From contig NC_011144.1 of the NCBI RefSeq assembly GCF_000017265.1, positions 124,001 to 188,000 on the forward strand: a stretch of 64,000 bases of DNA, written 5' to 3'. Numbering within the stretch: the first letter of the stretch is position 1; each line of letters opens with the position of its first letter. A program made the translations under genes and the position numbers. Shown piece after piece: positions 1-64,000 of this stretch. The notes under the pieces were generated by a model. That model searched no databases. It saw only the letters and a program-made list of their open reading frames with translations, and was not told the DNA's origin. This DNA comes from Phenylobacterium zucineum HLK1 (lineage in GTDB: Bacteria; Pseudomonadota; Alphaproteobacteria; Caulobacterales; Caulobacteraceae).

Positions 1-828
1 GCCAAGCTGGACGAGCTGGAGGAGATGCTGATCGAGGCCGACCTCGGCCCGCATTCCGCCGCCCGCATCACCGCCCGCTTCGCCGAGGAGAAGTTCGGCA
101 AGGACGTCGGCGAGGAGGAGATCAAGGAGGCGCTCGCCCAGGCGATCGGCGACGAGCTGTCGAGCCGCCAGGGCGGCTTCGACCCGCTGTCGGGCCCCAG
201 GCCCTACGTCGTCCTGTTCATCGGCGTGAACGGCTCGGGCAAGACCACCACGCTCGGCAAGATCGCGGCCGACCTGCGCAGCCGGGGCGCCAAGGTCCTC
301 ATCGTCGCCGGTGACACCTTCCGCGCCGCCGCCGTCGAACAGCTCAAGGTCTGGGCCGAGCGGGCGGGCGCCGACTTCATGGGCCGCCCGACCGGGTCCG
401 ACGCCGCGGGCCTGGCCTTCGACGCCGTGCAGCGGGCGAAGGCCGAGGGCTACGACGTCGTGCTGATCGACACCGCCGGGCGGCTGCAGAACAAGCAGGG
501 GCTGATGGACGAGCTCCTGAAGATCATCCGGGTGGTCAAGAAGCTGGACCCCGAGGCGCCGCACGAGACCCTGCTGGTCCTCGACGCCACGGTGGGGCGC
601 AACGCGCTGAACCAGGAGAACATCTTCGGCAACCAGATCGGCGTCTCGGGCATCGTCATGACCAAGCTGGACGGCACCGCCCGCGGCGGCGTGCTGGTGC
701 CGGTCGCCCAGGCCTCGGACAGCCCCATCAAGCTGATCGGCGTGGGCGAGGGGATCGACGACCTGCAGCCCTTCGACGCCCGCGCCTTCGCCCGCTCCCT
801 CGTAGGCCTCGCGGAGCCCGTCCGATGA
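1..828 (+). CDS. ftsY: Signal recognition particle receptor FtsY (3' part, 5' end outside window)
   Basis: SRP receptor GTPase that docks ribosome-SRP complexes at the inner membrane for co-translational insertion. The reading frame is open from base 1, so the N-terminal acidic A-domain and part of the N domain lie upstream of the window. Visible are a P-loop (GVNGSGKTTTLGK), DTAGR (G3) and TKLDGTARGG (G4 and closing loop), in the order expected for an SRP-type NG domain. The stop overlaps the next start (ATGA), which implies translational coupling with yciB. Ffh is the alternative family, but the C-terminus lacks a methionine-rich M domain. Confidence 0.97.
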   Translation, partial: AKLDELEEMLIEADLGPHSAARITARFAEEKFGKDVGEEEIKEALAQAIGDELSSRQGGFDPLSGPRPYVVLFIGVNGSGKTTTLGKIAADLRSRGAKVLIVAGDTFRAAAVEQLKVWAERAGADFMGRPTGSDAAGLAFDAVQRAKAEGYDVVLIDTAGRLQNKQGLMDELLKIIRVVKKLDPEAPHETLLVLDATVGRNALNQENIFGNQIGVSGIVMTKLDGTARGGVLVPVAQASDSPIKLIGVGEGIDDLQPFDARAFARSLVGLAEPVR

Positions 829-1406
829 ACCAGCGCACGCGGGACTGGATCCGCTATTTCGTCGACTACTCGGCGCTCGTCGTGTTCCTCGTCGCCTACT
901 TCATGACCGGCAAGGACATCACGGTCGCCACCTGGGCCCTGGTGGTGGGTTCGGGGATCGCGCTGGTCGTCGGCCTGGCGGTGGAGCGGCGGATCGCGCC
1001 CTTCCCCCTTATCGCCTGCGCCGCTGGCCTGGTGTTCGGCGGGCTGGCGCTGTTCTTCCACGACCCGCGGCTCCTGAAGATCAAGCCGACCATCATGAAC
1101 GGGATCTTCGGCCTGGTGCTGACGGTCGGCCTCTTCATGGGCAAGCACCCGCTCAAGCTGCTGCTGGGCGAGGCGTTCCAGATGCCCGAGCCCGCCTGGC
1201 GGCGGCTGACCATCAACTATGCGCTGTTCTTCTTCGCCCTGGCGGGGCTGAACGAATTCGTCTGGCGGACCCAGGCCGAGGAGGTCTGGGTGGTGTTCCG
1301 CTTCCCCGGCTTGATGATCCTCACGCTGGTCTTTTCGATCGCCCACGCCCCGCTGCTGATGAAGTACGTGCGCGCCGACGAGCTGCCGCCGCCGCCGACG
1401 GAGTAA
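825..1406 (+). CDS. yciB: Inner membrane septation protein YciB/IspZ
   Basis: Polytopic inner-membrane protein of 193 residues, the usual family length, with about five hydrophobic segments. The motif region GKHPLKLLLGEAFQMPEPAWRR (split here around residues 105-126) and the aromatic stretch following it are typical of the YciB/IspZ family, linked in other bacteria to septation and envelope synthesis. The start overlaps the ftsY stop by four bases. The ftsY-yciB pairing is common in alphaproteobacteria and supports the call. The molecular function of the family is not settled. Confidence 0.93.
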   Translation: MNQRTRDWIRYFVDYSALVVFLVAYFMTGKDITVATWALVVGSGIALVVGLAVERRIAPFPLIACAAGLVFGGLALFFHDPRLLKIKPTIMNGIFGLVLTVGLFMGKHPLKLLLGEAFQMPEPAWRRLTINYALFFFALAGLNEFVWRTQAEEVWVVFRFPGLMILTLVFSIAHAPLLMKYVRADELPPPPTE

Positions 1407-1498
1407 GGTTCGGGGGACGGGATCGTCCGTCGTCAAACCGTCGCAGAGAGCGGCTAAGTCTTGCCGCCGTCCAAGCCAGTTGGGGGACGGTGACGACC

Positions 1499-2062
1499 AT
1501 GGCCAAAGGCAAGGCGCGTGCGAAGGCCGGCGTGGCCGCCCTCGACGGCTCGCCCAGTCATCTGCTGCATCGGGCGCTGCAGCGGGCGCTCGACGAATAC
1601 GCCGCCGAGTTCGGCGCCGGCGCGATCACCCAGCGCCAGTACGCGGTCCTGGCGGCGGTCGCCGCCCAGGAGGGGGCGACCCAAACCGACCTCGTCCGCG
1701 CCACCGGCATCGACCGCTCGACCCTCGCCGACATGGCCGCCCGGATGATCGCGAAGGGCCTGCTGGCCCGGGAGCGCTCGACCGCCGACGCCCGCGCCAA
1801 CGCCGTGCGCCTGACGCCCGAGGGCCAGGCCGCCCTGGCCGAGGCCCAGCCGAAGATGGCCGCGGTGGACGGCCGGCTGCTGAAGCTGATCCCCGGCCGC
1901 ACGCGCCGCGAGGCCTTCGTCCGGCTGCTGAAGGACCTGGCGGGCGTTGGCGAGCCCCAGGGCAAGACCGAGGCCGAGGCCAAGCCGGCCAAGAAGCCCA
2001 GGGCGGACAAGGCCGCGAAGCCCGAGTCGAAAAAGAAGAAGAAGCTGAAGAAGGCGGCCTGA
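1499..2062 (+). CDS. MarR-family transcriptional regulator with lysine/alanine-rich C-terminal tail
   Basis: Winged-helix regulator. The MarR core runs from about residue 25 to 145, with a recognition-helix region TDLVRATGIDRSTLADMAAR and a wing followed by the ADARANAVRLTPEGQ segment. The last ~35 residues form a histone-H1-like tail rich in K, A and P that ends in a run of lysines. I chose ATG at 1499 because GGGGGA at 1482-1487 is better spaced for it than for the in-frame GTG at 1490. No obvious target gene is adjacent, and the next gene runs the other way. The ligand is unknown. Confidence 0.85.
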   Translation: MAKGKARAKAGVAALDGSPSHLLHRALQRALDEYAAEFGAGAITQRQYAVLAAVAAQEGATQTDLVRATGIDRSTLADMAARMIAKGLLARERSTADARANAVRLTPEGQAALAEAQPKMAAVDGRLLKLIPGRTRREAFVRLLKDLAGVGEPQGKTEAEAKPAKKPRADKAAKPESKKKKKLKKAA

Positions 2063-2087
2063 AACGGCCGATCCGTCCGGCGGCCGC

Positions 2088-2306
2088 CTACGCCGACGGG
2101 CGGGGCATCACCACGTCCGTGGGCCGCAGGTGCGGCGTGCGCAGGCGTTCATAGCCGGCCTCGGGCAGGGTCCGCATGATGATGTCGAGCATCGTCCCGC
2201 CGTCCGCCGTGATGGGCGGCGGTTCGCCGTAGAGCGCGCGCCACAAGGCCGCGGCCTCCTCGTAGATCCGGTCTTCCCGTCCCATCGCTCGTCTTACGAA
2301 ACGCAT
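2088..2306 (-). CDS. Small hypothetical protein, 72 residues
   Basis: Unrecognised short protein with normal high-GC codon bias and a plausible composition: a charged amphipathic N-terminus (REDRIYEEAAALWRALYGE) followed by a Pro/Gly turn and a second helix. It has no signal peptide or membrane segment. A second in-frame ATG at 2285 (MGRED...) is an equally plausible start. It is convergent with the MarR gene, with 25 bases between the stops. The upstream region 2307-2390 is AT-richer than its surroundings and could hold its promoter. Function unknown. Confidence 0.6.
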   Translation of the reverse strand: MRFVRRAMGREDRIYEEAAALWRALYGEPPPITADGGTMLDIIMRTLPEAGYERLRTPHLRPTDVVMPRPSA

Positions 2307-2390
2307 TCAACAAATGACGAAACACGCGGAGCCGACCCGCGTTCCGCGCGGAATATGGTTAATTTTGCGTAGTTTAGGTGGAGCTGAAGC

Positions 2391-2657
2391 TCAGACGCGG
2401 ATGTCCAGCAGCGAGCCGGGGCGCAGGATCCGCTGCGGCGCCTCGGCGCCGGGATCGGGCGTGCGGGAGGGGGCCTGCGGCGGGGGTTCGGCCGGCCGCG
2501 GGGCGGCGGCGGCGGCGGGCGCCTGAGCCTGACCCAGGGCGGCGGCGAAGAACGCCCGCTGGGCGGCCTGGCGCGCGGGATCCAGGCCGTGCGACTGGGG
2601 CGCGGCGGGTGGCGGCAGGTTCGGTCGGATCGTGGTCACGGGCGGAAGGCCGGACAT
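2391..2657 (-). CDS. Small proline/alanine-rich hypothetical protein
   Basis: An 88-residue protein with a TTIRPNLPPP start, a short helix (DPARQAAQRAFFAAALGQAQ), a disordered Pro/Ala linker and a distinct C-terminus RILRPGSLLDIRV. The defined end motifs and third-position GC bias argue for a real gene rather than a chance frame. GTTAAC occurs immediately upstream of the start codon and GGTTAAC about 45 bases further up; these resemble CtrA half-sites but do not form a full TTAA-N7-TTAA site. Function unknown. Confidence 0.6.
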   Translation of the reverse strand: MSGLPPVTTIRPNLPPPAAPQSHGLDPARQAAQRAFFAAALGQAQAPAAAAAPRPAEPPPQAPSRTPDPGAEAPQRILRPGSLLDIRV

Positions 2658-2744
2658 GGTTAACAGGGACGCTCCCTGGGTGCCCGCGTCCGCCTCAAGA
2701 AGTGGTTAACGCGCCCGGCCGCGCACCTCATCAGCGCGCCCTTC

Positions 2745-3260
2745 TCAGCGGGCCTGGGCCGCAAGCCTCCGGGCGTCGGCCTCGGTGAGGGGGCCGGTGT
2801 GCTTGGCCAGGATCATGCCGTCGCGGCCCACGACATAGGTCTCGGGCACGCCGGTGACGCCGAACTCGACGCCCGCGCGCCCGTCGCGGTCCACCAGCAC
2901 CTCCGCGTAGGGATCGCCGAGGCGGTCCAGGAAGGCCTGGCTGTTCTGGGGCGCGTCCTTGTAGGCGATGCCGACCACCCGCACCGGCTGGCCCTTCAGG
3001 CCCATCAGCACCGGGTGCTCGATCTCGCAGGGGGCGCACCAGGAGGCGAAGAAGTTGACGATCATCGGTCCTTCCGACGCCATCTCGCGCAGGGAAACCG
3101 GCTGGCCCTCGGCGAGCGTCGGCAGGCTGACCGTCGGTACGGGTTTGCCCACCAGCGCCTGCGGCTGGATCTGCGGATTGCGGTTGAGGGCGTAGAGGCC
3201 GAACAGCAGCCCCAGGGCGACCAGGGCGGCGAGCGGGATCCAGGCCAGCCAGCGGCTCAT
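2745..3260 (-). CDS. ccmG: Cytochrome c maturation thiol:disulfide oxidoreductase CcmG/DsbE
   Basis: Membrane-anchored periplasmic thioredoxin-like protein that reduces apocytochrome c cysteines before heme ligation. It has one N-terminal membrane anchor (residues ~5-24), then a TlpA/ResA-type fold with the active site FFASWCAPCEIEHPV (WCxxC) and the cis-Pro region GVPETYVV. Start taken at MSRWLAWIP (3260), which overlaps the ccmD stop by four bases; the longer in-frame extension upstream lies inside ccmD. It is the last gene of a ccmC-ccmD-ccmG unit. Confidence 0.95.
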   Translation of the reverse strand: MSRWLAWIPLAALVALGLLFGLYALNRNPQIQPQALVGKPVPTVSLPTLAEGQPVSLREMASEGPMIVNFFASWCAPCEIEHPVLMGLKGQPVRVVGIAYKDAPQNSQAFLDRLGDPYAEVLVDRDGRAGVEFGVTGVPETYVVGRDGMILAKHTGPLTEADARRLAAQAR

Positions 3261-3412
3261 TTGCGGGCGCGCTCCTCGTAGCGGCGCTTCCAGCGGCGGG
3301 CGTGGGCCAGCGCCTCCCACACCATGCCGGCGAAGGCCAGGCCAGTCACGACGAAGGCGGGCCAGATGTAGGCGGCGTAGTCGGGCAGGGTCTCAGGCAG
3401 CGTCTGCGGCAT
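3257..3412 (-). CDS. ccmD: Heme exporter protein CcmD (51 residues)
   Basis: Very small membrane protein that helps release holo-CcmE from the CcmABC heme-handling complex. Reading the minus strand from ATG at 3412 gives MPQTLPETLPDYAAYIWPAF, then one hydrophobic segment (VVTGLAFAGMVWEAL) and a basic tail (RRWKRRYEERARK). This is the classic CcmD layout of a Y-x3-WPA motif, one helix and a basic end. It lies exactly between ccmC and ccmG, with ATGA overlap to ccmG and a 4-base gap after ccmC. Confidence 0.92.
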   Translation of the reverse strand: MPQTLPETLPDYAAYIWPAFVVTGLAFAGMVWEALAHARRWKRRYEERARK

Positions 3413-3416
3413 CGGC

Positions 3417-4145
3417 TCAGCCCCGCGCCTGCCGCAGCGCCGCGGCCTCGGCCCGCCGGCGCCACACCTCGCCGCGGATCCGCACCAGCCACAGCGAGCC
3501 GAAGGCCGACAGATAGGAAAGGCTCATCAGCAGCAGCGGCGTCAGGTAGACGGCGGGCAGGGCGGGACCGCCCTCGGCGAAGAGGGTCGAGCCCTGGTGC
3601 AGGGTGTTCCACCACTCCACGCTGTACTTGATGACCGGCAGGTTCACCGCGCCCACCAGCGCCAGGATGGCGGCTGCGCGCCCGGCCTTGGCCTCGTCGT
3701 CGATCGCCGCGCGCAGGGCCATGTAGGCGAGGTACAGCAGGAACAGCACCAGCACCGAGGTCAGCCGGGCGTCCCAGACCCACCAGGCGCCCCACATCGG
3801 CCGGCCCCAGAGCGCGCCGGTGACCAGGGCCAGGAAGGTGAAGCCCGCGCCGAGCGGCGCCGCGGCCTGGGCGGCCGCGTCGGCCAGGACGTGCCGGAAC
3901 ACCAGCGACAGGAAGCTCGCCACCGCCAGGCAGACGTAGGCGAACATCGAGATCTGCGCCGCCGGCACGTGGATGAACATGATCCGGACGGTCAGGCCCT
4001 GCTGGTAGTCGGGCGGGGCGGCGAAGCCCAGCCACAGGCCGGCGGCCGCCAGCGCGGCGGCGAGCAAGCCGAACAGCGGCGCGGCCCAGCGCGAGAACGC
4101 CATGAAGCGCTCGGGATTGGCCAGGAAGGCGGGGGCCGGGATCAT
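3417..4145 (-). CDS. ccmC: Heme ABC transporter permease / heme-handling protein CcmC
   Basis: Six-helix inner-membrane protein of 242 residues that presents heme to the chaperone CcmE in system I cytochrome c biogenesis. The tryptophan-rich WWD signature is present (GRPMWGAWWVWDARLTS, around residue 115), as are the flanking conserved histidines (IHVPAA near residue 58 and NTLHQGS near residue 178). It heads the ccmC-ccmD-ccmG unit. Its usual partners ccmA and ccmB lie 1.3 kb away, separated by two unrelated genes, so ccmC should have its own promoter in 4146-4216. Confidence 0.96.
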   Translation of the reverse strand: MIPAPAFLANPERFMAFSRWAAPLFGLLAAALAAAGLWLGFAAPPDYQQGLTVRIMFIHVPAAQISMFAYVCLAVASFLSLVFRHVLADAAAQAAAPLGAGFTFLALVTGALWGRPMWGAWWVWDARLTSVLVLFLLYLAYMALRAAIDDEAKAGRAAAILALVGAVNLPVIKYSVEWWNTLHQGSTLFAEGGPALPAVYLTPLLLMSLSYLSAFGSLWLVRIRGEVWRRRAEAAALRQARG

Positions 4146-4216
4146 GGCCGATCCGCTTAAGGCCCGGCGGCCCGACCCGCAAGCGGTCCCGGGCGCAGGC
4201 CCCTACGCGCCTCTCC

Positions 4217-4801
4217 CTACATCGGCGGCGGCGGGGGTCCCGGCGGGCCCGGCGGCTTGGGCGGCATCGGGGGCCTGGGCGGCTTCGGTGGGGCGTCGAG
4301 GTGCGCCATGTGCGGGATCATCATCGGGCCCAGGCCCGGGCCCACCATCATCAGCATGGGCATGGCGTCGAAGGCCTTCCTCTGCTTTGCGTCGAGCTGG
4401 GCGTAGAACGCGCGGGTGGCGTCGATCCGCGCCTTCATCGCCTTCTGCTGCTCGGCCATCCTGGCCTCCATCTCGGAGAGGCGCTCCAGCGTCGTCTTGC
4501 CGCTGTCGTGCTCGAACCGCACCATCTCGTGGCGGGCGTGCTCGCGCCGGGTGGCCTCGAGGAAGGCCTTCAGCGCCGGCTCCTGGTCGGGACGCAGCTG
4601 CAGGACGTCCTTCAGGTGCTCGGTCCGGTCGCCGCGGCGGATCACCACGTCGCCGTCGCCGACGCGCGTGATGTGGACATGGCGCTCGGCGCGAGCGTCG
4701 TTCTTGCCATGCGCCTCGTGCGGATGGGCGGAGGCCGGCCCGGCCGCCGCCAGGGCGGCCAGCGCGGCTCCCGCAAGGAACCAGTGAGGGGTCTTCGGCA
4801 T
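4217..4801 (-). CDS. Spy/CpxP-like periplasmic protein with proline-rich tail
   Basis: Exported protein with a signal peptide ending near SAHPHE, a His-rich segment, then a helical region (residues ~55-140) containing LRPDQEPALKAFLEATRREHARHEMVRFEHD and AQLDAKQRKAFDAMP. The latter resembles the LTxxQ/zinc-resistance repeats of Spy/CpxP proteins. The C-terminus is a Pro-rich, Met-rich tail (PPKPPGPPGPPPPPM). Start at MPKTPHW (4801), preferred over an upstream in-frame ATG because it begins the signal peptide. Likely an envelope stress or metal-associated factor. It is inserted between the two ccm groups. Confidence 0.72.
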   Translation of the reverse strand: MPKTPHWFLAGAALAALAAAGPASAHPHEAHGKNDARAERHVHITRVGDGDVVIRRGDRTEHLKDVLQLRPDQEPALKAFLEATRREHARHEMVRFEHDSGKTTLERLSEMEARMAEQQKAMKARIDATRAFYAQLDAKQRKAFDAMPMLMMVGPGLGPMMIPHMAHLDAPPKPPRPPMPPKPPGPPGPPPPPM

Positions 4802-4949
4802 CGCCTTTTCGTCTCCCGTGGCAGGCGTCTGAGGGGCCAAGCTCAGCCGTCAGGATGGGGCGAAAAAGCGGCGTTCGGCATGAAGCTTTGTTCATGTGCC
4901 AGCGGCCCCGCGAAGCGGCATACGGTCGAGCTTTGATGTGGAGATCCCG

Positions 4950-5399
4950 ATGCTCGCAGCCCTGCTGCTCGCGGCCGCCGTGGCCGCCCCTGCCCCTGCC
5001 CCAGATGCGGCGCCCGACCCGGCCGCCGTGCGGGCGATCGAGGCGGTGGCCTACGACTATGTGGACGGCCAGCTGGAGGGCGATCCGGCGCGCGTCGCCC
5101 GCGCCCTGCATCCCGACCTCGCCAAACGGGCGGTCGAGACCAACCCCGACGAGGTCTACGCCCTGCGCCGGATGTCGAAGGAGGAGCTGGTCGAGCTCAC
5201 CCGCCAGGGCGTTCTGAAGACCCCGAAGGACCAGTGGAGCCGTTCGGTGAAGGTGCTGGACGTGGCGGGCGAGGTGGCGGTGGCCCGGGTCGAGACGCCC
5301 TGGTTCATCGACTACTTCCACCTCGGCCGGTTCGGCGAGCGGTGGGTGATCGTCAACGCCATGTGGCATCCCAAGCCGCGGCCGGCCGCCAGGGACTAG
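4950..5399 (+). CDS. Secreted NTF2-like (putative lumazine-binding/SnoaL-type) protein
   Basis: The product begins with a short hydrophobic signal peptide (MLAALLLAAAVAAPAPAP) followed by an NTF2-like fold of about 125 residues. AVAYDYVDGQLEGDPARVARALHPDLAKR, the VKVLDVAGEVAVARVE strand and WFIDYFHLGRFGERWVIVNAMW are typical of the putative lumazine-binding family. ATG 4950 is preceded by GGAG at a good distance, and the upstream extension has no export signal. It runs opposite to the ccm genes on both sides. Ligand and role unknown. Confidence 0.8.
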   Translation: MLAALLLAAAVAAPAPAPDAAPDPAAVRAIEAVAYDYVDGQLEGDPARVARALHPDLAKRAVETNPDEVYALRRMSKEELVELTRQGVLKTPKDQWSRSVKVLDVAGEVAVARVETPWFIDYFHLGRFGERWVIVNAMWHPKPRPAARD

Positions 5400-5409
5400 G
5401 CGAGAAGGC

Positions 5410-6075
5410 CTAGGACAGCGCGTTGCGGCAGGCGGCGGCCATGGCCAGCGGCCCCAGCGCCAGGGCGGCGGCGGCGTAGGCGCCCAGCAGGGCGAACCCG
5501 GCCTTCCACGGCAGGCCCGAGGCGAAGGCGTCCAGGGCGCCGCCGCCGAAGATCACCGGCGGGACGAACAGCGGCAGGACGATCACCGCCGTCAGCAGGC
5601 CCCCGCGGCGGGCGCCGAGGCTGAGCGCCGCGCCGATGCCGCCCATGAAGGCGAAGGCGACGCCGCCCAGCAGCGCGCAGGCGAAGATCATGGGGGCGAG
5701 CGCCGGCGAGGCGCCGAGCGCGATCGCGGCGACAGGCGCGGCCGCCGCCAGGGGCGCGCCGGTGGCCAGCCACTGGCCGAGGCACTTCACGGCGCAGGTG
5801 AGCTCCAGCGGCAGCGGCGAGAGCGCCAGCAGGTCCAGGGCCCCGTCCTCGAAGTCGCGCTCGAAAAGCCGATCGAGGGACAGCAGCGAGGCGAGCGCCA
5901 GGGCCACCCAGGCCGCCCCGGGCGCGATGGCCGCCAGCCGGTCGGGCTCGGGCCCGATCGCCAGCGGGATCAGGGTGGCGACGCCGGCGTAGAAGCCCAC
6001 TGCCACCAGCGGGCCGCCGCCGCGGCCCCAGGCCAGGGCCGTCTCGCGGGCGAGCAGGGCGGAGAAGCGGCTCAT
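5410..6075 (-). CDS. ccmB: Heme exporter protein CcmB
   Basis: Permease subunit of the CcmAB ABC transporter that drives release of holo-CcmE during cytochrome c maturation. The 221 residues form about six transmembrane segments. [34 protein letters not shown] (residues ~63-96) matches the conserved cytoplasmic loop of CcmB. Its start overlaps the ccmA stop by four bases (ATGA), giving a tight ccmA-ccmB pair. The rest of the ccm set is interrupted downstream by an opposite-strand gene. Confidence 0.95.
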
Positions 6076-6674
6076 GCGCCGAGATCCAGCGCGACCGCGG
6101 GGATGGGCAGCGGGTCGTGCACCGCGGCCACGATCATCCCGCCGTCGGCCAGGTGTCCGGCCATCAGCTCGCCCGCGCGCGCGCGCCAGCCGGCGTCCAG
6201 CGGGCTGAGCGGCTCGTCCAGCAGCCAGAGCGGCCGGGGCGCGGCGGCCGTGCGCGACAGGGCCAGGCGCCGCCGCTGGCCCGCCGACAGGCGTCGGACC
6301 TCGAGGTCAAGCAGCCGGACGAGGTCGAAGGTCTCGGCCGCGGCCGCCGCCGAGGCCTCGGTCCCCCCGGACCAGACGCTCCAGAACACCAGCTCCTCGC
6401 GCACCGTGCGCCCGGGCTTCAGCCCGTCCTGGTGGCCGACGAAGTGCACGGCCGCGGCCCGCGCCTCGGCCGGTTCGGCCCCGCCGAAGCCGATCTCCCC
6501 CGCTTCCAGGCGCACGAGTCCGGCGATCGCCCGCAACAGGCTGGTCTTGCCCGAGCCGTTCGGCCCGGTCAGCGCGCAGGCCTGGCCGGCCGCGAGCGTC
6601 AGCCCCAGCCCCTCGAACAGCACCCGCCCGCCACGCCGGACGGACGCGTCGGAAATGACCAGCTCCGATATCAT
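6072..6674 (-). CDS. ccmA: Cytochrome c biogenesis ATP-binding export protein CcmA
   Basis: ATPase of the CcmAB complex. Visible are Walker A ([12 protein letters not shown]), the signature [13 protein letters not shown] and Walker B ([13 protein letters not shown]), all in a compact 200-residue ABC domain, the usual CcmA size. It is the first gene of ccmA-ccmB, reading leftward and divergent from acnA. The 223-base gap 6675-6897 must contain both promoters. The ccmA/acnA neighbour relation recurs in alphaproteobacteria. Confidence 0.95.
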
Positions 6675-6897
6675 CGGCCGGCCTGCCCCGCCGCGGCGCT
6701 ACCCCTCAGATTTTGCGAACGATTCGCAAGGTGCGCCGCGCATGGACGGGCGCGATGGCCGGGGCTATGAAGCGGCCGGCCGCCACCGCCCCAGGGGGCC
6801 AACGCCGCGCGGGGACGAACGCTGTGTGTCCGCCCCTTCAGAGCGCGCGATCCCTGGAACGTGTGGGAGGCCGGGAACAGAGAAAGGATCTCCCCTC

Positions 6898-9588
<2,691 letters not shown>

Positions 9589-9614
9589 GCGCGCGAGCCT
9601 TCCGAACGCGATGG

Positions 9615-9642
9615 CGGGGCCCCGGCGACGGGGCCCCGTTTT
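9615..9642 (+). terminator. Rho-independent terminator after acnA
   Basis: Perfect 10-bp stem (CGGGGCCCCG at 9615-9624 and 9629-9638) with a GCGA tetraloop followed directly by TTTT. It is oriented to end acnA transcripts before the convergent gene at 9658. Confidence 0.9.
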
Positions 9643-9657
9643 CGCATGGGCGGCCCG

Positions 9658-10185
9658 TCAGCGGACCCGGGGGCGCACCGCGACTCCAGCGTGACCCAGC
9701 TCGGGCGCGAACCGCCGCTTGAGGTCGACTTCGAACCGCGCCGCCGCGCCCTCCGAGACCGCTTCGGACATCCGGGTCATGGCGGCCGCGACGGACGGGT
9801 GCTCGGGGACGCAGGCGGCGGCCTCCGGGACGGGCTCGGAGCCGCGGTCCCGGTCGTCCAGCCGGACCGTGTATGGCTGCATGCAGGCGAGGCGGCCGGT
9901 GATGGACTCGATGCAGGGGTCGCGCTGCAGCCAGACCGAGACGGTCCAGGTGCACAGGATCGGCGGCGGGGCGGCGTCGGGCGAGGCGTCCGGGGCCGCC
10001 GCCGGCCTCGTCGCCTCCACGTCCACGCGCTGGAAGAGCTGGTAGCGGACCACGCCGCGTTCGGCCTGCTGGCCCTTGGCGAACACCACGAGGCGATCGT
10101 CCGTGGCGATGGCGAGGTTCACGCCCTCGGTGCGCAGCACCTCGGGGGCGGGCGGCGGCGGCGGGGGTGGCGGAGCCTGGAACAT
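9658..10185 (-). CDS. Hypothetical protein with proline-rich N-terminus
   Basis: Unrecognised 175-residue protein. It begins MFQAPPPPPPPPAPE, then a folded-looking part: VNLAIATDDRLVVFAKG, a segment with CTWTVSVWLQRDPCIESITGRLACMQPYTV (four cysteines, possibly two disulfides), and a C-terminal helix plus strand. There is no clear signal peptide, although the cysteine content suggests an exported or redox-sensitive protein. I took the start at 10185; an upstream ATG at 10242 would add an arginine-rich stretch. Convergent with acnA, divergent from the DUF1223 gene. Confidence 0.6.
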   Translation of the reverse strand: MFQAPPPPPPPPAPEVLRTEGVNLAIATDDRLVVFAKGQQAERGVVRYQLFQRVDVEATRPAAAPDASPDAAPPPILCTWTVSVWLQRDPCIESITGRLACMQPYTVRLDDRDRGSEPVPEAAACVPEHPSVAAAMTRMSEAVSEGAAARFEVDLKRRFAPELGHAGVAVRPRVR

Positions 10186-10297
10186 GCGGGTTTCCCTGAA
10201 CGGCCTGCGACCGAGGGTAGCGGCTCCGCGGCCGGCGTCCATGGCTCACGGCTTGTTGAGATTTACAGCTCCGGGCGCAGCTTCTAAGTCGGGGGCG

Positions 10298-10993
10298 ATG
10301 CGGAAAGCGGCGCTCGTCAGTCTGATCCTCGTCGCCGCGCCTGCGGCTGCGACCGCCAAGCCCCCGGTGCTGGTGGAGCTGTTCACCGCCCAGGGCTGCG
10401 GCGGCTGCGTCGAGGCCAACACTCACGTGAACAAGCTGGCCGAGCGGCCGGGCGTGCTCGCGCTGACCTACTCCGTCGACTACTGGGACTACCTCGGCTG
10501 GACCGACACCTTCGCCAAGCCCGAGTTCACGGACCGGCAGCGGGCCTATGTGACGCGGCTGAAGCTGCGCGAGCCCTATACGCCCCAGGTGGTGGTGGAC
10601 GGCGACGAGGAGGCCCCAGGCCTGAAGGCCGCCGAGGTCGACCGGCTGGTCCGCGCCGCCGCCGCGGCCCCGCGCAACCCGCCGGACATGAAGTTCATCG
10701 GCGCGCGGCGGGTGGACGTCGGCTCGGGACGCGTCCCGTCCGGCGGCGCCGAGGTCTGGCTCATCCGCTACGACCCGCGCGAGATCGAGGTCGACGTGAA
10801 GGCGGGTGACAACCGCGGCGAGACGATCGTGCAGAGGAACGTGGTGCGCGAGATCAAGCGGCTGGGCGCCTGGCGCGGCCGGCCGCAGGCCTATCGCCTG
10901 GGCGAGCCTTCCGAGGAGGGCCTGAAGACCGTGGTCGTGGTGCAGGCGGCGCGCGGGGGCCGGGTGATCGGCGTCCTGCAGAAGGGCGCCTGA
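10298..10993 (+). CDS. DUF1223 domain secreted thioredoxin-like protein
   Basis: Exported protein of 231 residues. The signal peptide ends near TAKPP, then the DUF1223 hallmark VELFTAQGCGGCVEANTHVNKLAE gives a CxxC-type pair. YSVDYWDYLGWTDTFAKPEFTDRQRAYVTRL and PQVVVDG follow in the family order, and a C-terminal beta domain completes it. The family has a thioredoxin-like fold and is thought to be periplasmic; its redox partner is unknown. Start at ATG 10298 gives a normal signal peptide, whereas the longer open frame overlaps the divergent neighbour. Confidence 0.85.
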   Translation: MRKAALVSLILVAAPAAATAKPPVLVELFTAQGCGGCVEANTHVNKLAERPGVLALTYSVDYWDYLGWTDTFAKPEFTDRQRAYVTRLKLREPYTPQVVVDGDEEAPGLKAAEVDRLVRAAAAAPRNPPDMKFIGARRVDVGSGRVPSGGAEVWLIRYDPREIEVDVKAGDNRGETIVQRNVVREIKRLGAWRGRPQAYRLGEPSEEGLKTVVVVQAARGGRVIGVLQKGA

Positions 10994-11017
10994 GGCCCGA
11001 TACTCAAGGGCCAGATA

Positions 11018-11177
11018 CGGCGATCCCCTCCGCAGACGCGAACCCGCGCGGCTGGAGAGAGGGACCGCACGGGCTGCGCTAGGGGAGGGGATACCAAAGC
11101 GCCGGTTGGCCAGTCCGCCGATCCAGGGGGGCTGGGGGGGCTGTTCAGGATCCGGGACCGCCAGGTCCGACCAACCG
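11018..11177. other. Intergenic region with nested inverted repeats (possible structured RNA)
   Basis: The 328-base gap 10994-11321 holds no convincing gene. It contains CGGCG-ATCCCCTCC (11018-11031), which pairs with GGAGGGGAT (11084-11092) and, across a 7-base bulge, CGCCG (11100-11104). Next to it, CGGTTGG (11103-11109) pairs with CCAACCG (11171-11177), enclosing GATCC/GGATC and a small GGACC-GCCA-GGTCC hairpin. No T-run marks an end. It may be a structured RNA or a repeat element; the strand and family cannot be assigned by eye. Confidence 0.35.
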
Positions 11178-11321
11178 ACAAGGCCAATATCGAAGCCGCA
11201 TCAGGCGCGCGCGGGACCGAAATAAGGTCTTTTCGCGGCGTGGCGTGCAGGCTTGCGGACGGGGCCGCCGGCCCTATTTCGGGTGGCCCGACACAGGAAA
11301 TTGCGTCAGGCTCTCGCACTG

Positions 11322-11657
11322 ATGGCTTTCGATCCGAGCTATGCGGCCCCGCGCCAGGCCGGCGTCTTCTTCGAAAGGCGCGAACTGGAGCGGCTGCTGC
11401 GGCTCTACGGGCGCATGGTCGCTGCGGGCGAATGGCGCGACTACGGCATGGACAGCCTGCCGGACGCCGCCGTCTTCTCCGTCTTCCGCCGGACCGCGGA
11501 GGCCCCGCTCTACCGCATCGAGAAACGCCCCGCCCTGGCGAGGCGCCAGGGGGCCTGGGCGGTGGTGGGGCAGGGCGGCCTGATCCTGCGCCGGGGGCAC
11601 GAGCTGGAGCAGGTGCTGCGCTTCTTCGACAAGGGCCGCTTCACGGTCGTGGACTGA
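11322..11657 (+). CDS. DUF2794 domain-containing protein
   Basis: Small soluble alphaproteobacterial protein, 111 residues. It contains VFFERRELERLLRLYGRMVAAGEWRDYGMD, then AVFSVFRRTAEAPLYRIEKRP and a C-terminal VLRFFDKGRFTVVD, which fit the DUF2794 family. Start taken at ATG 11322 (MAFDPSY); an in-frame GTG at 11253 would add 23 basic residues. It overlaps the convergent acetyltransferase gene by 17 bases at the 3' end. The biochemical role is unknown. Confidence 0.82.
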   Translation: MAFDPSYAAPRQAGVFFERRELERLLRLYGRMVAAGEWRDYGMDSLPDAAVFSVFRRTAEAPLYRIEKRPALARRQGAWAVVGQGGLILRRGHELEQVLRFFDKGRFTVVD

Positions 11658-12147
11658 AGTCCTCCCTGGCCAGCGCCAGGTAGACGCTGTCGCACCACTC
11701 TTCGCCGACCAGCCAGGTTCGCGCGGCCCGGTGGGTTTCGCGGAACCCGAGCTTCTCAAGCAGCCGTAGCGAGGCGCCGTTCCGCGGGTCGACGTCGGCG
11801 ACGAGGCTGTCGACCGAGCGCGTGGCGAACACGTGCGCCAGGGCGGCCGAGAGCGCCTCGGTGGCCAGGCCCTGGCCCCACCAGTCGGGGTGGAGGATGT
11901 AGCCCACGCTGGGCAGGGCGTAGCAGCCGGCCTTGCCGATCACCTGGCCGTCCCGCTCCACGACGAAGTCCTCCCCGTCCGAGGCGATCATGTCGTCCAG
12001 CCAGGCCCGGGTGCCGGCCAGGTCCGCGTGCGGCGGGGTCGACCAGTAGCGCATGGCGGCCGGATTGCTCAGGACGGCGTGCATGGCGAGAAGGTCGTCC
12101 GGCCGGGCGCGGCGCAACTTCAGGCGGGGCGTGACGAGCTCGACCAT
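11641..12147 (-). CDS. GNAT-family N-acetyltransferase (RimJ/RimL type)
   Basis: Acetyl-CoA-dependent acetyltransferase, 168 residues. The N-terminal strand TPRLKLRRARPDDL, VGYILHPDWWGQGLATEALSAAL (acetyl-CoA loop, Q/R-x-x-G-like GQGLA) and NGASLRLLEKLGFRE (motif B) define the RimJ/RimL-like subgroup that acts on protein N-termini or small molecules. The substrate is not predictable. It is transcribed leftward and ends 17 bases inside the DUF2794 gene. A terminator separates it from the upstream Bax inhibitor-1 gene. Confidence 0.9.
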   Translation of the reverse strand: MVELVTPRLKLRRARPDDLLAMHAVLSNPAAMRYWSTPPHADLAGTRAWLDDMIASDGEDFVVERDGQVIGKAGCYALPSVGYILHPDWWGQGLATEALSAALAHVFATRSVDSLVADVDPRNGASLRLLEKLGFRETHRAARTWLVGEEWCDSVYLALAREDFSPRP

Positions 12148-12174
12148 GGCGCCTTCTAGCGCCCCCGCGGCCCA

Positions 12175-12206
12175 TGAAAAAACCCCGGCGGTCGCCCGCC
12201 GGGGTT
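12175..12206 (-). terminator. Rho-independent terminator after the Bax inhibitor-1 gene
   Basis: AACCCCGGCGG (12181-12191) pairs perfectly with CCGCCGGGGTT (12196-12206). On the minus strand the stem is followed by a run of T (AAAAAA at 12177-12182 on the plus strand), so it acts on leftward transcripts from the gene at 12234-12986. Confidence 0.88.
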
Positions 12207-12233
12207 CTCTCGTCTTGGGGTCCGCTGCGCGGC

Positions 12234-12986
12234 CTAGCGGCGTTGGCCGAAGAGCTGCAGCAGGAATTGGAAGAGGTTGATGAAGTTGATGTAGAGGCTG
12301 AGCGCGCCGTAGTTGGTCGCCACGCCCATCGCCGCCTGGTTCCCGCCCAGCTCATAGTAGGTCATCTTCAGGCGCTGGGTGTCGTAGGCGATCAGGCCCG
12401 CGAAGATGAACACGCCGAGCACGCTGATGAGGAAGTTCATCATCGAGTTCTGCAGGAAGATGTTCACGATCGAGGCGATCACCAGGCCGATCAGGCCGAC
12501 CAGCAGGAAGCTGCCGAAGCCGGTCAGGTCCTTCTTCGTGGTGTAGCCGAACAGGCTCAGGCCGCCGAAGGCCGTGGCGGTGATCAGGAAGGTCGTGGCG
12601 ATCGAGCCGCCGGTGTAGATCAGCGTCCACACGCCCAGGCCCGCGCCGATCAGCGCGACAATCGTCCAGTAGAGGATGCCGGAGCTGCGCGGCGTCGCGT
12701 TGCGAAGGGCGAACATGCCGAACAGCATCACCGCCAGGGGCGCGAAGGCGACGATCGTGCCGAGCATGGTCATGCCGGCCAGGCGGCCGTCGGGCGTGAC
12801 GGCGTACATCAGGTCGCGCACCGGCGGATATTGGCCGGTCAGGAAGGCCAGGGCGGCCGAGACCACCAGGCCCAGCGCCACCTTGTTGTAGACGCCGAGC
12901 ATGAAGCTGCGAAGTCCCGCGTCCACCGACATGTCGGCGCGATCCGCCGGGATCGTGCGCGCGTAGCCGCGGTTGAAGTCGCTCAT
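12234..12986 (-). CDS. Bax inhibitor-1/YccA family membrane protein
   Basis: Seven-helix inner-membrane protein of the BI-1/TMBIM superfamily, 250 residues. After a soluble N-terminus (MSDFNRGYARTIPADRADMSVDAGLRSFM) come about seven hydrophobic segments and the conserved end AGLIAYDTQRLKMTYYELGG...YGALSLYINFINLFQFLLQL. The aspartate of AYDTQ is the conserved pH-sensing residue in characterised homologues. Start ATG 12986 leaves the upstream region non-coding. Probably a calcium-leak or membrane-stress protein that interacts with FtsH; role here inferred. Confidence 0.94.
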   Translation of the reverse strand: MSDFNRGYARTIPADRADMSVDAGLRSFMLGVYNKVALGLVVSAALAFLTGQYPPVRDLMYAVTPDGRLAGMTMLGTIVAFAPLAVMLFGMFALRNATPRSSGILYWTIVALIGAGLGVWTLIYTGGSIATTFLITATAFGGLSLFGYTTKKDLTGFGSFLLVGLIGLVIASIVNIFLQNSMMNFLISVLGVFIFAGLIAYDTQRLKMTYYELGGNQAAMGVATNYGALSLYINFINLFQFLLQLFGQRR

Positions 12987-13172
12987 GAGAGGCTCTGCCC
13001 TTTTTCGTCGCGTCCCAGTCGGACGCAGGTTGAATATCGTTTTGCCAAGGCGGCTAGGCAAGGGCTCACGGCCCCGTTGGTTCCGAAAAACCGAGGTGAG
13101 ACAAGGCTCCAGATGAAGCTCCTGACGTCGCACGGGGTTGGCCCGACGGGGGCCGCGCCTAAATGGGGGGCC

Positions 13173-13835
13173 ATGCCTTCCCGCCTCACCCGCCGCGGCC
13201 TCCTGGCGCTCGCCGCGGCCTCGGCCGCCGCCCCCGGTGCATTGGCGGCCCCCGTCCGTCCTGCCCCGATCCGTCGCGTCTCGATCCTGGGGGACTCGAT
13301 CGCCGTCGGCTTCGGCCTGCCGGCGGGCCAGGCCCTGCCGGCCAGGCTGCAGGCCGAGCTCGCCCGCCTGGGCGTGCCCGCCCGCGTCACGCCCGCGGGC
13401 CGGGTCGGCGACACTACGGCCGGCGGCCTGCGCCGCCTGGACCGCGCCGCGCCGGCTGGGACCGACCTCGTCGTCGTGGCCCTCGGCGGCAACGACCTGC
13501 TGCTCGGCGCCGAGCCGCGCGAGGTGCGCGCCAACCTCGACGCCATCGTGCGGCGGCTGAAGGCCCGCGGGGTGCGCGTGGTGCTGGCCGGGGTCCGCGC
13601 GCCGCCGCTCCTGAGCGGCGCCTGGGCCAGCGCCTTCGACGAGGCCTTCGCCAGCGTCGCCCGCACGCACCGCGTGACCTTCGTGCCCGACATGCTGGCC
13701 GGGGTGGCGCTCAACCCGCGCCTGAACCAGCGCGACGGCATCCATCCGAACGCCGCCGGCGTCGAGGTCATCGCCCGGCGGCTCGCCCCGTCCGTGGCGA
13801 AAGCCCTGATGACCGGACGCACGGCCGCGGGCTAA
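13173..13835 (+). CDS. SGNH/GDSL hydrolase, arylesterase/TesA type
   Basis: Secreted esterase or lysophospholipase of 220 residues. The N-terminus looks like a Tat signal (TRRGLLALAAASAAAPGALA: twin Arg followed by a hydrophobic stretch). Catalytic blocks are SILGDSIAVGFGLP (Ser), VVVALGGNDLL (block III Gly-Asn) and RDGIHPNAAG (Asp-x-x-His). The order and length match TesA/arylesterase enzymes. ATG 13173 is chosen because it starts the signal peptide; the frame is open upstream. It probably forms an operon with thpR, 11 bases downstream. Confidence 0.9.
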   Translation: MPSRLTRRGLLALAAASAAAPGALAAPVRPAPIRRVSILGDSIAVGFGLPAGQALPARLQAELARLGVPARVTPAGRVGDTTAGGLRRLDRAAPAGTDLVVVALGGNDLLLGAEPREVRANLDAIVRRLKARGVRVVLAGVRAPPLLSGAWASAFDEAFASVARTHRVTFVPDMLAGVALNPRLNQRDGIHPNAAGVEVIARRLAPSVAKALMTGRTAAG

Positions 13836-13846
13836 GAGGCGAGGCC

Positions 13847-14383
13847 ATGATCCGCCTGTTCGCCGCCCTGCCGCTGCCGCCCGACATCGTCCGCGGCCTC
13901 GTCAGACGCCAGACGGGCGTCGACGGCGCGCGCTGGCGCGAACCCGACAGCCTGCACATCACCCTGCGCTTCTTCGGCGAGGTGCGCGAGGACGTGGCCC
14001 GCGACCTCGACACCGAGCTCGCCGGCATCGACGCCCCGCCATTCGAGATCGAGCTGGAGGGCGCCGGCGCGTTCGGCGAGGGCCGCGACATCCATGCGAT
14101 CTGGGCCGGGGTCGCCGAGAGCGCGCCGCTGCGCCGGCTGGCCGAGGCCTGCGAGACCGCCGCCCGCCGGGCGGGCCTCAAGCCCGAGAAGCGCCGCTAC
14201 CGGCCGCACGTCACCCTGGCCTATCTCAAGCAAGCCGACCCGCCGGAAGTCGCCGCCTGGATCCAGGCCAACAACCTCCTGAAGTCGCCGCCGATCCCGG
14301 TGGACCGCTTCGCCCTCTACTCCAGCGTCCTGGGCTCCGAACGCGCCCTCTACCGCGTCGAGGCCGAGTACCCGCTAGGGTGA
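13847..14383 (+). CDS. thpR: RNA 2',3'-cyclic phosphodiesterase
   Basis: LigT/2H phosphoesterase that opens 2',3'-cyclic phosphates on RNA. The two catalytic HxT motifs are present: LHITLRFFGEV (near residue 39) and PHVTLAYLK (near residue 123). The length of 178 residues and the N-terminal RLFAALPLP are family-typical. It follows the esterase by 11 bases and is convergent with the next gene, whose stop is 1 base away. Confidence 0.94.
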   Translation: MIRLFAALPLPPDIVRGLVRRQTGVDGARWREPDSLHITLRFFGEVREDVARDLDTELAGIDAPPFEIELEGAGAFGEGRDIHAIWAGVAESAPLRRLAEACETAARRAGLKPEKRRYRPHVTLAYLKQADPPEVAAWIQANNLLKSPPIPVDRFALYSSVLGSERALYRVEAEYPLG

Positions 14384-14384
14384 C

Positions 14385-15092
14385 CTAGCAGGCCGATCCC
14401 ACCTTCAGCCGGGTCTTGGTCTGGGCCAGGGTCTCGCCGTGACCGACGGCTTGGCGCAGCGCATCGACGCGGGCGAGGTCCTCCACGTCGCCGAAGCCCC
14501 GGACGCCGCCGTGGCACGATACCTGGGTCGCATAGCGCTGCGGACGGCTGTCCCGCTGGGCCACTCGGTCGTAAAGCTTGGCGTAGTCCGAGCCGTCGGC
14601 CTCGCCGATCCGCGCCAGCGGCTCGACATGGGCCAGGACCTCCTTTTGGAACGCCCAGTCGTTGGTGTGCTGGACGACGTCCCAGGCCTCGTGCGCCGCG
14701 GCCCCGTCGCGGCTCCTGCGGAACCAGCCGCCAGGCGGCAGGACCCGCTTCAGAGCTTCGGTGTTGTCGTCATCGATCCGGCCGAGCTCGTTCCAGACCA
14801 CCGCCAGGATCCAGCCGCGTTCCTCGGGCGGCGAGGTGAAGATCGGCGAGAGCGCGAGCCGCGCCTCCCGCTGCAGCCGGTTGCGCCGAGCGAGATCCTC
14901 TCCGACCGAGGTGGGCGGCGGCAGGGCCGCCAGTTCGGCGCGCACCGCGTCCACCTTCGCGCGCCAGGCGTCGGCCAGCGCCTGCCCCTGCGGCGACAGC
15001 GGCCGGGTCGGGAACGGCGGCTTGAAGTGCTGAGCCGCCGCGGCGGGCGCGAGCGCCAGGAGGACGGCGGCGATGGCGAGCGCCGCCCGCAT
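14385..15092 (-). CDS. Secreted DUF6624-like hypothetical protein
   Basis: A protein of 235 residues with a signal peptide ending AAAAQHF. The C-terminal half (AHEAWDVVQHTNDWAFQKEVLAHVEPLARIGEADGSDYAKLYDRVAQRDSRPQRYATQ, split in the gene around residues 140-195) resembles the DUF6624 family with its HxND and RPQRYxTQ blocks. Two cysteines near the end may pair. Start at 15092 overlaps the stop of the upstream DUF2237 gene (TGATG), so the two are probably co-transcribed. Function unknown. Confidence 0.7.
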   Translation of the reverse strand: MRAALAIAAVLLALAPAAAAQHFKPPFPTRPLSPQGQALADAWRAKVDAVRAELAALPPPTSVGEDLARRNRLQREARLALSPIFTSPPEERGWILAVVWNELGRIDDDNTEALKRVLPPGGWFRRSRDGAAAHEAWDVVQHTNDWAFQKEVLAHVEPLARIGEADGSDYAKLYDRVAQRDSRPQRYATQVSCHGGVRGFGDVEDLARVDALRQAVGHGETLAQTKTRLKVGSAC

Positions 15093-15484
15093 CACGCCTC
15101 CACCGCATGGTCCTTGAGGACGCCCAGGGGCACGATGGCCAGGGTCTCCTCGTGGGTGGCCTCCAGCACGACCCGGGGCGCGGCGTCGGCGTCGAGCGCC
15201 TCCTTCCAGCGCGGGGCGCAGAGGCACCAGCGGTCGCCGGGCTTCAGCCCCGGGAAGGCCAGCTCGGGCCGCGGCGTCGACAGGTCGTTGCCGACGCCCT
15301 TCGAGAACGCCAGGAACTCGGCGGTCATCACCGCGCAGACCGTGTGCATGCCGAGGTCGTGCGGCCCCGTCTCGCAGCAGCCGTTGCGGAAGAAGCCCGT
15401 CACCGGGTCGACGGAGCAGGGCTGCAGCTCGCCGCCCAGCACGTTGCGGGCGCCGGCGTCGTAGCGGAGCGGGCGGATGGCCAT
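15092..15484 (-). CDS. DUF2237 family protein
   Basis: Compact 130-residue protein of the DUF2237 family. VLGGELQPCSVDPVTGFFRNGCCETGPHDLGMHTVCAVMTAEFLAFSKGVGNDLSTP and GLKPGDRWCLCAPRWKEAL are the conserved core; I recognise the GDRWCLC and GxHTVCAVMT blocks as diagnostic. The many cysteines suggest metal binding, unproven. The stop overlaps the following secreted DUF6624-like gene. Confidence 0.85.
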   Translation of the reverse strand: MAIRPLRYDAGARNVLGGELQPCSVDPVTGFFRNGCCETGPHDLGMHTVCAVMTAEFLAFSKGVGNDLSTPRPELAFPGLKPGDRWCLCAPRWKEALDADAAPRVVLEATHEETLAIVPLGVLKDHAVEA

Positions 15485-15547
15485 GGGCGCATCCTAAACG
15501 CTAAGACGGGGCGTCCGCCAAGGCGCTGAAGGAGCCTCGTCCGCCCA

Positions 15548-16417
15548 ATGTCCGCTCTCGCCCGTCCCCGCCGCAGCGCGCTCTACCTGCCCGCCTCCAA
15601 CGCCCGCGCGATCGAGAAGGCCCGGGAGCTGGCCTGCGACGTGGTGATCCTCGACCTGGAGGACGCCGTCGCCCCCGAGCAGAAGGAGGAGGCCCGCGCC
15701 CAGGCCGTGGCCGCCGTGAAGGCCGGCGGCTTCGGCCCGCGCGAGGTGGTGATCCGCGCCAACGGCCTCGACACCCCCTGGGGCGCCGAGGACCTGGCCG
15801 CCGCCGCCCAGGCCGGGCCGGACGCGGTCCTGGTCCCGAAGGTGTCCTCGGCCGAGGACCTCGCCGCCTGTGCCGGGGCCGCCGGGAGCCTGCGGATCTG
15901 GGCGATGATCGAGACCTGCCAGGCCATGCTGCGCCTGGACGCCCTGGCCGGCGCCTCGCGCGCGCATCGCACGGACGTGTGGGTGATCGGCACGAACGAC
16001 CTGGCCAAGGAGATGCGCTGCCCGCTCACGCCGGAACGCACGCCCCTGCTGCCGGCGCTCAGCTTTGCAGTGATGGCGGCGCGGGCCCACGGCCTGTCGA
16101 TCCTCGACGGCGTCTACAACGAGATCGCCGACGCCGAAGGCCTTGCGGCGCAGTGCGCCCAGGCCCTGGCGTTCGGCTTCGACGGCAAGACCCTGATCCA
16201 CCCTTCGCAGATCGAAGCGGCCAATCGCGCGTTCACTCCCGAGCCCGGCGCCGTCGCCTGGGCGCGCACGATCGTCTCGGCCTTCGAAGCGCCGCAGAAC
16301 GCCCACCGCGGCGTGCTGAAGGTGGAGGGCCGGATGGTCGAGCGCTTGCATCTGGCCGAGGCCCGGCGCCTGATCGCCGTGGCCGACGCCATCGCCGCGC
16401 ACGAGGGAGGCGGATGA
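15548..16417 (+). CDS. HpcH/HpaI-family CoA ester lyase (CitE/malyl-CoA lyase-like)
   Basis: TIM-barrel Mg2+-dependent lyase of 289 residues. RRSALYLPASNARAIEKARELACDVVILDLEDAV (start of the barrel with metal-binding E/D), VVIRANGLDTPWG (Arg), IWAMIETCQAM (Glu) and GKTLIHPSQIEAANRAF (substrate loop) match the CitE-like/L-malyl-CoA lyase group. It may cleave malyl-CoA or beta-methylmalyl-CoA, or act as a thioesterase; the sequence alone does not decide. No citrate lyase alpha or gamma subunits are nearby. Overlaps the next gene by ATGA. Confidence 0.88.
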   Translation: MSALARPRRSALYLPASNARAIEKARELACDVVILDLEDAVAPEQKEEARAQAVAAVKAGGFGPREVVIRANGLDTPWGAEDLAAAAQAGPDAVLVPKVSSAEDLAACAGAAGSLRIWAMIETCQAMLRLDALAGASRAHRTDVWVIGTNDLAKEMRCPLTPERTPLLPALSFAVMAARAHGLSILDGVYNEIADAEGLAAQCAQALAFGFDGKTLIHPSQIEAANRAFTPEPGAVAWARTIVSAFEAPQNAHRGVLKVEGRMVERLHLAEARRLIAVADAIAAHEGGG

Positions 16418-16962
16418 GGACGAGGGCAGGAACGATCGCAGCCGGACTGCCGGCGCTGATAGTCGCGCTCATCGGGGCCGCGCCCGCGGCCGCGCAACCC
16501 GCGGCCGATCCCATCGGCGCCCTGCTGGGCGAGCCGCCATCGGAGGCGGCCGATCCGCCGAAGCCTGAGATTCTGCCCGCCGTCGCCGCGCCCCCGCCGA
16601 TCCAGGGCGTCGCCTACGACTCCCGCATCCGCGCCTCGATGGCGTCGGCCCAGGGCTTCCAGGGGTCGCTGGACGGCGGCTGGCTGCTGATGGCGGACGG
16701 CGCGCCGCTCTACGAATTCCAGCTGGTCGACCGGGGCGACGGCGCCCTCGAAGGCGCCTGGCGCGACATCCGCCGGCCGCTCGCGCCGGCCGCCTCGGGC
16801 CTCGTCGACGAGGCGGCGCGGTCCGGCGCGGAGGTGATCCTGCGCTTCGACGGCGCCCGCGTCGCGGTCCTCAGGGCCGTCCCCGGCGGCGGCTGGAATG
16901 GCGAGCTGCGCGAGGCGGGCGGCGCGCGCCGGCCCGTCAGCCTAGCGCGGCGCGCGCCCTAG
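16414..16962 (+). CDS. Secreted hypothetical protein, 182 residues
   Basis: The N-terminus has a signal peptide ([17 protein letters not shown]). A Pro-rich linker ([21 protein letters not shown]) leads to a beta-rich C-terminal part: [38 protein letters not shown] and [17 protein letters not shown]. The antiparallel pattern suggests a small lipocalin-like or lectin-like barrel, a guess from strand alternation. The start overlaps the lyase stop (ATGA), so it is translated from the same mRNA. Its 3' end overlaps the convergent HIT gene by 26 bases. No known family recognised. Confidence 0.72.
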
Positions 16963-17353
16963 CCAGCGCCGCCGAGAGCGCCTGCGGCGTATAGGGCTCC
17001 GCCGCGCCCGCGCCCCAGACCGGCCCGGGCCAGGCCGGATCGTCGGCCCGCCTGCCCACCACATGGACGTGGAGCTGCGGCGTGACGTTGCCCAGCTGGC
17101 CGACGTTCAGCTTCTCCACCGGCCGGCCCAGCGCCTCGCCGGCCGCGCGGACGGCGTCGCCCGCCAGCAGGATCTCGTCCATCAGCCTCGCCCGGTCGGC
17201 GGGAGACAGGTCCTCCAGCTCGCGGACGCCCTCGACCCGCGGGATCAGCACGATCCAGGGGAAGCGCGCGTCCGCCTGCAGCCGCGCCTCGCAGAGCGGA
17301 AGGGCGGCCAGGGGTTGCGACGTGGCCTCGAAGGCGGGGTCGATCCGGAACAT
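16937..17353 (-). CDS. HIT-family nucleotide-binding protein
   Basis: Histidine-triad hydrolase/transferase of 138 residues. [30 protein letters not shown] and [22 protein letters not shown] mark the fold. In the signature the usual first histidine is glutamine (QLHVHVV), leaving the two downstream histidines, including the catalytic one. Substrates of the family are NMP adducts such as Ap4A or AMP-lysine. It is divergent from mdh, and the 99-base gap 17354-17452 carries both promoters. Confidence 0.88.
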
Positions 17354-17452
17354 CGCTCCAGGGCCTGCGGCATTGCAGCATCGCCGTCAATTGGCTACGG
17401 ACCCGGCGCGCAGCCGCGTGTTTTCGCCACGAGTTTTGGAAGGAGCCGTCCC

Positions 17453-18442
17453 ATGGCCTCGAAGCCGCCCATCCGAGTCGCCGTCACCGGGGCCGCCGGC
17501 AACATCGGCTACGCCCTGCTCTTCCGCATCGCCTCGGGCGAGATGCTGGGCAAGGACCAGCCGGTCATCCTGCAGCTCCTGGAGATCCCCGCCGAGGGCC
17601 CGCAGAAGGCGCTCAAGGGCGTGGCCATGGAGCTCGAGGACTGCGCCTTCCCGCTGCTGCAGGACATGGTGCTGACCGACGACGCTAACGTCGCCTTCAA
17701 GGACGCCAACTGGTGCCTGCTGGTGGGCTCCAAGCCCCGTGGCCCCGGCATGGAGCGCGCCGACCTGCTGAAGGACAACGGCAAGATCTTCATCGCCCAG
17801 GGCAAGGCCATCGACGCCGTGGCCGCCGATGACGCCCGCGTCGCGGTGGTCGGCAACCCCTGCAACACCAACGTCATGATCGCCGCCAGCCAGGCCAAGC
17901 GCCTGACGCCGGACCGCTTCACCGCCATGGTGCGCCTCGACGAGAACCGCGGCCGCGCGCAGCTCGCCAAGAAGGCCGGCGTGTCGATCAACGACGTCTC
18001 CGAGCTGTTCATCTACGGCAACCACAGCCCGACGATGTTCGCCGACTTCACCCACGCCAAGATCGGCGGCAAGGCGGCGGCGGACGTGATCAACGACCGC
18101 GCCTGGCTCGAGAACGAGTACCTGCCCACCGTCGGCAAGCGCGGCGCGGCGATCATCGAGGCCCGGGGCCAGAGCTCGGCGGCCTCGGCGGCCAACGCCC
18201 TGATCGACCACGTGCGCAGCCTGAACACCGTGGGCGAGGTCCACTCGATCGCGGTGAACTCGGAAGGCCGCTACGGCTTCGCCGAGGGCGTGTGGGCCGG
18301 CATGCCGGTGAAGACCACCGCGCCGGGCGCCTACGAGGTCGTCACCAGCTACGAGATGGACGACTTCGCCAAGTCGAAGATCAAGATCACCAACGACGAG
18401 CTGGTCGCCGAGCGCGACACCGTCAAGGACATGCTGGGCTAA
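17453..18442 (+). CDS. mdh: Malate dehydrogenase
   Basis: NAD-dependent oxidation of malate to oxaloacetate, 329 residues. [21 protein letters not shown] is the dinucleotide-binding loop, [13 protein letters not shown] carries the substrate arginines, [10 protein letters not shown] follows, and the catalytic His sits in [10 protein letters not shown]. The long version with this N-terminal loop belongs to the cytosolic/actinobacterial-type MDH group rather than the shorter LDH-like group common in alphaproteobacteria. AAGGAG 11 bases upstream fits ATG 17453. A terminator follows, so it is not in the sucCDAB transcript 4.5 kb downstream. Confidence 0.97.
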
Positions 18443-18465
18443 GGCTTCACGGCAGCGCCCGTTGT

Positions 18466-18504
18466 GGAAGGGCCTCCGGCGCCGCCGGGGGCCCTTTCCT
18501 TTTG
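18466..18504 (+). terminator. Rho-independent terminator after mdh
   Basis: AAGGGCC-TCCGG pairs with CCGGG-GGCCCTT (18468-18497), followed by CCTTTT. It lies between the convergent mdh and LprI-domain genes. Confidence 0.82.
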
Positions 18505-18508
18505 CGCG

Positions 18509-19336
18509 CTAGTAGTCCGCCAGGTCGTCCAGCTCGGCGATCCGCTGGCGGTAGACGCTCTCGACGGCGTCGGGCGAGTGGCGGGCGGCGTCCTCGCGGA
18601 TCGCCAGCCAGTCGTCCTGCTCGGCGCGCAGCTCGCGGTAGGGGATCCCCGCCGCCACGGCGCGTTCGAAGGCGCGGTCGAGCCGCCGGTCCAGGCCGGC
18701 CAGGCGCGGATCGCCGCACACCATCCGTTCCGAGCGCGTCCCGGCGTAGCGGCAGTCGAAGCTGGGCCGCGGCGCAGGCGCCGAGACCCGCACGGGCGTC
18801 GGCGCCGGCTCGGGCGGCCGGACCCTCGGAGGGGCGATAGGCGCGGCGATCTCGCGCGGCTCGTCGGTTGTCTTGGCGGGGACATGGACCGCTCGAACCG
18901 GCCGGGCGGGCGCGGCGCGCACGGCGCGCGTCTCGGCCGCCTTCGCCATCTCGGCGGGCAGCACCTCGAGCTTGCCGGCGGGGGCCGGCGCCTCCGGCGG
19001 CGGCGCGGGCTGCGCCACCTCGACCGGCACGGTCGCCGCCGACGAGGCCGTCACGGGCTGCATGGGGGCAGGAGGCGGGGCCTCCCGGACGAGGTCGGGC
19101 TTGGCCAGCAGGCCGAACGCCAGGCCCGCGGCGATCGCCGCCGCTCCGCCGCCCAGCAGCGTGTTGCGTGAAATCCGCCTGCGAGGACGGCGCACGCCCC
19201 TGTATTCGTGCGGCTCGAACTGCCGGGGCGGCGGGCGCTCGATCCTCAGCTCGTCATCCTCGCGGCGGGGGCCGACGCCCGCAAAGCCGTTGTAGGTCAC
19301 GCCGGACCAGGGGTCGCCGATACGCTCGGTCGCCAT
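18509..19336 (-). CDS. Membrane-anchored protein with C-terminal LprI-like (DUF1311) domain
   Basis: A protein of 275 residues. After a basic cytoplasmic part (RRPRRRISR) there is one transmembrane helix (TLLGGGAAAIAAGLAFGLLA, residues ~55-75). A Pro/Ala-rich periplasmic linker follows, then a C-terminal domain with CRYAGTRSERMVCGDPRLAGLDRRLDRAF and LRAEQDDWLAIREDAA, the two-cysteine LprI/DUF1311 pattern. LprI-type domains are associated with lysozyme inhibition in mycobacteria; that role here is inference. Start MATERIGD at 19336. The next gene upstream has the same architecture. Confidence 0.75.
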   Translation of the reverse strand: MATERIGDPWSGVTYNGFAGVGPRREDDELRIERPPPRQFEPHEYRGVRRPRRRISRNTLLGGGAAAIAAGLAFGLLAKPDLVREAPPPAPMQPVTASSAATVPVEVAQPAPPPEAPAPAGKLEVLPAEMAKAAETRAVRAAPARPVRAVHVPAKTTDEPREIAAPIAPPRVRPPEPAPTPVRVSAPAPRPSFDCRYAGTRSERMVCGDPRLAGLDRRLDRAFERAVAAGIPYRELRAEQDDWLAIREDAARHSPDAVESVYRQRIAELDDLADY

Positions 19337-19427
19337 GAATCTCGATCTCTTACGTCTCGGTCCCTCGCGCTCCGAAAGCCGCAGCCCGCCGGAGGGTTGC
19401 AAATGCGAAGGTCGTTCCCGGGCCGGC

Positions 19428-20660
19428 TCAGTAGTCGCGGGCGTCGCGGGCCAGGTCGTTCAGCTCGGCGATCCGGGCGACGTAGACGTCCTCCACCGCC
19501 CAGGAGCCGTCGCGCGCCGCGGCCGCCCGGGCCTGACGCCAGCGCTCCTGCTGCCGGCGCAGGGCCGCCGCCGGCACGCCCGCCGCCTCGGCGTCGCGGA
19601 ACGCCCGCTGCAGCTGGCGGTCGCGCTGGCCGAGCCGGGGGTCGGCGCAGACCAGGGCCTCGCCCGGATCGGGGGAGGCGCAGGGCGCGGCCTTGGCGAG
19701 CCGCATCGGCCCCTCGCCGCGCGGGCTGGGCGCCGTCTTCTTCGGCGTGGCCGCCGGGGCCGCAGGCTTCGACGCGGGCTTCGTTTTGGGCGCCGCCGCC
19801 GCTCGGGCGGGCGTTTTCGGCTTGGTCTTGGCGGGCTTTTCCGCGGCCTTGGCCTTGGCGAGCTTGGCCTCGCGTCTGCGCTTGTCGTCGGCGGCCTTGG
19901 CCTTCGCAGGCTCGGGCCTGGACTTGGGCTTGACGGCCTTGGTTTTCGTCGTCTGCGGGGACTTCCCGGCGGCCGCGGACGACTTGGACGGCTTGCCCCC
20001 GGCGACCTCGCCCGCCTTCCTGTTTTCGGCCTTCTTCTTCTCGGCCTTCTTCTCCGTCTTCTTGTCCGCCGCCTTCTTTTCGACCGTGGCCTTCTTCTTC
20101 GACGGGGCCTTCTCGGCCGTCTTCGCGGGCTTGTCCGCCTTCGCCGCGGCCTTGGGTTCCGGCTTCGGGGGCTTTCGGGCGGCGGCCTTCGCCTTGGCGG
20201 CAGGGGACGCCGGCTCCGCCTTCACCTCGGTCTTCGGCTCGGGCTCTGCTTTCGGCGGGGGCGCGGGCTGGATGGCGGGGGTCGGCGGCGGCAGGACGGT
20301 GACCGGGGCTGCGACCGGGGCGGTGGCCTTCATCAGCCCGGCGGGCGGCCCGAGGGGAGGGCCCATGGGAGGACGGGGCGCGTAGGGCCGCACGCCCTCG
20401 CCCATGTCCGGCGGCATGACCTCCAGCAGCGACTCCACCGGCGGAAGCGCATCGTCGACGACGATCTGCAGGCTGCGCATGGAACCGGCGGGCTCGGCCT
20501 CGGGCGGCGGCGCGGTCTCGGCCAGGCGTTCCCCGTCCGAGGGCCTCGCCCACAGCCCCAGGCCCGCGCCCAGCGCGCAGGCGCCGACCACGCCGGCCAG
20601 GACGAGGCGCCCGCCCCGGCGGGTGGTCTGGCCGTGATCTTCGAACTGGTCGTGCGCCAT
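19428..20660 (-). CDS. Membrane-anchored LprI-like protein with very long Lys/Ala/Pro linker
   Basis: A protein of 410 residues, a paralogue of the downstream gene. It has a short cytoplasmic segment, one transmembrane helix (LVLAGVVGACALGAGLGLWA), then about 230 residues of low-complexity K/A/P/T sequence resembling histone H1 or TonB linkers. A C-terminal LprI-like domain follows (CASPDPGEALVCADPRLGQRDRQLQRAF; RRQQERWRQARAAAARD). The linker could span the periplasm or bind peptidoglycan or LPS electrostatically. Start MAHDQFED at 20660. Both proteins end in a similar V-Y-x-x-R-I-A-E-L-x-D-L-A motif and DY terminus. Confidence 0.72.
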   Translation of the reverse strand: MAHDQFEDHGQTTRRGGRLVLAGVVGACALGAGLGLWARPSDGERLAETAPPPEAEPAGSMRSLQIVVDDALPPVESLLEVMPPDMGEGVRPYAPRPPMGPPLGPPAGLMKATAPVAAPVTVLPPPTPAIQPAPPPKAEPEPKTEVKAEPASPAAKAKAAARKPPKPEPKAAAKADKPAKTAEKAPSKKKATVEKKAADKKTEKKAEKKKAENRKAGEVAGGKPSKSSAAAGKSPQTTKTKAVKPKSRPEPAKAKAADDKRRREAKLAKAKAAEKPAKTKPKTPARAAAAPKTKPASKPAAPAATPKKTAPSPRGEGPMRLAKAAPCASPDPGEALVCADPRLGQRDRQLQRAFRDAEAAGVPAAALRRQQERWRQARAAAARDGSWAVEDVYVARIAELNDLARDARDY

Positions 20661-20773
20661 CGGCGACCCCTCGTGGTACGGGTCCCTCGATGCGCAGGCG
20701 GAAGGGGACTCGGGCGCGGCCGCCCGAGGTTCGCCCCACCCGAACGCTCTCCCAGTCCAGATAAAGGCGGAAA

Positions 20774-21334
20774 ATGGTGACGATTCCAATACCTACGCTT
20801 GAGACAGAACGCCTCATTCTGCGCGCGCCGGAACCCGGCGACTTCGAGCCCTGGGCCGCGTTCGCCGCGGACGCGGAGGCGGCCCGGTTCATCGGCGGGG
20901 CCCAGGACAGGATCGGCGCCTGGCGGATCATGAGCGTGATGGCCGGCGCCTGGATCGTTCGGGGCTACTCGATGTTCTCGGTGGTGGAGAAGGCCTCGGG
21001 CGCCTGGGTTGGCCGGGTGGGGCCGTGGCGGCCCGAGGGCTGGCCGGGGACTGAGGTCGGCTGGGGTATCGCCCGCGAGCACTGGGGCAAGGGCTATGCG
21101 CCCGAGGCGGCGGAGGCGGCCATCGACTGGGCGTTCGACACGCTGGGCTGGACCGAGGTGATCCACACCATCGAGGCGGCCAACGTGAATTCGCAGAAGG
21201 TCGCCCGGCGGCTGGGCTCGGCGATCCTGCGCCAGGCCGTGCTGCCGCCGCCGATGAACGTGGCCGTCGACGTCTGGGGCCAGAGCCGGGAGGACTGGAT
21301 GGCCCGCCGCGCCCAACGCCGGATCCGGCGCTAG
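20774..21334 (+). CDS. GNAT-family N-acetyltransferase
   Basis: Acetyltransferase of the RimJ/RimL group, 186 residues. LETERLILRAPEPGDFEPW begins the fold, EVGWGIAREHWGKGYAPEAAEAAIDWAF is the acetyl-CoA-binding motif (the GKGYA loop) and NVNSQKVARRLG is motif B. The target is not predictable. It is divergent from the LprI-like gene and ends four bases inside the convergent LytTR gene. Confidence 0.92.
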   Translation: MVTIPIPTLETERLILRAPEPGDFEPWAAFAADAEAARFIGGAQDRIGAWRIMSVMAGAWIVRGYSMFSVVEKASGAWVGRVGPWRPEGWPGTEVGWGIAREHWGKGYAPEAAEAAIDWAFDTLGWTEVIHTIEAANVNSQKVARRLGSAILRQAVLPPPMNVAVDVWGQSREDWMARRAQRRIRR

Positions 21335-22095
21335 ATCCAGCCCCGGTCCCGCAGCTGGCCGGCGTAGGTGCGGCTGACGGGAACCTGGGCGCCGTCCTTC
21401 AGGGTCAGGGTGGCCCGGCCGTCGCCGCGCTTGGCGTCCACGATGGCGTCCCGGGCGACCCACCACGAGCGGTGCACCTGCAGGCCCTCGAGCCCCTCCA
21501 GTTCGGCCACGGCGTCGGCCAGCCGCATCAGGATCAGGTCCTGACCCCTGGAGGTGTGGAGCCTGAGGTAATGGTCCTCGGCCTCGACGGCCCAGACCTC
21601 GGCGCCGCGGAGCTTCAGGGGCAGGCGGTCCAGGAACTTCGGCGGCGCCGCAGGAGCGGCGGGGTCGGCCCCGCGGCGGGCCTCGATCAGGCTGAAGAGG
21701 GCGGTGATCGCCAGGGCGACGACGAAGACGTAGAGGAACAGGACCGGCAGCGCCGCGGCCGGCAGCTTCGATCCCAGGACGAGCCGGGTTCCGCCCCAGA
21801 CGATCAGCGTGAACGGGGCGGCCATGACCGCCGACACCGCCGGCCCCACGATCCACCAGGGCCTGGGCCCCGCGCGCGGGGCGCGGAAGACGCGGCGCGC
21901 GACGAAGCCGCCCCAGAGGTAGCCCAGGAACATCACTCCCAGCCAATAGGCGCCGCGGCGCGCCAGCGGCGCGTCCCCGGTGTCGAAGGCGCCCGTCAGG
22001 GTCATGAAGAGGGCGAAGGCCACGGTCACCGCCAGGCCGCGCAGCCAGCCGGCGAGGTCGTCGTAGGGCGTCAGCCGGACGAGAAGGCGGCTCAT
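21331..22095 (-). CDS. Membrane-bound LytTR-domain transcriptional regulator
   Basis: A 254-residue protein. Four hydrophobic helices span residues ~15-140, then a LytTR DNA-binding domain at ~155-254: LPLKLRGAEVWAVEAEDHYLRLHTSRGQDLILMRLADAV and LQVHRSWWVARDAIVDAKRGDGRATLTLKDGAQVPVSRTY. There is no response-regulator receiver domain. Such integral-membrane LytTR proteins usually control an adjacent membrane gene, here most likely the divergent DUF2306 gene. The 148-base spacer 22096-22243 is the probable control region; I could not define an operator by eye. Confidence 0.88.
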   Translation of the reverse strand: MSRLLVRLTPYDDLAGWLRGLAVTVAFALFMTLTGAFDTGDAPLARRGAYWLGVMFLGYLWGGFVARRVFRAPRAGPRPWWIVGPAVSAVMAAPFTLIVWGGTRLVLGSKLPAAALPVLFLYVFVVALAITALFSLIEARRGADPAAPAAPPKFLDRLPLKLRGAEVWAVEAEDHYLRLHTSRGQDLILMRLADAVAELEGLEGLQVHRSWWVARDAIVDAKRGDGRATLTLKDGAQVPVSRTYAGQLRDRGWI

Positions 22096-22243
22096 GCCGC
22101 CGCTCGCGAAGCGTGAACGGCGGACCGCGGCTGTTCGCGAAGCCCGGCCGTCCCCCGACGCATCCGCTGTCGCGCCCTCAAGGCCACCCCGCCATCACCC
22201 GGTCCGACCGGCGCCGACGCGCCGCCTGGACCGGAGATAGAGC

Positions 22244-22789
22244 ATGTCGCAAGCCTTCGAAAAGCCCGCCCGCAAGTTCGGCTTCGGGACCTACTTCGCC
22301 CTGGCCATGGTTGCGGTGGCCGCGATCCTGACCCTGGCGCTCGGGCCGTTCTGGCTGGGCGTCTTCCGGATGGCCGGGGAGGCGCGGCCGCACGCCCCGA
22401 ACCTTTCGCTGTTCGCCGGACTTTCGACGCCCATCAAGATCCACCTCGTCACCGCCCTGGCGGCGCTGGCGCTGGGCGGGGTGCTGATGGCCGCGCGCAA
22501 GGGGCGGACCTTCCACCGCCTCGCCGGCTGGACCTGGGTGGGACTGGTGTCGGTCAGCGCGGGCGTCACGGTCTTCATCACCAGCCTGAACAACGGGAGC
22601 TGGTCCTGGATCCACCTGTTCACCGGCTGGACCCTGCTGGTCCTGCCGCTGGCCGTCCTCGCGGCCAAGCGCCACGACGTCGCCCGGCACCGGCGGCGGA
22701 TGATGGGCCTGTTCTACGGCGCCTTCGCGATCAACTTCTTCATCGCCTTCATTCCGGGTCGGGTGATGTGGGCGATGGTGTTCGGCTGA
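22244..22789 (+). CDS. DUF2306 family membrane protein
   Basis: Four to five transmembrane helices in 181 residues. IKIHLVTALAALALGGVLMAARKGRTFHRLAGWTWVGLV and KRHDVARHRRRMMGLFYGAFAINFFIAFIPGRVMW are the DUF2306 signature, with conserved histidines that could bind heme or metal. Divergent from the membrane LytTR regulator, a combination that suggests regulator and target. AGATAGAGC precedes the ATG. Biochemical function unknown. Confidence 0.87.
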   Translation: MSQAFEKPARKFGFGTYFALAMVAVAAILTLALGPFWLGVFRMAGEARPHAPNLSLFAGLSTPIKIHLVTALAALALGGVLMAARKGRTFHRLAGWTWVGLVSVSAGVTVFITSLNNGSWSWIHLFTGWTLLVLPLAVLAAKRHDVARHRRRMMGLFYGAFAINFFIAFIPGRVMWAMVFG

Positions 22790-22942
22790 GGCGCCGGCGG
22801 AGCCTTGCTCACGCTGGGGAAGCACCGTGAAGGATAACGCGGTTCAAGGGGGCCCGCGCGGTTGTCATCGAGGGGCGCGGCGCCTATAAGCCCCGTCACT
22901 CGCCGCCCGGGCGAGGTGTCCGGCAACTGCGCCCAAGGCCTC

Positions 22943-24142
22943 ATGAACATCCACGAACATCAAGCCAAAGCCGTCCTCGCAGAGTTCGGCGTGGCCGTCC
23001 CGCGCGGGTATCCCGCGTTCTCCGTCGATGAAGCCGTCCAGGCCGCCGAGAAGCTCGGCGGCCCTGTCTTTGTGGTGAAGTCCCAGATCCACGCCGGCGG
23101 GCGCGGCAAGGGCCGGTTCGAGGGCCTGGGCCCCGACGCCAAGGGCGGCGTGCGCGTCGTCAAGTCGGTGGACGAGGTGAAGGCCAACGCCGAGGAGATG
23201 CTGGGCCGGGTGCTCGTGACCCACCAGACCGGCGCGGCCGGCAAGCAGGTGAACCGCCTCTACATCGAGGAAGGCGCGCAGATCGCCAAGGAATTCTACC
23301 TGTCGCTGCTGGTGGACCGCGAGACGAGCTGGGTCTCGGTCGTGGCCTCCACCGAGGGCGGCATGGACATCGAGGAAGTGGCGCACGCCACGCCCGAGAA
23401 GATCGTCACCTTCTCCATCGACCCGGCCACCGGCGTCTTCCCGCACCACGGCCGCCACCTGGCCAAGGCGCTGGGCCTGACCGGCGGCCTCGCCAAGGAA
23501 GCGGCCACGCTGCTGAACCAGCTCTACGCGGCGTTCCTGGCCAAGGACATGTCGATGCTGGAGATCAACCCGCTGATCGTCACGGGCGATGATCACCTGC
23601 GGGTGCTGGACGCCAAGGTCAGCTTCGACTCCAACGCCCTGTTCCGCCACGCCGACGTCGTCGCGCTGCGCGACGAGAGCGAGGAGGACCCGAAGGAGAT
23701 CGAGGCCTCCAAGTACGACCTCAGCTACATCGCCCTGGACGGCGAGATCGGCTGCATGGTCAACGGCGCGGGCCTGGCCATGGCCACCATGGACATCATC
23801 AAGCTCTACGGCGCCGAGCCCGCCAACTTCCTCGACGTGGGCGGCGGGGCCAGCAAGGAGAAGGTGACGGCCGCCTTCAAGATCATCACCGCGGACCCGA
23901 ACGTGAAGGGCATCCTGGTGAACATCTTTGGCGGCATCATGCGCTGCGACATCATCGCCGAGGGCGTGGTGGCCGCGGTCAAGGAAGTGGGCCTGAAGGT
24001 GCCGCTGGTCGTCCGCCTCGAGGGCACGAACGTCGACCTGGGCAAGAAGATCATCAACGAGAGCGGCCTGAACGTGATCGCCGCGAACGATCTGTCGGAC
24101 GGAGCCGAGAAGATCGTGAAGGCCGTCCGGGGGGCTGCGTAA
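22943..24142 (+). CDS. sucC: Succinyl-CoA synthetase (ADP-forming) beta subunit
   Basis: ATP-grasp subunit of succinyl-CoA synthetase, 399 residues. [31 protein letters not shown] (nucleotide site), EINPLIV and [16 protein letters not shown] (interface and CoA region) are diagnostic. It starts the sucC-sucD-sucA-sucB operon; the gap to sucD is four bases. The frame is open upstream, but the true start is the MNIHEHQ methionine at 22943. Confidence 0.98.
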
Positions 24143-24146
24143 GAGA

Positions 24147-25025
24147 ATGTCGATCCTTATCGGTAAGGACACCCGCGTCATCTGCCAGGGCATCACCGGC
24201 AGCCAGGGCACCTTCCACACCGAACAGGCCATCGCCTACGGGACCAAGATGGTCGGCGGCGTCACGCCGGGCAAAGGCGGCCAGACGCACGTCGGCCTGC
24301 CCGTGTTCGACACCGTCGCCGAGGCGGTGAAGGAGACCGGCGCCGAGGCCAGCGTGATCTACGTGCCGCCGCCGTTCGCCGCGGACTCCATCCTCGAGGC
24401 GATCGACGCCGAGGTGCCGCTGATCGTCTGCATCACCGAGGGCATCCCGGTGACCGACATGATCAAGGTCAAGCGCGCGCTCTCGGGCTCGAAGAGCCGG
24501 CTGATCGGGCCGAACTGCCCGGGCGTGCTGACGCCTGGCGAGTGCAAGATCGGCATCATGCCGGGCAACATCTTCAAGCGCGGCTCGGTGGGCGTTGTTT
24601 CCCGCTCGGGCACGCTTACCTATGAGGCCGTGTTCCAGACCACGCAGGTGGGCCTCGGCCAGACGACGGCCGTCGGCATCGGCGGCGACCCCGTCAAGGG
24701 CACCGAGTTCATCGACGTGCTGGACATGTTCCTGAAGGACCCCGAGACCGAGTCGATCATCATGATCGGCGAGATCGGCGGCTCCGCCGAGGAAGACGCG
24801 GCCGAGTTCATCAAGAATTCAGCTATCAAGAAGCCTATGGTCGGCTTCATCGCGGGACGCACGGCGCCTCCGGGCCGCCGCATGGGTCACGCGGGCGCGA
24901 TCATCTCCGGCGGCAAGGGCGGAGCCGAGGACAAGATCGCCGCGATGGAAGCCGCGGGCATCCGCGTCTCGCCGTCGCCGGCGAAACTCGGCGAGACCCT
25001 GGTCGAGGTGCTGAAGGGCGCCTGA
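24147..25025 (+). CDS. sucD: Succinyl-CoA synthetase (ADP-forming) alpha subunit
   Basis: CoA-binding and phosphohistidine subunit, 292 residues. [28 protein letters not shown] (CoA site), [20 protein letters not shown] and [16 protein letters not shown] (active-site His) are visible. With SucC it makes ATP or GTP from succinyl-CoA. It is separated from sucA by 80 bases, which contain no clear terminator. Confidence 0.98.
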
Positions 25026-25105
25026 GGGACGATATTTTAGCGTAAGGGCGGTTCGCGCCGGCGCCTTCTCGAAAAGGTCCGCGGACCGGCCCGGAAGGCG
25101 GAGAC

Positions 25106-28054
25106 ATGGCGGACGACGCAGGCCTGATCAACGAAGTTCTGGCCGAGACTTCATTCCTCTACGGCGGCAACGCCGCGTTCGTGGAGGACCTCTACGCGAA
25201 ATGGGCGGCGAACCCGGAATCGGTCGAGCCGTCCTGGCGCGCCTTCTTCGCCTCGCTCGCCGACCGCGCCGACGAGGTGAAGGCCGCCGCCCAGCGTCCC
25301 GCCTGGACCAGGCCGTCCGCGCCCCAGCCGCGGCCCGAGTGGCTGTCGGCGATCGACGGCCTGTGGCCGGCGGTCGAGGCCAAGCTCGGCCAGAAGGTCG
25401 CAGAGCGTAAGCCCGCCGCCACCCAGGACGAGGTCCGCGCCGCCACCCTGGATTCGCTGCGCGCGATCATGATGATCCGGGCCTACCGGATGCGCGGCCA
25501 CCTGAAGGCCAACCTGGACCCGCTGGAGATCGCCACCACCCCCGGCGACGCCTCCGAGCTGGACCCCGCCACCTACGGCTTCGCCGAGGCCGACTTCGAC
25601 CGCCCGATCTTCCTCGACTACGTGCTGGGCCTTGAGACCGCGACCCTGCGCGAGATCCTCGAGATCCTGCGCCGCACCTACTGCGGCAACGTCGGCGTGC
25701 AGTACATGCACATCTCCGATCCCAAGGAGAAGGCCTGGCTGCAGGAGCGGATCGAGGGCCGCGACAAGGAGATCGCCTTCACCAAGGAAGGCAAGGTCGC
25801 GATCCTGAAGAAGCTGATCGAGGCCGAGGGCTTCGAACGCTTCCTGCACCGCCGCTTCCCCGGCACCAAGCGCTTCGGCCTGGACGGCGGCGAGGCCATG
25901 GTCCCGGCGCTGGAGCAGATCATCAAGCGCGGCGGCGCGATGGGCGTGAAGGACATCGTGGTCGGCATGCCGCACCGCGGGCGCCTGAACGTCCTGGCCG
26001 CCGTGATGGGCAAGCCCTACCACATCATCTTCCACGAGTTCCAAGGCGGCTCGTCGGTGCCCTCCGACGTCGAGGGCTCGGGCGACGTTAAGTACCACCT
26101 GGGCGCCAGCTCGGACCGCGAGTTCGACGGCAACAGCGTGCACCTGTCGCTGACCGCCAACCCCTCGCACCTGGAGATCGTCAACCCGGTGGTGATCGGC
26201 AAGGCGCGGGCCAAGCAGGCCTTCACCCTGCGCGACAACCCCGACGCCGGGCGCAGCCATGTCCTGCCGCTGCTGCTGCACGGCGATGCCGCCTTCGCCG
26301 GCCAGGGCGTGGTGGCCGAGTGCTTCGCGCTGTCGGGCCTGAAGGGCTACGGCGTGGGCGGCACCATGCACTTCGTGGTGAACAACCAGATCGGCTTCAC
26401 CACCAGCCCGAAGAACTCCCGCTCCTCGCCCTATCCGTCCGACGTGGCGCTGATGGTCGAGGCGCCGATCTTCCACGTGAACGGCGACGACCCGGAAGCG
26501 GTGGTCTTCGCCGCCAAGGTCGCCACCGAGTACCGCCAGCTGTTCGGCAAGGACGTGGTGGTCGACATGTTCTGCTACCGCCGGTTCGGTCACAACGAGG
26601 GGGACGACCCCACGATGACCCAGCCCCTGATGTACGCGAAGATCAAGGGCCACCCGTCGGTGAAGGACCTCTACGCCCAGCGCCTGGTGGCCGAGGGCGT
26701 GGTCAGCCAGGCCGAGGCCGACGGCTGGACCGCGGAGTTCGAGGCCTTCCTCGACGCCGAGTTCGACTCCGGCAAGGTCTACAAGGCCAACAAGGCGGAC
26801 TGGCTGGACGGCAAGTGGTCGGGCCGCAAGCCGTCGGGCGAGGAGAAGCCCACGACCGGGGTGCCGAAGCAGAAGCTGCTCGACCTCGGCCGCAAGATGA
26901 CCTCGATCCCCGAGCGCATCACCGCCCACAAGACCGTCGAGCGGGTCATCTCGGCCCGGCGCGATGCGATCGAGAAGGGCGAGGGGATCGACTGGGCGAC
27001 CGCCGAGCACCTGGCCTTCGCCACCCTGCTGGACCAGGGCTATCCGGTGCGCCTGTCCGGTCAGGACAGCGTCCGCGGCACCTTCAGCCAGCGCCACTCG
27101 GGCCTGATCGACCAGAAGACCGAGGAGGTCTACTTCCCGCTCCGCAACCTGGGGCCCAGCCAGGCCCACTTCGAGGTGCTGGATTCGGCGCTCTCGGAAG
27201 AGGCGGTGCTGGGCTTCGAGTACGGCTTCTCGCTGACCGACCCCGACACCCTCGTCATGTGGGAGGCCCAGTTCGGGGACTTCGCGAACGGCGCCCAGGT
27301 GGTGGTGGACCAGTTCATCTCGTCGGGCGAGCGCAAGTGGCTGCGGATGAGCGGCCTGACCCTGCTGCTGCCGCACGGCTACGAAGGCCAGGGCCCCGAA
27401 CACTCCTCGGCCCGCCTCGAGCGCTATCTGCAGCTTTGCGCCGAGGAGAACATGCAAGTGGTCCACCCGACCACCCCGGCCAACTACTTCCACGTGCTGC
27501 GCCGGCAGATGGTGCGCGAGTTCCGCAAGCCGCTGATCGTCATGACGCCCAAGAGCCTGCTGCGCCACAAGCGGGCGGTCTCGAACCTGGTCGACATGGC
27601 GGAAGGCTCCAGCTTCCACCGTGTGCTGGTGGACGGCGCCGAGGCGGGCTGCGACGTGGGCGGCGTGACCCTGAAGCCCGACGACAAGATCACCCGCGTG
27701 ATCCTCTGCTCGGGCAAGGTCTACTTCGACCTGGTGGAGCACCGCGCCAAGACCGGCCGGGACGACATCTACCTGCTGCGCCTGGAACAGTTCTATCCGT
27801 GGCCGATGAAGTCGGTGACCAACGAGCTGAAGCGGTTCAAGAACGCCGAGCTGATCTGGTGCCAGGAGGAGCCCAAGAACATGGGCGGCTGGACCTTCGT
27901 CGACCCGTGGCTGGAGCTGACGCTGGAGCGGATGAACGTCAAGGCCAAGCGCGCCCGCTACGTCGGCCGCCCGGCCTCGGCCTCGACCGCCGCCGGCCTG
28001 ATGAGCCGCCACCTGAAGGAGCTCGAGGCGTTCCTCACGGAAGCCTTCGCCTGA
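25106..28054 (+). CDS. sucA: 2-oxoglutarate dehydrogenase E1 component
   Basis: Thiamine-diphosphate-dependent decarboxylase, 982 residues, the full family length. The N-terminal E2-binding helix FLYGGNAAFVEDLYAKW, VVVGMPHRGRLNVL, the ThDP/Mg motif region GDAAFAGQG...VVNNQIGFTT and RRFGHNEGDDP, and the transketolase-like half (WEAQFGDFANGAQVVVDQFI, PHGYEGQGPEHSSARLER) are all intact. GGCGGAG precedes ATG 25106. It forms the 2-oxoglutarate dehydrogenase complex with SucB encoded 63 bases downstream; E3 is not in the window. Confidence 0.98.
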   Translation: MADDAGLINEVLAETSFLYGGNAAFVEDLYAKWAANPESVEPSWRAFFASLADRADEVKAAAQRPAWTRPSAPQPRPEWLSAIDGLWPAVEAKLGQKVAERKPAATQDEVRAATLDSLRAIMMIRAYRMRGHLKANLDPLEIATTPGDASELDPATYGFAEADFDRPIFLDYVLGLETATLREILEILRRTYCGNVGVQYMHISDPKEKAWLQERIEGRDKEIAFTKEGKVAILKKLIEAEGFERFLHRRFPGTKRFGLDGGEAMVPALEQIIKRGGAMGVKDIVVGMPHRGRLNVLAAVMGKPYHIIFHEFQGGSSVPSDVEGSGDVKYHLGASSDREFDGNSVHLSLTANPSHLEIVNPVVIGKARAKQAFTLRDNPDAGRSHVLPLLLHGDAAFAGQGVVAECFALSGLKGYGVGGTMHFVVNNQIGFTTSPKNSRSSPYPSDVALMVEAPIFHVNGDDPEAVVFAAKVATEYRQLFGKDVVVDMFCYRRFGHNEGDDPTMTQPLMYAKIKGHPSVKDLYAQRLVAEGVVSQAEADGWTAEFEAFLDAEFDSGKVYKANKADWLDGKWSGRKPSGEEKPTTGVPKQKLLDLGRKMTSIPERITAHKTVERVISARRDAIEKGEGIDWATAEHLAFATLLDQGYPVRLSGQDSVRGTFSQRHSGLIDQKTEEVYFPLRNLGPSQAHFEVLDSALSEEAVLGFEYGFSLTDPDTLVMWEAQFGDFANGAQVVVDQFISSGERKWLRMSGLTLLLPHGYEGQGPEHSSARLERYLQLCAEENMQVVHPTTPANYFHVLRRQMVREFRKPLIVMTPKSLLRHKRAVSNLVDMAEGSSFHRVLVDGAEAGCDVGGVTLKPDDKITRVILCSGKVYFDLVEHRAKTGRDDIYLLRLEQFYPWPMKSVTNELKRFKNAELIWCQEEPKNMGGWTFVDPWLELTLERMNVKAKRARYVGRPASASTAAGLMSRHLKELEAFLTEAFA

Positions 28055-28117
28055 ACCCCATTTCCCTGACCCGCACTCTGTTTGTGTCCGAGACCCGATA
28101 AGGAGCGAAATCCCCAA

Positions 28118-29398
28118 ATGGCCGACATCATGACGCCAGCGCTGGGCGAATCCGTCACCGAAGCGACGGTGGCGCGCTGGACGAAGAAGGCCGGTGACGC
28201 CGTCCGCAAGGACGAGATCCTCGTCGAGCTCGAGACGGACAAGGTGAGCCTGGAAGTGGCCGCCCCCGCCGACGGCGTGCTGGCCGAGATCGCCGCCGAC
28301 GAAGGCGCGACGGTCGAGCCCGGCGCCGTGCTGGGCCGCATCACCGAAGGCGCCGGCGCCCCGGCGCCGAAGGCCGAGGCGCCCAAGGCGGCCGCCCCGT
28401 CGTCCACGCCGACGCCGGTCCCGGCCGGCGAGCTGCAGCCCGAGCCGACCCCCGGCAAGGCCGTCCCGACCTCGGCCCCGGTGCCGGATACGTCGGCTCC
28501 CCAGGGAGGGGCCAAGGCCGAGAAGGTGCTGGCGCCGTCGGCCCAGCGGATCGTCGGCGAGAACAAGCTGGACGCCGGCGCCATTCAGGGCACCGGCAAG
28601 GACGGCCGGGTGACCAAGGCCGACGCCCTCGCCGCGCTGGAGTCCCGCGCCAAGGCGCCGGCCGCCCCGCAGGCACCGTCCGCGCCGCGCGAGCTGCACG
28701 AGCGCGAGGAGCGGGTCCGCATGACCCGCCTGCGCCAGACCATCGCGCGCCGGCTGAAGGAGGCGCAGAACGCCGCGGCCATGCTGACCACCTTCAACGA
28801 GGTGGACATGACGAACGTCATGGCCCTGCGGAACCAGTACAAGGACCAGTTCGAGAAGAAGCACGGCGTGAAGCTGGGCTTCATGAGCTTCTTCGTCCGC
28901 GCGGTGATCCACGGCCTGAAGCAGGTGCCCGAGGTCAACGCCGAGATCGACGGCACGGACATCATCTACAAGAACCACTACGACATCTCGGTCGCGGTGG
29001 GCACCGACAAGGGCCTCGTGACGCCCGTCGTCCGCGACGCCGACATGATGAGCCTGGCCGAGATCGAGAAGGAGATCGGCGCGCTCGGCAAGAAGGCCCG
29101 CGACGGCCAGCTGGCGCTGGAGGACCTGCAGGGCGGCACGTTCACCATCTCGAACGGCGGCGTGTACGGCTCGCTGATGTCGACGCCGATCCTGAACGCC
29201 CCGCAGTCGGGCATCCTCGGCATGCACAAGATCCAGGAGCGGCCGATGGTGGTCGGCGGCCAGATCGTCGCCCGGCCGATGATGTACCTTGCGCTCAGCT
29301 ACGATCACCGCATCGTCGACGGCAAGGGCGCGGTGACCTTCCTGGTCCACGTCAAGGAAGCCATCGAGGACCCGCAGCGCCTGCTGCTGGACGTCTGA
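28118..29398 (+). CDS. sucB: Dihydrolipoyllysine succinyltransferase (E2 of 2-oxoglutarate dehydrogenase)
   Basis: A protein of 426 residues. One lipoyl domain (ETDKVSLEV, lipoylated Lys near residue 43) is followed by an Ala/Pro linker and a peripheral-subunit-binding domain ([34 protein letters not shown]). The catalytic domain carries the active-site [19 protein letters not shown] sits 14 bases before ATG 28118. The operon closes with a hairpin terminator at 29452. The substrate-recognition features fit succinyl rather than acetyl transfer, in agreement with sucA next door. Confidence 0.98.
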
Positions 29399-29404
29399 GC
29401 GACA

Positions 29405-29456
29405 CGCCTTCTTCCCTCGGGAGAGAAGGTGTCGCCGGAAGAACGACGGATGAGGG
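29405..29456 (+). repeat. Single degenerate copy of the intergenic repeat seen at 45257-45411
   Basis: The sequence reads CTTCTTCCCTCGGGAGAGAA...GTGTCGCCGGAAG...CGGATGAGGGG. It shares the same CTTCTCCC...GGGAGAAGGTGTCG...CGGATGAGGGG framework as the paired copies after lptB. The first part folds into a short hairpin. It abuts the sucB terminator. Confidence 0.6.
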
Positions 29457-29484
29457 GCCGCATCGCGAGTGCGGCCCCTCTTTC
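29452..29484 (+). terminator. Rho-independent terminator of the sucCDAB operon
   Basis: GAGGGGCCGCA (29452-29462) pairs perfectly with TGCGGCCCCTC (29470-29480) around a 7-base loop, followed by TTT. Confidence 0.85.
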
Positions 29485-29527
29485 GTCCTGAAGGGCCGGC
29501 TCAGCCTCTCATCAGCCCTGCTTCATC

Positions 29528-30598
29528 CTAAGCCGCCCGCATTGGCGCGGGACCCACGTACACCGACTGCGGGCGGATCAGCCGGCCCCCGGCCAGCTGT
29601 TCGCGGGCGTGGGCCAGCCAGCCGGCCGTCCGGCCCATGGCGAAGACGCAGGTGAAGGCCGCCGGCGGGAAGCCGAGCCCCTCCAGCAGGAGGGCGGTGT
29701 AGAACTCGACGTTGGTGTCCAGCGGCCGGTCCGGCTTCTTCTCGCGCAGGATCGCGAGCGCCGCCGCCTCGACCGCCTCGGCGAACTCCAGCCGCCCCTG
29801 CCGGGCGTCCAGCCACTTCACCGCCCGCTTCAGCGCATCGGCCCGCGGGTCGCGCACCCGATAGATCCGGTGGCCGAAGCCCATCAGCCGCTCGCCCCGG
29901 CCGAGCGCCGCCTCGATCCAGGCGCGGGCGTTCGAGGGCTCGCCGATGGCGTCCAGCATCTCGATCACCGGCCCCGGCGCGCCGCCGTGCAGCGGGCCCT
30001 TCAGGGCGCTGATCCCGGCCAGGACCGCGCTGGTCAGGCCGGCGCGGGTCGAGGCCACCACCCGCGCGGCGAAGGTGGAGGCGTTCAGCCCGTGGTCGCT
30101 GACGGTCACGAGATAGGCGTCCAGCGCGTCGGCCTCGGCCTTCGACGGCGCCGCGCCGCGCAGCATCCGCAGCGTATCGGCCGCATGGGACAGGCCCGGG
30201 TCGGGCTCCACGGGCGCCTCTCCGGCCTGCGCGCGCACCACCGCGGCGGTGAACACCGAAGGCGCCGCCAGCAGCCGCAGCGCGGTGGCGGTGTCGTCGC
30301 CGTCCGGCAGCCGGGCCATGAGCGCCCGCACGGCCTCGACCGGCGTGCGGTCGAGGAGACCGGTGTCGAGGGCCGCCACCTCGGCGAACACCTCCGACCG
30401 CGCCCAGCCCAGGGCGCCGGCCAGGTCGGCCGGCAGGTCGTAGAAGCCCTCGAACAGCAGGGCGATCAGATCCTCGAACCGCGTCCGCCCCGCCAGCTCG
30501 TCCAGCGAGCGGCCGCGGATGATCAGCCGGCCGGCTTGGCCGTCCACCTCCGACAGCACGGTGCGCGCCGCGACCACGCCTTCAAGTCCGTCCGACAT
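29528..30598 (-). CDS. Citrate synthase/methylcitrate synthase family protein
   Basis: Citrate-synthase-fold enzyme of 356 residues, short like the bacterial type that lacks the N-terminal extension. SDHGLNASTFAARVVAST, LKGPLHGGAPG (first catalytic His), GFGHRIYRVRDPRA (second His) and the final RPQSVYVG arginine are present. The position of the catalytic aspartate reads NVEFYTALLL, with Glu at residue 298. Start at MSDGLEGVV (30598); an ATG 12 bases earlier is possible. Divergent from a second citrate synthase fused to a DNA-binding domain, which shares the control region. Confidence 0.9.
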   Translation of the reverse strand: MSDGLEGVVAARTVLSEVDGQAGRLIIRGRSLDELAGRTRFEDLIALLFEGFYDLPADLAGALGWARSEVFAEVAALDTGLLDRTPVEAVRALMARLPDGDDTATALRLLAAPSVFTAAVVRAQAGEAPVEPDPGLSHAADTLRMLRGAAPSKAEADALDAYLVTVSDHGLNASTFAARVVASTRAGLTSAVLAGISALKGPLHGGAPGPVIEMLDAIGEPSNARAWIEAALGRGERLMGFGHRIYRVRDPRADALKRAVKWLDARQGRLEFAEAVEAAALAILREKKPDRPLDTNVEFYTALLLEGLGFPPAAFTCVFAMGRTAGWLAHAREQLAGGRLIRPQSVYVGPAPMRAA

Positions 30599-30657
30599 AT
30601 CGGCCTCCATTGCTCTTGTCGGACGGGAGATTTGCCTCCAGGCTCCTGTCGTCAATC

Positions 30658-30674
30658 TTGATCAATATGATCAA
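30658..30674. promoter_or_regulatory. Perfect 17-bp palindromic operator candidate
   Basis: TTGATCA-ATA-TGATCAA is a perfect 7-bp dyad, six bases before the start of the HTH-citrate synthase and 60 bases upstream of the divergent citrate synthase. It is the most AT-rich stretch of this region. The HTH-containing neighbour is the obvious candidate to bind it and repress both genes. Confidence 0.6.
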
Positions 30675-30679
30675 TATAA

Positions 30680-31843
30680 ATGCCTCAGCGCGACTGGATT
30701 TCCGCCGAAGACGCCCTCGCCCGCCTCGGGGTGCGGCCGCAGACGCTCTACGCCTATGTCAGCCGCGGCCGGGTGCAGGTGCGGCCCGACCCCGGCGACT
30801 CGCGGCGCAGCCTCTATCGCGCGGCCGACATCGCGAACCTCGCCGAGCGCAAGTCCCGCAGCCGCAAGGCCGCCGACGTCGCCGCCGGCGCGATCAGCTG
30901 GGGCGAGCCGGTGCTGGCTTCCGCGATCACCACCGTTTCGGGCGGGCGGCTCTACTACCGCGGCCGGGACGCCATCCGCCTGGCCGAGACCGAGACCCTG
31001 GAGGCGGTCGCGCGCCTGCTGCGCGGCGGCCACGGCGCGGCCCTGAAACGCACCGACCGGCCCGAGCCGCCGCAGGGGCCCGACCTGCGCGCGCGGGCGT
31101 TCCTGGCGCTCGCCGCCCGGGCCGCGTCCGATCCGCCGGCCCGCGGCCGCGCGCCCCTGGTGCTGGCGGTCGAGGCGGCCACCCTGCTGGACGTGCTGAC
31201 CGACGCCGTCGCCGGCCAGGTCGGCGGCGGGGCGATCCACAACCGCCTGGCCCTGGCCTGGGGGCAGGGGCCCGGCGGGCCGGGGGCGGACCTGATCCGG
31301 CGCATCCTGGTGCTGGTCGCCGACCATGAGCTGAACGCCTCGGCCTTCGCGGCGCGGGTGGCGGGCTCGACAGGGGCCTCGCTCTCGTCCGCCGCCCTCG
31401 CGGGTCTGGCCACGCTGTCGGGTCCGCGGCATGGCGGGGCGACGGCGGCCGTGCGGACCTTCGTGGCCGAGGCGGCGCAAGGCGGGCCGGCGGAGGCCAT
31501 CGCCCGCCGCCTGGCCGAGGATCGGGCGCTGCCGGGCTTCGGCCATCCGCTCTATCCGGACGGCGATCCGCGCGCGGCGGCCCTGCTGGACCGGTTCGAG
31601 CCGCCGCCGGCGCTCGCCGCGCTCCAGCGGTCCGTGATGGAGGTCGCGGGCCAGGCGCCGAACGTCGACTTCGCCCTGCTGGCCGCCTGCGAGGCGCTGC
31701 GGCTGCCGAAGGACGCGCCCTTCGCCCTGTTCGCGGTCGCCCGCTGCGCCGGCTGGATCGCCCACGCCATCGAGCAGGGCCAGACCGACGCCCTCATCCG
31801 CCCGCGGGCCCGCTACGTGGGCCCGGAGCCTGAGCTGGTGTGA
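30680..31843 (+). CDS. Citrate synthase-family protein with N-terminal helix-turn-helix (putative metabolite-sensing regulator)
   Basis: A 387-residue protein. Residues ~5-50 (DWISAEDALARLGVRPQTLYAYVSRGRV ... RRSLYRAADIANLAERK) form an excisionase/MerR-like winged helix. From ~70 on comes a citrate synthase fold with LSGPRHGGA (His250), GFGHPLYPDGDPRA (His289), NVDF (Asp330) and RPRARYVGP. All three catalytic positions are therefore kept, so it may bind oxaloacetate or acyl-CoA or be an active enzyme. A perfect dyad (30658-30674) lies just before its start, and a divergent citrate synthase lies beyond. Autoregulation is inferred. Confidence 0.88.
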   Translation: MPQRDWISAEDALARLGVRPQTLYAYVSRGRVQVRPDPGDSRRSLYRAADIANLAERKSRSRKAADVAAGAISWGEPVLASAITTVSGGRLYYRGRDAIRLAETETLEAVARLLRGGHGAALKRTDRPEPPQGPDLRARAFLALAARAASDPPARGRAPLVLAVEAATLLDVLTDAVAGQVGGGAIHNRLALAWGQGPGGPGADLIRRILVLVADHELNASAFAARVAGSTGASLSSAALAGLATLSGPRHGGATAAVRTFVAEAAQGGPAEAIARRLAEDRALPGFGHPLYPDGDPRAAALLDRFEPPPALAALQRSVMEVAGQAPNVDFALLAACEALRLPKDAPFALFAVARCAGWIAHAIEQGQTDALIRPRARYVGPEPELV

Positions 31844-31845
31844 CG

Positions 31846-31872
31846 TCCTCCCCCTCCTCCTGAGGGGGAGGA
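31846..31872. terminator. Symmetric hairpin between convergent citrate synthase-like gene and gltB
   Basis: TCCTCCCCCTC (31846-31856) pairs with GAGGGGGAGGA (31862-31872), an 11-bp perfect stem with a CTCCT loop. There is no T-run, so it may be a weak bidirectional terminator or a small repeat. Confidence 0.5.
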
Positions 31873-31881
31873 GTCCTGGCT

Positions 31882-34800
31882 CTAGGCCCGCCTATGCACG
31901 ACCTCCTCGGCCTCCAGGGCATGGTCGAGGCGGCCGACCATCTCCTTGGGGCAGACCTGCCAGAAGCGGCCGAGGGCCTCGTCCCAGTTGCGCAGCAGGT
32001 CCTGGGCCAGGGCCGAGCCGGTCTCGCGGGCGTGCTCCTCGATCAGGTCCTTCAGCACGCCCTGCCAGTGGGCGCTGGCGACCCGGCAGGTGACCACGCT
32101 CTCGGCGTTGAGGGAGGCGTGGAAGTCGCCGGCGTCGTCCAGCACGAAGGCCATGCCGCCGGTCATGCCGGCCGCGAAGTTGAAGCCCACGGGCCCAAGG
32201 ATCACGGCCGTGCCGCCGGTCATGTATTCCAGCCCGTTGGCGCCGCAGCCCTCGACGACGGTCGTCGCCCCCGAGTTGCGCACCGCGAAGCGCTCGCCGG
32301 CCAGGCCCGCGGCGAACAGCCGGCCCGAGGTCGCGCCGTAGAGCACGGTGTTGCCGATGATCGCGTTGCGCCGGGCGTCGGGCGCCAGATGCGGCGAGGG
32401 CTTCACCACGATGGTCGCCCCCGACAGGCCCTTGCCGACGTAGTCATTGGCCTCGCCGGTCACCTCCAGCCGCAGCCCCTGGACCGCGAAGGCTCCCAGG
32501 CTCTGGCCGGCCGAGCCCTTGAGCTGGACCGTCAGGTGGCCGGGCGCCAGGCCGTCCATGCCGTACTTGCGCACGATCATCGACGAGGTGCGGGTGCCGA
32601 TGGCCCGGGCGGTGTTGGCCACGGTGTAGGTGAGCTGCATCTTCTCGCCGCGGTCGAACACCGGGGCGGCGTCGCGGACGATCTGGGCGTCGAGGGTGTC
32701 GGGCACCTCGTTGCGGCCGACGATGGTGCAATAGGGCTTGTTCGCACCCGGGTCGGCCTTCACCAGCAGCGGGTTGAGGTCGAGGTCGTCCAGGTGCTCG
32801 CCGCCGCGCGAGACCTGCATCAGCAGGTCGGTGCGGCCGACGATCTCCTGCAGCGAGCGGGCCCCGATCGAGGCCAGGATCTCGCGCACCTCCTCGGCGA
32901 TGAAGGTGAAGAGGTTGATCACCTTCTCGGGCGTGCCGGTGAACTTGGCGCGGAGGGCCTCGTCCTGGGTGCAGACCCCCACCGGGCAGGTGTTGGAGTG
33001 GCACTGGCGCACCATGATGCAGCCCATGGCGATCAGGCTGGCGGTGCCGATGCCGAACTCCTCGGCCCCCAGCATGGCCGCGATCACCACGTCCCGGCCC
33101 GAGCGGATGCCGCCGTCGGTGCGCAGGCGCACGAAGTGGCGCAGGTTGTTCAGGGTCAGGACCTGGTGCGCCTCGGACAGGCCCATTTCCCACGGGCCCC
33201 CGGCGTACTTGATCGAGGTCTGGGGCGAGGCGCCGGTGCCGCCGACGTTGCCCGAGATCAGGATGATGTCCGCCTTGGCCTTGGCCACGCCCGCCGCGAT
33301 CGCGCCGATGCCGGTCATGGCGACCAGCTTCACGGTCACCCGGGCGTCGGGGTTGATCTGCTTCAGATCGTAGATGAGCTGGGCCAGGTCCTCGATCGAA
33401 TAGATGTCGTGGTGCGGCGGCGGGCTGATCAGCATCACCCCGGGGGTGGCGTGCCGCAGCCGGGCGATCATCTCGGTGACCTTGAAGCCGGGCAGCTGGC
33501 CGCCCTCGCCGGGCTTGGCGCCCTGGCTCACCTTGATCTCGATCTCGCGGCACTGGTTCAGGTACTCGGCGGTGACGCCGAACCGGCCCGAGGCGATCTG
33601 CTTGACCGCCGAGTTGGGGTTGTCGCCGTTCGGCAGGGGCTTGTAGCGCGCCCGGTCCTCGCCGCCCTCGCCCGAGACCGACTTCGCGCCGATGCGGTTC
33701 ATGGCGATGTTCAGCGCGCCATGGGCTTCGGGGCTCAGCGCCCCCAGGCTCATGCCCGGCGTGACGAAGCGCTTGCGGATCTCGTTGACGCTCTCGACCT
33801 CGTCGATGTCCACCGGCCGGCCCTCGGCCCGCCACTCCAGCAGGTCGCGCAGCTGGATCTGCGGCATCGCCCGCATGGCCTCGGAGTAGCGCTTGTAGAG
33901 CTGGTAGTCGCCGCGGTCGCAGGCGCTCTGGAGGGTGTGGATCGAGCGCGCCTCGAAGGCGTGCGCCTCGCCCGCGCGCCGCGACTTGTAGAAGCCGCCG
34001 ACCGGCAGGGAGAGGGCCGCGGGGTTCCAGGCGCGGCGGTGCAGGTCGACCGCCTTGGCCTCCAGGCCGGCCAGGCCGATGCCGGAGATGCGCGAGGGCA
34101 TGCCCGGGAAGAACTCGGCCACGAGCGAGCGCGACAGGCCGACGGCCTCGAAGTTGTAGCCGCCGCGGTACGAGGAGATGACGCTGATCCCCATCTTGGA
34201 GATGATCTTCAGGAGGCCGCCCTCGATGGCCTTCTTGTGGTTCAGGCACAGCTCGCGCAGCGACAGCTCGCCTGTCAGGCCGCGCTCCTGGCGGTCGAGG
34301 AAGCTCTCCTGGGCGAGGTAGGCGTTCACCGCCGTCGCGCCGACGCCGACCAGCACCGCGAAGTAGTGGGTGTCGAGGCACTCCGCCGAGCGCACGATGA
34401 TCGAGACGTAGCTGCGCAGGCCCTTGGCGACGAGCCAGGCGTGGACGCCGCCGGTGGCCAGGATCATCGGCAGGGCGACCCGTTCGGGACCGGTCGCGGT
34501 GTCGGTCAGCACGATGGTCGAGCAGCCGCGCAGGGCGGCCTCCTCGGCCTCGGCGCGGATGCGGTCGAGGTTGGCCCGCAGGGCCTCGCCCGACCGGGCG
34601 TCCTCGCCGGGGATCGGCATGGTGCAGTCGATCTCGGCGATGTTCTTCTCGCCGATGACCCCGACCACGCGCTCGTACATGCCGTTGGTCAGCACGGGCG
34701 AGTTCAGCACGAACACGTCCGTCTGGGTCTCGTCCTCGGCCAGGACGTTGCCCAGGTTCTTGAAGCGGGTCTTCAGGCTCATCACCGCCGTCTCGCGCAG

Positions 34801-36426
34801 CGAGTCGATCGGCGGGTTGGTCACCTGGCTGAAGTTCTGCCGGAAGAAGTGCGACAGCGGCCGGTATTCGTTCGACAGCACGGCCAGCGGCGTGTCGTCG
34901 CCCATCGAGCCCACCGCCTCCTTGGCCTCCTCGACCATGGGGGCCAGGACCAGCTCCAGGTCCTCCAGCGTCATGCCGGCGGCGGCCTGGCGGCGCACCA
35001 GCTCCTCGCGCGGGAACATCCGCGCCTCGGGGCCGGGGCCGATCTTCTCCTCCAGCTCGACCATGTTGCCGAGCCAGCGGTCGTAGGGATGCTGGCCGGC
35101 GAGGCGGTCGATGATCGCCTCCTCGGCGTAGAGGCGGCCCTCGGTCAGGTCCACGGCCAGCATGCGGCCGGGCTGGATGTGCGCCTTGCGCACGATGCGG
35201 GCCTCGTCGACGCGGCACATGCCGGCCTCGGAGCCGACGATCAGCAGGCCGTCCCGCGTCTCGGCCACGCGCAGCGGGCGCAGGCCGTTGCGGTCCTTGC
35301 CGGCCACGACCCAGCGGCCGTCGGTGGCGCAGACGGCGGCCGGGCCGTCCCACGGCTCCATCACCGCGTTGCAGTAGGCGTAGAGCGCCCGGTGCGAGGC
35401 CTTCATCTGCTCGTCGGTGCGGGTGTTCCACGCCTCGGGGATCAGCAGGGTCTTGGCCATCGGCGCGTCGCGGCCCGCGCGCACCAGCACCTCGAAGGTG
35501 TTGTCGAGGGCCGAGCTGTCCGAGCTGCCCGGCTGGATCACCGGCTTGATGTCGTCCTGGTAGTCGCCGAACGCCGAGGCCGCCATGCGGATCTCGTGCG
35601 ACTTCATCCAGTTGGTGTTGCCCTTCAGCGTGTTGATCTCGCCGTTGTGGGCCAGCATCCGGAACGGCTGGGCCAGCCGCCACTCGGGGAAGGTGTTGGT
35701 CGAGTAGCGCTGGTGGAAGATCGCCACCGCGGCCATGAACCGCGGGTCCTTCAGGTCGGGGTAGAAGGTGTCGATGTGCTCGGCGAGGAACATCCCCTTG
35801 TAGATCAGGGACCGCGAGGACAGCGAGCAGATGTAGAAGTGCTGGATGTTGGCCTGCGCCACGCGCTTCTCGATCCGCTTGCGGCACAGGAAGAGGGCGC
35901 GCTCCAGCGCCTCGCCCTCCAGGCCCAGGGGCGGCGAGAGCATGATCTGCTCGATCTCGGGGCGGGTGGCGTTGGCCTTCTCGCCGATCACCGAGGTGTC
36001 GGTCGGCACCTGGCGCCAGCCGTAGATGTAGAAGCCGAAGCGCAGGGCCTCGCTCTCGACGATCGTCCGGGCCGCTTCCTGGGCGGCGAGGTCGGTGCGC
36101 GGCAGGAACACCTGGCCGACGGCGATGGGGCCGGGGCGCACCTTGTGGCCGATCGCCTCCACGTGGGCGGCGAAGAAGTCCTGCGGGACCGACACCAGCA
36201 CGCCGGCGCCGTCGCCGGTCTTGCCGTCGGCGTCCACGGCGCCGCGGTGCCAGACGGCCTTCAGGGCGCGGATCGCCAGCTCCACCACCTCGCGGCGCGG
36301 CTTGCCGTCGATGGCGCAGACGAGGCCCACGCCGCAGGCGTCGTGCTGGGCGGTGATGTCGTAGCCGCCGTTGGCCTCCAGGAGGCGCTGCCGATCGGTC
36401 TCGTAGCGGGTCAGGATGTCGGTCAT
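31882..36426 (-). CDS. gltB: Glutamate synthase (NADPH) large subunit
   Basis: GOGAT alpha subunit, 1514 residues, which makes glutamate from glutamine and 2-oxoglutarate. The N-terminal class II amidotransferase domain starts after a short propeptide (MTDILTRYETDRQRLLEANGGYDITAQHDA) with the catalytic Cys in DACGVGLV. Then come the central domain, the FMN/3Fe-4S synthase domain (VCTQDEALRAKF and MGCIMVRQCHSNTCPVG cysteines; GEGGEDRARY loop) and the C-terminal beta-helix (GSAGQSLGAF). The start at 36426 is five bases after the gltD stop, so the operon is gltD-gltB. Confidence 0.98.
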   Translation of the reverse strand: MTDILTRYETDRQRLLEANGGYDITAQHDACGVGLVCAIDGKPRREVVELAIRALKAVWHRGAVDADGKTGDGAGVLVSVPQDFFAAHVEAIGHKVRPGPIAVGQVFLPRTDLAAQEAARTIVESEALRFGFYIYGWRQVPTDTSVIGEKANATRPEIEQIMLSPPLGLEGEALERALFLCRKRIEKRVAQANIQHFYICSLSSRSLIYKGMFLAEHIDTFYPDLKDPRFMAAVAIFHQRYSTNTFPEWRLAQPFRMLAHNGEINTLKGNTNWMKSHEIRMAASAFGDYQDDIKPVIQPGSSDSSALDNTFEVLVRAGRDAPMAKTLLIPEAWNTRTDEQMKASHRALYAYCNAVMEPWDGPAAVCATDGRWVVAGKDRNGLRPLRVAETRDGLLIVGSEAGMCRVDEARIVRKAHIQPGRMLAVDLTEGRLYAEEAIIDRLAGQHPYDRWLGNMVELEEKIGPGPEARMFPREELVRRQAAAGMTLEDLELVLAPMVEEAKEAVGSMGDDTPLAVLSNEYRPLSHFFRQNFSQVTNPPIDSLRETAVMSLKTRFKNLGNVLAEDETQTDVFVLNSPVLTNGMYERVVGVIGEKNIAEIDCTMPIPGEDARSGEALRANLDRIRAEAEEAALRGCSTIVLTDTATGPERVALPMILATGGVHAWLVAKGLRSYVSIIVRSAECLDTHYFAVLVGVGATAVNAYLAQESFLDRQERGLTGELSLRELCLNHKKAIEGGLLKIISKMGISVISSYRGGYNFEAVGLSRSLVAEFFPGMPSRISGIGLAGLEAKAVDLHRRAWNPAALSLPVGGFYKSRRAGEAHAFEARSIHTLQSACDRGDYQLYKRYSEAMRAMPQIQLRDLLEWRAEGRPVDIDEVESVNEIRKRFVTPGMSLGALSPEAHGALNIAMNRIGAKSVSGEGGEDRARYKPLPNGDNPNSAVKQIASGRFGVTAEYLNQCREIEIKVSQGAKPGEGGQLPGFKVTEMIARLRHATPGVMLISPPPHHDIYSIEDLAQLIYDLKQINPDARVTVKLVAMTGIGAIAAGVAKAKADIILISGNVGGTGASPQTSIKYAGGPWEMGLSEAHQVLTLNNLRHFVRLRTDGGIRSGRDVVIAAMLGAEEFGIGTASLIAMGCIMVRQCHSNTCPVGVCTQDEALRAKFTGTPEKVINLFTFIAEEVREILASIGARSLQEIVGRTDLLMQVSRGGEHLDDLDLNPLLVKADPGANKPYCTIVGRNEVPDTLDAQIVRDAAPVFDRGEKMQLTYTVANTARAIGTRTSSMIVRKYGMDGLAPGHLTVQLKGSAGQSLGAFAVQGLRLEVTGEANDYVGKGLSGATIVVKPSPHLAPDARRNAIIGNTVLYGATSGRLFAAGLAGERFAVRNSGATTVVEGCGANGLEYMTGGTAVILGPVGFNFAAGMTGGMAFVLDDAGDFHASLNAESVVTCRVASAHWQGVLKDLIEEHARETGSALAQDLLRNWDEALGRFWQVCPKEMVGRLDHALEAEEVVHRRA

Positions 36427-36431
36427 CGGCG

Positions 36432-37868
36432 TCACTCCGCCGCCATCAGGGCGGCCCCAGCGTGGGCGGTCAGGTAGCGGTGCATGGCCTCGGCGGCGTC
36501 GCGTCCGTCGCGGATCGCCCACACCACCAGGCTGGCGCCGCGGACGACGTCGCCGGCGGCGAACACGCCGGGGATCGAGGTCATCATCGAGCGCAGGTCG
36601 GTCTTCAGGGTGCCCCAGCGGGTCACCGACAGGCCGTCGGCTTTGAGGGTGGCGGGCAGGTCCTCGGGGTCGAAGCCCAGCGCCTTGATGACCATCTCGG
36701 CCTGCAGTTCGAAGTCGGCGCCCTCGATCTCCTCCGGGCTCTGTCGGCCCGAGGCGTCGGGCGGGCCAAGGCGCATGCGCGCGGCGCGCACGCCGGCGGC
36801 CTGCAGGGCCTCGCCGGTGATCGCCTTGGGGGCGGCCAGCCATTCGAAGACCACGCCCTCCTCCTCGGCGTGGCCCACCTCCCGGGCCGAGCCCGGCATG
36901 TTGGCCCGGTCGCGGCGGTAGAGGCAGGTCACCGAGGCGGCGTCCTGGCGGATGGCGGTGCGCACGCAGTCCATGGCCGTGTCGCCGCCGCCGACCACGA
37001 CGACGTGCTTGCCCGCGGCGTTGAGGCGGGGCTCGACCGCCCCGTCGCCGAGCTGCTCGCGGTTGGAGGCGATCAGGTACTCGAGCGCGGGCACGACGCC
37101 CTCCGAGCCGGCGCCGGGCACGGTCAGGTCGCGGGCCGCATAGACGCCGGTCGCCAGCAGCACCCCGTCGTGGCGCTCGCGCAGCTCGGCCAGGGTGGCG
37201 TCGCGGCCGACCTCGAAGCCCAGCCGGAACTCGATGCCGCCCTTGGCCAGCCGCGCCGTGCGGCGCTCGACGACGTCCTTCTCCAGCTTGAAGCCGGGAA
37301 TACCGTAGATCAGCAGACCGCCGGCGCGGTCGTGCCGGTCGTAGACGGTGACGGCGTAGCCCATCTCGCGCAGGCGCTCGGCGGCGGCCAGGCCCGCGGG
37401 GCCCGCGCCGACGATCCCCACCGACTGGCCGCGGTCGGCGCCGGGGACCAGCGGCTTGACCCAGCCCATCTCCCAGGCCTTGTCGGTCAGGTAGCGTTCG
37501 ACCGCGCCGATGGTGACGGTGCCGTGGCCCGACTGCTCGATGACGCAGTTGCCCTCGCACAGGCGGTCCTGCGGGCAGATGCGGCCGCAGATCTCAGGCA
37601 TGGAGTTGGTGGCCTGCGACAGCGCATAGGCCTCCTCGAGCCGGCCCTCGGCGGTCATCCGCAGCCAGTCGGGGATGTTGTTGTGCAGCGGACAGTGGGT
37701 CTGACAGAACGGCACGCCGCACTGCGAGCAGCGCGAGGCCTGCTCGGCGGCCTTGGCGTCGATGAAGTCCTTGTAGATCTCGTGGAAGTCGTGCGAGCGC
37801 GCCATGGCCGGCCGCTTCTCGGGCGTCGCGCGCGGCGTCGTCGTGAACTTCAGCATCTTCTCGGCCAT
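36432..37868 (-). CDS. gltD: Glutamate synthase (NADPH) small subunit
   Basis: GOGAT beta subunit of 478 residues that passes electrons from NADPH through FAD to GltB. The N-terminal ferredoxin-like cysteines CSQCGVPFCQTHCPLHN and CGRICPQDRLCEGNC bind 4Fe-4S clusters. GIVGAGPAGLAAAERL is the FAD site and VVVGGGDTAMDCVRTA the NADPH site. ATG 37868 is preceded by GGGAGGAGG. It is first in the gltD-gltB operon, and the 217-base region 37869-38085 carries the promoter. No NtrC or sigma-54 box was evident by eye. Confidence 0.97.
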   Translation of the reverse strand: MAEKMLKFTTTPRATPEKRPAMARSHDFHEIYKDFIDAKAAEQASRCSQCGVPFCQTHCPLHNNIPDWLRMTAEGRLEEAYALSQATNSMPEICGRICPQDRLCEGNCVIEQSGHGTVTIGAVERYLTDKAWEMGWVKPLVPGADRGQSVGIVGAGPAGLAAAERLREMGYAVTVYDRHDRAGGLLIYGIPGFKLEKDVVERRTARLAKGGIEFRLGFEVGRDATLAELRERHDGVLLATGVYAARDLTVPGAGSEGVVPALEYLIASNREQLGDGAVEPRLNAAGKHVVVVGGGDTAMDCVRTAIRQDAASVTCLYRRDRANMPGSAREVGHAEEEGVVFEWLAAPKAITGEALQAAGVRAARMRLGPPDASGRQSPEEIEGADFELQAEMVIKALGFDPEDLPATLKADGLSVTRWGTLKTDLRSMMTSIPGVFAAGDVVRGASLVVWAIRDGRDAAEAMHRYLTAHAGAALMAAE

Positions 37869-38085
37869 GGGGGCGCCTCCTCCCGGTTGGCCGCGCATTT
37901 AAGGGGCGGCGCCGTGGCGGGAAAGATGATCATACAAAAACGGGACTATCAGAATCGTTCTGGGCTGCTCCATCAGTGCTGCTGCGAGCGCCTCTCGAAA
38001 ATTAGTCCAATTTTGAGATGAACCGCTTCTTCACCATAGTGCCGCCCTCTTCACCCCCTTCATCCCTGTTCACGCGGAGCCGCCG

Positions 38086-38886
38086 ATGCCCGATTGGGTC
38101 CTGGCCATCATCCTGGGCGTCGTCGAAGGCCTGACCGAATTCATCCCGGTCTCGTCCACCGGGCACATCCTGCTGCTCGGCCACTTCCTGGGCTTCCACT
38201 CGACCGGCAAGGTGTTCGAGGTGATGATCCAGCTGGGCGCGATCCTGGCGGTGATCAGCGTCTACTTCGGCCGGCTCTGGTCGGTGGCGACCCACCTGCA
38301 CACGGACCCGGCCGCGCGGCGCTTCGTGGCCTCGATCGTGCTGGCCTTCCTGCCGGCGGGCTTCGCGGGCTTCCTGCTGCACGACTACATCAAGGCGGTG
38401 CTGTTCGAGACGCCCGCGGTGATCTGCGTCAGCCTGATCCTGGGCGGCTTCGCACTGCTGGCGGTGGACCGGATCCAGCGCGAGCCGGTCTACACGGACG
38501 CCGGCGCCTTCCCGCTGAAGACCGCCTTCATCATCGGCCTGTTCCAGTGCCTGGCCCTGATCCCCGGCGTCTCGCGGTCGGGCGCGACCGTGGCGGGCGC
38601 CCTCCTGATGCGCTGCGACAAGCGCTCGGCGGCCGAGTTCTCGTTCTTCCTGGCCATGCCCACCATGGCGGGCGCGTTCACCGTCGACCTCGCCAAGAAC
38701 TACAAGCTGCTCAGCGCCGACGACGCCGGCATCATCGCCCTGGGCTTCGTCTGCGCCCTGGTCGCGGCGATCATCACCGTGCGCAAGGTGGTCGACTTCG
38801 TGGGCCGCCACGGCTTCGCGCCCTTCGCCTGGTGGCGGATCGCGGTCGGCGCCCTGGGCCTGCTGGGCCTGGCGTTTATCGGCTAG
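38086..38886 (+). CDS. uppP: Undecaprenyl-diphosphatase (bacitracin resistance protein type)
   Basis: Integral membrane phosphatase that recycles C55-PP to C55-P for peptidoglycan and O-antigen synthesis. Length 266 residues, about eight helices. Diagnostic motifs are EGLTEFIPVSSTGH (residues ~14-27) and PGVSRSGATV (~164-173). It is divergent from gltD. It ends seven bases before the convergent NDUFA9-like gene, so the two transcripts must overlap or share termination. Confidence 0.97.
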   Translation: MPDWVLAIILGVVEGLTEFIPVSSTGHILLLGHFLGFHSTGKVFEVMIQLGAILAVISVYFGRLWSVATHLHTDPAARRFVASIVLAFLPAGFAGFLLHDYIKAVLFETPAVICVSLILGGFALLAVDRIQREPVYTDAGAFPLKTAFIIGLFQCLALIPGVSRSGATVAGALLMRCDKRSAAEFSFFLAMPTMAGAFTVDLAKNYKLLSADDAGIIALGFVCALVAAIITVRKVVDFVGRHGFAPFAWWRIAVGALGLLGLAFIG

Positions 38887-38893
38887 CGGATCG

Positions 38894-39871
38894 TCAGGCG
38901 TGGCCGCCGGCCACGGCGCGCGCTTCCTGGTCGGCGTACTGGCCGCCCCGGCGGTAGCGATAGAGGTAGGTCGGCAGCACCGCCTCGAGCGTCGTCGGCG
39001 TGATCCCGAGCTCGGGCAGGCCCGGCAGCGAGCCGCTGACCACGTTGTCGCTCCGCAGCAGCGTCACCTGGTCGGAGGTGACCGGCGGCGGCAGCACCAT
39101 GGCCATCACGTCGCCCAGCGCGCCCAGCATCCCCGCCACGCCGAACGGCACGGGCAGCAGCAGGCGGCGCTGGCCCGTCTCGGCCAGCATGAGCTGCATC
39201 AGCTCGCGGAAGGTGAAGACCGCCTGACCGCCCAGCTCGTAGGTCTGGCCGGCCGCCGCGCTGTCGGTGACCATGCGGGCGATCGCCTTGCCGACGTCGC
39301 CGACGAACACCGGCTGGAACCGCGTCGTCCCGCCGCCGATCAGCGGCAGCACCGGGCTGACCTGGGCCATCGAGGCGAACTTGTTGAAGAAGCCGTCCTC
39401 GGGCCCGAACACGATCGAGGGGCGCACGACCACGGCGTCGGGGCGGACCTGCCGCACGGCGGCCTCGCCTTCGGCCTTCGTGCGGGCGTACTTCGAGGCG
39501 CTGTCCGCGGCGGCGCCCAGGGCGGACATCTGCACCACCCGGGTCACGCCCTCGGCGGCCGCCACCTCGGCGACGGTCCGCGCGCCGTCGACGTGGACGG
39601 CCTGGAAGCCCTGGCGGCCCGCCTCGTAGAGCACGCCCACCAGGTTCACCGAAGCCGTCGCGCCCTCCAGCGCCCGGGCCACGGAATCGCGGTCGCGGAT
39701 GTTGGCCTGGACGACGTCGATCTGGCCGACGTCGCCGTGCAGGCGCATGGCGTAGCCCAGGCTCGGGTTGCGCACCGCCACGCGGATCCGCCAACCGGCC
39801 TTGGCGAGCTGGCGCACCACCTGGGTTCCGACGAAGCCTGATCCGCCGAAGACGGTGACGAGGTTCTGCAT
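38894..39871 (-). CDS. NDUFA9-like NAD(P)-binding protein (complex I-associated family)
   Basis: Atypical short-chain dehydrogenase fold, 325 residues. TVFGGSGFVGTQVVRQLAKAGW is the nucleotide-binding loop, followed by ASVNLVGVLYE, YARTKAEGEAAVR (Y-x3-K like) and VVRPSIVFGPEDGFFNKFA, typical of the complex I NDUFA9 homologues of alphaproteobacteria. Bacterial homologues are usually not near nuo genes, as here. The C-terminus (LPTYLYRYRRGGQYADQEA) is the family end. Start MQNLVTVFGG at 39871. Probably a structural or NADPH-binding accessory protein. Confidence 0.9.
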   Translation of the reverse strand: MQNLVTVFGGSGFVGTQVVRQLAKAGWRIRVAVRNPSLGYAMRLHGDVGQIDVVQANIRDRDSVARALEGATASVNLVGVLYEAGRQGFQAVHVDGARTVAEVAAAEGVTRVVQMSALGAAADSASKYARTKAEGEAAVRQVRPDAVVVRPSIVFGPEDGFFNKFASMAQVSPVLPLIGGGTTRFQPVFVGDVGKAIARMVTDSAAAGQTYELGGQAVFTFRELMQLMLAETGQRRLLLPVPFGVAGMLGALGDVMAMVLPPPVTSDQVTLLRSDNVVSGSLPGLPELGITPTTLEAVLPTYLYRYRRGGQYADQEARAVAGGHA

Positions 39872-40026
39872 CTGGGCCGGCCGCCTCAAGAAAATGGGTC
39901 CGCGGGAGCCTGCCGATTAGACGATGCGGCCCCGCGCCGCAATGCGACTTCAAACCTTCTGCCGCGCCGCCGTTGACCGGGGGCGGCGGGCGCCATATGT
40001 AGCCGCCTCCCGATCCTACGGACGGG

Positions 40027-40113
<87 letters not shown>

Positions 40114-40177
40114 CCGTCGGGTGGAGCCGCTCTCCGGAAATGCGGCGCTCTCCGGAAATGTGGCAGGGACCCCCGCC

Positions 40178-41449
40178 TCAGTTCATCTTGAAACGGACCG
40201 GCACCGACTTCGGGCCGCAGACGAAGCTGGCTTCCATGCGCCGGGGCTGACCGTCCAGTTCGACGGATTCCAGGCGCGGCAGCAGCTCTTCCCAGAGGAT
40301 CCGCATCTCCATCCGCGCCAGGTGCTGGCCGAGGCAGACGTGGGCGCCGTAGCCGAAGGCGACGTGCTTGTTGGGCGAGCGGGTCACGTCGAAGGCGTAG
40401 GGGTTGTCGAACACCGCCTCGTCCCGGTTGCCGGACGGATAGCTCAGGAACAGCCAGTCGCCCTTGGCGATCTTCTTCCCGGCGAGCTCGGCGTCGTCGG
40501 TGGCGGTGCGCATGAAGTGCTTCACCGGCGTCTCCCAGCGGATCGATTCCTCGATCAGCCCCTTCACCAGCGACAGGTCGTCCTTCACCGCCCGGAACTG
40601 GGCCGGGTTCTCGGCGAGGGCCCAGAGCGCGCTGGCGGTGGTGGAGGAGGTGGTGTCGTGCCCGGCGGTGGCGACGATGATGTAGTAGCTCATCGCCTCC
40701 AGGTGCCCGAGCGGCTTACCCTCGATCATGCCGTTGGCGATGATGCTGGCGACGTCCTGGCGCGGCTTGGCCCGCCGGTCCTCGGTCATCTCGTTGAAGT
40801 AGGCGATGAAGTCCGCGATCGTCCCCTGCAGGGCGAGCAGGGCCTGGTCCACGTCCTGCAGCTGGCCGGCCGACCGGTTGAGCTCGGGGTCGGCGTTGCC
40901 GAACAGCTCCTGGGTCAGCTTCAGCATCCTGGGCTCGTCGATTTCGGGGACGCCCAGCACCTCCATGATGACGTGCAGCGGATAGAGGAAGGCCACGTCC
41001 TTGGCGAAGTCGCAGCGCCCGCCGTGGGCGGCCATGCGGTCGACGAAGCCGCGGGCGATCACCCGGATCCGCTCCTCGAGGGCGCGCAGGTTCTGCGGCT
41101 GGAACCAGCCCTGGGTCAGGCGCCGGTAGTTGCCGTGGTCGGGGTTGTCCATCTGCACCAGCGAGCGGACGAGGTGCGGCGAGCCGCCCATCAGCGCCCG
41201 CACCTTCTTGTCGGCCTCGATGGTGGTGACCACGGTCGAGCGGTCGCCGTTGTGGAACAGCTCGTTCTGCAGCTCGACGGCGCGGATGTCGTCCTGGCGG
41301 GTGACCACCCAGAAGGGGTCGAAGCCCTCGGGTTGGGCCTGCTCCAGCGGGGCCTCGCGCCGCAGGTAGCCGAACGCCTCCTCGATCGGCGTCCAGGCCG
41401 CATAGGCCTTGGGGTCCACGATGGTGTTGGCGACGTCCTGCGGGATCAT
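40178..41449 (-). CDS. Cytochrome P450
   Basis: Soluble bacterial P450 monooxygenase, 423 residues. AGHDTTSST is the oxygen-binding I helix, EESIRWETP carries the ExxR pair, and HVAFGYGAHVCLGQHLARMEM contains the heme-ligating Cys. The overall sequence resembles the CYP108/CYP125-like families that hydroxylate terpenes, steroids or fatty chains; the substrate is not determinable. It is divergent from a TetR regulator followed by rubredoxin, which suggests a small inducible oxidation module. No ferredoxin reductase is adjacent. Confidence 0.95.
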   Translation of the reverse strand: MIPQDVANTIVDPKAYAAWTPIEEAFGYLRREAPLEQAQPEGFDPFWVVTRQDDIRAVELQNELFHNGDRSTVVTTIEADKKVRALMGGSPHLVRSLVQMDNPDHGNYRRLTQGWFQPQNLRALEERIRVIARGFVDRMAAHGGRCDFAKDVAFLYPLHVIMEVLGVPEIDEPRMLKLTQELFGNADPELNRSAGQLQDVDQALLALQGTIADFIAYFNEMTEDRRAKPRQDVASIIANGMIEGKPLGHLEAMSYYIIVATAGHDTTSSTTASALWALAENPAQFRAVKDDLSLVKGLIEESIRWETPVKHFMRTATDDAELAGKKIAKGDWLFLSYPSGNRDEAVFDNPYAFDVTRSPNKHVAFGYGAHVCLGQHLARMEMRILWEELLPRLESVELDGQPRRMEASFVCGPKSVPVRFKMN

Positions 41450-41544
41450 GGGCGCTGTTCCTCCGGGTCCCGCTGTGTCCGCGGGCTTGCCCTACGGCAT
41501 AGGCGCAACTTGCTATACGTTCAACAAATAAGTACCAGGGTTAC

Positions 41545-42213
41545 ATGAGCGAGACCCTGCAGGTTCCGGGCCTTCCACCCGGCCTCACGCCAGCGCGGCG
41601 GACCCAGGCCGAGCGGAGCGACGAGTCCGGGCGGCGCCTGCTGGACGCGACGGCGAAGGTGGTGGCCGAGGGCGGGGTCTCGGCGGCGACGTTCGAGGCC
41701 ATCGGGCGCAGCGCCGGCTACAGCCGGGGCCTGGCGACCCAGAAGTTCGGCTCGAAGGACGGGCTGATCGAGGCGCTGATCGCCGACCTGCAGGAACGCC
41801 AGGCGCAGATGCTGGTCCTGCACCACATCGACGACCGGCCGGGCCTGGAGGCGGTGCTCGCCTACGTGGACCTCTACCTTAGCCACCTGCGCGAGGAGCA
41901 GGCGACCCGGGCCTATTTCATGCTGCTGGCCGGGGCGGTGGCCGACGCCTCGCCCCTGCGGGCGGCGTTCGCCCGCACCCACGAGGCGGTGAAGGCGAGG
42001 CTCGCCGAGCTGGTCATGCGCGGCCAGGCCGAGGGCGGGATCCGGCGCGAGATCGACCCGCAGTCGGCGGCGCTGATGGTCGGCGGCCTGCTGCTGGGCC
42101 TGTCGGTGCAGTGGCTGGTCGACCCGGACATCGACCTGGACGCGATCCGCCGCACCAGCCTCGACACCCTTCGCCTGGCCTTCGCGCCCGGCCCCGCGAC
42201 GGAGCACGCCTGA
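41545..42213 (+). CDS. TetR/AcrR-family transcriptional regulator
   Basis: A 222-residue protein. The N-terminal HTH is at ~28-75 ([46 protein letters not shown]), followed by an all-helical ligand domain. It is divergent from the P450, and the 95-base spacer holds an imperfect dyad TGCCCTA-cggca-TAGGCGCA (around 41498-41517) that could be its operator (weak evidence). The stop is followed after one base by the rubredoxin GTG start, so both are one transcript. Likely a repressor of the P450, by context. Confidence 0.92.
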
Positions 42214-42214
42214 C

Positions 42215-42409
42215 GTGAGCGCCGAGCCCAACAAGACCGAGCCCTACAAGACCTGGCAGTGCCGGACCTGCGGCTATCTCTACAGCGAAGCCGACGGCGA
42301 TCCGGGCGAGGGCCTGGCGCCCGGCACCCGCTGGAGCGACCTGCCCGACGACTGGCGCTGCCCCCTCTGCGGCACGCCCAAGAGCGACTTCGACATGGTC
42401 GAGGTCTGA
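42215..42409 (+). CDS. Rubredoxin
   Basis: Small Fe(Cys)4 electron carrier, 64 residues. [44 protein letters not shown] carries both CxxC iron-binding pairs and the conserved DLPDDWxCPxC. It starts with GTG one base after the TetR stop. Placed with a P450 and its regulator, it may donate electrons to a monooxygenase; rubredoxins normally serve AlkB-type hydroxylases, and no such enzyme is in the window. Confidence 0.96.
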
Positions 42410-42649
42410 AGCCCCAAGCCGGGGCCCAAAGCGGGGGCCGCCAGCCGGCGCTAGCCCCCTTCCGCCGGATCATCTAAACACGGCCCTGGCGCCGCAGCTT
42501 GTCCGGGCGCCTGGCGTCGCGTCGCGGCCGGGTTGAACCTGCGGGGCGGAGATCCTAGATCGCCGCTCTTCCTGTCGTCCCGGCCGGCGCGGAAACGCCA
42601 TGGAATTCAACGCCCATCGCGCGACACTCGGAAAGCGCGGGGCGGGCCG

Positions 42650-43288
42650 ATGTCGGAGTCTCAAGGCGACGTGACCACTTTCGTTCATGAGGGGGACCTG
42701 CCCGCCGACGTGCTGGCCAGCGCCTCGTCCGTCGCCATCGATTCCGAGACCATGGGCCTGCGCCTGGGCCGCGACCCCTTGTGCGTCGTGCAGCTCTCGG
42801 ACGGCGGCGGCGACGCCCACCTCGTGAAGCTGGACCGGACCACCTACGACGCGCCGAACCTGAAGCGGCTGCTGACCGATCCGGCGGTGACCAAGATCTT
42901 CCACTTCGGCCGCTTCGACATCGCCATGTTCTGGCTGCACCTGGGCGTGCTGACGGCCCCGGTCTACTGCACCAAGATCGCCTCGAAGATCGCCCGCACC
43001 TACACCGACCGGCACGGCCTGAAGGACATCTCCAAGGAGCTGCTGGGCGTCGACATGTCCAAGGCCCAGCAGAGCTCGGACTGGGGCGCGGGCAAGCTCT
43101 CGGACGAACAGGTCGCCTACGCCGCCTCGGACGTGCTGCACCTGCACGCCCTGAAGGACCGGCTGCAGCAGATGCTGGTCCGCGAGGGCCGCGACAGCCT
43201 GGCCCAGGCCTGCTTCGACTTCCTGCCGCACCGCGCCGTCCTCGACGTCGCCGGGTGGGAGGACGTCGACATCTTCGCCCATTCCTAG
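42650..43288 (+). CDS. RNase D-like 3'-5' exonuclease (exonuclease domain only)
   Basis: DEDDy exonuclease, 212 residues. VAIDSETMGL (Asp, Glu), KIFHFGRFDIAMF (Asp) and DEQVAYAASDVLHLHALKD (Tyr and Asp) are the three Exo motifs. Full-length RNase D is about 370-390 residues with HRDC domains; these are missing here, as in the short alphaproteobacterial form. The 240-base gap before it (42410-42649) shows no gene. It is 9 bases upstream of lptC, so it probably leads the LPS-export operon. Confidence 0.92.
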   Translation: MSESQGDVTTFVHEGDLPADVLASASSVAIDSETMGLRLGRDPLCVVQLSDGGGDAHLVKLDRTTYDAPNLKRLLTDPAVTKIFHFGRFDIAMFWLHLGVLTAPVYCTKIASKIARTYTDRHGLKDISKELLGVDMSKAQQSSDWGAGKLSDEQVAYAASDVLHLHALKDRLQQMLVREGRDSLAQACFDFLPHRAVLDVAGWEDVDIFAHS

Positions 43289-43297
43289 AGGCCGGCC

Positions 43298-43942
43298 ATG
43301 ACCGCGTCCCACGCCTCGATCGACGCCACGCCTCCCCGGCGCGCCGACTTCGAGCGCTGGCGGCGGCGCTCGAAGCTGATCCGGCTGCTGCGCGTGCTGC
43401 TGCCGGCGCTGATCGCGCTGATCTTCCTGGGCCTGGCGGGCAGCGTGGTGTGGTCCACCTTCAGCTCCCAGCCCCAGCGCGCCGCCTCGGGCGACGAGCC
43501 GATCCGGCTGATCAACCCGCGCTTCGTCGGCCGCGACGACAAGGGCCGCGCCTTCGTGCTGACCGCCGATTCCGCGATCCGCGACCGCAACGACTACCAG
43601 CGGGTGCTGCTGAAGGCCCCGGCCCTGGTGCTGGACGAGGGCGGCCCCGACGAGATGCGCCTGGCGGGCGCCGAGGGGGTGTTCCACGAGGCCACCGGCA
43701 AGCTCTCGCTGAGCGGCGGGGTCAAGCTGGCCGACGCCAAGAGCGCCTTCGACACCGCCGCCTCGATGTTCGACACCAAGACCGGCGAGCTGGTCGGTTC
43801 AGGCCCCATTCAGGGCGCCGGTGATCTTGGAGAGATCACCGCGGAGTCGTATGGCGTTTACGGCAAAGGCGACCGCATGGTCTTCAAGGGCGGGGTCCGG
43901 GCCCGGCTGCAGCCGAACCAGGAACAACCGAAGCAAGAATAG
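43298..43942 (+). CDS. lptC: LPS export system protein LptC
   Basis: Bitopic inner-membrane protein of 214 residues that receives LPS from LptB2FG. There is one N-terminal helix (LLRVLLPALIALIFLGLAGSVVW, residues ~31-53) followed by a periplasmic beta-jellyroll with alternating strands (IRLINPRFVGRDDKGRAFVLTADSAI; EGVFHEATGKLSLSGGVKL; ITAESYGVYGKGDRMVFKGGV). Next in order are lptA (13 bases downstream) and lptB, the standard Lpt cluster. Confidence 0.93.
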   Translation: MTASHASIDATPPRRADFERWRRRSKLIRLLRVLLPALIALIFLGLAGSVVWSTFSSQPQRAASGDEPIRLINPRFVGRDDKGRAFVLTADSAIRDRNDYQRVLLKAPALVLDEGGPDEMRLAGAEGVFHEATGKLSLSGGVKLADAKSAFDTAASMFDTKTGELVGSGPIQGAGDLGEITAESYGVYGKGDRMVFKGGVRARLQPNQEQPKQE

Positions 43943-43955
43943 AAGCTGGGCAGTC

Positions 43956-44483
43956 ATGAAGTCTCTCGTCATCCCGATGGCTCTCGCCGCGGCCCTCCTG
44001 GGCGCCGCGCCGGCGGCCGCCCAACTGGGGCGCAGCTCCGACGGACCCATCGACGTGACCGCCGACGAGCTCGAGGTCCAGCAGAGCGAATGCGTCTCGA
44101 TCTGGCGCGGCAACGCCGAGGCGCTGCAGGGCGACACCCGCCTGCGGGCCAGCGTCATGCGGATGTACATGGCCAAGTCGTCGTCGCGGCCCGGCTCCGG
44201 CTCCAGCTGCGGCGAGCTGCTGCGCCTGGAGGCCGAGGGCGGCGTCTACTATGTGACTCCCCAGCAGCGGGTGCGCGGAGACCGGGGCGTGTATGACGCC
44301 GTCAAGGAGACCGTGGTGCTGACCGGCGACGTGGTCGCGGTCCAGGGCCAGAACGTGCTGCGCGGCTCGCGCATGGTGTTCAACACCCGCACCGGCGAGG
44401 GCAAGATGGAAGGCCAGGCCACCGGCCGCAACGCCACCGCCCGCCCGCGCGGCGTGTTCTATCCCAGCAAGAAGGGCGAATGA
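43956..44483 (+). CDS. lptA: LPS-transport periplasmic protein LptA/OstA
   Basis: Periplasmic bridge protein of 175 residues. The signal peptide ends near AAPAAAQLG. The OstA-like jellyroll contains PIDVTADELEVQQSECVSIWRGNAEALQGDTRLRA, then DRGVYDAVKETVVLTGDVVAVQGQNVLRGSRMVFNTRTGEGKMEG. Two cysteines (SECVS and SSCGE) could form a disulfide. Start ATG 43956 follows lptC by 13 bases. The stop overlaps the lptB start (ATGA). Confidence 0.94.
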   Translation: MKSLVIPMALAAALLGAAPAAAQLGRSSDGPIDVTADELEVQQSECVSIWRGNAEALQGDTRLRASVMRMYMAKSSSRPGSGSSCGELLRLEAEGGVYYVTPQQRVRGDRGVYDAVKETVVLTGDVVAVQGQNVLRGSRMVFNTRTGEGKMEGQATGRNATARPRGVFYPSKKGE

Positions 44484-45247
44484 GCGCCGTGAAGCCGGAA
44501 CGGATCGACCCGCGATCGGGCGTGCCCGCCGACGGCCTGGTGGTCGACAACATCGGCAAGTCGTTCCGCGGCCGGCCGGTGGTGAAGGGCGTCTCGCTGC
44601 GCCTGGCGCGCGGCGAGGTGGCGGGCCTGCTGGGCCCCAACGGCGCCGGCAAGACCACCTGCTTCTACATGATCACCGGCCTGATCCCGGCCGACTACGG
44701 CGCCATCTACCTCGACGGCGAGAACATCACCGCCCAGCCGATGTACCAGCGCGCCCGCATGGGCGTGGGCTACCTGCCGCAGGAGACCTCGATCTTCCGC
44801 GGCATGACGGTGTGGGAGAACGTGATGGCGGTGGTCGAGCTGCGCCAGCGCGACCAGAAGCAGGCCCGCGCCACGGTCACCGAGCTGCTGGAAGAGCTGC
44901 ACATCGAGCACCTGCGCAACGCCCCGGCGGTGTCGCTGTCGGGCGGCGAGCGGCGGCGGGTGGAGATCGCCCGGGCCCTGGCGTCCGAGCCGTCGTTCAT
45001 GCTGCTGGACGAGCCGTTCGCCGGCATCGACCCGCTGGCCATCGCCGACATCCGCGAGGTGATCGGCTATCTGAAGACCCGCGGCATCGGCATCCTGATC
45101 ACCGACCACAACGTCCGCGAGACGCTGGACATCATCGACCGCGCCTCGATCATCCACGCGGGCGAGGTGCTGTTCGAGGGCGGCCCCGACGAGATCGTGG
45201 ACGACCCGGAAGTCCGCCGCGTCTACCTGGGCGACCGGTTCGCCTGA
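44480..45247 (+). CDS. lptB: LPS export ABC transporter ATP-binding protein LptB
   Basis: Cytoplasmic ATPase of the LptB2FGC complex, 255 residues. Walker A GPNGAGKTTCFYM, Q-loop YLPQETSIF, signature SLSGGERRRVEIARALA, Walker B FMLLDEPFAGIDPLA and H-loop ITDHNVRETLD are all present. The order lptC-lptA-lptB is conserved, and in related genomes rpoN normally follows; here it is displaced by about 4 kb. The N-terminus is about 20 residues longer than in E. coli. Confidence 0.97.
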   Translation: MSAVKPERIDPRSGVPADGLVVDNIGKSFRGRPVVKGVSLRLARGEVAGLLGPNGAGKTTCFYMITGLIPADYGAIYLDGENITAQPMYQRARMGVGYLPQETSIFRGMTVWENVMAVVELRQRDQKQARATVTELLEELHIEHLRNAPAVSLSGGERRRVEIARALASEPSFMLLDEPFAGIDPLAIADIREVIGYLKTRGIGILITDHNVRETLDIIDRASIIHAGEVLFEGGPDEIVDDPEVRRVYLGDRFA

Positions 45248-45256
45248 CGGCGGCTC

Positions 45257-45411
45257 CCTTCTCCCCTTGCGGGAGAAGGTGTCGGCCGAAGGCTGACGGA
45301 TGAGGGGTTGAAGGCGGGTTCAGCTTCCGTGCCGCGGCGGGACGGGCGGTGCGACCCCTCATCCGACCTGCTGCGCAGGCTGCGTTCTCCCGCAAGGGGA
45401 GAAGGGTTCTA
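45257..45411. repeat. Pair of inverted intergenic repeats (REP/BIME-like)
   Basis: Copy A (45259-45307) reads CCCTTCTCCCCTTGCGGGAGAAGGTGTCGG...CGGATGAGGGGTTG. Copy B (45354-45411) is its inverse, ending TTCTCCCGCAAGGGGAGAAGGGTT. Each copy contains a hairpin (TTCTCCC...GGGAGAA). The two copies face each other across ~46 bases between convergent genes. A degenerate third copy lies after sucB. The form resembles REP-type elements common in alphaproteobacterial intergenic regions. Confidence 0.8.
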
Positions 45412-45849
45412 GTTATCCTCCCCCCAGGCGAGCCACTGGCGCTCGGCGGCCATGTGCCGGCCGACGTCGTGGCCCAGCGCCAGCAGCCGCGCGGCCTTGG
45501 CCCGGTGTTTCGCCCAGCCCTGGACGGTGCTGCGGCCCGGCATGCGCGGGTCGCGGCAGATCGTCCGCAGCGGCTCGCCCGCGCAGAGCCGCATGTAGAT
45601 CGCCTCCATCAGCGCCTCGCCGTAGAGCGACGGGCGGCCCGGCCGGTCTAGCCCGCCATAGGCGCGCGCCGCCGCCACGTCGTGGGCGAAGTCCGGCCGC
45701 TCCTTCAGCCAGCGCATGACCGTGGGCCGCGTCGGCATGTCGGCCCCCCGGCAGATCGCCCGCAGCCCCCGCCCCGAGGCGAGCCCGGCGATGATCCGGT
45801 ACGCCACCGGCTCGGCGAACGGGACGTAGGGCTTGGGGGGCCTGGCCAT
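45409..45849 (-). CDS. Sf6-type phage terminase small subunit-like protein with tandem HTH
   Basis: A 146-residue protein with two copies of a helix-turn-helix unit: VAYRIIAGLASGRGLRAICRGADMPTRPTVMRWLKERPDF (residues ~12-51) and LMEAIYMRLCAGEPLRTICRDPRMPGRSTVQGWAK (~70-104). The spacing and the I-C-R-x3-MP-x3-TV-x-W pattern match the DNA-binding domain of Sf6-like small terminases. No large terminase or other phage gene is next to it, so it is a remnant or a domesticated DNA-binding protein. Start MARPPKPY at 45849; an ATG at 45873 is possible. Its 3' end touches repeat copy B. Confidence 0.75.
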   Translation of the reverse strand: MARPPKPYVPFAEPVAYRIIAGLASGRGLRAICRGADMPTRPTVMRWLKERPDFAHDVAAARAYGGLDRPGRPSLYGEALMEAIYMRLCAGEPLRTICRDPRMPGRSTVQGWAKHRAKAARLLALGHDVGRHMAAERQWLAWGEDN

Positions 45850-46115
45850 CCGGCGGATGTAGGGTGGGAACATATGGGGAACAAGGGGCGGGGGTTCGCG
45901 GTCGGTGGGTCCGGCACCGCTCAAGCGGCGCGGCGGCGACGCCGAGAGCCATTGGGATTTGTTGCGGCAGACGGGAAGTCGATGCTGGGGAGATCTGTCG
46001 ATCTGCAATCTTAACCCGCGCCGTTGAGCGGATGGATTGCGTTGCTGTAAGTCTCGCCCGATACGCGTCGTGGCCGCCGCGGACGAACCGCGGTCGCGTA
46101 GTGGGGGACTAAGCA

Positions 46116-47600
46116 GTGGAAATGCGCTCTGACAAACGGGAGCTCGACAAGATTTTCAAGCGCCGTGATCGCTACGAGATCCCGGACTGGCAGCGTGACG
46201 AGGTCTGGGATGTTCCGCGCAAGCAGAAGCTGATCGACTCCATCCTGAGAGGTTGGCGACTTCCGAAATTCTACTTCGTCGTCACGGGGCCACAGACGTA
46301 TGAGGTCGTGGATGGTCAGCAGAGACTTTCGACCATATTTGAGTTTCTTTCTGGAGAACTGACCCTCTCTGAGCAAACGGCCGAGGAATTTGGAGGTGCG
46401 ACCTACGCCGAGCTGCCCGCCGACATCTCCGATCAAGTAGATGACTTCGAAATCGACTTTGACGAGATCAGCGACGCCTCAGATGACGAGCTGATGGATT
46501 TCTTCCAACGGCTGCAGAGTGGCCTGCAGCTGAACTCGAGCGAGAAACTTAACGCGGTTCCAGGCAAGCTGAAGGATTTCTGCAAGAAGTCAGCGAAACA
46601 CAAGTTCTTCAAGGACTGCGTTGCATTCAGCGACCGCCGATACGCACACTTTGACGTTATGGCAAAGGTAGCTACCCTCGAAGTGGAGGGTCCGGGAACG
46701 GGCCTGAGATATCAGGACGTGAAGCAGGTGTTCGAAAGCAACGCCGGCTTTTCCGAGCAGTCACAGGTGGCGAAACGGATCAAAGCTGCGCTTGACCTGC
46801 TCGCTGGGGCGGTGCCCGTCGGCTCGAAGACCTTCCGTAGTCGGTCGATCACACAATCGTTCATTACCATGGTCTGCCACCTGCAGAAGACCACAAGCCT
46901 GAAAGGAAAAGAGCAGACAATCGGGGCCTTCGCCGAGCACTTCGTGAAGTCGCTCGCCGCCGAGGTGGAGAAGGGCCAAGACGCGACTGACGTCGACCTC
47001 ATCGCCTTCCAGAAGAGCGTCAACGCCAATGTGAAGGCTGGCCCGATCGTCCGGCAGCAGGTACTGCTCCGGAAGCTCTTCCAGTTCGCCCCGGACTTCC
47101 TCGACGCCGTGGATCCACAGGCGCTCGCCGGTGCGAACTTCAGCGGCGAGATCGCCAGTGTTGCGAAGGCGATCCGCGCCGATATCCAGGCAATCAATGA
47201 AGCCTACGCCGGGACCCATGGCTCAGATCTGTTCAAGGCTACCAGCAAGACCGCTGAGGCCCAGGCGGTCATCGGGGAACCCGCAACCAACTACGACGCC
47301 TACAAAACCCTAGTGGACAATATGTATTTCCTCTTTTGGGAGGGACCAGGGCCGAAGATCGACAGGCCGGCGTCATTCAAGGACGTCAACGCTCTCCGGA
47401 CAGAGCTCCAGCACGACACTGACCACGGGAATGCCAAAGACGTAGCGAAGAAGAAAATGAAGAACGCCAGCGTCTTCCAGAAGTACGCCGGTACCGCCTC
47501 GCCGCTCGTGGCCGCGCCTGCCCGCTTCCAAGTCCTGCAGTTGAATCTGCTGAGAGAGATCCGCAACGACCTACAGGCGATGCTTGCCGAACTTGCGTGA
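46116..47600 (+). CDS. DUF262 domain protein with C-terminal HEPN-like motif (GmrS-related, putative defence)
   Basis: A protein of 494 residues. The N-terminal DUF262 (ParB/sulfiredoxin-like) has IPDWQRDEVWDVPRKQKLIDSIL and the signature EVVDGQQRLSTIFEFLSG (DGQQR at 66-70). A helical middle region has no recognised family. The C-terminus (about 400-494) lacks the HNH DUF1524 domain of GmrSD proteins and has RTELQH (Arg428, His433), an R-x4-H pattern like HEPN nucleases, followed by DTDHG and a Lys-rich helix. GTG 46116 fits GGGGGA at 46103-46108. Base composition is visibly less GC-rich than the neighbours, suggesting transfer. Alternative: DUF262 protein of unknown role. Confidence 0.8.
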   Translation: MEMRSDKRELDKIFKRRDRYEIPDWQRDEVWDVPRKQKLIDSILRGWRLPKFYFVVTGPQTYEVVDGQQRLSTIFEFLSGELTLSEQTAEEFGGATYAELPADISDQVDDFEIDFDEISDASDDELMDFFQRLQSGLQLNSSEKLNAVPGKLKDFCKKSAKHKFFKDCVAFSDRRYAHFDVMAKVATLEVEGPGTGLRYQDVKQVFESNAGFSEQSQVAKRIKAALDLLAGAVPVGSKTFRSRSITQSFITMVCHLQKTTSLKGKEQTIGAFAEHFVKSLAAEVEKGQDATDVDLIAFQKSVNANVKAGPIVRQQVLLRKLFQFAPDFLDAVDPQALAGANFSGEIASVAKAIRADIQAINEAYAGTHGSDLFKATSKTAEAQAVIGEPATNYDAYKTLVDNMYFLFWEGPGPKIDRPASFKDVNALRTELQHDTDHGNAKDVAKKKMKNASVFQKYAGTASPLVAAPARFQVLQLNLLREIRNDLQAMLAELA

Positions 47601-47695
47601 GCGCTGGAGGTAGCGCTGGCGACCCCCGCGCCGCGCCTGATCGCGGCTTTCCCACCCCGATCGCTGCGCGATCTGGCCCTCCCCAGACGGGGGCC

Positions 47696-48403
47696 TCACC
47701 CCGCCTCCTTCATGTTCTGCCAGTGCTCCTCGCGCAGGCGGCGCCAGCGGGCGCGGAGGGCGGCGGGGCGTTCGGGGTAGCGCTCGTCGGTGAACTCGGC
47801 GGCCGAGACGCGGTCGGTGCGGAAGCTGCGGAAGGCCTGGCGCAGCTCGCACCAGGTGACCAGGAGGCGGCTCGTCTCGTAGTAGCCGATGGCGAAGGGC
47901 CAGACGGTGCGGCGGGTCTCGCGCTCCTGCTCGTCGCGGTAGGTGAGGGCGATCTTGCGGCCCGCGCGGATGGCGCGGCGGACCTCGGCCATGTCGAGGT
48001 TGTCGGGCTTGGCGTGCCAGTTGGGCAGGGCGCGGGTGGCCGGCTCGAGCGCCAGCGGCCGCAGGGTCTCGGGGATGACGGCGGCGATCTTGGCGATCAG
48101 GTCCTCGGCGGCGCGCTTCAGGGCCGGATCGCCCCGGGCGGCGACCATCTGGGCGCCCAGCACCGCGGCCTCCACCTCGTCGGGCGTCAGCATCAGCGGC
48201 GGCAGGTCGAAGCCGTCCTCCAGGATGTAGCCGACGCCGGCCTCGCCGCGGATCGGCGCCCGCTGGCCGATCAGGTCGGCGATGTCGCGGTAGACGGTGC
48301 GCTTGGAGGTCTCCAGCTCCTGGGCGATGGCGTCGGCGGTCACCGGCCGGCGGGTGCGGCGAAGGATCTGGATGATCTGGAACAGCCGGTCCGCGCGGCG
48401 CAT
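47696..48403 (-). CDS. YafY-type transcriptional regulator (HTH-11 plus WYL domain)
   Basis: A 235-residue protein. The N-terminal winged helix (RADRLFQIIQILRRTRRPVTADAIAQELETSKRTVYRDIADL) is followed by a linker and a WYL-type domain (RAGRKIALTYRDEQERETRRTVWPFAIGYYETSRLLVTWCELRQAFRSFRTDRV). The WYL triad is not strictly kept, as in most YafY proteins. Start MRRADRLF at 48403. It is divergent from the GST-like gene, with an imperfect 9-bp dyad between them that is probably its operator. Confidence 0.92.
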   Translation of the reverse strand: MRRADRLFQIIQILRRTRRPVTADAIAQELETSKRTVYRDIADLIGQRAPIRGEAGVGYILEDGFDLPPLMLTPDEVEAAVLGAQMVAARGDPALKRAAEDLIAKIAAVIPETLRPLALEPATRALPNWHAKPDNLDMAEVRRAIRAGRKIALTYRDEQERETRRTVWPFAIGYYETSRLLVTWCELRQAFRSFRTDRVSAAEFTDERYPERPAALRARWRRLREEHWQNMKEAG

Positions 48404-48421
48404 CGGGGCCTCCCGCCAAGC

Positions 48422-48443
48422 TGCTGACAGAATGCTGGCAGCA
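48422..48443. promoter_or_regulatory. Imperfect 22-bp dyad, probable YafY-type operator
   Basis: TGCTGACAG-AATG-CTGGCAGCA: two 9-base arms with one mismatch and a 4-base spacer, 19 bases upstream of the regulator start and 72 bases before the divergent GST-like gene. It probably controls both genes. Confidence 0.55.
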
Positions 48444-48515
48444 AGGCCGCCGTAGCGTCGGTCTGTCAAGTGAGGTCGGCGAGCGAGGCCGGCGAGCGAA
48501 GGACGGAGCGCGGCG

Positions 48516-49109
48516 ATGATCACCCTGCATGGACGCGGCCCCGGCGCGGGCCTGCCGGAAGCGAGCCTCAGGGCCATGACCTCCGAGGTGCTGCTGAAGA
48601 TCGCCGGCGTGGGCTACCGCAAGGCGGCGGGGGCTGTGGCCGACGCGCCGGTGCTGGAGGTCTGCGGGCGCGGCTTCGCCAGCCAGGCGATCGGCGGCGA
48701 CGCCCTGGTGCGTGCGTTCCTGGAGCAGGTGCACGGCGTCGACTTCGAGGAGGGGCTGGCCGCGCGCGAGCGGGCCGGCGCCTGGATGGTGGAGCGCATG
48801 GCCGAGGACCACCTGCGGCCGGTGGCCGAGGGCGCCGAGGTGGAGCGCGAGACCTTGGTGCTGGCTGTCCGCTCGCTGGCGGCGCTGGCCGAGCTCTTGG
48901 GCGAGAACCCCTACCTGTTCGGCCGCCGGCCCTGCGCGGCCGACGCGGCGGTCTTCCCGGTGCTGGCCAGGCTGATGTCGCCGGCCGGCCACCCGCAGCT
49001 TAAGCGCCGGGCCGAGGCGCACGGCGGGCTCGTCGCCTACGTGGACCGGCTGATGGCCCGGTTCTATCCGGAGTTCCCCTGGCTGCTGGAGGCGGCCCAG
49101 GCTGCGTAG
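48516..49109 (+). CDS. Glutathione S-transferase-like protein (metaxin/FAX type)
   Basis: A 197-residue protein. The N-terminal thioredoxin-like part is shortened (PEASLRAMTSEVLLKIAGVGYRKAAGAVADAP). The C-terminal all-helical GST domain is clear: ERAGAWMVERMAEDHLRPV, ETLVLAVRSLAALAELLGENPYLFGRRPCAADAAVFPVLARL and AYVDRLMARFYPEFPW. The arrangement fits the FAX/metaxin-like GST group. Expected to be under the divergent YafY-type regulator. Substrate unknown. Confidence 0.82.
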   Translation: MITLHGRGPGAGLPEASLRAMTSEVLLKIAGVGYRKAAGAVADAPVLEVCGRGFASQAIGGDALVRAFLEQVHGVDFEEGLAARERAGAWMVERMAEDHLRPVAEGAEVERETLVLAVRSLAALAELLGENPYLFGRRPCAADAAVFPVLARLMSPAGHPQLKRRAEAHGGLVAYVDRLMARFYPEFPWLLEAAQAA

Positions 49110-49206
49110 CGAGGGCCCGGGCGGGGCCGCGTCAGCGCGGCGGTTAACCAATCGGTCGCAAACACAGGCCTAGCCTCCCCTCAGCAAGAAACAGGCCAGA
49201 GGGGGC

Positions 49207-50715
49207 TTGAGGACCTTGGCGCTCGCCGCGCGACTGGAGCTTCGACAGGGGCAGGGGCTGGTCATCACCCCCCAGCTGCAGCAGGCGATCAAGCTGCTGC
49301 AGATGTCCAACCTCGAGCTCGAGGCCTTCGTCGAGGCCGAGCTGGAGCGCAACCCGCTGCTGCAGCGGGACGAGCGCGACCACGAGCCCGAGGAGGCGCC
49401 GGCCGAGGCCCCTGTCGCCGAGGCCGCCGCCGACCGCATCGATGATTCCACCGCCCGCGCCGACCTGGACGCCGCCCACGACGCGGCCTCGCCGGGCGAG
49501 CTGGCCACCGGCGACGCCCCCGCCCAGGCGGCGGGGGAGGCCGGCGGCGCCGTCGACTGGTCCCGCGCCGGCAAGGGCGGCGGCTTCGAGGGCGACGCCG
49601 ACGGGCTGGACGGGCTGCTGGCCCACGAGAAGAGCCTGGCCGAGCACCTGCACGACCAGGTGGCGGTGGCCGGGCTTTCGCCCGCCGAGGCGGCGGTGGC
49701 CCAGGTGCTGATCGATTCGGTGGACGAGGGCGGCTACCTGCGGGCCGACCTGGAGGAGATCGCCGAACGCCTGGGCTGCGGCCTGCCGCTGGTGGAGCAG
49801 GTGCTGGGCGTGCTGCACGGCTTCGAGCCGGTGGGCGTCGGCGCGCGCGACGTGCGCGAGTGCCTGGCGCTGCAGCTGAAGGACCGCAACCGCTACGACC
49901 CGGCGATGGCGGCGCTGCTCGACAACCTGCCGCTGCTGGCCAGGCGCGACCTCGCCGCCCTGAAGCGGGTCTGCGGCGTGGACGACGAGGACCTGAAGGA
50001 GATGATCGCCGAGCTGCGGGGCCTGACCCCCCGGCCCGGCGCGGCCTTCGGCGGCGAGCCGGCCCAGCCGGTGGCGCCGGACGTGTTCGTGCGCGAGGGG
50101 CCGGGCGGCCTGTGGCACGTGGAGCTGAACTCCGAGACCCTGCCGCGGCTGCTGGTGGACCAGCGCTACCACGCCCACGTCAGCGGCAAGGCGCGCTCGG
50201 ACCAGGAGAAGACCTTCGTCGCCGACTGCCTGGCCCAGGCCAACTGGCTGATGAAGAGCCTGGACCAGCGGGCCAAGACGATCCTGAAGGTCTCGTCCGA
50301 GATCGTCCGCCAGCAGGACGCCTTCCTGGCCTTCGGCGTCGAGCACCTGCGGCCCCTGAACCTGAAGACCATCGCCGAGGCGATCGGCATGCACGAGAGC
50401 ACCGTCAGCCGGGTGACCTCGAACAAGTACATGGCCACGCCGCGCGGCGTGTTCGAGATGAAGTTCTTCTTCACCGCGGCCATCGCGTCGGCCGACGGCG
50501 GCGAGGCGCACTCGGCCGAGAGCGTGCGCCACAGGATCCGCCAGCTGATCGACGCCGAGGCGCGCGAGGAGGACGTCCACTCGGACGACCGCATCGTCGA
50601 GATCCTCAAGCAGGCCGGCGTCGACATCGCCCGCCGCACCGTCGCCAAGTACCGCGAGGCCATGCGCATCCCCTCGTCGGTGGAGCGCCGGCGCATGCTG
50701 AAGGAAGCCGTCTAG
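49207..50715 (+). CDS. rpoN: RNA polymerase sigma-54 factor
   Basis: Sigma factor for NtrC-type enhancer-dependent promoters, 502 residues. Region I RLELRQGQGLVITPQLQQAIKLLQMSNLELEAFVEAELERNPLL, an acidic region II, the core-binding domain and the DNA-binding C-terminus with HTH (IAEAIGMHESTVSRVTSNKY) and RpoN box (ARRTVAKYREAM) are complete. The start is taken as TTG 49207 after AGAGGGGG; another in-frame TTG is at 49216. It probably needs its own promoter in 49110-49206 (GGTTAACC at 49142-49149), because foreign genes separate it from lptB. Confidence 0.96.
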   Translation: MRTLALAARLELRQGQGLVITPQLQQAIKLLQMSNLELEAFVEAELERNPLLQRDERDHEPEEAPAEAPVAEAAADRIDDSTARADLDAAHDAASPGELATGDAPAQAAGEAGGAVDWSRAGKGGGFEGDADGLDGLLAHEKSLAEHLHDQVAVAGLSPAEAAVAQVLIDSVDEGGYLRADLEEIAERLGCGLPLVEQVLGVLHGFEPVGVGARDVRECLALQLKDRNRYDPAMAALLDNLPLLARRDLAALKRVCGVDDEDLKEMIAELRGLTPRPGAAFGGEPAQPVAPDVFVREGPGGLWHVELNSETLPRLLVDQRYHAHVSGKARSDQEKTFVADCLAQANWLMKSLDQRAKTILKVSSEIVRQQDAFLAFGVEHLRPLNLKTIAEAIGMHESTVSRVTSNKYMATPRGVFEMKFFFTAAIASADGGEAHSAESVRHRIRQLIDAEAREEDVHSDDRIVEILKQAGVDIARRTVAKYREAMRIPSSVERRRMLKEAV

Positions 50716-50772
50716 CGCTTCCTGCGTTGAGCCCCTTGGCGCGGCCGTTTGGGAGCGCCAGATGAGGGGGCG

Positions 50773-51393
50773 ATGCTGCTATCCGATCCGCACCAGCCTC
50801 TGTCCGAGGTCCTGCAGGAGATCGCCGAGACGCCCTCGGAGCGGATCTCGCTGAACGAGCTGTCGGCCAGGTTCGGCGGCCGGGCGCTGGGCGCCCTGCT
50901 GCTGGTGTTCGGGATCCTGTGCCTGCTGCCGCTGCCGCCGGGCGCGACGACCATCTTCGGCCTGCCGCTGCTGCTGCTCGCCCCGCAGCTGCTGGTGGGC
51001 CTGCGCGCGCCCTGGCTGCCGCAGACGCTGCGCCACCGGGCGGTGGAGATGGACCAGGTGCGGCCGAACCTGCCGCGGGTGATCCGCTGGCTGCGGCGCA
51101 TCGAATCGGTGTCGCGCCCGCGGCTGACGTTCCTGTTCGGCCCGGTCGGCCAGCGGCTGATCGGCCTCGTCTGCACGGTTCTGGCGGTGGTGCTGATCCT
51201 GCCCATCCCGCTGGGCAACCTGCTGCCGGCGGCCTCGGTCAGCGTGCTGGCCCTGGCGCTCATCCAGCGGGACGGAATCCTGGCCCTGATCGGCTACGGC
51301 GCGGCGCTCGCCAGCGCCTCGGTTCTGGTGCTCGCCGCCAGCATCGTGATCAAGGCTTTCCAGGGCCTGATGGCCCTGCTTTCGGCTGCTTGA
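50773..51393 (+). CDS. ExoD-family exopolysaccharide synthesis membrane protein
   Basis: Polytopic membrane protein of 206 residues. PLSEVLQEIAETPSERISLNELSARFGGRALGALLLVFGILCLLPLPPGATTIFGLPLLLLAPQLL and IALIQRDGILAL-like segments match the ExoD family, first known from rhizobial exopolysaccharide and nodulation mutants. Start MLLSDPH at 50773 with GAGGGGG before it. It is placed between rpoN and hpf, where most relatives have no gene, so it is probably an addition to this operon. Confidence 0.88.
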   Translation: MLLSDPHQPLSEVLQEIAETPSERISLNELSARFGGRALGALLLVFGILCLLPLPPGATTIFGLPLLLLAPQLLVGLRAPWLPQTLRHRAVEMDQVRPNLPRVIRWLRRIESVSRPRLTFLFGPVGQRLIGLVCTVLAVVLILPIPLGNLLPAASVSVLALALIQRDGILALIGYGAALASASVLVLAASIVIKAFQGLMALLSAA

Positions 51394-51425
51394 CACCTTC
51401 TGAGCGGAGGCGCGTTGATCGTCAC

Positions 51426-52058
51426 ATGGAAGTCCAAGTCACCGGCAAACACGTCGATGTCGGCGAGGCTCTGCGTTCGCGAGTCGCCGACGAACTCTCA
51501 GCCAGCATCGAGAAGTACTTCGACCGCGGCGGCGGCGCCGACGTCGTGGTCAGCCGCGAGGGCAACGCCTTCAAGGTGGACTGCGCGGTCACCCTGGCCT
51601 CGGGCCAGCAGCTGACCACCCACGGCGTGGGCGGCGACGCCCACATGGCCTTCGACGTGGCCCTGCAGAAGATGGACAAGCGCATCCGGCGGTATAAGCG
51701 CCGGCTGAAGGACCACTCGCCGCAGGCCGCCGCCAAGCAGGCCGAGAGCGCCGCCTACTTCGTCATCCGCCCGATCGACCTGGAGGAGGACGAGGAGGAG
51801 GATTCGGGCGAGCCCCAGGGCTTCCCCGAGCCCATGATCATCGCCGAGACCGAGAAGCCGGTGCGGACGATGACCGTTTCGATGGCGGTCATGGAGCTCG
51901 ATCTGACCGAAGCTCAAACAATTGTGTTCCGAAACGCTGCGCACGGCGGGATCTCGGTGGTATATCGCCGCCCCGACGGAAACATCGGCTGGATCGATCC
52001 CGAGCGGACGAAGGGCCGCAACGGGATGGACGGGGAGGGAACCGGTCCGGCCCACTAG
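51426..52058 (+). CDS. hpf: Ribosome hibernation promoting factor, long form
   Basis: A 210-residue protein. The N-terminal HPF/RaiA domain (MEVQVTGKHVDVGEALRSRVADELSASIEKYF ... DVALQKMDKRIRRYKRRLKDH) binds the ribosomal A and P sites. A linker and the C-terminal dimerisation domain (EAQTIVFRNAAHGGISVVYRRPDGNIGWIDP) follow. The long form dimerises 70S ribosomes to 100S. Encoded between rpoN (via exoD) and ptsN, the common rpoN-hpf-ptsN context. Confidence 0.95.
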   Translation: MEVQVTGKHVDVGEALRSRVADELSASIEKYFDRGGGADVVVSREGNAFKVDCAVTLASGQQLTTHGVGGDAHMAFDVALQKMDKRIRRYKRRLKDHSPQAAAKQAESAAYFVIRPIDLEEDEEEDSGEPQGFPEPMIIAETEKPVRTMTVSMAVMELDLTEAQTIVFRNAAHGGISVVYRRPDGNIGWIDPERTKGRNGMDGEGTGPAH

Positions 52059-52130
52059 CGCTAACGAACGATCGTCACACGCCCCCGCTAGAGGCGCGGC
52101 CGACGGTCAGTAGTGAGTTCAAGACGAAGC

Positions 52131-52598
52131 ATGCACATCGGCGACCTTCTCGATCGCACCGCGATCTCCCTGCGCGTCAGCGCGTCCAGCAAGCGTCAGG
52201 TCCTGGCCGTGGTCGCCGAGATCGCCGCCCGCAAGCTCGGCCTCGAGGCGGGGGCGGTGCTGGACGCCCTGCTCGAGCGGGAGGCCGCCGGCTCCACCGG
52301 GGTGGGCTACGGCGTCGCCGCGCCCCACGCCCGGCTGGAGGGCCTGGACCGCATGCGCGGCGTCTTCGTGCGCCTGGAGCAGCCGGTGGACTTCGACGCC
52401 GTGGACGACCAGCCCGTGGACCTGGTGTTCGCCCTGTTCGCCCCCAAGGACGCGGGCGCCGACCACCTGCGGGCCCTGGCCAGGGTCTCGCGCCTGCTGC
52501 GCCAGGCAGAGGCGCGCGAGCAGCTGCGCCAGGCGCGGACGGCCGACGCCGTCTACGCGCTGCTGGTGCAGGACGCCGCCCCCCGCTCGGCGGCCTGA
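52131..52598 (+). CDS. ptsN: Nitrogen PTS enzyme IIA (EIIA-Ntr)
   Basis: Regulatory phosphocarrier, 155 residues from ATG 52131; an in-frame GTG at 52113 would add six residues. GVGYGVAAPHARL carries the phosphorylated histidine. QPVDLVFALFAPKDAGADHLRALARVSRLLRQ is the family C-terminal region. It regulates potassium transport and nitrogen/stress responses in other proteobacteria. It ends the rpoN-exoD-hpf-ptsN row and is followed by a strong terminator. Confidence 0.95.
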   Translation: MHIGDLLDRTAISLRVSASSKRQVLAVVAEIAARKLGLEAGAVLDALLEREAAGSTGVGYGVAAPHARLEGLDRMRGVFVRLEQPVDFDAVDDQPVDLVFALFAPKDAGADHLRALARVSRLLRQAEAREQLRQARTADAVYALLVQDAAPRSAA

Positions 52599-52622
52599 AA
52601 CCCCGATCCTGAAGCCGCAACG

Positions 52623-52653
52623 AAAAAGGCCGGCGTCTCCGCCGGCCTTTCCC
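52623..52653 (+). terminator. Rho-independent terminator after ptsN
   Basis: AAAGGCCGGCG (52625-52635) pairs perfectly with CGCCGGCCTTT (52640-52650) around TCTC. A-rich before and T-rich after, so it can act on both strands between convergent ptsN and the DUF1150 gene. Confidence 0.9.
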
Positions 52654-52689
52654 GCATTTCGCGGTGAACTCTTCGCTTAACGGTCGGGC

Positions 52690-52947
52690 CTAGTGGACCG
52701 ATACCGGCGCCAGCTCGTGCGCCAGGGCGGCGGCCACGGCCGATTCGCGGTCGGTGAGGACGGCGAGGCGCTCGCCGTCGGCGCGGTGGACCGCATAAAG
52801 GGTCTGGTCGGGATCGAGCTCGAAGCCCTGGATCTGGGACGACGGGACGCTCGCCAGGATCTCGGCCGCCTTGACCGGGCGGACATAGACCAGATGGGGG
52901 GCGCCCAGCGCCGCAAAGGCTTCAGTCGACAGTACAGGCGTCATCAT
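52690..52947 (-). CDS. DUF1150 family protein
   Basis: An 85-residue alphaproteobacterial protein with ALGAPHLVYVRPVKAAEIL and LYAVHRADGERLAVLTDRESAVAAAL, the DUF1150 signature. The frame is open to ATG 52968, but GGAGG within those codons is perfectly placed as ribosome-binding site for ATG 52947. It lies 105 bases downstream of the hsp20 gene on the same strand. That pairing is widespread in alphaproteobacteria and suggests co-regulation by heat. Function unknown. Confidence 0.9.
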   Translation of the reverse strand: MMTPVLSTEAFAALGAPHLVYVRPVKAAEILASVPSSQIQGFELDPDQTLYAVHRADGERLAVLTDRESAVAAALAHELAPVSVH

Positions 52948-53052
52948 GACCACCTCCATGTAACTCAACGCTCCGAACGGTCGCCGGTTCAGCCGGCCGT
53001 TCGTTTAGGGGAAGGCCCCGGATCATCCGGCGACCTCGAACAAGTTCTTCGA

Positions 53053-53481
53053 CTAAGCTTGGCCGGCGCTCCGGATCGGGATGGTCTGCACCCGTTTTTC
53101 CGGCTCGGGCCTGGCAAGGTCGATGTGGAGCAGGCCGTGCTCCAGGGTCGCGCCCTCCACCACCATGCCGTCGGCCAGCACGAAGCTGCGCACGAAGCCG
53201 CGGGCGGCGATGCCGCGGTGGAGATAGGCGTCCTCGGGCTTGGACCCGGCCCCGTCGCGCTTGCCGGCGATCACCAGCTGGCGGTCCTCGACGGTCACCT
53301 GCAGCTGGTCGGGCGAGAAGCCCGCCACGGCGAGGGTGATGCGCAGGCCGCCGGCGCCGCGGTCCTCGACGTTGTACGGCGGATAGCTCTCCGCCGCCGC
53401 CTTGGCCGCCCGCTCGATCAGGCTGCGGGTATGCTCGAAGCCCAGCAGGAAGGGGCTGTCGAAAATCAGAGACCGGTTCAT
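53053..53481 (-). CDS. Small heat shock protein, Hsp20 family
   Basis: ATP-independent holdase chaperone, 142 residues. The N-terminus MNRSLIFDSPFLLGFEHTRSLIERAAKAAAESYPPYNVED is typical of the alphaproteobacterial IbpA-like class. The alpha-crystallin domain follows (LRITLAVAGFSPDQLQVTVEDRQLVIAGKR ... YLHRGIAARGFVRSFVLADGMVVEGATLEHGLLHIDLARP), ending with the C-terminal IPI motif (QTIPIRS). A hairpin in its leader may work as an RNA thermometer. DUF1150 follows on the same strand. Confidence 0.95.
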   Translation of the reverse strand: MNRSLIFDSPFLLGFEHTRSLIERAAKAAAESYPPYNVEDRGAGGLRITLAVAGFSPDQLQVTVEDRQLVIAGKRDGAGSKPEDAYLHRGIAARGFVRSFVLADGMVVEGATLEHGLLHIDLARPEPEKRVQTIPIRSAGQA

Positions 53482-53486
53482 CCTTC

Positions 53487-53511
53487 AGAGCCCTCGCAAG
53501 GAAGCGACTCT
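53487..53511 (-). promoter_or_regulatory. Possible RNA-thermometer hairpin in hsp20 leader
   Basis: On the minus strand AGAG-TCGC-TTCCTT-GCGA-GGG-CTCT can fold with stems TCGC/GCGA and AGAG/CTCT, burying the GCGAGGG that is the best-placed ribosome-binding site for the hsp20 ATG at 53481. This resembles the last hairpin of ROSE-type elements, but I see no full multi-stem ROSE consensus. Confidence 0.35.
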
Positions 53512-53589
53512 CCGGCCTCGCCGCCCGGCATCGGCGCGGCAGGGCCGGACAGGCTCTATGTGGGGTCGGGCCGCCCCCCGCGCAACGGC

Positions 53590-53982
53590 CTAGCCGCGGT
53601 GGCGGAAGGCCCAGAGCCGCGAGGCGACGAAGGTGGCGGGCGGCACGGTCAGCACGGTGATCGCCAGCGCCAGCCAGAACGGCTGGCCCAGCCGGTCGGC
53701 CACCAGGTGGGTGATCCCCTGGTTCAGGGCCAGGCCCGCGAGCGAGACGGTCAGGAACCGGGCGAACTGGCCGCCGTGCAGCGCGTCGCGGCCGAAGGTG
53801 ACCCGCGCATTGCCGAAGTAGGAGACGCCCACGGCGCAGGCGTACCCCAGGAAGTTGGCGACGAGGGGGCTCGCCCCCGCCAGATGGTGGGCGGCCAGGG
53901 CCACGGTCACGTGCACGCCGGTGGCGATGACGCCGAAGATCGCGAACAGGACGCCCTGCCGGGCCAGGATGCGCGCGCTCAA
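53590..53982 (-). CDS. GtrA-family membrane protein (putative lipid-linked sugar flippase)
   Basis: Four transmembrane helices in 130 residues. LARQGVLFAIFGVIATGVHVTVALAAHHL, VANFLGYACAVGVSYFGNARVTFG and FARFLTVSLAGLALNQGITHLV, ending FVASRLWAFRHRG, match GtrA/DPMS proteins thought to flip undecaprenyl-phosphate-linked sugar. The start is TTG at 53982, overlapping the upstream glycosyltransferase stop (TTGA), so translation is probably coupled. Last gene of a four-gene leftward operon. Confidence 0.9.
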   Translation of the reverse strand: MSARILARQGVLFAIFGVIATGVHVTVALAAHHLAGASPLVANFLGYACAVGVSYFGNARVTFGRDALHGGQFARFLTVSLAGLALNQGITHLVADRLGQPFWLALAITVLTVPPATFVASRLWAFRHRG

Positions 53983-54953
53983 GGCTTGTCCCCGAAGCCG
54001 GGCTCGTCCCCGAAGCCGGCTTTCCGGCGGACCATGTAGATCGGCCGCCGCTTCACCTCCTCGTACATCCGCCCGACGTACTCGCCGAGGACGCCGAGGG
54101 CGATCATTTGCAGGGCGAAGCCGAACAGCAGCACGACCATCAGCGAGGCGTAGCCCGGCACGTCCCGGCCGATGACCAGCACCCGCACGATGATGACCAG
54201 CCCGAAGAGGATGGCGGCCAGGGCCGCGAGCACGCCGACCACGCTCCACACCCGCAAGGGCGCGGTGGTGAAGGCGGTGATCCCGTCGACGGCGAAGCGC
54301 CACAGCTTCAGCCAGCCCCACGAGCTGGTCCCCGCCGAGCGGGGCGGACGGACGTAGGGCACGCCCACCTGCCGGAAGCCGACCCAGGCGAACAGGCCCT
54401 TCATGAACCGGTTGCGCTCGGGCAGCCGCTTCAGGGCCTCGACCACCTGCCGGTCCATCAGGCGGAAGTCCCCGGCGCTGGCCGGGATCGGGTGGTCGGA
54501 GACGAGGTTGAAGACGCGGTAGAAGGCGCCGGCGGTGACCCGCTTGGCGGCGCTGTCGCTGGCCCGGTCGGCGCGCACCCCGTAGACGACGTCGTAGCCC
54601 TGCTCCCACAGCGCCAGGAACTCGGCGATCAGCTCGGGCGGGTCCTGCAGGTCGGCGTCGATCGGAACGACCATGTCGCCGCTGGCCGCGTCTAGCCCGG
54701 CGGTGAGCGCCGCCTCCTTGCCGAAGTTGCGCGAGAGGCCGATCAGCCGGATGCGCGGGTCGGCGGCGGCGCGCGCGGCGAGGCGCTCATAGGTGTCGTC
54801 GCGGCTGCCGTCGTCGACGCAGACGATCTCGAGCTCGACCCCCAGGCCGGCGGCGGCGGCGTCCACCCGGGCGAAGAAGGCGTCCAGCGCGGGCGCCTCG
54901 TCGTGCATGGGCGTTACGAGGGACAGGCGCTTGCCCTGGCGGCTGCGGATCAC
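53979..54953 (-). CDS. Family 2 glycosyltransferase (GtrB/DPM1-like, polyprenyl-phosphate sugar transferase)
   Basis: A 324-residue protein. The GT-A domain has LSLVTPMHDEAPALDAFFAR, IVCVDDGSRDDT, LSRNFGKEAALTAGLDAASGDMVVPIDADLQDPPE (DxD metal site) and GDFRLMDRQVVEAL. Two transmembrane helices and a basic cytoplasmic tail follow, as in bactoprenol glucosyltransferase GtrB. It transfers sugar from UDP-sugar to C55-P for flipping by GtrA. The start is GTG 54953, overlapping the upstream gene stop (GTGA). The C-terminal tail has a duplicated AGFGDEPGFGDKP. Confidence 0.92.
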   Translation of the reverse strand: MIRSRQGKRLSLVTPMHDEAPALDAFFARVDAAAAGLGVELEIVCVDDGSRDDTYERLAARAAADPRIRLIGLSRNFGKEAALTAGLDAASGDMVVPIDADLQDPPELIAEFLALWEQGYDVVYGVRADRASDSAAKRVTAGAFYRVFNLVSDHPIPASAGDFRLMDRQVVEALKRLPERNRFMKGLFAWVGFRQVGVPYVRPPRSAGTSSWGWLKLWRFAVDGITAFTTAPLRVWSVVGVLAALAAILFGLVIIVRVLVIGRDVPGYASLMVVLLFGFALQMIALGVLGEYVGRMYEEVKRRPIYMVRRKAGFGDEPGFGDKP

Positions 54954-56326
54954 GGCCGGACCTCCCCGGGGCGGCGCAGCAGCAGGCCCGCGCCGGCGAG
55001 GATCAGCAGCAGGCAGAGCACGTTCGAGGGGAAGATGTAGCGCGCATCGCCCGCGGGCGCGGCCACGTACAGGGGCGCGAGGTAGGCGAAGGCCCCGCCC
55101 AGCAGGGCGAGCAGCAGCGGCGCGGCCTCGGGCCGGCGGAAGGCGGCCGCCAGGCCGATCACGGCGGCGGCGAGGTAGAGCAGGAACGGCCGGCGCCAGG
55201 CCTCGCCCGCATTGCGCTCCACATAGGCGACGGCCGCCGCGGCGAGGCCGGGCCTGGCCACCTCGAGGCCGAAGCGGTTGGGGTCGATCGTCCCGTGCGT
55301 GGGATAGAAAACGCCGGCCGGCGGCAGGCCGAGCTGGACGAGGGCGATCTGCGTGCGGTGCCACAGGTAGCAGCCCGGCTCGTCCGGGATGGTCTCGCGC
55401 CAGCGCCGCGGCGTGGCGCGGTAGGTGTCCTGCTCGTAGAGGCGCGGCACGCCGGGCTTGGGCGCCATGGTGATGTTCAGGTGGCGGGGATCGTAGGCGC
55501 GGCGGATCTGCTCCACCGTGATCGGCGCGCCCTGGGTCACCGCCGCCGGCAGGAGGTCGCGCCCGGTGCAGACCGAGACGCCGAACAGGTCGTGGAGCTG
55601 GGCGGTGGCGAAATTCGAGGGCTTGGGCAGGCGCTGCAGGTCCGGCAGCCGCCAGACGGTGGAGGCGCCGGCGAGGCCGATGAACAGCACGAGCGAGGCC
55701 GCCGCGGCGAGGCGCGCGGCCAGGGGCGCCCTGAGCGTCAGGAACGGGGCGGCGACCATCAGCGGGATCACCAGGGCGAAGAGGGCGAGCGCGTTATAGC
55801 GCAGCGCCGCCGCGCAGCCGATCGCGGCGGCCGCGCCCACCAGCAGCGGGATCGAGCGGGCCCGCGCCGCCGCCAGCCAGAGCGCCAGGGCCAGCAGGCC
55901 GAAGCTGGCCGTCGTCACGTCGCGCCACTGGACCATGGCCGCCCCGAGCAGCACCGGAAAGTAGACGAAGCCCAGGGCGAAGCCGGCCTGGCCCAGGAGC
56001 GCGAGCCGTCGCCCGGGCGCCAGCATGTTCAGGACGACGCCTGCCCCCAGGAACAGCAGGACGGTCTGGGCGACGAACACGCCCCAGGCGCCGGCCCCCA
56101 GGCTCTTGCTGATCCAGAACAGGTAGGTGTGCATCGGCGGCCAGCCGGCCGTCTGCACGCCGGTGAAGGCCTGCTCGTAGGCCAGCAGGCTGTCGAACGA
56201 CATGAAGCCCGGCCAGCTGAGCAGACAGATCGGCGCCGCGGCCACGGCGGCGTAGACGCCGGCCTGCAGCCAGCCCGGCGCCGCCAGCGGCGGGCCGTCG
56301 CGGAGGCGCTCCCAGAGCCTCTTCAT
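54950..56326 (-). CDS. Polytopic membrane protein, putative GT-C-type glycosyltransferase (GtrC-like role)
   Basis: A 458-residue protein with about ten transmembrane helices and a large periplasmic loop (residues ~225-345). MSFDSLLAYEQAFTGVQTAGWPPMHTYLFW early in the protein resembles the first periplasmic loop of GT-C transferases, which carries the catalytic acidic residue (Asp in SFDS). It is in one operon with GtrB and GtrA homologues, so it is the best candidate for the final periplasmic transfer of sugar to O-antigen or another glycan. No assigned family is certain. Confidence 0.78.
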   Translation of the reverse strand: MKRLWERLRDGPPLAAPGWLQAGVYAAVAAAPICLLSWPGFMSFDSLLAYEQAFTGVQTAGWPPMHTYLFWISKSLGAGAWGVFVAQTVLLFLGAGVVLNMLAPGRRLALLGQAGFALGFVYFPVLLGAAMVQWRDVTTASFGLLALALWLAAARARSIPLLVGAAAAIGCAAALRYNALALFALVIPLMVAAPFLTLRAPLAARLAAAASLVLFIGLAGASTVWRLPDLQRLPKPSNFATAQLHDLFGVSVCTGRDLLPAAVTQGAPITVEQIRRAYDPRHLNITMAPKPGVPRLYEQDTYRATPRRWRETIPDEPGCYLWHRTQIALVQLGLPPAGVFYPTHGTIDPNRFGLEVARPGLAAAAVAYVERNAGEAWRRPFLLYLAAAVIGLAAAFRRPEAAPLLLALLGGAFAYLAPLYVAAPAGDARYIFPSNVLCLLLILAGAGLLLRRPGEVRP

Positions 56327-56333
56327 GCCGGGG

Positions 56334-56861
56334 CTAGAACTCGATGTGGCCCAGCGGGCAGACCCCGCGCCCGCCGCTGGTCACGCCATAGGCGTCGAGC
56401 GGGCCCGCGGTGCGGCTTGTGAACGCCTGCCAGCCGGTGGTGGGCGAGGTGATGTCGGGCTGGGCGCGGGTCACGTCGGGCCGGGGCAGGCCGGTCTCGC
56501 CAGCCCCCACGATCCGGAAGTCGGCGTCCACCAGGACGATCCGCTCGACCGCCGTCTTCTCGGCCTTGTCCCAGCCCCAGCCGATGATCTTGACCCCCGG
56601 CTGCGCGCCCTCGTAGCGGGCGCCGACCGCGTCGGTGTTGCCGATGCATTCGCCCGTCTCGGCGAAAGCCTCGCGCAGGCCCTTGCCCATGACCTCGGGC
56701 GCCCAGGCCGGCAGAGCCGGCAGCGGCTCGCCCGTGCGGGCCGCCCCGGGGCCCGGGGCCAGTTCGGCGGGCGCCTCGCCGCGCGGCTTCGGCTCGTCGC
56801 AGGCGGAGAGCGCAAGGGACAGGCCGGCGAGCGCGGCGAGCATGGCGGGAGCAAGCTTCAC
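56334..56861 (-). CDS. Putative lipoprotein, hypothetical
   Basis: A 175-residue protein with a lipoprotein signal (MLAALAGLSLALSACDEPKP, lipobox LSAC). A Pro/Ala linker follows, then a domain with ETGECIGNTDAVGARYEGAQPGVKIIGWGWDKAEKTAVERIVLVDADFRIVGAGETGLPRPDV and a late Cys (GVCPLG). It precedes the polytopic glycosyltransferase by seven bases, so it heads the four-gene operon. IGWGWD and VLVD suggest a beta-sandwich. No family recognised. It may take part in glycan modification at the envelope. Confidence 0.75.
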   Translation of the reverse strand: MKLAPAMLAALAGLSLALSACDEPKPRGEAPAELAPGPGAARTGEPLPALPAWAPEVMGKGLREAFAETGECIGNTDAVGARYEGAQPGVKIIGWGWDKAEKTAVERIVLVDADFRIVGAGETGLPRPDVTRAQPDITSPTTGWQAFTSRTAGPLDAYGVTSGGRGVCPLGHIEF

Positions 56862-56949
56862 GGGGACGCACCTTTACCTAGCGGCGCAGGCAGTTATGCG
56901 CGCATCGCGGCGCGGCGCAACCGGGCCCCTGAAGACGGATCGCCGAAAG

Positions 56950-56983
56950 GCGAAGGCCCGCCGGCGTTACCGGCGGGCCTTCA
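56950..56983 (-). terminator. Hairpin terminator following tRNA-Ala
   Basis: AAGGCCCGCCGG (56953-56964) pairs perfectly with CCGGCGGGCCTT (56970-56981). On the minus strand it starts directly after the tRNA CCA and is followed by a T-containing stretch (CGCCTTTCGG). Confidence 0.75.
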
Positions 56984-57059
56984 TGGTGGAGCTAAGCGGA
57001 GTCGAACCGCTGACCTCTTGAATGCCATTCAAGCGCTCTACCAACTGAGCTATAGCCCC
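56984..57059 (-). tRNA. tRNA-Ala (anticodon GGC)
   Basis: A 76-base cloverleaf read on the minus strand. The acceptor is GGGGCTA/TAGCTCC with A and encoded CCA, the D-arm is AGCTCAGTTGGTAGAGC, the anticodon arm CTTGA-ATGGCAT-TCAAG gives anticodon GGC, and the T-arm is GGTTCGACTCC. The identity fits alanine in the G3-T70 wobble region. Confidence 0.97.
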
Positions 57060-57130
57060 GAGGTCTTGTCCTTCCCGGCTGTTGGCCGGCCGGGAAGGCG
57101 CGGAACCTATTCAATGAGGTTTCCGCAATC

Positions 57131-57154
57131 AAGCCCGCTGTGCGGGCTTTTTTT
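57131..57154 (+). terminator. Hairpin with T-run in plus orientation, no obvious plus-strand gene
   Basis: AAGCCCGC-TGT-GCGGGCTT followed by TTTTTT. The T-run places it as a plus-strand terminator, yet the nearest annotated genes on both sides are on the minus strand. On the minus strand it lies after the FYDLN gene with an A-run leading in, so it may work there as a weaker terminator. Confidence 0.65.
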
Positions 57155-57166
57155 GCGACCTTTTAT

Positions 57167-57637
57167 CTAGCGGTCCTCCTCGTCCCCCTCGTCGGGGAGG
57201 CCCTCGATCTCGGACTCATCGAAATCGTCCTCTTCCTCGTCCTCGAGGAAGGGCACGTCGTCGGCCTCCTCGACGTCTTCGTCGTCGGTGAATTCGCCCA
57301 GGTCCTCGGAGACCGCGGGGCCGGGTTCGGCCGCGTCCTCGTCGTCGTCGCCGGCCAGCGGCGGCTCGTCGGCCACCTCGTCCAGCTCGGGGGCGCCCAC
57401 GTCCTCTTCCTCGTCCTCCTCGCGCTCGGCCTCCTCGGTGACCTGATCCTCACGATCCTCCTCGGCCTCGGTGTCGGGCGTGACGGCCCGGGCGCGGACG
57501 CGGCGGTTGCGGACCGCCTCGTCGGGATCGAACTCGGAGTGGCACTTGGGGCAGTGCGCGGGGCGCTTGCCGAGGTCGTAGAACTTCGCCTGGCAGTTGG
57601 GGCAGATTTGCTTCGTGCCCAGCTCGGGATTGGCCAA
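57167..57637 (-). CDS. TIGR02300 family (FYDLN acidic) protein
   Basis: A 156-residue alphaproteobacterial protein. The N-terminal zinc-ribbon-like MANPELGTKQICPNCQAKFYDLGKRPAHCPKCHSEFDPDEA has two CxxC pairs and the FYDL motif that names the family. It is followed by a long acidic D/E tail of about 100 residues, disordered by composition. It is divergent from aroA, a constant neighbour of this family, so the call is secure. Function unknown; the tail may mimic nucleic acid or bind metal. Confidence 0.95.
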   Translation of the reverse strand: MANPELGTKQICPNCQAKFYDLGKRPAHCPKCHSEFDPDEAVRNRRVRARAVTPDTEAEEDREDQVTEEAEREEDEEEDVGAPELDEVADEPPLAGDDDEDAAEPGPAVSEDLGEFTDDEDVEEADDVPFLEDEEEDDFDESEIEGLPDEGDEEDR

Positions 57638-57765
57638 AGTAGGCGACCCTCTGAAATGTCGGTGGTTGCTCGCGAAAAGCGGGCTCCCTTGCCACGCGCG
57701 AACGCCGCTGTCAAAGCAATCCCCCTCGTGATTTTGCGCTTATCCCGGAGGCTCGTTTTCGGCAC

Positions 57766-59124
57766 ATGACGGCGGCCCACCTGACCGCCAGGCGCGCGGG
57801 GTCCCTCAAGGGGACCGTGCGGGCCCCGGGGGACAAATCCATCAGCCACCGCGCGCTCATCCTGGGCGCGCTCGCCAGCGGCCTGACCGAGGTCGACGGC
57901 CTGCTCGAGAGCGACGACGTGCGCCGCACCGCGGCCGCCATGCAGGCGTTCGGCGCGGGCGTGATCCGCACCGGCGAGGGCGCCTGGCGCGTCGAGGGCA
58001 AGGGCGGGTTCGCCGAGCCGGGCGACGTGATCGACTGCGGCAACGCCGGCACCGGCGTGCGGCTGATCATGGGCGCGGCGGCGGGCTTCGACCTGGCGGC
58101 GACCTTCACGGGCGACAGCTCGCTGCGCGGCCGGCCGATGAATCGGGTGCTGAAGCCGCTGGGCGAGATGGGGGCGAGCTGGATCTGCCGGGCCGGCGGG
58201 CGGCTGCCGCTGACGCTGAAGGGCGGGAGCCTGAAGCGCATCGCCTACCGCCTGCCCGAGCCCTCGGCGCAGGTGAAGTCGGCCGTGCTGCTGGCGGGCC
58301 TGAGCGCCGACGGCGGCGCCGAGGTGTTCGAGGCCGAGGCCACCCGCGACCACACCGAGCGGATGCTGCGCGGCTTCGGCGCCGAGGTGGACGTGACCGA
58401 AGAGAGCGCGGGCCGGCGCATCGTGCTGCCCGGCGGCCAGGCGCTGAAGGGCACCCGGATCCGGGTGCCGGGCGACCCGTCGTCGGCGGCCTTCCCGCTG
58501 GTCGCGGCGCTGGTCACGCCGGGCTCGCAGGTGACCGTCGAGGGCATGCTGCTCAATCCGCTGCGCATCGGCCTTCTCGAGACGCTGGGCGACATGGGCG
58601 CGGACCTGTCGGTGACCAACGTGCGCGACGAGGGGGGCGAGACGGTGGCCGACGTCACGGCCCGCCACTCCGCGCTGGAGGGCGTCGAGACGCCGCCCGA
58701 GCGGGCGCCGTCGATGATCGACGAATACCCGATCCTGGCCGTCGCCGCGGCCTTCGCCTCGGGCCGGACCGTGATGCGCGGCATCGGCGAGATGCGGGTG
58801 AAGGAGAGCGACCGGATCGCCCTGATGGCCGCCGGCCTCGCCGCCTGCGGGGTCGAGGTGGAGGAGGAGCCCGAGGGGATGATCGTCACGGGCCGCGGCG
58901 GCGCCGTGCGCGGCGGCGGGCGGATCACCACCCACGGCGACCACCGGATCGCCATGTCCCACCTCGTGCTGGGCATGGCCGCCGAGGAGCCGGTGAGCGT
59001 GGACGAGCCCGGCATGATCGCCACCAGCTTCCCCGGCTTCGTCGAGATGATGCGCGGCCTCGGAGCGGACGTGGGAGCGGACGTGGGAGGGGATGTGGGC
59101 GCGGACTCGCCGGTCGGCGCATGA
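57766..59124 (+). CDS. aroA: 3-phosphoshikimate 1-carboxyvinyltransferase (EPSP synthase)
   Basis: Sixth step of the shikimate pathway, 452 residues. [98 protein letters not shown]-type [11 protein letters not shown] and [14 protein letters not shown] are all in place. GNAGTG with Ala resembles class II (glyphosate-tolerant) enzymes. The C-terminus ends in a short repeat [15 protein letters not shown]. The stop overlaps cmk by ATGA. Confidence 0.97.
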
Positions 59125-59789
59125 GGGGCCCGTTCGTGATCACGGTCGACGGGCCGGCGGCCTCGGGCAAGGGCACGATCGCCAGCCGCCTGGCGCGGGA
59201 ATACGACCTGCCGATGCTGGATTCCGGCCTGCTCTACCGGGCGGTCGGCGTGCTCGCGACCCGGGCGGGCCTCGACCTGGACGACGGCGAGGCCGTCGCG
59301 CGCCTCGCGCGCGGGCTGAAGGCGGAGCACCTGGGCGATCCCGAGTTCCGCACCCGCGGGGCGGGCGAGGCGGCGAGCCGGGTGGCGGTGCACACGCCCG
59401 TGCGGCTGGCCCTGCGCGACGTGCAGCTCGCCTTCGCGCGCCGGCCGGGCGGGGCGGTGCTGGACGGCCGCGACCAGGGGACGGTGATCTGCCCCGAGGC
59501 GCCGGCGAAGCTGTATGTCACCGCGAGCCCCGAGGTGCGCGCCGAGCGGCGCTGGAAGCAGCTGAAGGGCCAGGGCGAGGACGTACCCTACGCGGAGGTG
59601 CTGGCCGACATCGTGCGCCGGGACGAGCGCGACGGCGGGCGGGCCGACTCGCCCATGCGGCCCGCGCCGGACGCCGTCTTGCTGGACACCTCCGAATTGA
59701 GTATAGACGGCGCCTTCGATGCGGCCCGCCGCATCGTCGAGGCGGCGCGCGCCCGCTGGGGGAGGTCCCAAGAGGACGCCTCCCGGTAG
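59121..59789 (+). CDS. cmk: Cytidylate kinase
   Basis: Phosphorylates CMP/dCMP, 222 residues. [19 protein letters not shown] is the P-loop, [14 protein letters not shown] the CMP-binding segment, [32 protein letters not shown] follows, and the lid and C-terminal helix ([19 protein letters not shown]) are complete. The operon order aroA-cmk-rpsA is widely conserved. ATG overlaps the aroA stop. Confidence 0.97.
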
Positions 59790-59913
59790 GGCAATCCAAC
59801 CGCGCCACACCCTCCGGACGGCCGCGGGCGATCTCACCTCTCAAACCCGACGCCTGGACTCCGCCCGACCTCGGTCGGCGGGCCTCGCGCCATTCGCAAC
59901 ACGAAAGACCCTC

Positions 59914-61623
59914 ATGGCTGACGATCTTAGCCTCAACCCCACGCGCGACGACTTCGCCGCGCTGCTCAACGAGTCCCTCGGCGGACGCGACTTCATGGAA
60001 GGCCAGGTGGTCCACGGCAAGGTCGTGGCCATCGAGAAGGACTTCGCCATCGTCGACGTCGGCCTGAAGACCGAAGGCCGCGTGCTGCTGAAGGAATTCA
60101 CCCAGCCCGGCGAGGACAAGCCGCCGCTGAAGGCCGGCGACACCGTCGAGGTGTTCCTGGAGCGCGTCGAGAACGCCATGGGCGAGGCGGTGATCAGCCG
60201 CGAGAAGGCCCGCCGCGAAGAGGCCTGGACCCGCCTGGAAGGCGTCTACGAGAAGAACGAGCCGGTGATGGGCGCCATCGTCGGCCGCGTGAAGGGCGGC
60301 TTCACCGTCGACCTGGGCGGCGCCTCGGCGTTCCTGCCCGGCTCGCAGGTGGACATCCGTCCGGTGCGCGACGTCGGCCCGCTGATGGGCCGCGAGCAGC
60401 CGTTCGCGATCCTGAAGATGGACCGTCCGCGCGGCAACATCGTCGTCTCGCGCCGCGCCATCCTGGAAGAGGCCCGCGCCGAGCAGCGCACCGAGCTGGT
60501 GTCGCAGCTGCAGGAGGGTGAAGTCCGCGAAGGCGTGGTCAAGAACATCACCGACTACGGCGCGTTCGTGGACCTGGGCGGCATCGACGGCCTGCTGCAC
60601 GTCACCGACATGAGCTGGAAGCGCGTCAACCACCCGAGCCAGGTCCTGGCGGTGGGCGACACGGTCAAGGTGCAGATCGTCAAGATCAACCCCGAGACCC
60701 AGCGCATCTCGCTCGGCATGAAGCAGCTGCAGTCCGACCCGTGGGACGGCGTCGAGGCCAAGTACCCGGTGGGCGCCAAGTTCACCGGCCGCATCACCAA
60801 CATCACCGACTACGGCGCCTTCGTGGAGCTGGAGCCCGGCGTGGAAGGCCTGGTGCACGTCTCGGAAATGTCGTGGACCAAGAAGAACGTCCACCCCGGC
60901 AAGATCGTCTCCACCTCGCAGGAAGTGGAAGTGGTCGTGCTGGACGTCGATCCGTCCAAGCGCCGCGTGTCGCTCGGCCTGAAGCAGGCCATGGCCAATC
61001 CGTGGGAGGCCTTCCTGGAGGCCCACCCGATCGGCTCGACCGTGGAAGGCGAGGTCAAGAACGCCACCGAGTTCGGCCTGTTCATCGGCCTCGACAACGA
61101 CATCGACGGCATGGTGCACCTGTCGGACCTCGACTGGGCCGTGTCGGGCGAAGAGGCCATGGCCCGCTACAACAAGGGCGACGTGGTCAAGGCGCGCGTG
61201 CTCGACGTCGACGTCGAGAAGGAGCGCATCTCGCTGGGCATCAAGCAGCTCAGCGGCGACCCGATGCAGGGCGACGTGTTCCGCAAGGGCCAGACCGTCA
61301 CCTGCACCGTCACCGAGGTCACCTCGGGCGGCATCGAGGTGAAGTTCGGCGAGGACGAAGCGCCGATGACGGCCTTCATCCGCAAGTCGGACCTGTCGCG
61401 CGACCGCGCCGACCAGCGCCCCGAGCGCTTCGCCGTGGGCGACCGCGTCGACGCCCAGATCACCAACGTGGACAAGGCCGCGCGCCGCGTCTCGCTGTCG
61501 ATCAAGTCGCTGGAAATGGCCGAGGAGAAGGAAGCCATCGAGCAGTTCGGCTCGTCGGACTCCGGCGCCTCGCTGGGCGACATCCTGGGCGCGGCTCTCC
61601 GCGAGAAGGCCCAGAAGGACTAA
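59914..61623 (+). CDS. rpsA: 30S ribosomal protein S1
   Basis: A 569-residue mRNA-binding ribosomal protein with six S1 domains. The more degenerate first two are [30 protein letters not shown] and [28 protein letters not shown]. The last four carry clear repeats ([31 protein letters not shown] and so on). The ATG at 59914 opens the canonical N-terminus ([18 protein letters not shown]). The spacing of 124 bases after cmk leaves room for its own promoter and autoregulatory leader. A terminator follows. Confidence 0.98.
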
Positions 61624-61668
61624 GGTCCAGGACCGACGGACCGCCCCGCCCGGGGCGGTTCGAAGCGA

Positions 61669-61702
61669 AGGCCCCGTCCGGTCCGCCGGGCGGGGCTTTT
61701 TC
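61669..61702 (+). terminator. Rho-independent terminator after rpsA
   Basis: GCCCCGTCCGG (61671-61681) pairs with CCGGGCGGGGC (61686-61696), with one mismatch, followed by TTTTT. A smaller CCGCCCCG/CGGGGCGG hairpin precedes it at 61641-61658. Confidence 0.87.
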
Positions 61703-61808
61703 GTGCCCGCAACCCGCGCAAGGCTTAACCGACGACGTGCGTAAACCCTTTTTACGCCTTGAACGGATTGGGAGAGTCGCCCATGGTCGCGCCGGTTCGA
61801 GGGGCCTC

Positions 61809-62099
61809 ATGATCAAGTCAGAGCTGATCGCGAAACTCGCCGAAGAGAACCCGCACCTGACCCAGCGCGACATCGAGCGGGTGGTCGGCGTGATCCTGGA
61901 GCGGATGATCGAGGCCCTCGAAGAGGGCGGCCGCGTCGAGCTGCGCGGCTTCGGCGCCCTGTCGGTCCGCTCGCGCGATGCGCGGGCCGGCCGCAACCCG
62001 CGCACCGGCGAGCCGGTGGACGTGCGGGCCAAGCACGTGCCCTTCTTCAAGAGCGGCAAGGAGCTGCGCGAGCGGCTGAACGCCGTGGACGAGCGCTAA
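61809..62099 (+). CDS. ihfB: Integration host factor beta subunit
   Basis: Sequence-specific DNA-bending protein of the HU/IHF family, 96 residues. [57 protein letters not shown] (beta arm with the IHF-type GRNPRTGE Pro tip) and [17 protein letters not shown] are diagnostic. The frame is open far upstream, but homology starts at ATG 61809. It works with IhfA, which is not in the window, at sigma-54 promoters among others. Location after rpsA is conserved. Confidence 0.97.
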
Positions 62100-62120
62100 G
62101 CCGCCCCGGAGGGCTGGTCG

Positions 62121-62540
62121 ATGAGCATCATCTCGGAATTCCGCGAATTCATCGCCCGCGGCAACGTGATCGACCTGGCGGTCGGCGTGATCATCGGCGC
62201 GGCGTTCAACGACATCGTCAAGGCGCTGGTCGACAACATCGTCATGCCGCCGATCGGGCTCGTCCTGTCGGGCATCGACTTCTCGGACCTGGCCTGGGTG
62301 CTGAAGCCGGACGATCCGGCGACGCCGGCGCTCGACGCCGTGGCGATCCAGTACGGCGCCTTCATCAACACCTGCATCCGCTTCCTGATCGTCGCCTGGG
62401 CGGTGTTCATGCTGGTGAAGCTGGTGAACGTGATCCGCCGCCGCGAGGCCGAGAAGCCGCCCGAGGAAAAGCCCGCGCCGACGCCGCAGGAAACCCTGCT
62501 GATGGAGATCCGCGACCTCCTGAAGCGGCGGGCGGACTAG
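62121..62540 (+). CDS. mscL: Large-conductance mechanosensitive channel MscL
   Basis: Osmotic emergency valve, 139 residues. FREFIARGNVIDLAVGVIIGAAFNDIVKALVDNIVMPPIGLVLSGIDF is the first helix with its conserved glycines. The second helix (YGAFINTCIRFLIVAWAVFMLVKLVN) and the basic/acidic cytoplasmic helix (RRREAEKPPEEKPAPTPQETLLMEIRDLLKRR) follow. It starts 21 bases after ihfB. It is convergent with the hemerythrin gene. Confidence 0.97.
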   Translation: MSIISEFREFIARGNVIDLAVGVIIGAAFNDIVKALVDNIVMPPIGLVLSGIDFSDLAWVLKPDDPATPALDAVAIQYGAFINTCIRFLIVAWAVFMLVKLVNVIRRREAEKPPEEKPAPTPQETLLMEIRDLLKRRAD

Positions 62541-62559
62541 GGCCTCGCGCGACCGCTGG

Positions 62560-62593
62560 ATCCCCGACAGGCGGCTTCGCCGCCTTCCGGGAT
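62560..62593. terminator. Long hairpin between convergent mscL and hemerythrin genes
   Basis: ATCCC-CGACAGGCGGC-TTC-GCCGCCTTCC-GGGAT: a nearly symmetric stem of about 15 pairs. It lacks a strong T-run, so it is either a bidirectional terminator or a REP-like palindrome. Confidence 0.55.
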
Positions 62594-62606
62594 GGCGTGA
62601 CCGGGG

Positions 62607-63164
62607 TCACGCCACCTTGAAGCCTTCCCAGTTCATCATCCGGGTGAGGCGGGCGTTCTCCTGCTGGGGCAGGGCCTCGCGGAAGGCGGGGAAGATCTCC
62701 TCCTCCTCCTCGCGCATGTGCTCCTGAAGGTCGGTGAAGAAGCGGCGGGCGGTCTCGAGCCAGCGGGGGTCGTCGGTCGGCAGCCGGCGCAGCTCGTAGA
62801 TGAAGGTCTTCACCTCGCCATGGTCGGCGATCAGGTGGCGGGCCTGCTCCTCGCGGCCGTTCTCCACCATCGCCGGATAGATGACGTTCTCCTCCTCGAT
62901 CGCGTGCTTGGTGAGCGCATAGGCGATCTTGGTCAGCATCATCTGCCGCTTCATGGTCTCGGTGTCGGAGGTGGCGAGCAGGGCCTGGAAGGTCTTCTCG
63001 ACCATCCGGTGCTCGGCCTTCAGCGCCGCGACCCAGTCGCCGGCGACGAGCGAGGGGCCCTGGGCCACCGCCTTGCGGGCGTGGGGCATGGCCAGGCCCG
63101 CCATGAAGCCGAGCGCGGCGCCGGTCGCGAGCCGGCCGAGGTTTCCGTTCGTGGCGTTGCGCAT
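62607..63164 (-). CDS. Hemerythrin domain-containing protein with N-terminal membrane-like segment
   Basis: A 185-residue protein. A glycine-rich hydrophobic N-terminus (LGRLATGAALGFMAGLAMPHARKAVAQ) is followed by a four-helix hemerythrin fold with iron-ligand positions ALKAEHRMVEKTF, LTKHAIEEENVIYPAM (HxxxE), LIADHGEVKTFI and LQEHMREEEEEIFPAF (HxxxE). A role in oxygen, NO or peroxide sensing or iron handling is likely but unproven. Start MRNATNG at 63164. The gene is divergent from trpF. Confidence 0.9.
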   Translation of the reverse strand: MRNATNGNLGRLATGAALGFMAGLAMPHARKAVAQGPSLVAGDWVAALKAEHRMVEKTFQALLATSDTETMKRQMMLTKIAYALTKHAIEEENVIYPAMVENGREEQARHLIADHGEVKTFIYELRRLPTDDPRWLETARRFFTDLQEHMREEEEEIFPAFREALPQQENARLTRMMNWEGFKVA

Positions 63165-63266
63165 GGTCAGGTTCTCCCGGGTTCGCCAGGGAAAACCCGG
63201 CACGGGCGGGGCCGTTCCGGCGCTTAGCACTTGCAGGGGAGCTCACGAGCCTCCTAATCCCGCCGC

Positions 63267-63911
63267 ATGACGGCGATGGCCAAGATCTGCGGGGTCTCGA
63301 CGCCCGAGGCGGTGAGCGCCGCCCTCGACGGCGGGGCGGCCTTCCTGGGCTTCATGTTCTTCCCGAAGAGCCCGCGGAACGTCAGCCCCGAGGCGGCGGC
63401 CCGGCTGACGCCGCCGGCCCGGGCGCGCGGGGCGAAGGTCGTGGCGGTGGTGGTGGATCCCTCCGACACCGAGCTGGACGCCATCGTGGCCGGCCTGTCC
63501 CCCGACCTGATCCAGCTCCACGGCAAGGAGAGCCCGGCGCGGGTGCGCGAGATCGCCGGGCGGACGGGGTGCGGGATCATCAAGGTGACGCCGGTGTCCG
63601 AGCCCTCGGACGTGGCCGCCGCCCGCGCCTACGAGCCCCTGGTCGAGCACCTGATGTTCGAGACCAAGCCGCCGAAGGACGCCGACCGGCCCGGCGGCCT
63701 CGGCGTTCCGTTCGACTGGACCCTGCTGGAGGGCGCCCGGTTCGCGCGGCCCTGGTTCCTGGCCGGCGGGCTCGATCCCTGGAACGTGGGCGAGGCGATC
63801 GCCGCCTCGGGCGCGCCGCTGGTGGACGTTTCCTCTGGCGTGGAGCGCGGCCCCGGACTAAAGGACCCCACCTTGATCCGGGCGTTCCTCGACGCCGTCA
63901 GACGCGCCTAA
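63267..63911 (+). CDS. trpF: Phosphoribosylanthranilate isomerase
   Basis: Third step of tryptophan synthesis from anthranilate, TIM barrel of 214 residues. AKICGVSTPEAVSAALDGGAAFLGFMFFPKSPRNV (catalytic Cys in KICG), LIQLHGKESP (HG), FLAGGLDPWNVGEAI (catalytic Asp) and VDVSSGVERGPGLKDP (phosphate loop) are intact. ATG at 63276 is an alternative start. trpB follows after 10 bases, the usual trpF-trpB-trpA order. Confidence 0.97.
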   Translation: MTAMAKICGVSTPEAVSAALDGGAAFLGFMFFPKSPRNVSPEAAARLTPPARARGAKVVAVVVDPSDTELDAIVAGLSPDLIQLHGKESPARVREIAGRTGCGIIKVTPVSEPSDVAAARAYEPLVEHLMFETKPPKDADRPGGLGVPFDWTLLEGARFARPWFLAGGLDPWNVGEAIAASGAPLVDVSSGVERGPGLKDPTLIRAFLDAVRRA

Positions 63912-63921
63912 GAGCCTCGTT

Positions 63922-64000
63922 TTGAACGCGCCTTCCCGTCCGAACGACTACGCGGCCTATCCCGACCTCAAGGGGCGGTTCGGCGACTACGGCGGCCAGT
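63922..64000 (+). CDS. trpB: Tryptophan synthase beta chain (5' end only)
   Basis: Twenty-six codons are in the window, from a TTG start at 63922: MNAPSRPNDYAAYPDLKGRF then GDYGGQ. The GRFGDYGGQ block is the conserved TrpB N-terminus. The gene runs off the right edge. Position ten bases after trpF supports the call. Confidence 0.93.
   Translation, partial: MNAPSRPNDYAAYPDLKGRFGDYGGQ

Follow-up and report, generated by a model that had tools for sequence, protein, structure and literature searches.

In BrxU and SspE the DUF262 domain carries out NTP hydrolysis, and BrxU acts through a dimer-monomer change (PMC10952713). A short motif of the domain, DGQQR, plays a role in nucleotide binding (PMC10952713). 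In two described systems DUF262 is coupled to a further component: in Menshen the DUF262 gene is partnered by a predicted OLD nuclease, and PD-T4-2 brings DUF262 together with HEPN (PMC10952713). A survey of HEPN domains records a DUF262-containing fusion with an added HNH (the ParB/DUF262 type, VNG7073) and places the HEPN Rx4-6H motif at the 'end of helix-3 and beginning of the loop' (PMC3710099).

Here we describe a gene of Phenylobacterium zucineum HLK1 that bears on these systems. It lies at 46116-47600 on the plus strand of the window, by which we mean the whole 64,000-nucleotide stretch of DNA that was analysed, and encodes a protein of 494 residues built from a DUF262 domain, a helical middle region and an all-helical C-terminal domain. 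Full-length homologues are 45-52% identical to it. PD-T4-2 already provides an example of DUF262 paired with a HEPN gene of its own; the gene described here is a one-gene variation with a different, putative effector domain.

The likeness to PD-T4-2 consists of a DUF262 component (PADLOC profile PD-T4-2_A, E 3.6e-11) coupled to a domain that carries R-x4-H. PD-T4-2-like pairs, found in one genome of the window's family (L055) and on plasmids with MAE_28990-type HEPN, comprise two genes, whereas the window protein is a single polypeptide. No separate HEPN gene follows DUF262 in the window; the downstream neighbour is a WYL regulator on the opposite strand. The C-terminal domain also differs: compared by profile with RiboL-PSP and MAE_28990 HEPN proteins, it shows no resemblance to them. 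With GmrSD, BrxU and SspE the protein shares a DUF262 domain with DGQQR, and its N-terminal and middle regions are BrxU-like, but it lacks the DUF1524 His-Me (HNH) domain of the type IV enzymes GmrSD and BrxU and ends instead in a different, helical C-terminus (Pfam, structure model). The best PADLOC profile for residues 3-181 is NsnA, the DUF262 component of Menshen (E 6.3e-32). That similarity is N-terminal only, and no OLD nuclease gene adjoins, the neighbours being a terminase-like gene and the WYL regulator. The VNG7073-type fusion carries an HNH that the window protein lacks, and for the latter HEPN homology is putative.

Architecture of the protein

The reading frame opens with GTG and runs over 494 codons without an internal stop; the start is credible because full-length homologues align from residue 1. 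As the earlier note had remarked, the gene is lower in GC than its surroundings: 0.57-0.60 across 46000-47500, against 0.65-0.76 in flanking blocks (about 70% around the gene). That note had also recognised an N-terminal DUF262 domain from two short sequences, IPDWQRDEVW (residues 22-31) and DGQQRLST (its DGQQR at residues 66-70), and Pfam agrees: PF03235 (GmrSD_N/DUF262) matches residues 11-147 (46146-46556, +) with 76.9 bits and E 3e-21, against a curated cut-off of 33.2 bits. In the structure model this domain has a ParB-like NTPase fold, and both BrxU (7p9k) and ParB/Noc structures align with it. The NTP-binding motif (I/V)DGQQR appears as VVDGQQR at residues 64-70, and D66-G-Q-Q-R70 (46311-46325, +) is invariant in all seven full-length sequences.

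The helical middle region, residues 148-338 (46557-47129, +), is partly common to stand-alone DUF262 proteins and BrxU, as judged from models, structure matches and alignment ranges. BrxU is the best PDB match of the full model by Foldseek (E 5.8e-4) and the sole match in a PDB sequence search, through the N-terminus (E 0.0082). VIA aligned BrxU with the full model over residues 25-324 at Z 6.6, but with an rmsd of 13.1. Confidence in the full-length model is low at the extreme N-terminus. A search of NCBIfam with the whole protein gave no match. The earlier reading that an HNH signature is missing holds: Pfam has no DUF1524, GmrSD_C or HNH match in the protein or in five homologues, and the C-terminal model is all-helical. 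The gene product is an intact, real DUF262 protein with a conserved, undescribed helical C-terminal domain.

This domain, residues 340-494 (47133-47597, +), was found in this DUF262 subfamily only. Viral contigs, plasmids and two phylum samples (396 and 345 genomes) were searched for it, whether free-standing or in a different architecture, and returned known members only. It had been placed in the last ~95 residues; its motif is indeed there, but the domain itself begins near residue 340. Folded separately, residues 332-494 give a confident all-helical model (pLDDT 87, pTM 0.84) with helices at 342-368, 377-385, 393-409, 419-431, 440-458 and 468-493.

The densest conserved stretch of the domain is residues 424-438 (47385-47429, +), V-N-x-L-R428-T-x3-H433-D-x-D-H437-G, where 10 of 15 positions are invariant. 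Conservation was scored in eight sequences, among them the window protein and an N-terminally cut Streptomyces copy (L045). The sequence noticed earlier is present as described: R428-T-E-L-Q-H433, then D434-T-D-H437-G438, then a Lys-rich helix (440-458). The codons of R428, H433 and H437 lie at 47397-47399, 47412-47414 and 47424-47426 on the plus strand. Free variation of R428 or H433 among homologues, which by the earlier note would have removed the nuclease idea, was not seen; both are invariant in 8 of 8 sequences, and no histidine in the whole protein besides H433 and H437 is invariant. T429, D434, D436, H437, G438, E409 and D485 are just as invariant. When invariant positions were assigned at random within the C-terminal domain, a patch this dense arose in 0.7% of trials, and an invariant R with an invariant H at a spacing of x4-6 in 3.6%.

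The HEPN question

Is the C-terminal domain a HEPN ribonuclease, as the earlier note had expected from R-x4-H? Part of that expectation stands. The C-terminus is predicted to be all-helical, and R428-x4-H433 falls within the Rx4-6H range. In the model R428 occupies the last turn of helix 419-431, H433 lies just past it, and the next long helix is 440-458. This position at a helix end fits the description of HEPN domains, on the assumption that helix 419-431 of the model corresponds to helix-3. Accessory residues were compared as well. The residue after R428 is the invariant T429, which is polar, but in HEPN domains this position is mostly N, D or H. HEPN domains also have an acidic residue in helix-2 within Ex3[KR]; here E409 is invariant and the basic residue comes five positions on, not four.

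What did not appear is significant similarity to any HEPN family. Even with the E limit raised to 10, Pfam HEPN profiles matched none of six family members, and PADLOC profiles showed no significant HEPN similarity for the C-terminus. When the C-terminus was scanned with Pfam and PADLOC, and the whole protein with PHROGs, any matches to the C-terminus stayed at noise level. An hhalign comparison with an alignment of DUF262-linked HEPN proteins (RiboL-PSP and MAE_28990) gave no match, with a shallow query (Neff 2.2). The fold search with the C-terminal model against the PDB and viral models found nothing significant, and neither a HEPN nor an HD family stood out. HEPN chains entered the fold lists at noise level only (4nqf, E 2.5; 1ylm and 6m6u, Z 3.9); in the match to HepT, the HepT motif seems to fall on another loop of the model, as far as aligned ranges alone indicate.

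We conclude that HEPN homology of the C-terminal domain is plausible and unproven. HEPN chemistry is likewise plausible, and it is the single most likely chemistry for the domain, held tentatively and at rather less than even chances. The site may be other than HEPN because two long helices come after the Rx4H motif in the model and because T429, D434, D436, H437 and G438 are as invariant as the two motif residues. An HD phosphohydrolase was also considered and set aside: there was no match to HD domains and no further invariant His for an HD-type site.

Relatives and genomic setting

Full-length relatives are rare and scattered across phyla. In a scan of one genome per species they occur in a Coriobacteriia MAG, Hymenobacter, Lysobacter and two Streptomyces, and one more (L036) comes from viral contigs. 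A search of the genus Streptomyces added L045, the copy cut at its N-terminal side; Streptomyces and Hymenobacter queries run against viral contigs returned no further members. The gene was not found in the other 198 genomes sampled in the window's family. The closest partial relative, on a Rhizobium plasmid, is 32% identical over residues 23-328 and lies within a SNF2-methyltransferase-helicase cluster.

That homologues might sit in defence islands proved true in part. Several lie among mobile or defence genes: L036 near an integrase, an Eco29kI-like endonuclease, an FRG-SET gene and a gene with a weak match to a DNA methylase, L002 near two integrases and a PIN gene, L006 near an AspBHI/Mrr-type endonuclease, and L003 near a HEPN-domain (PF05168) gene. 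For L004 and L005 the nearest scanned genes are a housekeeping gene and one that weakly matches an IS200-like transposase. No neighbour shared across the homologous loci was seen. The FRG-SET gene, at L036:6501-7739 on the mobile-element contig, unites both domains in one gene. Directly downstream of the Streptomyces homologue in L045, at positions 1180-2541, is a 453-aa gene without a Pfam match.

In P. zucineum the gene lies in an extra segment at 45257-47740, between lptB and the WYL regulator gene. In the window this junction spans about 2.5 kb and holds a terminase-small-subunit-like gene and the DUF262 gene; in two congeners (L077 and L081), compared with the window by blastn, it measures 68-69 bp. 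Elsewhere in the genus it carries an S9-peptidase-like gene (L076), an amidohydrolase-like gene (L078) or a small gene (L079). Since other congeners hold unrelated genes there, the junction is not a defence island but a site that varies generally. No recognised defence gene lies beside the DUF262 gene in the window, and no convincing repeats were found to bound the insert. The scattered distribution of the gene, its absence from the other 198 family genomes sampled, its low GC and the near-empty junction in congeners point to horizontal acquisition, and the gene is probably mobile.

Two further features of the segment were recorded. At 45409-46008 on the minus strand, beside the DUF262 gene, is a solitary Sf6-type terminase-small-subunit-like gene (PF20901, E 9.6e-24), with no other phage gene recognised next to it. 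Just after lptB, at 45256-45406, is an inverted repeat with 53-nt arms that are 77% complementary and 45 nt apart; it has a CTTCTCCCCTTGCGGGAGAAGG core and is possibly a REP-like element.

The family profile also matches DUF262 proteins of about 350-370 aa that lack the C-terminal domain; the match takes in the N-terminal domain and some of the middle region. In L055 such a short gene precedes a RiboL-PSP HEPN gene, and on plasmids of E. coli, Roseomonas, Klebsiella and Polaromonas the gene directly downstream of DUF262 is a MAE_28990 HEPN gene. A SIR2-family gene immediately follows DUF262 on Sinorhizobium and Hymenobacter plasmids (L049:3932-5834 and L050:3932-5810), the same pair in two phyla. 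FRG or AAA genes adjoin short DUF262 genes in other sampled genomes. Because short DUF262 genes adjoin HEPN, SIR2, FRG and AAA genes, it is reasonable to read the fused C-terminal domain as an effector, and by this analogy it probably is one. The domain has the look of an in-built toxin or of an enzyme that cuts RNA.

A possible mechanism and its rivals

How might the protein work? By analogy with GmrSD, BrxU and SspE, the DUF262 domain would bind and probably hydrolyse an NTP, serving as both sensor and switch. The helical middle region would relay the conformational change. The C-terminal domain would be the effector, with a putative active site around R428, T429, H433, D434, D436 and H437; its most likely chemistry is predicted to be metal-independent RNA cleavage of the HEPN kind by R428 and H433. 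Infection would release the effector, which would then stop phage growth or the cell. What we propose is a single-protein device against phages (or plasmids), acquired horizontally, in which a DUF262 sensor controls an effector with HEPN-kind chemistry. The defence role, effector role, nuclease activity and HEPN homology of the window protein are all inferred, and we consider the proposal as a whole possible, somewhat short of an even chance. The earlier suggestion of a single-gene DUF262-HEPN fusion acting against phage is thus kept in part: one gene does join DUF262 to a conserved helical domain, and the HEPN component, for which no significant similarity was found, is possible.

The other explanations differ chiefly in what they ask of the C-terminal domain. 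It may be a catalytic all-helical effector of an undescribed kind, unrelated to HEPN, whose site R-T-x3-H-D-x-D-H-G is under the control of a DUF262 NTPase acting as the switch of a one-gene defence system; we regard this as doubtful, yet worth serious consideration. If such a non-HEPN effector used H433-D-x-D-H437 with E409 or D485 to bind a metal and cleave nucleic acid or nucleotides, the invariance of D434, D436, H437, G438, E409 and D485, which equals that of R428 and H433, would be explained, as would the absence of a HEPN match by every method used. The domain, however, resembles neither HD domains nor any other helical metal hydrolase that is known, and it offers no additional invariant His to complete an HD-type site, and we judge metal-dependent cleavage rather unlikely. 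At the far end of the scale is a degenerate or rearranged GmrSD-type HNH. D436-H437 of DTDHG, as its remnant, does superficially resemble the DH of the GmrD motif DHIYP (PMC10952713), but Pfam finds no GmrSD_C match, the all-helical model has no HNH beta hairpin, and we give the idea almost no credence.

Two explanations place the activity elsewhere. The DUF262 domain might itself be the enzyme, an NTPase or a ParB-like nickase, with the C-terminal domain recognising modified DNA or a phage protein, or driving oligomerisation. Both the invariance of DGQQR and the NTP hydrolysis of BrxU and SspE, together with the dimer-monomer change of BrxU (PMC10952713), agree with this. Recognition domains, though, usually vary fast, and here we find a compact, charged, invariant cluster that looks like an active site; we consider a purely recognising C-terminal domain unlikely. 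The protein might also be inactive alone and belong to a multi-gene system whose partner is elsewhere in the genome, for DUF262 proteins often work with partners, as in Menshen, Dazbog and PD-T4-2 (PMC10952713). The lack of a common neighbour across the homologous loci suits a stand-alone gene better, and a distant partner seems improbable.

Whichever chemistry the C-terminal domain has, DUF262, known as a module that senses phage, appears to be a general-purpose switch, attached to HNH nucleases by fusion and set beside HEPN, SIR2, FRG and AAA genes. With a single gene and a compact, conserved putative active site, the family offers a simple system for studying the signal to which DUF262 responds and its control over an effector, and it may contribute an effector domain not yet catalogued.
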